From a virus, in the IMG/VR virus record IMGVR_UViG_3300032397_000093, positions 1 to 22,203 of that record: a DNA stretch of 22,203 bases. One strand, written 5' to 3'. Below are positions 1 through 22,203 of the stretch, piece after piece. Each line of letters opens with the position of its first letter. Positions within the stretch are counted from its first letter, which is position 1. The notes beneath the pieces are model-generated. The model saw nothing but the letters and a program-made list of their open reading frames with translations. It ran no database searches and was not told where the DNA came from. The position numbers and the translations under genes are program-made.

Positions 1-249
1 GCGCGGGCGATCCCGCGCTACCGGCATTATCCCTACCGCTCGCCGGAGCAGATGCGGCGCTGCCTGCGCGAGAAGGTGCAGGAGCGGTACTGGCAGCCGG
101 ATCACGCCTGGCTGGCGGAGAGCGACGGATTTGTGGACTGCCTGCCGCCGCCGAAGAACTCGCCGCTGGCGCAGTGGGATAGGGTAGCAAAGTACGATGG
201 CGACCTGCCGGAAGCCGAGCAATTCCTTCCGGGGTGGTGGAGAGGATGA
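1..249 (+). CDS. C-terminal fragment, probable large terminase subunit
   Basis: An open frame runs in from the left edge and stops at 247-249, leaving 82 residues ending in PGWWRG. The fragment is basic and rich in aromatic residues, and no catalytic motif lies in this part. I do not recognise it by sequence. The call rests on position: in lambda-type phages the large terminase ends just before the gpW connector and the portal, which follow here. The ATPase and nuclease domains would lie outside the window. The first 18 bases form an inverted repeat (arms 1-7 and 12-18), so the extreme left may include a short palindromic element. Another late gene is possible. Confidence 0.45.
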   Translation, partial: ARAIPRYRHYPYRSPEQMRRCLREKVQERYWQPDHAWLAESDGFVDCLPPPKNSPLAQWDRVAKYDGDLPEAEQFLPGWWRG

Positions 250-251
250 GT

Positions 252-291
252 TTGTCGGACCTGTCGGACGGGTCTGACAAGTCGGACAAAT
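252..291 (+). repeat. 9-bp tandem tract 1
   Basis: About four units of a degenerate 9-mer (NNGTCGGAC) follow the stop of the first gene. It is one of several such tracts in gaps of this window (3561-3602, 4156-4181, 5513-5543, 9163-9195, 13514-13543). No function is known to me. Confidence 0.75.
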
Positions 292-365
292 CTCCTTTTC
301 CAGCGCATGGAATTCACCGACCGCTCCCCGTTTCCATGATCTGGAACAAAGTTCACCCCAAACCA

Positions 366-394
366 TTGACATCCATTCTCAGGAGTCCTATAGT
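366..394 (+). promoter_or_regulatory. Sigma-70-type promoter
   Basis: TTGACA (366-371) is followed by exactly 17 bases and then TATAGT (389-394). The -35 box is perfect and the -10 box matches 5 of 6. Transcription would start near 401 and run into a terminator at 566-615, then the head genes. It may be the late promoter or the promoter of a small RNA. Whether the host's housekeeping sigma factor reads this consensus is assumed. Confidence 0.7.
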
Positions 395-400
395 TCAGAA

Positions 401-611
401 GATGAACATGAGCGTTCACGCAGTGAACGGAGCAAAGATGAAGCCCTGTAGCAGACGCTGGCGCGCCGCTACAGGGTGGGTCAGGAGCAAGATGATGAAG
501 TAGGTTGCTGACACAACTTGACGGGCACAACCGCCGGGGACGCTCGGCGGCCAAGTCCCGAAATGAAGGCCGGCTGTTTGGAGCCAAACCTCCTTACAGC
601 CGGCCTTTTTC
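401..611 (+). ncRNA. Putative ~210-nt structured leader / small RNA
   Basis: Between the promoter and the terminator lies a stretch with no convincing gene but several hairpins. GTTCAC/GTGAAC is at 414-419 and 423-428. CCCTGTAGC/GCTACAGGG, nine perfect pairs, is at 444-452 and 468-476. CCGCC/GGCGG lies near 530-550, and the terminator stem is at the end. The arrangement of promoter, about 200 nt of RNA, terminator and then late genes recalls the lambda pR' leader, which makes 6S RNA and is read through under Q antitermination. No Q-like gene is seen in this window. A 33-codon frame from 402 to 503 is possible but lacks a good ribosome site. The start is inferred from the -10 box. Confidence 0.5.
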
Positions 612-615
612 TTTT
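566..615 (+). terminator. Intrinsic terminator before the head genes
   Basis: A perfect 12-bp stem (AAGGCCGGCTGT at 566-577, ACAGCCGGCCTT at 596-607) is followed by TTTTTCTTTT. This is a textbook rho-independent terminator. It sits 30 bases before the gpW-like start, so late transcription from the left must pass it by leakage or antitermination. Confidence 0.88.
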
Positions 616-644
616 GGCGCCCGACAAGTTTCTACGGAGGCAGG

Positions 645-863
645 ATGGCGGACTTCACGACCTGGGCGGCGCTCAAGACGCAAGTGCTGAACGAGATGGC
701 GAACGGCTCGGTCCTGACCAAGAGCTATTCCCTTCCCACCGGCAACAGCCGGACCTTCCGCGACATGAGCGAAGTCATGGAGTTCCTGAAGCTCTGCGAC
801 ATTCAGACGCTGGCGGAGTCGGGCAGCCGCGTGAACCTGGTTGAGTACGGGAGGCCCGCATGA
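645..863 (+). CDS. gpW-like head-tail connector protein
   Basis: This 72-residue protein matches lambda gpW in length (68 residues) and in its place directly before the portal. In lambda, gpW joins the filled head after packaging and forms part of the connector to the tail. The sequence has an N-terminal helix (TWAALKTQVLNEM), a middle strand-like stretch around LTKSYSLP, and a second helix with the phrase MSEVMEFLKLCDI. That helix-hairpin-helix layout is what I would expect of the family. GGAGG at 636-640 precedes the ATG. Its stop overlaps the portal start (ATGA at 860-863), so the two are translationally coupled. Identification is by size, layout and synteny rather than strong sequence identity. 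Confidence 0.75.
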   Translation: MADFTTWAALKTQVLNEMANGSVLTKSYSLPTGNSRTFRDMSEVMEFLKLCDIQTLAESGSRVNLVEYGRPA

Positions 864-2563
864 GCGTCCAAGTCATCGCCGGCGCGGACCCCAAGCCCCT
901 TGTAAAGCTGCTCGAAACGACGTGGCTTGACCGGGCCGTGCTGTGGCTGGACCCGCAGCGCGGGATGAACCGCATCCGGTGCCGGACCTCGGCGCGGCTG
1001 GCGGAGCACTTCACGCGCTCGGCGGTCGGCGGGGCGGCGGGCAACAGGCTGCGGATTGACTGGACATCGAACACCACCACGCTCGACGCCGCGCTTCGGC
1101 AGGACCGTGCGCGCATCCGCAACATCGTGCGCGACCTGTGCCTGGGCAACCCCTACGCCGCGGGCGCGCGCAACCGCGTGCGGGCGAACGTCGTCAGCAC
1201 GGGGATCACGCCTCAGTGCGCGGTCCAGATGGACACGCCGGAGAGCGAGCCGGATATCCCGCCTCCGGGCTGGCGTCCGATCAGCGAGCGGGAAGCCCAC
1301 CGATTCGAGATGCAGGCGGAGAAGTTGTGGGACGAGATTGCCGAGTCCGCGGACGTGGAAGGGGACAGCAGCATCTACGAGATGCAGGGGATCGTGCAGG
1401 ACGGCCTGGAGGAGTCGGGGGAAATCCTGGTCCACTGGCCGCGGCTGAAGCGCAAGGGGCACCCGGTGGGGTTCGGGGTGGAACTGATCGAAGTGGACCG
1501 GCTCAGCACGCCGACGACGAAATGGAACGACCCGAACATCCGCGACGGCGTGGAGGTTGACCCTGCGACGGGCGAGACCGTGGCGTACTGGGTGGTGGAC
1601 GTCCACCCCGGCGACGACCTGGCGCAGCGTACCGGCAAATACACGCGGATCCCGCGCTGGTACGACGACGGCACGCCCAGGATGAAGCTCCTGTACTACA
1701 AGCGGCGGCCCGGCCAGAAGCGCGGCTACAGCAGCTACGCGCCCTGCCTGGAGATATTCGAGGACCTGCACCGCTACTGGGAGGCGGAACTGGTGGCTGC
1801 GCGCGTGGCGGCCTGCTACGCGGCGTTCGTCACGAGCCCGGTCGCAGGTCCGATGCAGGTGGCAGCCGGCACAGTGGACACGCAGGGCAAGCGCCGGGAG
1901 AAGCTGGAGCCGGGGCTGATCTGGTACGGGGCGCCGGGCGAGGATGTCAGCTTTGGGGACCCCAAGCGCCCGAACAGCGCCTTCGGCTCGTTCACGGAGA
2001 TTCTGCTGCGGAGCATCGGGGTCTGCCAGGACCTGCCGTATGAACTCATCGCCTTGAACTTCAGCATGACGAACTACTCCTCGGCGCGCGCGGCGCTGCT
2101 GGAGGCGCGGCGGACGTTCCAGACGAAGCAGCGGTTCCAGGTCAACGGGTTCGGGCGGGACACCTGGCGGATGGCGATGCGCGAGGGGATCGCCAGCGGC
2201 CGGCTCGACGCCCCCGGGTTTGCCGGCAGGCAGTTGGACTGGCTGGCCGCGACATGGACGCCGCCGGGGTGGGGCTGGGTTGACCCGGTGGATGAGGAGA
2301 CGGCCGCGCGCGAGAGCATCCGGGGCTTCCTGAGCAGCCACGCGGACGAGTGCGCCGCGCAGGGGAAGGACTTTGACACGCTCGCCGAGAAGTGCTCGCG
2401 CGAGCACAAGAAGCTCAAGGAACTTGGGCTGCCGTCGCCGTGGGATGCGATAGCGCCGGGTGCGGCATTGCGCGATCCGAAGTCTGTGGCCAAGCCGGGC
2501 GAAAAGCCCGCGAAGGAACCCGCGAAAGAACCCGTGAAGGAGGAAGCCAATGCGGAAGCGTAA
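860..2563 (+). CDS. Portal protein, lambda gpB family
   Basis: This 567-residue protein forms the dodecameric ring at the head vertex through which DNA enters and leaves. Its N-terminal third includes the family's typical helical stretch leading to GNPYAAGARNRVRANVVSTG, and later the phrases VELIEVDRLSTP and DGVEVDPATGETVAYWVVDVHPGDD, which resemble lambda-type portals. The C-terminal 30 residues are a Lys/Glu/Pro-rich low-complexity tail (KPGEKPAKEPAKEPVKEE). The length is normal for the family. The start overlaps the gpW-like stop by 4 bases and the end overlaps the protease start by 14 bases. The codons are very G/C-rich in third positions. Confidence 0.92.
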   Translation: MSVQVIAGADPKPLVKLLETTWLDRAVLWLDPQRGMNRIRCRTSARLAEHFTRSAVGGAAGNRLRIDWTSNTTTLDAALRQDRARIRNIVRDLCLGNPYAAGARNRVRANVVSTGITPQCAVQMDTPESEPDIPPPGWRPISEREAHRFEMQAEKLWDEIAESADVEGDSSIYEMQGIVQDGLEESGEILVHWPRLKRKGHPVGFGVELIEVDRLSTPTTKWNDPNIRDGVEVDPATGETVAYWVVDVHPGDDLAQRTGKYTRIPRWYDDGTPRMKLLYYKRRPGQKRGYSSYAPCLEIFEDLHRYWEAELVAARVAACYAAFVTSPVAGPMQVAAGTVDTQGKRREKLEPGLIWYGAPGEDVSFGDPKRPNSAFGSFTEILLRSIGVCQDLPYELIALNFSMTNYSSARAALLEARRTFQTKQRFQVNGFGRDTWRMAMREGIASGRLDAPGFAGRQLDWLAATWTPPGWGWVDPVDEETAARESIRGFLSSHADECAAQGKDFDTLAEKCSREHKKLKELGLPSPWDAIAPGAALRDPKSVAKPGEKPAKEPAKEPVKEEANAEA

Positions 2564-3569
2564 GGCAACTGCTAATTCCCAATTGTTCTACCGCTCATTC
2601 GAGTTGAGGGCGGCGGAGTTCGACGAGAAGAGCGGCACGGTCCCGGTGACGTTCTCCAGCGAGGCGCCGGTCCAGAGGTGGATGGGGGCGGAATACCTTC
2701 TGCACGACAAGGAGAGCGTGGACCTGGGGCGGCTGCGGACGATGGGGAGCGCGCTGTTCAACCATGACCGCGACAAGATTATTGGCCCCGTTACGGAGCC
2801 GAACATCGGCCCGGACCGCCGAGGTCATGCGCTGATCGGCTTCGACGACACCGAGGACGGCCGGACCGCGCGAACGCGCGTGAAGGCCAAGAGTTTGCGC
2901 GGCGTGAGCGTTGGCTATCAGATCCTCAAGGCGCGGATCGTGGAAAAGGACGAGGTGTATGAACACCCTGTCATCGGAAGAATTGACGGCCCGGCGTTCA
3001 TCGCCCTGCGCTGGGAACCGATTGAAATCAGTCTGACGCCGGTGCCCGCCGACGGCACGGTGGGGGTCGGTCGTGACGCTACCCGGTCGCTCGACGGGAT
3101 TGAAATCGAGCTTGTGAGTCCACCCCCGAAGGAGGAGGAAGTCATGGACAAGCGGATGAGGGAGTACCTCGAAAGCCGAGGGCTGGACGCCAAGGCGACC
3201 GAGGAGCAGGCGTGGGAGTTCCTGAAAGGACTTCCGAAGGACGACCAGCGCATGGTTCCCAAGCCGGAGCCGAAACCGGAGGAGAAGCCGGCGCAGGGCG
3301 GTGTGCCGAGCGCATCTGGTCGGATGACCCGGAAGCTGTACGACCAGGCGGTTGCGGCCGGGGAGTTGGAACTTGCCGTGCGGCTGCACGCTGCGGAGGG
3401 AAAGAGCGACGCCGAGATCACCGACGCCATCCTGGCGGCGGTTGCGATCAAGCGCGGCGCGCCGGCCGGTCCCGGCAAACCGGAGGACAAGAAGGGCCTG
3501 GCGGGGATGAGCGACGCCGAGTTGGCGGGCGCGATCAACGCGCCGGCGCTGATGAGTTTCAAGGACTGA
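2550..3569 (+). CDS. Prohead protease (HK97/S78 type) with C-terminal scaffold region
   Basis: This 339-residue protein combines a maturation protease with a scaffold-like tail. The protease part (about residues 10-180) shows LFNHD with the likely catalytic His72, SLRGVSVGY with the likely nucleophile Ser120, and the family's closing phrase EISLTPVPADGTVGVG. The enzyme cleaves the scaffold and sometimes the capsid protein inside the prohead. Residues about 199-339 are charged, helical and Pro-rich (PKPEPKPEEKP), as expected for an internal scaffold. A second in-frame start at 3144 has its own strong ribosome site. The gene starts inside the portal gene. Its stop codon lies inside the first unit of a 9-bp tandem tract. 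Confidence 0.9.
   Translation: MRKRKATANSQLFYRSFELRAAEFDEKSGTVPVTFSSEAPVQRWMGAEYLLHDKESVDLGRLRTMGSALFNHDRDKIIGPVTEPNIGPDRRGHALIGFDDTEDGRTARTRVKAKSLRGVSVGYQILKARIVEKDEVYEHPVIGRIDGPAFIALRWEPIEISLTPVPADGTVGVGRDATRSLDGIEIELVSPPPKEEEVMDKRMREYLESRGLDAKATEEQAWEFLKGLPKDDQRMVPKPEPKPEEKPAQGGVPSASGRMTRKLYDQAVAAGELELAVRLHAAEGKSDAEITDAILAAVAIKRGAPAGPGKPEDKKGLAGMSDAELAGAINAPALMSFKD
3144..3569 (+). CDS. Nested in-frame scaffold protein (Nu3-like arrangement)
   Basis: An ATG at codon 199 of the protease gene is preceded by GGAGGAGGAA (3131-3140), a stronger ribosome site than that of the protease itself. Translation from it would give 141 residues identical to the protease C-terminus: charged, probably helical, with a Pro/Lys/Glu linker. 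In lambda the scaffold Nu3 is made in the same way from an in-frame start inside the protease gene C. The product would be the major scaffold and the full-length protein a minor one. This is seen in the sequence as a start signal. That it is used is inferred. Confidence 0.65.
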   Translation: MDKRMREYLESRGLDAKATEEQAWEFLKGLPKDDQRMVPKPEPKPEEKPAQGGVPSASGRMTRKLYDQAVAAGELELAVRLHAAEGKSDAEITDAILAAVAIKRGAPAGPGKPEDKKGLAGMSDAELAGAINAPALMSFKD

Positions 3570-3602
3570 TCGGACTGATCGGACGGATAGGACCGATAGG
3601 AC
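3561..3602 (+). repeat. 9-bp tandem tract 2
   Basis: Units of the form NGATCGGAC or NGATAGGAC repeat at 9-base intervals right after the protease gene and run into the 53-bp leader repeat. The stop codon TGA (3567-3569) lies within the tract. Confidence 0.85.
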
Positions 3603-3652
3603 GAAAAGGCAAAAGGCAATTTACTTGGAGGCAGGACGGACATGGCGACGAA
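3600..3652 (+). repeat. 53-bp leader direct repeat, copy 1
   Basis: These 53 bases recur without a mismatch at 4179-4231. The unit holds an A/G-rich stretch (GACGAAAAGGCAAAAGGC), the ribosome site GGAGG (3627-3631), the ATG and the first codons of the decoration protein. It works as the translation leader of this gene. Confidence 0.95.
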
Positions 3653-4136
3653 CAAGTACCCGTGGTTCAAGAGCATGGGGGGGGACATCAAGCCCCTTAT
3701 CCTGCGGATTTTGGTGGCCGCAGGCAGCACCGCCGCGATCAAGCGCGGCGAAATCTGCAAGGTCGGGAAGTCCACCGCGCGGACGGCGGCTCCGGCGACC
3801 AGCGGCGACACCTCGGCGCTGGTGATCGCCAACCAGGAGCAGAAGGCGGACGACGTGGCGCGGTACATGGAGTTCATCGTGCCGCGGCCTGAGGACGTGT
3901 TCGAGTTCCCGCTGGCCGCCGCGCGCGCGGTGGTGGTGGGCGACCCGCTGGCCATCTCGGACAGCGAGACGCTGGCGTACACCGCGGCTGGGACGAACGC
4001 CGTCGCGCGCGTGTGCGGCGACGAGAACACCCCGCGCCCGGAGGAGAAGAGCGTGACGCTGCGCAGCCTGACCAACGTGCGCGTGGCGTTCGACGAGCAG
4101 GCGTCGTACTTCGGCGAGATCAGCGGAAATTCCTAA
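3642..4136 (+). CDS. Head decoration protein (gpD-like / DUF2190-type)
   Basis: This 164-residue protein lies directly before the major capsid gene, where lambda gpD and its relatives lie. Such proteins bind the outside of the expanded shell and stabilise it. The N-terminus MATNKYPWFKSMGGDIKPLILR is followed by an Ala/Thr-rich stretch (STARTAAPATSGDTSALV) and a beta-rich part including AAARAVVVGDPLAISDSETL. The family name is given with caution: small capsid cement proteins of this shape fall in several families. It shares its leader, ribosome site and first four codons (MATN/MATK) with the capsid gene, which suggests matched high expression. It is followed by a hairpin-forming palindrome at 4139-4155. 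Confidence 0.65.
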   Translation: MATNKYPWFKSMGGDIKPLILRILVAAGSTAAIKRGEICKVGKSTARTAAPATSGDTSALVIANQEQKADDVARYMEFIVPRPEDVFEFPLAAARAVVVGDPLAISDSETLAYTAAGTNAVARVCGDENTPRPEEKSVTLRSLTNVRVAFDEQASYFGEISGNS

Positions 4137-4137
4137 C

Positions 4138-4158
4138 AGGTGTGCGCGGCGCACCGCT
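4138..4158 (+). repeat. GGTGCGC palindrome, copy 1
   Basis: GGTGTGC (4139-4145), GCG, GCGCACC (4149-4155) form a 7-bp hairpin with one G-T pair, flanked by A and GCT. It belongs to a family of four copies (4138, 9200, 14360, 15841). It lies just after a stop codon and before a 9-bp tandem tract. Confidence 0.75.
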
Positions 4159-4181
4159 CGGACCGATCCGACCGATCTGAC
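4156..4181 (+). repeat. 9-bp tandem tract 3
   Basis: Three units (GCTCGGAC, CGATCCGAC, CGATCTGAC) lie between the palindrome and the second copy of the 53-bp leader. This is the same order of tract and leader as in the gap before. Confidence 0.75.
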
Positions 4182-4231
4182 GAAAAGGCAAAAGGCAATT
4201 TACTTGGAGGCAGGACGGACATGGCGACGAA
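4179..4231 (+). repeat. 53-bp leader direct repeat, copy 2
   Basis: This is an exact copy of 3600-3652, carrying the ribosome site GGAGG (4206-4210) and the first codons of the major capsid gene. The two copies are 579 bp apart. Homologous recombination between them would delete the decoration gene, so their keeping suggests recent duplication or selection. Confidence 0.95.
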
Positions 4232-5453
4232 AAGGAAGTTGATTCAAGGCGTGCAGATCGGCGGCGCAGGGATGGACCTGGCCGCGCTGCGCGCGTTGGC
4301 GAAGGGCGCGCCGGCGGAGTTCGTGGCGCGGACGCAGAAGCTGATTGACAGCGGGGAGATCAGCTTCGCCACAGCGCGGAAGCTGGACCTGTTGTACGCG
4401 GCGCTGCGCGACGTGGAGGTGAAGGTGACGATGCCGGACGAACTGGGCATCCAGCGTGCCATCACCACCTCGGCCTTCCCGATCCTGTTGGGCGGGATGG
4501 TCGTCAAGGCGGTGAACGACGGTTACGAGCAGTACCCGACCATCGGCGACCAGCTCGTCGAGGACCTGGAGGACAGCGCCGCCGTCACGGTCATCGCCGC
4601 GCTGCGCGGGATGGACAAGAAGGCGGACGAGGTGAAGGAAGGGGACGACTTCCCGGAGATCAGCGCCTCGGACGAGAAGTTCGAGATCGGGGAGAAGCGC
4701 AACGGGCGCACTCTGCGGATCACGGCGGAGACCATCGAGCGCAACCAGATCGGCGACATCGTGCGGCGCGTGAACGCCCTGTCGCGGATTGCGAACGTCT
4801 CGGTCGAGAAGCAGACCCTCCTGCGGGTGTGCGACGTGTACGGGTCCGGGACCTCGGCGGCGGCCCCCTACGTCTATCGCCCGAACGGTTCAGGCGCGAG
4901 CCTGTTCAGCGCGTCGGCGAACACCCCCGGCACGCGGGCGCCGAGCGGGACGAGGATTCAGAACAACGCGCTGGCGGACGAGACGGACCTGACGGCCATG
5001 CGCACGCGGATCCTCACCCTGCGGGACGAGTTCGGCGAGCCGCTGCCGCTGAACTGGAACGAGGCGATTCTGTTGCACCCGGAGACGCTGGGCGAGATCG
5101 TGAACAAGATCAAGTCCAGCGAGCTCATTCCCGGCACCACCAGCAGCAACGCGGTCAACCCGTTCGGCCCGAGGGGCCGGTATGCGGGCTGGACGCCGCT
5201 GGGGAGCGGGATGCTGGACGCGCACATGGACACCACGAGCTGGTACTTCGGCTGGCCCAAGCGGCAGTTCGTGCGCAAGTGGGCGCTGCGGTACGAGCTC
5301 GTCACGCTCGGCATGGACACCCAGGCGTACCTGAACAGCCGGATCGCCTTCCAGGCGCGCATCGCCTGGAACTGCGAAGTCGGCGCGACGGACTACGTGT
5401 ACTGGATCCAGAGCCTCAGCGGGACGACCGCCCCGTCGGCCCCGGCGATCTAG
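4221..5453 (+). CDS. Major capsid protein
   Basis: This 410-residue protein follows the protease, scaffold and decoration genes, the standard place of an HK97-fold capsid protein. The start at 4221 is chosen for its GGAGG site and because the frame upstream, back to a GTG at 4140, runs through repeat elements. An N-terminal helical region (residues 1-65) could be a delta-like domain. It is followed by DELGIQRAITTSAFPILLGGMVVKAV. A long middle part includes GDDFPEISASDEKFEIGEKRNGRTLRIT, typical of the E-loop and strand region of such capsids. The P-domain-like C-terminal part ends with the phrases GMDTQAYLNSRIAFQARI and DYVYWIQSL. Fold assignment is by synteny and general pattern. A 13-bp hairpin follows the stop. 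Confidence 0.85.
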   Translation: MATKRKLIQGVQIGGAGMDLAALRALAKGAPAEFVARTQKLIDSGEISFATARKLDLLYAALRDVEVKVTMPDELGIQRAITTSAFPILLGGMVVKAVNDGYEQYPTIGDQLVEDLEDSAAVTVIAALRGMDKKADEVKEGDDFPEISASDEKFEIGEKRNGRTLRITAETIERNQIGDIVRRVNALSRIANVSVEKQTLLRVCDVYGSGTSAAAPYVYRPNGSGASLFSASANTPGTRAPSGTRIQNNALADETDLTAMRTRILTLRDEFGEPLPLNWNEAILLHPETLGEIVNKIKSSELIPGTTSSNAVNPFGPRGRYAGWTPLGSGMLDAHMDTTSWYFGWPKRQFVRKWALRYELVTLGMDTQAYLNSRIAFQARIAWNCEVGATDYVYWIQSLSGTTAPSAPAI

Positions 5454-5467
5454 GCAAACGAACCTAT

Positions 5468-5497
5468 CCCCTGGTCCTGCGGTGGCAGGGCCAGGGG
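5468..5497 (+). other. 13-bp hairpin after the capsid gene
   Basis: Arms 5468-5480 and 5485-5497 pair over 13 positions with one T-G pair and a 4-base loop (GGTG). No T-run follows, so it is more likely an mRNA-end stabiliser or a partial barrier than a full terminator. It would help keep capsid mRNA abundant relative to downstream genes. Confidence 0.7.
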
Positions 5498-5512
5498 AAC
5501 AGGTTGGATTGG

Positions 5513-5543
5513 AAGGATCGGACAAATCCGACCGATCAGACAG
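5513..5543 (+). repeat. 9-bp tandem tract 4
   Basis: About three units (AAGGATCGG, ACAAATCCG, ACCGATCAG) lie between the capsid hairpin and the next ribosome site. Confidence 0.65.
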
Positions 5544-5556
5544 GCCGGGAGGGCCG

Positions 5557-5895
5557 ATGGGCTACGCCGAGCAGAAATTGCAGTTCCGCAGCCAGACGCT
5601 GGCCGACGAAGGGGAAGCGATCCTCGTCAGCTTGGACGGCACGACCGAACTTGCGCGTGTTGCCGTCGTTCAGCGCGGCATACCCCAACCCCTTGCAGAG
5701 ACCCCCGGCGTATTGCGAAGGCAGATCACCGTCATGCTGGCCAACGACGCGACGCTGGGCGTTTTGGCGTCGGCCATCATCAGGGGGCAGTTCTACGTGA
5801 AGATGGCGCTGCGGCAGGGGGGGACGGCGGAGATTCTGCGGAGCATCGAGGTGGTGAGCCAGGACGAAGCCTGGATAGTGCTGGAGGCGCAGTAA
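5557..5895 (+). CDS. Putative head-tail connector protein
   Basis: This 112-residue protein lies between the capsid and a gpZ-like gene, where lambda has FI and FII. Proteins here usually complete the head-tail joint. I do not recognise the sequence directly. It looks like a small alpha/beta protein with alternating strands (LARVAVVQRGI, RRQITVMLAND, QFYVKMAL, DEAWIVLEAQ). The ATG at 5557 has GGGAGGG just upstream. An earlier in-frame start would add 25 residues encoded by the 9-bp tract and is rejected. The TAA stop overlaps the next ATG (TAATG). The function is inferred from position. Confidence 0.6.
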   Translation: MGYAEQKLQFRSQTLADEGEAILVSLDGTTELARVAVVQRGIPQPLAETPGVLRRQITVMLANDATLGVLASAIIRGQFYVKMALRQGGTAEILRSIEVVSQDEAWIVLEAQ

Positions 5896-6509
5896 TGGCG
5901 GTTCTGGAAATCGAGATTGACCAGGAGACGATGCGCGCGGTGGGGGAGCAGTTGAAGGCGTTCCCCGGCGCGATTGCGGTGGTGTTGAAGCGCGCGATTG
6001 ACCGCGCAGTGGCGCACATCAAGAGCCGCGAGGCGAAGCTGATAGCGGCGCATTTCGGCATCACGCAGCGGCAGGCGCGCGAGCGGCTGTGGATACGAAA
6101 GGCGAACACGTTCAACTTGGAGGGACGCGCGCGGACGGGCAAGATCGGCTGGCCGCTGATCCTGTTCGACCCGGAGCAGGGGGACCGCGGCGTCCGGGTG
6201 CGCGCGGGGCGCGAGGTGTTCATTGCGCACGCATTCATCCAGACCATGCCCGGGAGCGGGCACGTGGGGGTGTTCAGCAGGTCGGCGAACTGGGCATGGC
6301 GCGACAAGAAATCGCCCGGCGGCTGGACCCGGACGGGCCTGCCTATTTTCGAGGAGCGGACGGAATCCAGCGCGGTGGCGCTGATGTCGTCCAATGCGCC
6401 GGCGGAACTACTGAAGGAAGCGGAGGAGATTGTGGCGCGGAGGCTGTTTGAGGAAGCGGAATTGATCTGGTCGGGCAAGCGCGGGTACGCGGACCGCGGC
6501 GCAGCGTGA
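5895..6509 (+). CDS. Minor tail protein Z-like (tail completion / connector)
   Basis: This 204-residue protein resembles lambda gpZ in length (about 190) and in two stretches. FPGAIAVVLKRAIDRAVAHI matches the gpZ opening helix pattern (AVPGAAAMAINRV). HAFIQTMPGSGHVGVFSR matches GAFIQ..KNGRWHVMQR. Between them is the basic helical segment ITQRQARERLWIRKANTFNL, also as in gpZ. Lambda gpZ acts late at the tail's head-proximal end and is needed for correct joining. The start overlaps the previous stop by one base. The C-terminus is helical and rich in Glu and Arg. Confidence 0.8.
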   Translation: MAVLEIEIDQETMRAVGEQLKAFPGAIAVVLKRAIDRAVAHIKSREAKLIAAHFGITQRQARERLWIRKANTFNLEGRARTGKIGWPLILFDPEQGDRGVRVRAGREVFIAHAFIQTMPGSGHVGVFSRSANWAWRDKKSPGGWTRTGLPIFEERTESSAVALMSSNAPAELLKEAEEIVARRLFEEAELIWSGKRGYADRGAA

Positions 6510-6546
6510 AACGGCAACGGGAACGCAACAGAGAAAGGGAAAGCAT

Positions 6547-6870
6547 ATGACGACCGACAAATCTGAGGGTTGCCAGTTTGGAAAGGCGAACCGCGCGATT
6601 CTGTACAGCTTCATCACCTTGAGCAGCCTGGCGATCATGTGCTTTTCCATTATCGCAGTCGCGCACGCGAACGCCCAGGCGGAGACGCTGCGGGCGATTG
6701 TGGAGCGGGCGAAGGACCAGGAAGACAAGGTCGGCGAGGCGGCTGTTCAGAATGCTCGGATGGCGGAGCAGGTGCGATACATCAGCGAAACCGTGAGGCG
6801 CATTGAGGGGAAGTTGGACGGTCAACCGAAGGCGGGGGCTGCGTCCGAAATGACCAACCCGCCGGGATAG
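6547..6870 (+). CDS. Small membrane protein with one transmembrane helix (holin- or Rz-like candidate)
   Basis: This 107-residue protein has a hydrophilic N-terminus, one membrane helix at about residues 17-40 (AILYSFITLSSLAIMCFS) and then a charged helical region (QAETLRAIVERAKDQEDKV, then VRYISETVRRIEGKL) that could form a coiled coil. The likely topology is N-in with the helix outside. It lies 9 bases before a lipoprotein gene and between gpZ-like and tail terminator genes, an unusual spot for lysis genes. The shape fits an inner-membrane spanin or a small holin, but it could equally be a phage membrane protein of other use. No endolysin is seen nearby. AGAAAGGG lies upstream of the ATG. 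Confidence 0.55.
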   Translation: MTTDKSEGCQFGKANRAILYSFITLSSLAIMCFSIIAVAHANAQAETLRAIVERAKDQEDKVGEAAVQNARMAEQVRYISETVRRIEGKLDGQPKAGAASEMTNPPG

Positions 6871-6879
6871 GAGAAAAAC

Positions 6880-7476
6880 ATGCGTAAGATCGGAATCGCC
6901 CTGCTGTTGGGCGTATGCCTTGCTTTGGCGGGCTGCACACCCAAGACGGACAGCATCGCGCACCCCGGAACGATGGTGACTGCCGCCCAGTTGCAGCAGG
7001 AGATCATCGTCCTGACCGGCGACCTGGACAAAGATGCGCTGGCGCTCAAGGGCGCAGCCGACGCGCTCGCCGTCAAAGTGGAGCTGCACAATATTGCCGT
7101 GAAGGTCTTGAACGACCGCGCGGCGGCGGCGCAGGCCGACCTTGCGCAGCAGGAGGAGACGCGCGCGGAAATCTGGAACATCGCAAGCGGGGTTCTCACA
7201 GCGGGGATTCCCGCAGCGACCGCCGCGTCCGGACCGCTGGCGCCCATCGTCGGCGGCGGACTGACTCTTGGACTCGCCGCGCTCACCGTATATTTCAGAC
7301 GCAAGAAAAACCAGGCGCAAGATGTGAACAACGTCCTCGTTCCGGCGATAGAAAAGGTTGAGCCAAAGATGCCCGGCGCCAAACCGTCCGGCCCGGTCAA
7401 GGCTGAGATTGCAGCCAACACCACCCCGGCGGTCACGGCTGAAATCGCGGCGATCAAGGCAGGCTTGGGTATCTGA
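6880..7476 (+). CDS. Lipoprotein with C-proximal membrane segment (unimolecular spanin candidate)
   Basis: This 198-residue protein starts with a lipoprotein signal: MRKIGIALLLGVCLALAGC, with lipobox LAGC and Cys19. Residues about 20-105 are helical (LQQEIIVLTGDLDKDALALK, then RAAAAQADLAQQEETRAEIW). A Gly/Ala/Leu-rich hydrophobic stretch at about 114-138 is followed by RRKK, a typical cytoplasmic stop-transfer signal, and then about 55 Pro/Lys/Ala-rich residues. Outer-membrane lipid anchor plus inner-membrane segment is the plan of single-gene spanins such as T1 gp11. The cytoplasmic tail is longer than in T1. A plain phage lipoprotein is the alternative. The start has AGGAGA upstream. Confidence 0.65.
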   Translation: MRKIGIALLLGVCLALAGCTPKTDSIAHPGTMVTAAQLQQEIIVLTGDLDKDALALKGAADALAVKVELHNIAVKVLNDRAAAAQADLAQQEETRAEIWNIASGVLTAGIPAATAASGPLAPIVGGGLTLGLAALTVYFRRKKNQAQDVNNVLVPAIEKVEPKMPGAKPSGPVKAEIAANTTPAVTAEIAAIKAGLGI

Positions 7477-7489
7477 GAAGGGATAGACC

Positions 7490-8233
7490 ATGAGCGCGCC
7501 GGCACAACCGACCCTTTCGATAGTGAACGACAACACGGGGACATCCGCGACGGCGACGATCACCGGGACGGCGGGGGTCACGCACGGACTGTACTACCGG
7601 AAGGTCGGGGATGCGGCGTGGACGGCGGGGCTGACGCGCGTGGGGAACGGGACGATTGTGCAGACGGGGCTGACGGCGGGGACGCGGTACAGCTTCCTTG
7701 TGGTCTCCTCGAACGTGGACGGGAACAGCCTGCCGTCGAAATGCGTGTTCCTGGAAATCTGCGCGGCGACGGCGGTGCGGGAGTTGTGCGCGCTTGAGGT
7801 GAAGGCGCTGCTGGACGAGCTGGTGGCGGAGACGCGGCTGTCGGCCGCGCATCGTCCGGCGCATTACGTCCTGCCGACCTCTCCGAAGCACCTGGAGGCG
7901 CACCTGTACCAGCTCGACCCGGCGCCGTGCGAGCAGGAGACGGAGAACTTCAGCGAGACGTGGTGGTGGCAGCCGTTCGCCATAGACATTTACGTGCAGC
8001 GCGCCGAGTCGGCGACGACGGCGGTGGACCCGGTGCTGACGGAGGTTGAGGCGCGGACGCACGCGAAGCTGGCGGCTGGCCCGCGCCTGAACGGGAAGGC
8101 TATCCGCACCGAAGTGCGGCCGCCGCAGTTCTTCAAGCACGGCGCGCAGTACGAAGGAGTGCGCGTGAATTTCTGGGTGCTGTACGGCACCCGTGACACC
8201 GACCCGTTCACGAACGCGGCCGGCACAGTATAA
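7490..8233 (+). CDS. Tail terminator-like protein with N-terminal FN3-like domain
   Basis: This 247-residue protein has two parts. Residues about 5-90 look like a fibronectin type III domain: PTLSIVNDNTGTSATATITG, then GLYYRKVGDAAW and the classic LTAGTRYSFLVVSSNVDGNS. Residues about 95-247 resemble tail terminators of the gpU type: a helix, then QPFAIDIYVQRAESATTAVD, a helical segment (VLTEVEARTHAKLAAG) and a final strand (GVRVNFWVLYGTRDTDPF). The gene directly precedes the tail tube gene, where gpU lies in lambda. An FN3 domain here would decorate the top of the tail at the head joint. Both domain calls are by pattern. Confidence 0.65.
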   Translation: MSAPAQPTLSIVNDNTGTSATATITGTAGVTHGLYYRKVGDAAWTAGLTRVGNGTIVQTGLTAGTRYSFLVVSSNVDGNSLPSKCVFLEICAATAVRELCALEVKALLDELVAETRLSAAHRPAHYVLPTSPKHLEAHLYQLDPAPCEQETENFSETWWWQPFAIDIYVQRAESATTAVDPVLTEVEARTHAKLAAGPRLNGKAIRTEVRPPQFFKHGAQYEGVRVNFWVLYGTRDTDPFTNAAGTV

Positions 8234-8248
8234 AGAGGAGGGACGCAA

Positions 8249-9166
8249 ATGGCGAACGCACCGAGGCTCAAGAGGATCCGGCTGCTGGCGGCGAAAATCG
8301 AGACGACCCCCGGCGACATTGAGACGCTGGCAGCGGAGGATGCGGTGTTCCGGGTGTTCAACCTGCTGCTCAACCCTGACACGGAGATGGAGGAGCGGCC
8401 CGCGCAGGCGGGGTTCGGGTACGACCCGGCGGTTCCGGGGGCGCGCAAGGGGCGGTGCCGGTTCAGCAGCTACCTGTACGGCGCCACGGCGACCCCGGCA
8501 TGGGCGGCGACGTTCCTGCCGAGCATCGGCATGGGGAGCACGGGGACGGCGTACAAGCTGGACCCGCGGGTGCCGGAGATATCAGGCTCGCCGCTTCACA
8601 CCCTGACGCTGGCCGGCTACCAGAACGGGACGAAGAAGGCGGTCTTTGGCGCGATGGGGAACGGCAAGTTCACCTTCCCGGCGGGCAAGTGCGCATTCGG
8701 GGAGTTCGACTACCCCGGCAAGTGGGCGAGGAAGGCGGACATCGCCATCCTGGTCCCGACCTACGACGCGCTGCCTCCGCTGCGCGTGGTGAGCAGCGAA
8801 CTGGCCATCGGGGCGAAGACCCCGAAGGTCGCCCAGGTGACGATTGACCTGGGGAACGTGGTGCATCTGCGCGAGGACACGCGCGACGCGCTGGGGATAC
8901 ACAGCGCGGTGATCGCCAACCGCAAGACGATCCTCACGCTGGACCCGGAGAGCCGCCTCGTGGCCGAGGAGGACTGGTACGGCGACTGGCTGGCGGGGGC
9001 CGAGGCCAACCTGACGCTCAAGTGCGTGGCCGGCGACGACCTGCTGACCGTCACGGCGACGAAACTCCAGATTCAGCGGATCGAGGAAGCGGACCGCGAG
9101 GGCGTGGAGACGGAGAGCCTCCAGTGCTCGCTGAACGCGGACGACCTGACGTTCACGTTTGAGTGA
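8249..9166 (+). CDS. Major tail tube protein
   Basis: This 305-residue protein occupies the tail tube position between the terminator and the tail assembly chaperones. It polymerises as rings into the tube through which DNA passes. Visible features are a beta-rich sequence with repeated short strands, the phrase AKIETTPGDIETLAAEDAVF near the N-terminus (typical of tube proteins, which often open with K.E.T.G) and a long central stretch with GTKKAVFGAMGNGKFTFPAG. The C-terminus ends in strands (SLQCSLNADDLTFTFE). The length is within range for the larger tube proteins. The start has GAGGAGG 9 bases upstream. It is followed by a 9-bp tract and a palindrome. Confidence 0.8.
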   Translation: MANAPRLKRIRLLAAKIETTPGDIETLAAEDAVFRVFNLLLNPDTEMEERPAQAGFGYDPAVPGARKGRCRFSSYLYGATATPAWAATFLPSIGMGSTGTAYKLDPRVPEISGSPLHTLTLAGYQNGTKKAVFGAMGNGKFTFPAGKCAFGEFDYPGKWARKADIAILVPTYDALPPLRVVSSELAIGAKTPKVAQVTIDLGNVVHLREDTRDALGIHSAVIANRKTILTLDPESRLVAEEDWYGDWLAGAEANLTLKCVAGDDLLTVTATKLQIQRIEEADREGVETESLQCSLNADDLTFTFE

Positions 9167-9195
9167 TCGGACGGATTAGACCGATCCGACGGATA
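9163..9195 (+). repeat. 9-bp tandem tract 5
   Basis: The units TGATCGGAC, GGATTAGAC, CGATCCGAC and GGATATCTC begin at the tail tube stop codon. A GGTGCGC palindrome follows directly. Confidence 0.75.
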
Positions 9196-9199
9196 TCTC

Positions 9200-9220
9200 A
9201 GGTGCGCACAGCGCACCGCT
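9200..9220 (+). repeat. GGTGCGC palindrome, copy 2
   Basis: GGTGCGC (9201-9207), ACA, GCGCACC (9211-9217) form a perfect 7-bp hairpin with the same outer bases (A before, GCT after) as copies 1 and 4. It is intergenic, with no T-run. Confidence 0.85.
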
Positions 9221-9239
9221 TTGTGACCGGGAGAGAGCC

Positions 9240-9650
9240 ATGTTGAGCACGAAGCAGACGTTTGTGGTGGGGATGGGGGAGAAGGCGCACGACCCCCTCC
9301 CCACGGATCCGCAATTCGAGTTCCGCTATCCGACCTGCGAGGAGTGGTTCGAGATATGCGGGCTGGTCAACGAGAAACTGAGCAACGAGGAGTTCATCCG
9401 CAAGGTGCTGGACCTGCTGATGAAGTTCGGCAAGGTTGGCCGCAATCTGGACGCCGGAAAGAGCATTGCCGCGCTGCTGGTCCCTGCGGACGCGGTTGAA
9501 CTTTATCATCGCTTCCGCACGGGGGCGATTATGAGGCCAGAACAGGCAAAAAACTCCGAATCGCCGTCGCCCACGGGTGGCGGCGAATCTGCAACGGCAG
9601 ATGCCCCGACCTCAGCACAGGCGGAAAGTGCCCCGACGCCCCAAGCGTAG
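9240..9650 (+). CDS. Tail assembly chaperone (gpG-like)
   Basis: This 136-residue protein lies between tail tube and tape measure genes, the place of lambda gpG. Such chaperones bind the tape measure protein and help the tube polymerise around it; they are not in the finished tail. The protein has an acidic, helical first 105 residues (LVNEKLSNEEFIRKVLDLLM) and a low-complexity Ser/Thr/Ala/Pro tail (ESPSPTGGGESATADAPTSAQ). The switch between the two parts falls exactly at a slippery heptamer at 9548-9554. The main product stops at 9650; a fraction shifts frame to make the longer gpGT-like protein. GGGAGAG precedes the ATG. Confidence 0.85.
   Translation: MLSTKQTFVVGMGEKAHDPLPTDPQFEFRYPTCEEWFEICGLVNEKLSNEEFIRKVLDLLMKFGKVGRNLDAGKSIAALLVPADAVELYHRFRTGAIMRPEQAKNSESPSPTGGGESATADAPTSAQAESAPTPQA
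9548..9586 (+). promoter_or_regulatory. Programmed -1 frameshift signal
   Basis: The heptamer A AAA AAC (9548-9554) is in register with the gpG-like frame (GCA AAA AAC). A 6-base spacer (9555-9560) is followed by a hairpin of ten consecutive pairs, two of them T-G, with arms 9561-9570 and 9577-9586. All three parts of a standard -1 signal are present with ideal spacing. A shift here joins the chaperone to the open -1 frame that ends at 9922. Confidence 0.9.
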
Positions 9651-9922
9651 CGGAGCCGTTCGAGTTCGACTGCGTGGAGTGCGATGGGGCCGGATGCGAG
9701 GTCTGCAACGGCAGCGGGGTCATGGCGCTGACGCAGTGCCCGCGGATGGTGATTACGGCGCAGAGCGGGCAGATTGTGATGCTGGCGGAGTTGTTCAAGA
9801 AGGGATTGCCGCCGGTCCACGGCGGGACGCTGGACCAGACGGAGGCGTTCTTGCAGGCGGCGCGGTTCGTCTGGGCGGAGCAGGCGGCGTGCGAGGCGGA
9901 AGCGACGAAACGAAGGGAATGA
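9554..9922 (+). CDS. gpT-like frameshift extension with DnaJ-type zinc motif
   Basis: The -1 frame is open from the slippery site to 9922 and would add 122 residues to the first 105 of the chaperone, giving a 227-residue gpGT-like protein. There is no good ribosome site for a separate start (a GTG at 9674 lacks one). The extension is Cys-rich: CNGRC, a further Cys, then CVECDGAGCEVCNGSG, two adjacent CxxCxGxG motifs as in the zinc-binding region of DnaJ, at about residues 145-160 of the fusion. The remainder is helical and ends just before the tape measure start. In lambda the T part binds the tube protein while G binds the tape measure. Confidence 0.85.
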   Translation, partial: LRIAVAHGWRRICNGRCPDLSTGGKCPDAPSVAEPFEFDCVECDGAGCEVCNGSGVMALTQCPRMVITAQSGQIVMLAELFKKGLPPVHGGTLDQTEAFLQAARFVWAEQAACEAEATKRRE

Positions 9923-9925
9923 TGG

Positions 9926-12607
9926 ATGGCTGACGAAAGCAAAGGGCTTGAACTGATCGTCCGGGCGCGGAACGAGGTGGGCGTCAGCATGACGCGCCTC
10001 AACGCCGACCTGGAGAAGATGCAGGCGGAGACCTACCGGCTGAACCACAGCGCGCGGGAGACGGAGCGGCACGATGTGGACCTGCATTTCGAGGGGTTGC
10101 GCGCCAGGCACGAGTCGCAGCAGAAGCTCCTGACGGAGATAACGAAGAAGAGCGCGGACGAGCGCGCTGCCATCGAGACGCGGGCGCGGACGCTGGGCCG
10201 GCCATATTCCACAGGCGAAGAGGAGCAGCTTGGGAAGCTGGCGAAGCGCGGCGAGCAGATTGCGGCGATGGAGACGAAGCTGGGGGAGGTGCGGGCGGCG
10301 GCCGCGGAGAAGGAGACGGCGCAACGGCGCGTTCAGGCGGACAAGGAATCGGAGCAGGACACCGAGCGGCTGGTAGCGGCGGAGAAGTACGCCGACGCGG
10401 AGAGCGCCAGCCAGGAGCGCTACGTCCGGGAGCAGATGGACCGCATCGGCGAGGTGCGCGAGGCGGAGGCGGCGGAGTGGAACAACAGGCTGGTGGATGC
10501 GGACAAGTTCGCGCAGGCGGAGCGGGAGACGGCGGAGCGGACGAAGGCGGACAAGGTGCGGCTGGCCGGGGAGATGTACGACGCGACGCACACGGCGCGG
10601 CAGAACGAGATCCGCTCGGCGATGGAGCACTTCAGCCAGATGAAGCAGTTGCACCTGGAGGACGGAGAGTGGCGCACGAAGGTTGCGGAGGCGGCGCGGG
10701 CGAAAGTTGCGCAGATTAACAAGCGGTACGACGAGCAGGAGGAGGGGGGCGGGGCGGTGATGCGGGGGCTGATGCGCGCGGCAACGCGCATCCTGGGCGT
10801 CACCACGGCAGTCCGCGTGGGAATCGGCACGGCCGGTTATTTAATGGGCGTTAGCGAAACCGCGCGAAATTTGCAGGACAGCGGGGGCGGCGACTCGCTG
10901 CGGCTAATTCTCCAGCAGCGCCAGGCTGCGCGTCAGGTCGCATGGCAGATACCCATCGTCGGTTTCACCATCGCGCAGTTGATGAAGAACATGTCCGATG
11001 ATTACTCGGTGGAGAAACTCGCCAAGGGGGTTGATACGAGCGCGCGCGCCTCCGCCGGCGCACGCGAATATGCCGCGCAGCGAACAAGCGGCGCGGGGCG
11101 CGCGGCCCTTGAGGCGCAAGGGGCTGGGGCGCTGGAACTGCGGTTTGCCGACCAGGCGGCGGCCGTCAGAAATCAAGCATTGAAACGACATGCCCTGGCG
11201 CGCGAGGCGGAAGATGCCGCAAAGACCGCGCGTGACGCGGACGAACGGGTGGGCAAGGCATGGGACTCCATGTACCGTTTCGGATATCAGCGAAACGCCG
11301 CCACGAATGAATATGTCGCAAGCGTTACGGCCAGGGTTGAAGCGGGGGCCAGCGCGCACACTGCGATGCTCGCGCTGAACGAGGCCAGAATCGCCGACGC
11401 GAAAGAGTCCGCTGAAAAGCAGACGATTCTGGAGCGCGACTTGGAAGATGCCCGCACCACATACACCAAGTCGGGGGTCACGGTGCGAATAGCCGAGGAA
11501 GAGAAAGCGGCGAACCAACTGATTCGGATTCTGAGAGAGCGGAACCAGTCTGTGGTGGGGATTGAGGCTGAACTGGCCCGCCGCGTTCGCGCTATTCGGG
11601 AAGAAGAACAGACCAACTATAAACTCCAGACGCTGGCCGCGCAGGCGCCGACGCGCTCGATAGTCGAGCAGCAGAGGCGAGACTGGGAAGAGTTGATTAC
11701 CCGCCAGAAGCTCGATCCGGGGCTGAAGGACAATCCCGCCGCCACGGCGTCGCTCCACGAGAAGCAGCAGGATGCCATGCGGGCGACATGGGCGATGCAA
11801 AAAGAGGACGTGGCGCACGCGCTGGATTATGAGCGGAAGATCGCCGACATGACGGGCGGGGCGGCGGTTGCCGAGGCGCGGGCGCGGGAGGTGGAAGCAC
11901 TCAAGGAATCCTTCCGGGAGAAGGAGCGGGCGTACCAGGACGACGCCTGGATGATGGCGCGGATCGTCGAGACGCGCGACGCGCAGGAACGGGCGCGGAC
12001 GCGCCAGTGGGCGCGCGAGGACGCGGAGTTCGCCAGAGACCAAGCCACGCAACGGTTCATGCTGGAGAACATGGGCGAGAGTATGGAGTCCGCGAAGCGG
12101 CGCGAGCATAAAGCCGCTTACGAAGCCTACAGCGCCGAGTGGAAGACGGCCGACCCGGCAAGGCGGCGGGAACTTGAGCAAACATACTTTGCAGGCGAGA
12201 AGGAGCGCAATGCGCGGTTCGGCAGGCAGGAGACGGATCGCTCCGGGTCGCTTCTGGTTGAGTCGCTGCGCATGGCCGGCAGGGGGGCGGAGGCGGAGGC
12301 GCTGGAGCGCCGGATGCAGTTCGAGGCGTCCCTGCGCGGGACGGAAGACCCGGCGGAGCAGGCGATGCTGCGTGCGCGGTTCGGCTACCAGGAGGCTGCG
12401 CAGGCTGGGCGCGGGCAGGGGCGGTACGAGACGGCCACGTCCGCCAGCCGGTTCCTGACGCACACGCCGGGGTACACCGATCCGATGATGGCCGCGGGCG
12501 GGGTAATGCGCAAGGCGGCGGACGATTTTCTGAAAGCGGTGGAAGCCTTTGCTAAGGCGAAGGGGATCACGATTGAGAAGGTGGAGACCTTCCGGGGGAG
12601 GTCGTAA
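9926..12607 (+). CDS. Tape measure protein
   Basis: This 893-residue protein is the longest in the window and follows the chaperone pair, so it sets tail length. Nearly all of it is charged helix and coiled coil rich in Glu, Arg, Ala and Gln (residues 1-270 and 370-870). Two short hydrophobic segments lie in the middle: about 281-310 (ILGVTTAVRVGIGTAGYLMG) and about 337-356 (VAWQIPIVGFTIAQLMK). Tape measures often carry such segments, thought to help DNA cross the host membrane. No peptidase or lysozyme domain is seen. The stop overlaps the next ATG by one base. Codons between about 10840 and 11640 look less G/C-biased than on either side, hinting at a mosaic middle. Confidence 0.88.
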   Translation: MADESKGLELIVRARNEVGVSMTRLNADLEKMQAETYRLNHSARETERHDVDLHFEGLRARHESQQKLLTEITKKSADERAAIETRARTLGRPYSTGEEEQLGKLAKRGEQIAAMETKLGEVRAAAAEKETAQRRVQADKESEQDTERLVAAEKYADAESASQERYVREQMDRIGEVREAEAAEWNNRLVDADKFAQAERETAERTKADKVRLAGEMYDATHTARQNEIRSAMEHFSQMKQLHLEDGEWRTKVAEAARAKVAQINKRYDEQEEGGGAVMRGLMRAATRILGVTTAVRVGIGTAGYLMGVSETARNLQDSGGGDSLRLILQQRQAARQVAWQIPIVGFTIAQLMKNMSDDYSVEKLAKGVDTSARASAGAREYAAQRTSGAGRAALEAQGAGALELRFADQAAAVRNQALKRHALAREAEDAAKTARDADERVGKAWDSMYRFGYQRNAATNEYVASVTARVEAGASAHTAMLALNEARIADAKESAEKQTILERDLEDARTTYTKSGVTVRIAEEEKAANQLIRILRERNQSVVGIEAELARRVRAIREEEQTNYKLQTLAAQAPTRSIVEQQRRDWEELITRQKLDPGLKDNPAATASLHEKQQDAMRATWAMQKEDVAHALDYERKIADMTGGAAVAEARAREVEALKESFREKERAYQDDAWMMARIVETRDAQERARTRQWAREDAEFARDQATQRFMLENMGESMESAKRREHKAAYEAYSAEWKTADPARRRELEQTYFAGEKERNARFGRQETDRSGSLLVESLRMAGRGAEAEALERRMQFEASLRGTEDPAEQAMLRARFGYQEAAQAGRGQGRYETATSASRFLTHTPGYTDPMMAAGGVMRKAADDFLKAVEAFAKAKGITIEKVETFRGRS

Positions 12608-13491
12608 TGGCGCTGGTGAACGTCAAGGAAAGCTGGAGCAAGGCGAACTGCGCGATAGGGCGCGGCGCCAGCGCGGGGATCATCGAGGGGACGGCGGCGA
12701 AGGGGTTCACGGTCCTGTTCAACTCCTGCTCGAACAGCAACGTGCTGCTGGCGGTTTTAGCCAACGACGGGGTGCAGCACGTGCCGGCGCTCGGCGAGGC
12801 TTTTGACGTGGCGAATCCGGGGATGTTGTGCCGGCGGGTGCGCGTGGTGAACCCGCTGGGGCCGCTGCTGTATGAGGTGCTGGCGGAGTACGGGACGGCG
12901 AACTCCGTGCTGGGCGTGCCGGTGGCTGCGCCGCGCATCCAGTGGGCGGGGCAAAAGGTGATGGAGGCGGTGAACTTCGACGCGGCGGGCGTGGCGTACA
13001 AGAACAGCATCGGGGACATCATCACGGGGGTGCAGAGGCCGTTCTACGACCTGGTGTACACGCACACGCGGAACGAGGCGGCGGCGACGTTCGCCAAATC
13101 AGGGTATCGCGGGACGCTGAACAGCGGGTCGCAGACGCTTGACGGCACGTCCTACGCGGCGAAGTTGTGCCTGATGGAGAACATCCAGGCGGCGCGCGTG
13201 CTGTCCGTTGACAACTGGTACTACTGGGAAGTGACCTACACCATCATCATCCGAAACACGATAGTGGGGGCGACGGATTACGGCTGGCAGCGGCGCGAGT
13301 TGAACAAGGGGCCGCGCTATCGCCCGACGGCCGGAGCGGCGCCGAAAATGGTAAAGGATTTGGACGGCCGGAGCGAGGCGCGGCTGGCGGCTGATGGGAC
13401 GCTGCTGGCGGATGCCGCAGCCGACATAGCGGTGCTGTTTGACGACTACTCGGCGGTGAGCTGGGCGGCGCTGGGGTTGTCAACGTCGTGA
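12607..13491 (+). CDS. Tail protein after tape measure, family not recognised
   Basis: This 294-residue protein starts on the stop of the tape measure gene (TAATG), so it is part of the tail operon. Distal tail or tail-tip proteins are usual here. The sequence is beta-rich with short strands (KGFTVLFNSCSNSNVLLAVL, then WYYWEVTYTIIIRN) and a central helix-poor part containing GDIITGVQRPFYDLVYTHTR. The C-terminal 80 residues (RGPRYRPTAGAAPKMV is approximate in layout; see GPRYRPTAG and LDGRSEARLAADGTLL) look like an exposed domain. No motif allows a family call. It may be the counterpart of the distal tail protein. The next gene starts on its stop (GTGA). Confidence 0.6.
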   Translation: MALVNVKESWSKANCAIGRGASAGIIEGTAAKGFTVLFNSCSNSNVLLAVLANDGVQHVPALGEAFDVANPGMLCRRVRVVNPLGPLLYEVLAEYGTANSVLGVPVAAPRIQWAGQKVMEAVNFDAAGVAYKNSIGDIITGVQRPFYDLVYTHTRNEAAATFAKSGYRGTLNSGSQTLDGTSYAAKLCLMENIQAARVLSVDNWYYWEVTYTIIIRNTIVGATDYGWQRRELNKGPRYRPTAGAAPKMVKDLDGRSEARLAADGTLLADAAADIAVLFDDYSAVSWAALGLSTS

Positions 13492-14159
13492 CGGGAGCGC
13501 CGTTGCGCCCCGCTATGACCGATAGGCCCGATAGGACTGATACCGTGGCGGAGAACGACGAAAAAGTTATCGCGCTGGGCGAGGAGGCGGTTGCGGAGAT
13601 CGCCGTCGTCCTGGCGGAGCACCGTATGCCGCTGCGGCCCGGCGCGCCCAGGCCGGCCCCGCCGGATGTGTACCTGCCGACTGTGCCGTTCAAGAACGTC
13701 AGCGGCTTTGCCTTGCCCGAGGGCGGTATCGGATGGGTTGAGGGCGGGGAGACCGACGGCGTCTCGCACAGCGTCACCCGGCCGGAATATCCGGGGATCA
13801 GCCGGTGCATCATCGCGGCGACTCCGGTGCCGGATGGGGAACATGGGCGCGGGTACACCGGCTTTCAACCCTGCTCAATCCTCCTGGCCGATTATGCCGG
13901 AACTGATGTGGGGGATTTCGTCGGGACCGGCAAGGACCTCTTCACCGCCGTCAAGTATCCCGGCGGCCTCTTCCTGGTGCTGGCGAAGCTGACGACGCCC
14001 TACGCGCGCGTCATCCGCATCCAGAACCGGCTCGATAACAAGATGATCCGCACCGGCGCGGGCGCGGCGGACGGCAGGCCGGTGAAGGTGCTGATACTGA
14101 ACGCCAGCCACGTGGTGACGCAGACGGCGCCGAACCGGCTCGGGATCGCATCCGCATAG
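13488..14159 (+). CDS. Hypothetical tail-region protein
   Basis: The frame of 223 residues overlaps the previous stop through GTGA. I do not recognise it. The start is uncertain: codons 4-19 or so (PLRPAMTDRPDRTDT) are encoded by a 9-bp tandem tract, which elsewhere is intergenic, so a later GTG at 13545 (204 residues, beginning AENDEKVIALGEEAV) may be the true start; an ATG at 13515 is a third choice. The body has a long helix, a Pro-rich link (RPGAPRPAPPDVYLPTVPF) and a beta-rich remainder (GGLFLVLAKLTTPYARVIRI, then VKVLILNASHVV). It may be a virion protein of the tail tip. AGGAGA near its end serves the next small gene. Confidence 0.55.
   Translation: MTGAPLRPAMTDRPDRTDTVAENDEKVIALGEEAVAEIAVVLAEHRMPLRPGAPRPAPPDVYLPTVPFKNVSGFALPEGGIGWVEGGETDGVSHSVTRPEYPGISRCIIAATPVPDGEHGRGYTGFQPCSILLADYAGTDVGDFVGTGKDLFTAVKYPGGLFLVLAKLTTPYARVIRIQNRLDNKMIRTGAGAADGRPVKVLILNASHVVTQTAPNRLGIASA
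13514..13543 (+). repeat. 9-bp tandem tract 6, at a gene start
   Basis: Units like CGATAGGCC and CGATAGGAC repeat three times at the 5' end of the gene at 13488. If translated, they give MTDRPDRTD. This supports a start downstream of the tract or an insertion into coding sequence. Confidence 0.75.
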
Positions 14160-14168
14160 GAGACCCAG

Positions 14169-14330
14169 GTGATCATTGTCGTGGATTCAAATGGAGTCGT
14201 TTATGAGGCCGAGAACCTCGTCCCGGGTGCCGGCGAAGTGTTCACTGACGACGATGGCCTCCTGGACCTGTCCGCATACAGCACGACGGACTACGGAGAC
14301 GGCGTCACCCTGTGGGGCGGACTCCTGTGA
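14169..14330 (+). CDS. Small 53-residue protein sharing a module with the fibre-like protein
   Basis: A GTG at 14169 is preceded by AGGAGA (14158-14163) with good spacing and opens a 53-codon frame ending at TGA 14328-14330. The product starts (M)IIVVDSNGVVYEAENLV and ends VTLWGGLL. It is clearly related to residues about 216-265 of the protein encoded downstream at 14396: by my ungapped count, 26 of 50 positions are identical, with shared phrases VVDS.G.VY and TT..GD.V.L. The module therefore occurs both alone and inside the larger protein. It may be a small assembly or attachment domain of the tail tip. The homology makes this a real gene despite its size. Confidence 0.7.
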   Translation: MIIVVDSNGVVYEAENLVPGAGEVFTDDDGLLDLSAYSTTDYGDGVTLWGGLL

Positions 14331-14359
14331 GCCGCGCGGGGCTGGCCCGCGTGGTCCTC

Positions 14360-14380
14360 AGGTGCGCTCTGTGCACCGCG
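14360..14380 (+). repeat. GGTGCGC palindrome, copy 3
   Basis: GGTGCGC (14361-14367), TCT, GTGCACC (14371-14377) form a 7-bp hairpin with one G-T pair, preceded by A. It lies between the small gene and the fibre-like gene, about 16 bases before the chosen start. Confidence 0.7.
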
Positions 14381-14395
14381 CTGATCGGATTGCTC

Positions 14396-15823
14396 ATGTT
14401 CATTGATGAGTTCAATTATAACTTCGGCGTCACGCTGGACACGACCGGCGCGTGGAGCGCCAGCGGAGCGGCTTGGACGGCGGATGGCGCAGGCGGCGTC
14501 ACTCCGGCAGCATATTTTGGCGAAAAGCTCGGCGGCAACATCGCCATTTACGGGCGGTCATGCCGCCACCACAATCAGACAGTCCTCATCCGATTTCGCA
14601 CGCCCACCTTTTACTACGAAGCGGGATGTGTGCTGCGCGCAGAAGCGGGAAGAGCGGCTTATTATTTCGCGATGCTCTGCTATTACGGAGAGGGAGCAGA
14701 CCCCTCATTTTTGCAGATCTGTAAATCGGTGGGTGGGGTACGTTCCTGCCTAGCAACCGTCCCGGCCCCCGAGGTGGGGGCGGGCGAGGAATGGGATCTG
14801 GAATTTTCCATCTCAGGCGTCAATCTGGCCGCGCGGTGGAAACGGGCCGCCGATTCCTGGGATGATGGATTCGGCCCTGTCAACATCCACGACAGCGATA
14901 TTGGGGATTACGTGCTGGTCGGGGTTGACCTGGAGCCCTGCTTCTACGGTGGGATTTATGGGCAGTGCCGTGATTACCTCCATTTTAACGATCCGACCAT
15001 TTTGCGGTTTGAACAAACCTGGTCGGATGCGGCGTTTCTGGTCGTGGATTCCAGCGGAACGGTGTATTCGGCTGACGCCATTGACTCCGGCCCGGGCGAA
15101 TACTTCCGGGATGTGTATGGCGCCCTCGACGCCTCCAGCTACGCCACTACCCATCTGGGCGATTCAGTCATGCTGATCGGAGCGCTGGGCTCCGTGACGA
15201 CGCTGACAAGCACCACCACGACGACCAGCACGACTACGGCAACGACCTCCACAACCACGACTTCAACCACCACCACGTCAACCACTTCAACGACCTCAAC
15301 AACCTCAACAACCTCGACCACCACAACGTCCACGACGTCCACCACGTCAACGACTTCAACCACCAGCACGACGAGCACCACCTCGACCACCAGCACCACG
15401 TCAACGACGACGACCACAACGACGACGACCACAACGACGACGACCACAACGACGACAACCACGACGACTACCACTACAACGACGACCACCACAACAACGA
15501 CGACCACCACAACAACGACGACCACCACAACAACGACAACGACTACCACTACAACGACGACCACCAGCACCACCAGCACAACGACGGCGGGCGACGGCCC
15601 GCCCATTGAACCCACCAAGTGGTATTGCGTGGAAATGGCCACATGGTCCAACCTGACCTGCACCGACCCCCGCGAATCCACTCTCTACAATTGCACACCG
15701 GGCTCCGCGATACCTGCCTGGAAAACTTGTACGATCATCTCTTCGGTCAGGTCGAGAAAATGGATTTGGAAAAAGGGGCCATTCAACTCTTCAATACTCT
15801 GCGCAACCGCAGGGTGCCCATAG
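14396..15823 (+). CDS. Fibre-like protein: lectin-like head, Thr/Ser mucin-like tract, Cys-rich end
   Basis: The ATG at 14396 gives 475 residues. Earlier in-frame starts (back to GTG 14312) would translate the palindrome and are rejected, although the ribosome site at 14396 is weak. Residues about 3-205 are beta-rich and resemble a LamG/concanavalin-like fold (FNYNFGVTLDTTGAWSASG, later EWDLEFSISGVNLAARW and NDPTILRF). Residues 216-265 repeat the 53-residue module of the gene before. Residues about 268-398 are almost only Thr with scattered Ser. The end (residues about 400-475) has about seven Cys (WYCVEMATWSNLTC, later CATAGCP), suggesting disulphides. It is probably a receptor-binding or adhesive virion protein with a stiff, possibly glycosylated, stalk. 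Confidence 0.7.
   Translation: MFIDEFNYNFGVTLDTTGAWSASGAAWTADGAGGVTPAAYFGEKLGGNIAIYGRSCRHHNQTVLIRFRTPTFYYEAGCVLRAEAGRAAYYFAMLCYYGEGADPSFLQICKSVGGVRSCLATVPAPEVGAGEEWDLEFSISGVNLAARWKRAADSWDDGFGPVNIHDSDIGDYVLVGVDLEPCFYGGIYGQCRDYLHFNDPTILRFEQTWSDAAFLVVDSSGTVYSADAIDSGPGEYFRDVYGALDASSYATTHLGDSVMLIGALGSVTTLTSTTTTTSTTTATTSTTTTSTTTTSTTSTTSTTSTTSTTTTSTTSTTSTTSTTSTTSTTSTTSTTSTTTTTTTTTTTTTTTTTTTTTTTTTTTTTTTTTTTTTTTTTTTTTTTTTTTTTTSTTSTTTAGDGPPIEPTKWYCVEMATWSNLTCTDPRESTLYNCTPGSAIPAWKTCTIISSVRSRKWIWKKGPFNSSILCATAGCP
15199..15591 (+). repeat. ACN codon minisatellite encoding the Thr/Ser tract
   Basis: This is a low-complexity run of ACC, ACG, ACA and ACT codons with a few AGC/TCA/TCC codons. Higher-order repeats are visible: a 15-base period (ACGACGACCACAACG, three times near 15403-15455) and an 18-base period (ACGACCACCACAACAACG, near 15480-15535). 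All periods are multiples of three, so length can change by slippage without breaking the frame. Confidence 0.92.
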
Positions 15824-15840
15824 TGGCGCACAAGCGCCTG

Positions 15841-15861
15841 AGCGGTGCGCAGTGCGCACCT
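15841..15861 (-). repeat. GGTGCGC palindrome, copy 4 (inverted)
   Basis: GGTGCGC (15844-15850), AGT, GCGCACC (15854-15860) form a perfect 7-bp hairpin. The flanks (GCT and A) show that it is the reverse orientation of copies 1-3. It lies in the gap between the convergent fibre-like and moron genes. Confidence 0.85.
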
Positions 15862-15915
15862 GTCAGGTCGCGGTACTGCGACAGGGATAAAGCGATGGTG
15901 ACAGGGACAGAAATG

Positions 15916-16419
15916 TCAGGGCTTAAGCAACGATTCCCAGGGAACGTATTGGATAACGAACACGGGGGATTTCCCGTTGTTCGCCAGCGGGTGAGTAGTA
16001 GAGCTGGTGATATTATAAAGTCCAATGAGATGAAGAGAATGCATTTGACCGGCAGGCAGATTCTGAAGCCAGAGGAATTTGCCGTCCCATTTGACAAGCG
16101 CAGACGTGTCGTCAAACTCCTTGACGGCTGCGAAAGGGGAGCATGTTATGGAAACGATTTTGCCTTCTGCGTTCCTGCCGACAATCGAGGGGAACATCCC
16201 CACATTCCCGACCTTCAGCGTCGCCGCGTCAATGCGGATCGTCGCCTCAAGCGTAAGGCGCTTTTCAGGGTCGCCCGCGGCCTCCTCGTTGGCGTAGTAC
16301 TCCTTCACGAATGTCCGCAGCTTGGCGCTCTGCGCCTCAGTGAGAGGGACAACTGGAGTGCCAGCCAGGAGCTTCGCGGTGAGAACCAGCGATATCAGAA
16401 CCGTCAGGGCAAGTTTCAT
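15916..16419 (-). CDS. Secreted protein of unknown function, moron on the opposite strand
   Basis: This 167-residue protein runs against its neighbours. It has a clean Sec signal peptide (MKLALTVLISLVLTAKLLAG), so the mature part is exported. The mature protein is mixed alpha/beta: LTEAQSAKLRTFVKEYYANE, then LEATIRIDAATLKVGNVGM and a C-terminal part ending VIQYVPWESLLKP. I recognise no family. AAGGGAGG precedes the ATG, and a good promoter lies 52 bases further upstream (16471-16499). Own promoter, opposite strand and less G/C-biased codons fit a moron: a gene expressed from the prophage, often changing the host surface or blocking other phages. The right-hand neighbours continue the + strand operon. 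Confidence 0.75.
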   Translation of the reverse strand: MKLALTVLISLVLTAKLLAGTPVVPLTEAQSAKLRTFVKEYYANEEAAGDPEKRLTLEATIRIDAATLKVGNVGMFPSIVGRNAEGKIVSITCSPFAAVKEFDDTSALVKWDGKFLWLQNLPAGQMHSLHLIGLYNITSSTTHPLANNGKSPVFVIQYVPWESLLKP

Positions 16420-16470
16420 AACAGCCTCCCTTCTGAGGATTCGTGGGCTGAAGCCCGCGCTACACTAAAT

Positions 16471-16499
16471 AGTATGAGGCCCTGGCGGGCCGCTGTCAA
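16471..16499 (-). promoter_or_regulatory. Sigma-70-type promoter for the moron
   Basis: On the - strand TTGACA (16499-16494) is followed by 17 bases and CATACT (16476-16471, 4 of 6 matches). It points to the secreted protein gene. The -35 box overlaps the ribosome site AAGGAG (16498-16503) of the gene on the other strand. A GGGCT/AGCCC palindrome (16445-16456) lies in the leader. Confidence 0.6.
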
Positions 16500-16510
16500 G
16501 GAGAAATGCG

Positions 16511-16948
16511 ATGCCGCTTGACTGCCCGCACGGCGGGCCGTGGATGGATGAGGAGCGCCGCCCGTTCGGCGGTGTGCTTGGTCGAACCGCGCAGGGTGGG
16601 CCTGTGGGCCGAGAGAGGGGCGCGCAAGCGCTCCCGATGCGCACCTGCGCCTTAATCAAGGGCGGGTGCGCGACGTGTGGACCAGCATATATCCACTATG
16701 ACTCCTGCAAGGATTGCTCAGGCAGGGATGATGGAACTTCCGTAGCGTCTTGGACCTTGAATGACCAAATGGCAACACTCTTTATAGGTAATCCCCTGCT
16801 GGAAAACCTTGAACCGCTGGTGAAGCGTTCCAGAACCGACGCGGAGGATGCGCTGGTAAGGGCCGTAAGGATCGGATGCCTGACCACAATGCAGGCCAAA
16901 ACGCTGGCGGCCGCCCTGAGTGCCGCCGAACGGGCGGAGGCGATATGA
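16511..16948 (+). CDS. Small Cys-rich (zinc-binding) protein before the glycosyltransferase
   Basis: This 145-residue protein starts at ATG 16511, 7 bases after AAGGAG. Its first half carries Cys5, 46, 53, 56, 66 and 69, with CATCGP and CKDCSG as a likely zinc site. The second half is helical (LENLEPLVKRSRTDAEDALV, then TMQAKTLAAALSAAERAEA). It ends in ATGA overlapping the glycosyltransferase start, so the two are made together. The function is not recognised. An adaptor for the glycosylation genes is possible, but only position suggests it. The N-terminal 40 residues are low in recognisable structure, so a later start is conceivable. Confidence 0.6.
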   Translation: MPLDCPHGGPWMDEERRPFGGVLGRTAQGGPVGRERGAQALPMRTCALIKGGCATCGPAYIHYDSCKDCSGRDDGTSVASWTLNDQMATLFIGNPLLENLEPLVKRSRTDAEDALVRAVRIGCLTTMQAKTLAAALSAAERAEAI

Positions 16949-18006
16949 CCGTTATTGACGACAGAATAGACCAGGCGGCTGCGGAGCTGGAGGAGAAAGG
17001 CCCCCCGATCTGCCTGCCGTGCGAACAGGCCGCGGCGCACATGGCCTCGCTGAAAAACGCGCCGGGGATCACCAACGTCCGGCTGCGTCCTCTTGATGTC
17101 TCCATCGTCATCACCGCACTCAACGAGCATGAGTGGCTGCCCCGGACGCTGGCCAGCATCAGGGAAACGGCCCCGGAGGCTGAGATCATCGTCGTTGACG
17201 ACTGCTCCGATCCCCCGCTGGGGACCCTCCGTAGCTCTCTGCCGCCGAAGGCTAAGGAGAGCGAAGGAGGGCCGATCCGCCTTTTCCGCAACGAGCGACG
17301 CCTCGGCATGGCGCGCAGCCGGCACATCGGCTGCCGCCTCGCCACGCATCCGCGCATCATCCTGGCCGATGCGCATGAGCTGTTCAAGGCCGGGGACATT
17401 GCCACGATGTCCCAGGCGATTGAGCTGCTTGGCGGGTTCATCTACGCGACGCCGAACGACTACCCGCCGGTCGAACTGCGCGACTACGAAGGGCTGTACC
17501 GCAACAAGTGGATGGGCTTCCGCCCCCACGGCGACAAGGCTATGCCGGAGACGGGCATAATGGGGGGCCTCTATGGCTTCCGGCGCGAGCTGATTGACCG
17601 GATCGGCGGCTGGCCGGCGCTGCCCGGGCACACGTACTGGGAGGAGGCGTTCTGGGCGATCTACTGCCGCAAGGCCGGGGTGCCGATCCACTGGCTGCCG
17701 ACGGTGAACCATTGGCACCTGTTCCGCACGTCAATCGAGGCTGAGGCGACCGAGTCGTTCCCCATGACGCCATACCGCACCGACGACGACATGTACCTGG
17801 TGAACCTCGCGGCGATTTACCGCCTGCTGCACGACGACGCGGACTGGGCGAAGTGGCGTGCGAAACTGCTGGCTGGCGTGACGTTCGACAAGGGCACGCT
17901 GCAGGAGCAGACCTACCAGGTCCCCGAACACGTGCTGCAGATGGTCGAAACGCCGGAGATGGAGGAGTACGGGGAGAAAATCAGAGCAACGTTTCGGACA
18001 AGATGA
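16945..18006 (+). CDS. GT-A glycosyltransferase with polypeptide GalNAc-transferase-like motifs
   Basis: The ATG at 16945 (ATGA overlap) gives 353 residues; the earlier in-frame start at 16876 lies within the upstream gene. The N-terminal nucleotide-binding half has VSIVITALNEHEWLPRTLAS and AEIIVVDDCSD. Instead of DxD it has ADAHELF: Asp142-x-His144. Further on come GIMGGLYGFRRELIDRIGGW (to about residue 222), YWEEAFW (231-237) and VNHWHLFR with His258. In animal polypeptide GalNAc-transferases (GT27) the metal is held by DxH and a distant His in GHVFR, and GGLF and WGGEN motifs lie between in the same order. The similarity is by eye. No lectin domain is present. The likely job is adding sugar to a Ser/Thr-rich protein. 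A general GT2 enzyme is the alternative. Confidence 0.8.
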   Translation: MTVIDDRIDQAAAELEEKGPPICLPCEQAAAHMASLKNAPGITNVRLRPLDVSIVITALNEHEWLPRTLASIRETAPEAEIIVVDDCSDPPLGTLRSSLPPKAKESEGGPIRLFRNERRLGMARSRHIGCRLATHPRIILADAHELFKAGDIATMSQAIELLGGFIYATPNDYPPVELRDYEGLYRNKWMGFRPHGDKAMPETGIMGGLYGFRRELIDRIGGWPALPGHTYWEEAFWAIYCRKAGVPIHWLPTVNHWHLFRTSIEAEATESFPMTPYRTDDDMYLVNLAAIYRLLHDDADWAKWRAKLLAGVTFDKGTLQEQTYQVPEHVLQMVETPEMEEYGEKIRATFRTR

Positions 18007-18080
18007 ACCAGATTACATAGATATCTTTGTTATCTCGTTATCTTGTCAAAGTAGTTTTCATAAACCGGGAGGAGGAAGAG

Positions 18081-20555
18081 ATGAAGGTATGCCTGCTGTT
18101 GACGAGCTGCAACCGCGCGGCGGAAATCGTGGAGGCGACGCGCGCGAATTTGGAGGTGCTGGGATCCGCTGCGCTCCCGGTCATCATTGCCGACTGCTCG
18201 ACGCCCGGCCTGAACTACACTCAGGTTCACGCCCAGCCGAACGCCGGAGGCATCAACTCATGGATTCCCCCGGAGTCGTTCGACACGGATTATCACAAGC
18301 TGGAGGCGTTGAACCCCGTCGCGCTCCTCCACGTGGACTGGATTCAGAAGCAGGCGGGTGACATGGCGCTGACGAACCTGGGCTTGCAGGAGGCGCGCCG
18401 CCTGGGGTTCGAGGTGGTGATCAAACTGAGCGGATCGCACCGGATCAAGAAGAACGTCCTCCCGATAGCGCAGGAGACGCGGGGGATCCGCACGAAGGTA
18501 TTCCACGACCGCAAGTACGCCGAGAGCGGCCTATTCATCATCCACGACAGCGCGTTCGATCTGTTCGCCAACCCCGACATGGCAGTGGTGCGCGGCCCGG
18601 ACCTGCTGTACGCCGAGAGCCGCCTCTACCGCTTCGGCAACGCCGCGCTGGAGGACTGGCCGGACTTCCTGGACTATTACAACTACCGCGCCGCGCGGGC
18701 CTGGGACTGGTCCTGCGTGGCGGATCAACTTCCCACCGTTCTGCACCTGCTGGAGCACATCATCGGCGGCGACATGCGCGGCGACGTGCTGTGGCTGGCG
18801 GAGCAGTTGAAGGCCGCAAATCCTCGCAACGTGCTGGAACTGGGCGTCAGGGACGGCGTCTCCACCCTCGCGTTTCTGGTCGCGCTGAAAGAGAGCGCCA
18901 ATCCCGCGCCGATGGACAGCGTGGACATCGTGGAGAATCCCGAATGCACCCGGCGGATCCAGACGCTGGGGCTGGCCGGGAACTGGACGTTCATCAAAGA
19001 GGATGACCGGGAGTTCCGGAAAGGGTGCAGGGCGGGGATTGACTTCATCTTCCTGGACACCAGCCACGAGTACAAGCACACGGTTTGGGAGCTGGAGAAC
19101 TACTGCCCGCTGCTGTCGGAACATGGGCGGATGATATGCCACGACGTGAAGAGCCATCCGGCCGTGCGCCAGGCGCTGGATGAGTTCGCCGCGGCGCACC
19201 CGGAGTTCGACGTGAACTATCGGCTGGACCCGTCGCAATGCGGAATGGGGATCGTGACGCGCAAGGCGAGGACTGTCACCACCACAGAGGATACAAAAAT
19301 GCAGAACGCAGAGTGCAGAGCGCAGAGCGCAGAAGTAAAGGACCTGAAACGGCCATTGGTCAGTTGCCTGACGGCTACCGCCGGGCGCTTCAGCGTGCTG
19401 CGCGAGGCGCTGGGGTGCTTCCTGGCGCAGGACTATGAGCCGCGCGAGATGATCATACTCAACAACCACCCGACGCCGATTGTTCCAGAGGGAAACCCTC
19501 CGAAATGGACGGACGGTTCCTATCAGGTGGAGCTTGGAGGGGCTGGCGTGCTGCTGCGAATATACAACGAGCCGAAGTACGCCACGCTGGGCGACTGCCG
19601 CAACCGGCTGCTCGAGCTGGCGCGCGGCGAGTACGTCCGGACATGGGACGATGACGACCTGTATCTCCCCTGGGCGATCAGCCAGGGAGTGGAGATAATC
19701 AAGACAGCCCACGCTCACGGCAATTTCAATACGGCCGCCAAGCCGTCGCGTAGCTGGGCGTGGCGCGTGGACAAGGACGAATGGAGCCTCGATGACAACG
19801 TGTTCGAGGCGGCGATGACTGTCGAGACATTTGTGGCTCGGAGGTATGGTTACAAACCCGGCGGCGGGGATGAACATTTCCCGCTGCTTGACGGTATCCA
19901 GAGGGAGGGGGGATGTAGACTCGTAGATGTAGGCTGGCGCGCCTCCTACGTCTATCGCTGGGGAACGAATCTTCAGCGGATCTCCGGCACGCTGGGGCTA
20001 AAGGACGCAGAGGGCAAAGAGCGCACCCTTGCTGATCGCACGGCGGAATGGGTGGAGAAGAATCAGGACGACGGCGCTGGGCAGGTGCTCACTCCCGCTG
20101 ACATTCGGCCCTATATCCTTGCCTTCGCGCGCGCGTCTGCCGAGAAGTTCCCCGAGAACAAGGCTGAGATCTTCAGGATGCCCGGCATCCCGGCGGAAAT
20201 CAGGACTCCCCCGGAGGAGTTGCGCATTCCGGGCATGGCCGAGCCCGCCAAGCTGGTGTCGCCTGGTGAAAATAGGTCCAATCCGTCCACTCAGTCCAAG
20301 CCATCCACGGACGTCGTTGTCATCGCCGACTGCTGCGGCGTCACCGGCTCGTATCTGTATGTTCGCGTGAAGGGCCAATGGCACCATCTCTCGTGGGTGC
20401 ATTGTGATCAGAAGAAGGGCGCGATCCACGTCAGCAGCGACCCGGCGAAAGCTTGCCACAACTGCGGACACCTGTTCAGCGGCGAGACCCCCGCGCGTCG
20501 CTACCATCCCGGCGCGCAGAAGTGGATGGATAAACACATAAAGGCGCTGCCATGA
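18081..20555 (+). CDS. Fused glycosyltransferase - methyltransferase - glycosyltransferase with zinc-ribbon end
   Basis: ATG 18081 follows GGGAGGAGGAAGAG and gives 824 residues; an earlier start at 18027 is rejected. Residues 1-225 resemble a sugar transferase fold (VCLLLTSCNRAAEIV; VVIKLSGSHRIKKN). Residues 240-400 are a class I SAM methyltransferase: VLELGVRDGVS (251-261), DFIFLDTSHEY (Asp326) and a closing HDVKSHPAVRQALDEF, as in the Methyltransf_24 type. Residues 425-650 are a GT2 domain: LVSCLTATAGRFSVLREAL and TWDDDD (521-526). The C-terminus has Cys751/752, Cys775, Cys792 and Cys795 (CHNC), a likely zinc ribbon. Two linkers are repeat-derived (407-418 and about 732-744). It may build or methylate a glycan started by the enzyme before it. 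Confidence 0.8.
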   Translation: MKVCLLLTSCNRAAEIVEATRANLEVLGSAALPVIIADCSTPGLNYTQVHAQPNAGGINSWIPPESFDTDYHKLEALNPVALLHVDWIQKQAGDMALTNLGLQEARRLGFEVVIKLSGSHRIKKNVLPIAQETRGIRTKVFHDRKYAESGLFIIHDSAFDLFANPDMAVVRGPDLLYAESRLYRFGNAALEDWPDFLDYYNYRAARAWDWSCVADQLPTVLHLLEHIIGGDMRGDVLWLAEQLKAANPRNVLELGVRDGVSTLAFLVALKESANPAPMDSVDIVENPECTRRIQTLGLAGNWTFIKEDDREFRKGCRAGIDFIFLDTSHEYKHTVWELENYCPLLSEHGRMICHDVKSHPAVRQALDEFAAAHPEFDVNYRLDPSQCGMGIVTRKARTVTTTEDTKMQNAECRAQSAEVKDLKRPLVSCLTATAGRFSVLREALGCFLAQDYEPREMIILNNHPTPIVPEGNPPKWTDGSYQVELGGAGVLLRIYNEPKYATLGDCRNRLLELARGEYVRTWDDDDLYLPWAISQGVEIIKTAHAHGNFNTAAKPSRSWAWRVDKDEWSLDDNVFEAAMTVETFVARRYGYKPGGGDEHFPLLDGIQREGGCRLVDVGWRASYVYRWGTNLQRISGTLGLKDAEGKERTLADRTAEWVEKNQDDGAGQVLTPADIRPYILAFARASAEKFPENKAEIFRMPGIPAEIRTPPEELRIPGMAEPAKLVSPGENRSNPSTQSKPSTDVVVIADCCGVTGSYLYVRVKGQWHHLSWVHCDQKKGAIHVSSDPAKACHNCGHLFSGETPARRYHPGAQKWMDKHIKALP
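19299..19336 (+). repeat. In-frame GCAGAG-type repeat in the fusion gene
   Basis: Degenerate 7-8-base units (GCAGAAC, GCAGAGT, GCAGAGC) are translated as QNAECRAQSAE between the methyltransferase and the second glycosyltransferase domain. This is the kind of repeat usually found in gaps, here used as a linker. Confidence 0.7.
20274..20310 (+). repeat. In-frame 9-bp repeat in the fusion gene
   Basis: Units of the type GTCCAATCC, GTCCACTCA, GTCCAAGCC recur at 9-base steps and are translated as SNPSTQSKPST, joining the second glycosyltransferase part to the zinc-ribbon end. Confidence 0.7.
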
Positions 20556-20734
20556 GCGAACAGCACGTCGTTATTCTTCCACCCTGCGCCGAACGCGGAG
20601 AGTGGCAGGATCGTCACGGCGGGACGGTTGGCGTTTGTGCGCCATGCCGCAAGCACAAGCGCTACATGACCCCCAGCGAATGCCGAGTCTGCCTCGCAGA
20701 GAGGCTGCACGTGGCGCCTCTAGCAGCAGGCTGA
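20552..20734 (+). CDS. Small zinc-finger-like protein
   Basis: This 60-residue protein starts on the stop of the fusion gene (ATGA) and closes the + strand operon. It has Cys12 and two CxxC pairs, CAPC (29-32) and CRVC (44-47), spaced by a basic stretch (RKHKRYMTPSE), a compact zinc-binding arrangement. I do not recognise a family. Translational coupling to the fusion gene, itself ending in a zinc ribbon, suggests a shared task. Three Cys-rich proteins or domains thus occur among these glycosylation genes. It may instead be a small regulator. Confidence 0.6.
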   Translation: MSEQHVVILPPCAERGEWQDRHGGTVGVCAPCRKHKRYMTPSECRVCLAERLHVAPLAAG

Positions 20735-20771
20735 TATCATCCCGGCGGCGCACCACACACCGTCGCCGGAG

Positions 20772-20808
20772 CCGGGCGGAGGAGGAACTCCCGGTCCTCC
20801 CCGCCCGG
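20772..20808 (+). terminator. Strong hairpin between convergent operons
   Basis: CCGGGCGG (20772-20779), an unpaired A, GGAGGA (20781-20786), an 8-base loop, then TCCTCC and CCGCCCGG (20795-20808) give 14 pairs. It lies between the last rightward gene (stop at 20734) and the end of the leftward gene (stop at 20815). No T-run follows on either strand, so its role as a two-way terminator is inferred from position. Confidence 0.5.
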
Positions 20809-20814
20809 AGTGTT

Positions 20815-21279
20815 TCAAGGCTTCCTTTCTGGTTCCAGCGACTCACCTTCACGGCGAATCATGCGCGCGAAGAGTTCCATCTCCTGCGCCGTAAGTTTCC
20901 CACCGTTCAGACGGACATCCCTCCAGTCAATAGCTCCCGCACGCGCGGGAGTGGAGGCGTTATCGAGCAATTGAACAGGTCGCGCGCAGTGAGGGCAGAA
21001 CTTGAATTGCTCTTGAGACGTGGGGCCGCAGCCTGCCTGGTAAGACTCCCCCTGTTTCTTGGTCCAGACGCAAGGCTTCTTCTTTTCGGATTCCCGCCTT
21101 ATCGTCATTCGCATAAATTCCACAAGACTCTGCCGCTCGACCTGTATTCGGGCCCGCGCTTGATCGCGCTCCAAGATAGCTTGGTCGCGCTCGGTACACA
21201 GCATCATGATCCTGTGGGTTTGGGCCGCTACGAGTTTCTTCCGAGTCTCTTCGAGGTTCGTCGTCGGTTGCATCTTCAT
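20815..21279 (-). CDS. Coiled-coil protein with zinc ribbon
   Basis: The chosen start at 21279 (or ATG 21273) follows GGAGGG and gives 154 residues; the frame is open up to 21528, but the added residues look non-coding. Residues 8-60 are a likely coiled coil (LEETRKKLVAAQ, then TERDQAILERDQARARIQVE). Cys70, Cys84 and FCPHC (Cys95, Cys98) form a zinc ribbon of a style often seen in small phage proteins. A charged tail follows (LTAQEMELFARMIRREGE). The gene runs leftward, against the late operon, and is probably part of an early or control operon coming from the right. The function is unknown. Confidence 0.65.
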   Translation of the reverse strand: MKMQPTTNLEETRKKLVAAQTHRIMMLCTERDQAILERDQARARIQVERQSLVEFMRMTIRRESEKKKPCVWTKKQGESYQAGCGPTSQEQFKFCPHCARPVQLLDNASTPARAGAIDWRDVRLNGGKLTAQEMELFARMIRREGESLEPERKP

Positions 21280-21317
21280 TCCCTCCACCCGGAACCGCCG
21301 GGCACGGCAACTTGACC

Positions 21318-21473
21318 TTATCTGCTTCCGCGCGCTTGCCGGTTCCACTGACGCAGCGGGATACCGCGCGGAAGATTGGTCTGCGGGCGTTTGTCTTGAG
21401 TACACGCTGGCCCGTAGTAACGATTGCTCGGCCACGAATGCTTTCCCACTTTCTGTAATCCCTTCAGCTTCAT
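21318..21473 (-). CDS. Possible small basic protein
   Basis: An ATG at 21473 preceded by AAGGAG gives 51 residues (MKLKGLQKVGKHSWPSNRYY at the start), basic and aromatic. The same frame extends upstream to a TTG at 21506. A second - strand frame of the next gene overlaps this stretch, and only one is likely translated. I favour this one for its ribosome site, weakly. No family is recognised. Confidence 0.35.
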   Translation of the reverse strand: MKLKGLQKVGKHSWPSNRYYGPACTQDKRPQTNLPRGIPLRQWNRQARGSR

Positions 21474-21528
21474 ACCCAACTCCTTCAAGAACTGGATCGC
21501 AGGCAACCCGGCACATCCGAGGTGTCAC

Positions 21529-21723
21529 TTAATGATAACTGCGCCCAGCCCACAAATTCAGTGAGCGCAAGCGGATTTTTTTCACCCCCCCCCTCGCCTT
21601 GGGCGGTTTTGGGCTGCGCGCGCCCGCGCAGAGGTCGAAAAACGTGTCTAACCGTGTTTTTGGGGGTGTCCTGCCGCCTCGCTCCCGGACGAGCATCCGA
21701 AAAGCATCAAACGCGATTCCCAT
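21529..21723 (-). CDS. Possible small leftward protein
   Basis: ATG 21723 follows AGGAGA with 8 bases between and opens 64 codons (MGIAFDAFRMLVRERGGRTP at the start). The first 35 residues look like a folded helical domain. The rest is encoded by homopolymers (C9 at 21585-21593 and T7 at 21576-21582 on the + strand) and looks like low-complexity basic sequence, so the gene may be truncated or frameshifted. It would be the first gene of the leftward cluster, just after the 24-bp palindrome. Confidence 0.4.
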   Translation of the reverse strand: MGIAFDAFRMLVRERGGRTPPKTRLDTFFDLCAGARSPKPPKARGGVKKIRLRSLNLWAGRSYH

Positions 21724-21766
21724 TTTGGGATTCTCCTAAGTCATGCCGTAGCAACATGATACACTT

Positions 21767-21790
21767 TTATGATAGGCGCGCCTATCATAA
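21767..21790. promoter_or_regulatory. 24-bp perfect palindrome, possible operator
   Basis: Half-sites TTATGATAGGCG and CGCCTATCATAA meet with no spacer. It lies about 44 bases upstream of the leftward start at 21723. TATGAT within it resembles a -10 box on both strands, but no matching -35 was found. A dimeric repressor site is a fair guess. Confidence 0.5.
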
Positions 21791-21818
21791 CCTGCGATTA
21801 TGGGAAAATACTTTGCAG

Positions 21819-21982
21819 TCCGGCGCGCTGGAACGCCACCATTCCGGCGCGCTGATCTCCTCCGGCGCGCGATCTCCTCCGGCGCGCTGATCTCCTCCGG
21901 CGCGCTGATCCTCCGGCGCGCGATCCTCCGGCGCGCGATCCTCCGGCGCGCGATCCTCCGGCGCGCTGATCCTCCGGCGCGC
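21819..21982 (+). repeat. Array of ten TCCGGCGCGC iterons
   Basis: Exact copies start at 21819, 21843, 21861, 21878, 21896, 21912, 21927, 21942, 21957 and 21973. The spacing falls from 24 to 15-18 bases. Most are followed by TGATC or GATC and then TCC. Such arrays are typical of replication initiator or repressor sites. No gene is seen here. Confidence 0.85.
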
Positions 21983-21994
21983 GCTTAAAAAGAA

Positions 21995-22118
21995 AATGGC
22001 CATAGGATGATAGGACCGTCCTATGGCCATTGAAACTCTAGCGCTGATCAGGCGCTAGAGTACGCCGAATTATGGCGCCGTCCTATGGCGCCTTGCGGCG
22101 CGCGCTGATCAGGCGCGC
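21995..22118. repeat. Cluster of hairpins sharing GCGCTGATC
   Basis: AATGGCCATAGGA/TCCTATGGCCATT is at 21995-22007 and 22019-22031. ACTCTAGCGC/GCGCTAGAGT is at 22035-22044 and 22052-22061, around TGATCAG. TATGGCGCC occurs twice, at 22071 and 22084. GCGCGC/GCGCGC is at 22100-22105 and 22113-22118, again around TGATCAG. The core GCGCTGATC also occurs in several iterons to the left. From 21724 to the window end I see no convincing gene. Confidence 0.8.
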
Positions 22119-22203
22119 TTGCTACTGACGTTCCCTTAATAAGCGGGATAAAAGTATCCTAGAGACTCCAGACCGCGCGCGATCCGCTTCTTTGCATCCT
22201 GAA

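Follow-up and report, generated by a model that had tools for sequence, protein, structure and literature searches.

A threonine/serine-rich stalk gene and a GT27-like glycosyltransferase in a virus genome fragment: a candidate O-glycosylation module of phages

The window, that is, the whole stretch of DNA analysed here, is an IMG/VR virus record of 22,203 bases, which is linear and probably a fragment. Its gene order runs from a portal protein of the lambda family (4.5e-85) through a prohead protease, a small ORF at the usual head-decoration place and a major capsid-like protein to a neck protein (PHROG 27). A long coiled tail protein and small tail ORFs come next, followed by the region that encodes a candidate stalk protein and a glycosyltransferase; names of genes without a family match were assigned by position. 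A related contig found via its portal and capsid genes (L002/L006) is 51% identical to the window in the portal and 56% in the capsid, and another (L005/L009, phage G004/L009) is 57% identical in the capsid. No relatives of the window enzyme or portal were found among 84,980 prokaryote genomes, and therefore no host was assigned to the phage.

The two ends of the record and its intergenic spaces show further features. Positions 1..249 (plus strand) were read as the C-terminal end of another glycosyltransferase-like ORF, cut by the contig start, with a PRYRHYPYRS...FLPGWW-type end as in the ORF at L002:3857-4666. In L002 (1-4666) the gene matching this ORF is preceded by a B12-type radical SAM protein, methyltransferase-like ORFs and a cyclase-like ORF, all upstream of the portal; these names were read off the translations without a family search, and the genes possibly form a second sugar or natural-product cluster. 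An SDRSDRSDKSD-like reading recurs between window genes (e.g. 233-300, 4140-4200 and 5480-5550) and has its source in a repeated short DNA motif, which looks like a dispersed intergenic repeat, perhaps one common to the phage and its host. Near the contig end, at 21785-22030, there is a short tandem repeat reading APEDRAPEDRAPED / RRAILRRAILRRA.

The candidate stalk or fibre protein (475 aa; 14396..15823, plus strand) was recognized from its ORF and translation and from its location after the tail genes; its start codon is uncertain (ATG 14396 or GTG 14312), and the protein is without a Pfam match. It is composed of an N-terminal domain, a VDSSGTVY module, a Thr/Ser tract and a short Cys-rich C-terminus, and its position and build suggest a virion fibre or stalk. 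The module just before the tract (stalk residues about 215-264) is homologous to a 53-aa ORF at 14169..14330 (plus strand): their local alignment scores 121, and none of 1000 shuffles scored above 63. The module is a second copy of that ORF, in agreement with a variable late-region accessory protein.

The first-pass annotation of this DNA had pointed to about 130 nearly pure Thr/Ser residues in the fibre, and the tract, the proposed O-glycan acceptor, comprises 128 residues (residues 271-398 of the protein; 15206..15589, plus strand), with 106 Thr, 20 Ser and 2 Ala and a longest pure Thr run of 54. All four Thr codons are present (ACG 41, ACC 38, ACA 19, ACT 8), and the third codon position is mixed (C48 G44 A28 T8) while the first and second are nearly fixed; because of this pattern, the tract looks as if it has been held as Thr/Ser by purifying selection on its residues, as opposed to fresh repeat expansion. 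The codon pattern likewise disfavours a neutral microsatellite reading. The corresponding explanation of the whole locus, which sees in the tract a selfish, expanding microsatellite and in the nearby enzyme a chance neighbour, is very improbable: the tract is made of ACN triplets and one phage (G006) has several low-complexity ORFs, as such an explanation would have it, but third positions are mixed while the residues remain Thr/Ser, the partner in the related phage L009 is Ser-based and is not an ACN repeat, and the pairing of tract and enzyme recurs in other contigs.

Stalk and enzyme are not adjacent in the window, as about 1.1 kb and an opposite-strand ORF intervene; the ORF does separate them, as the first-pass annotation had said of a moron between fibre and enzymes. 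It was identified by ORF reading (15916..16419, minus strand), and its product is a secreted-type protein of 167 aa with a signal-peptide-like start. It matches no family of Pfam, PHROG or NCBIfam at a score above cut-off, a promoter-like site on its strand (16499-16471) is no more than chance expects, and in the related contig L009 the stretch from stalk to enzyme is free of opposite-strand ORFs. This gene is probably an inserted moron and is a candidate for superinfection exclusion or lysogenic conversion. A small Cys-containing ORF, also found by ORF reading, follows at 16511..16948 (plus strand) and overlaps the enzyme start by ATGA, an arrangement that possibly couples the translation of the two. 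Cys-rich small ORFs are also present at the corresponding place in L009. Cys-rich, zinc-ribbon-like segments with C-x2-C pairs occur upstream of the DAH domain in the N-termini of the L026 and L027 enzymes, at window 16637-16720 and in the L009 small ORFs, being fused to this domain in some phages and forming separate small ORFs in others.

The enzyme (353 aa; 16945..18006, plus strand) is a GT27-like GT-A glycosyltransferase, named on the basis of Pfam, motifs, profile and fold comparison, with a Pfam Glycos_transf_2 domain (E = 2.2e-18). The four motifs listed by the first-pass annotation are each at the place given there: DAH (DxH) at residues 142-144 (17368-17376), GGLYGF at 207-212 (17563-17580), YWEEAFW at 231-237 (17635-17655) and HLFR, with the distal His258, at 258-261 (17716-17727). 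In sequence, D142, H144 and H258 align with the DAH/DSH and VGHxFR of polypeptide GalNAc-transferases, and a His at the distal place is also present in some GT2 enzymes. When the window enzyme alone was compared with the PDB, an archaeal GT2 mannosyltransferase came first (6.2e-6), followed by GalNAc-T4 (5.5e-5), T7, T9, T12 and others. A family profile was then searched against the PDB; it was made from alignment A4, which holds seven DAH phage sequences (the window enzyme and six phage relatives). Its top 15 matches were all polypeptide GalNAc-transferases (GT27; 6.5e-32 to 4e-23), with chondroitin synthase and a Toxoplasma GalNAc-transferase below them and ordinary GT2 enzymes from about 1e-13, and it aligned with the GalNAc-transferases through the DAHC, GG, WGxE and VxHxFR motifs. 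Two relatives searched singly had GalNAc-transferases as first PDB matches, and these were the sole PDB matches of the L009 enzyme (5.2e-5), whereas a DxD phage GT2 control matched other GT2 enzymes and no GalNAc-transferase.

Several further comparisons bear on the family placement. PF02709 (Glyco_transf_7C) did not match the window enzyme; among the relatives it was above cut-off in L029 and below it in two others. No ricin-type lectin domain was found by Pfam, the window enzyme ending at 353 aa, and because this domain is absent, which speaks against an animal-type enzyme, the protein is called GT27-like and is not counted as a GT27 member. A single-sequence AF2 run gave a pLDDT of 41, and that model was set aside. 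The AF2 model built from the window enzyme and five phage relatives (mean pLDDT 57, pTM 0.63) has a confident core, with most blocks of residues 51-170 at 80-90, and a weak C-terminal third. Fold comparison of this model returned GT-A enzymes throughout (Z 18-21); for GalNAc-transferases the alignments covered about 205-245 residues at about 20-24% identity, and their Z of 18-20 tied with that of other GT2 folds such as WrtF and a Leptospira GT. The predicted fold thus agrees with GT27 and, because of these tied Z scores, does not single it out. Judged by sequence, the enzyme group is nearest to the polypeptide GalNAc-transferases, while the window enzyme taken alone has a weaker likeness, tied with other GT2 enzymes. 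The DxH...His order that the first-pass annotation had ascribed to GalNAc-transferases is kept in the group; the structure search did not lead to a lipid- or polysaccharide-specific GT2 group devoid of the His-metal site. The window enzyme, the downstream fusion protein and four DAH relatives were compared by tblastn with 50,697 phage records; the L029 enzyme alone had matches (13 records), and none of the five records inspected was of the DAH type.

Downstream of the enzyme lies a gene for an 824-aa protein (18081..20555, plus strand) in which Pfam detects a Methyltransf_24 domain (about 18834-19148; E = 1.2e-15) and a C-terminal GT2 domain with DDDD (about 19377-19718; E = 9.7e-5, half a bit under the Pfam cut-off). 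It had been described as a glycosyltransferase-methyltransferase-glycosyltransferase fusion; the second and third parts hold, and the N-terminal 240 residues have no Pfam or PDB sequence match that would support the first. Methyltransf_24 is encoded by a separate gene in G006, directly after the first DAH enzyme, and is fused to a second glycosyltransferase in the window. Because of the two domains in the fusion and of this gene in G006, a methylated, extended glycan is plausible, and the 824-aa protein could plausibly extend and O-methylate it.

The association between DAH enzymes and Ser/Thr-rich proteins extends beyond the window. In L009, a Ser-rich stalk (about 545 residues of S-x repeats, then a Cys-rich end) comes first, two small Cys-rich ORFs are next, and the final ORF is a DAH glycosyltransferase that the contig end truncates (247 aa); the window has the same order of stalk, small Cys ORF and enzyme, plus the inserted moron-like ORF. 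IMG/VR was also scanned with the pattern GDxhhxxDAHx5GW, which matched six contigs, four of them with a GT2 domain; the other two (L011 and L015) did not encode glycosyltransferases and were dropped, and a tighter DAH pattern had no match in IMG/VR. H258 lies outside the scan pattern, yet it is kept in all six rows that reach its position. A Ser/Thr-rich ORF lies directly upstream on the same strand in all four GT2 contigs of the scan. Its product is of the (S-P/A/L)n type in G006, poly-Thr in G007 and poly-Thr/Ala in G008; in G010, whose contig ends 137 bases upstream of the enzyme, those bases encode the tail of a Thr-rich protein (TTTTTAATTGTTTGTLVTAPTTSASISPS...). The two genes overlap in G006 and G008 and touch in G007. 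In all, G006 (L023, 1603-20000) carries at least four Ser-rich ORFs of the (S-P/A/L)n type as well as two DAH glycosyltransferases, and a methyltransferase and additional GT-like ORFs lie between these genes.

For control, DAH was replaced by D[D/A]D in the pattern, which then matched 21 contigs, about 16 of which had enough upstream sequence to be judged; L038 (no ORF in frame), L041, L045 and L049 (no upstream flank) and L043 (an 89-aa ORF) were set aside. In none of the 21 contigs was any ORF up to three places from the glycosyltransferase Ser/Thr-rich, and 2 of 223 control ORFs were Ser/Thr-rich. Fisher's exact test gives 2e-4 for four of four DAH contigs against 0 of about 16 controls, or 1e-3 when G010 is left out; because the controls include families, these counts overstate the effective numbers. 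The DAH sample is small and partly related, in that the G007 and G008 enzymes are alike and the G010 stalk is a fragment, and adjacency comes cheaper in G006, since this phage has several Ser-rich ORFs. In total, the pairing is seen in six contigs (the window, L009, G006, G007, G008 and G010). Co-occurrence of the enzyme with Ser/Thr-rich proteins in relatives, which the first-pass annotation had proposed to survey, thus recurs in the related L009 and in unrelated phages.

This arrangement also helps in weighing two other roles for the enzyme. It might glycosylate another virion protein, such as the capsid or tail tube, as in mycobacteriophages, with the tract as a flexible, unmodified linker, and Thr-rich linkers without known modification do exist. 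Phages Che8 and Rita are reported to carry glycans on the major capsid protein (cited in PMC11256854). Such a role is nonetheless quite unlikely, given that in each of the four scan contigs the DAH enzyme comes after a Ser/Thr-rich gene, and that start and stop codons overlap or touch in three of them. Alternatively, the enzyme and the fusion protein may alter a host glycan or S-layer and so block superinfection, lying beside the stalk as variable late-region cargo. PHROGs place the enzyme among phage 'moron' glycosyltransferases, an opposite-strand moron-like ORF is also in the window, and the S-layer of a planctomycete carries O-glycans with several GalNAc and methylated sugars (PMC5088730), so that such a host target is conceivable. 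On the other hand, the DxD phage GT2 enzymes, which would be expected to share this role, are not beside Ser/Thr-rich ORFs whereas the DAH ones are, and no GtrA/GtrB-type membrane partner was noticed among the window genes; action on the host surface is thus considered unlikely.

The best reading, and a fairly probable one, is that of a phage-encoded O-glycosylation module acting on its own stalk, to which the tract, the family likeness and active-site residues of the enzyme and the recurrent neighbourhood all point. The corresponding interpretation in the first-pass annotation is supported in part. In this module, the GT27-like enzyme (16945-18006) would bind a nucleotide sugar and a metal ion via D142, H144 and H258 and would transfer a first sugar, most likely HexNAc, to Thr/Ser hydroxyls of the tract in the 14396-15823 protein; the methyltransferase-glycosyltransferase encoded downstream may then extend and O-methylate the glycan. 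On the virion, dense glycosylation would turn the tract into a stiff, hydrated spacer that resists proteases and on which the Cys-rich stalk tip is held out.

Different known systems share some of these elements. GT27 GalNAc-transferases (T1, T2, T4, T10) likewise have a GT-A domain, DxH with a distal His in an HxFR context, GG and W-x-E motifs and a Thr/Ser-rich partner; unlike them, the phage enzyme has no Golgi membrane anchor and no ricin-type lectin domain that was found, and WGGEN is replaced by YWEEAFW in the window enzyme. The (S-x)n stalk of L009 looks like the repeats of streptococcal serine-rich repeat adhesins (GspB/Fap1 type), which also have a glycosyltransferase nearby. Unlike the phage pair, these adhesins depend on GtfA/GtfB, whose fold class is different, and are secreted by a route of their own. 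In Clostridioides difficile, the gene for the glycosyltransferase SgtA adjoins that for BclA3, a surface fibre protein with Thr-containing repeats; SgtA adds O-GlcNAc to Thr and Ser, and another, unidentified activity extends the chain (PMC7157674). Unlike the phage stalk, BclA3 is a cellular spore protein, and the gene order is reversed, with sgtA upstream. Mycobacteriophages have their own structural proteins modified by phage-encoded glycosyltransferases; virion glycosylation of Che8 and Rita, which are related to the phage of PMC11256854, is credited there to Freeman et al. 2023. The reported target is the capsid, and the glycosyltransferase gp100 of Girr (same genus) has a DxD-type LFDDDC; its gene has small non-structural genes around it and no low-complexity stalk gene next to it. 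Compared with phage virion glycosylation as presented in PMC11256854 and the work cited there, the module proposed here would differ in its class of transferase and in its dedicated low-complexity acceptor. A literature search, excluding most subscription journals and all preprints, returned no description of a GT27-like enzyme paired with a phage poly-Thr/Ser protein.

A wider proposal, held tentatively and at a little short of even confidence, is that of a recurrent phage system in which a poly-Thr or (Ser-x)n low-complexity stalk and the GT27-like transferase that belongs to it, sometimes joined by a Methyltransf_24 protein, build mucin-like glycan brushes on particles. If so, mucin-type initiation chemistry would exist in bacterial viruses, apart from the animal one. 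It is easy to dismiss Thr/Ser low-complexity phage proteins as linkers or artefacts; should they instead be glycan scaffolds, each with a dedicated transferase encoded beside it, the short enzymes might serve as simple tools for O-glycoprotein production, and phages would carry mucin-like coats, which would bear on adsorption, stability and immune recognition.
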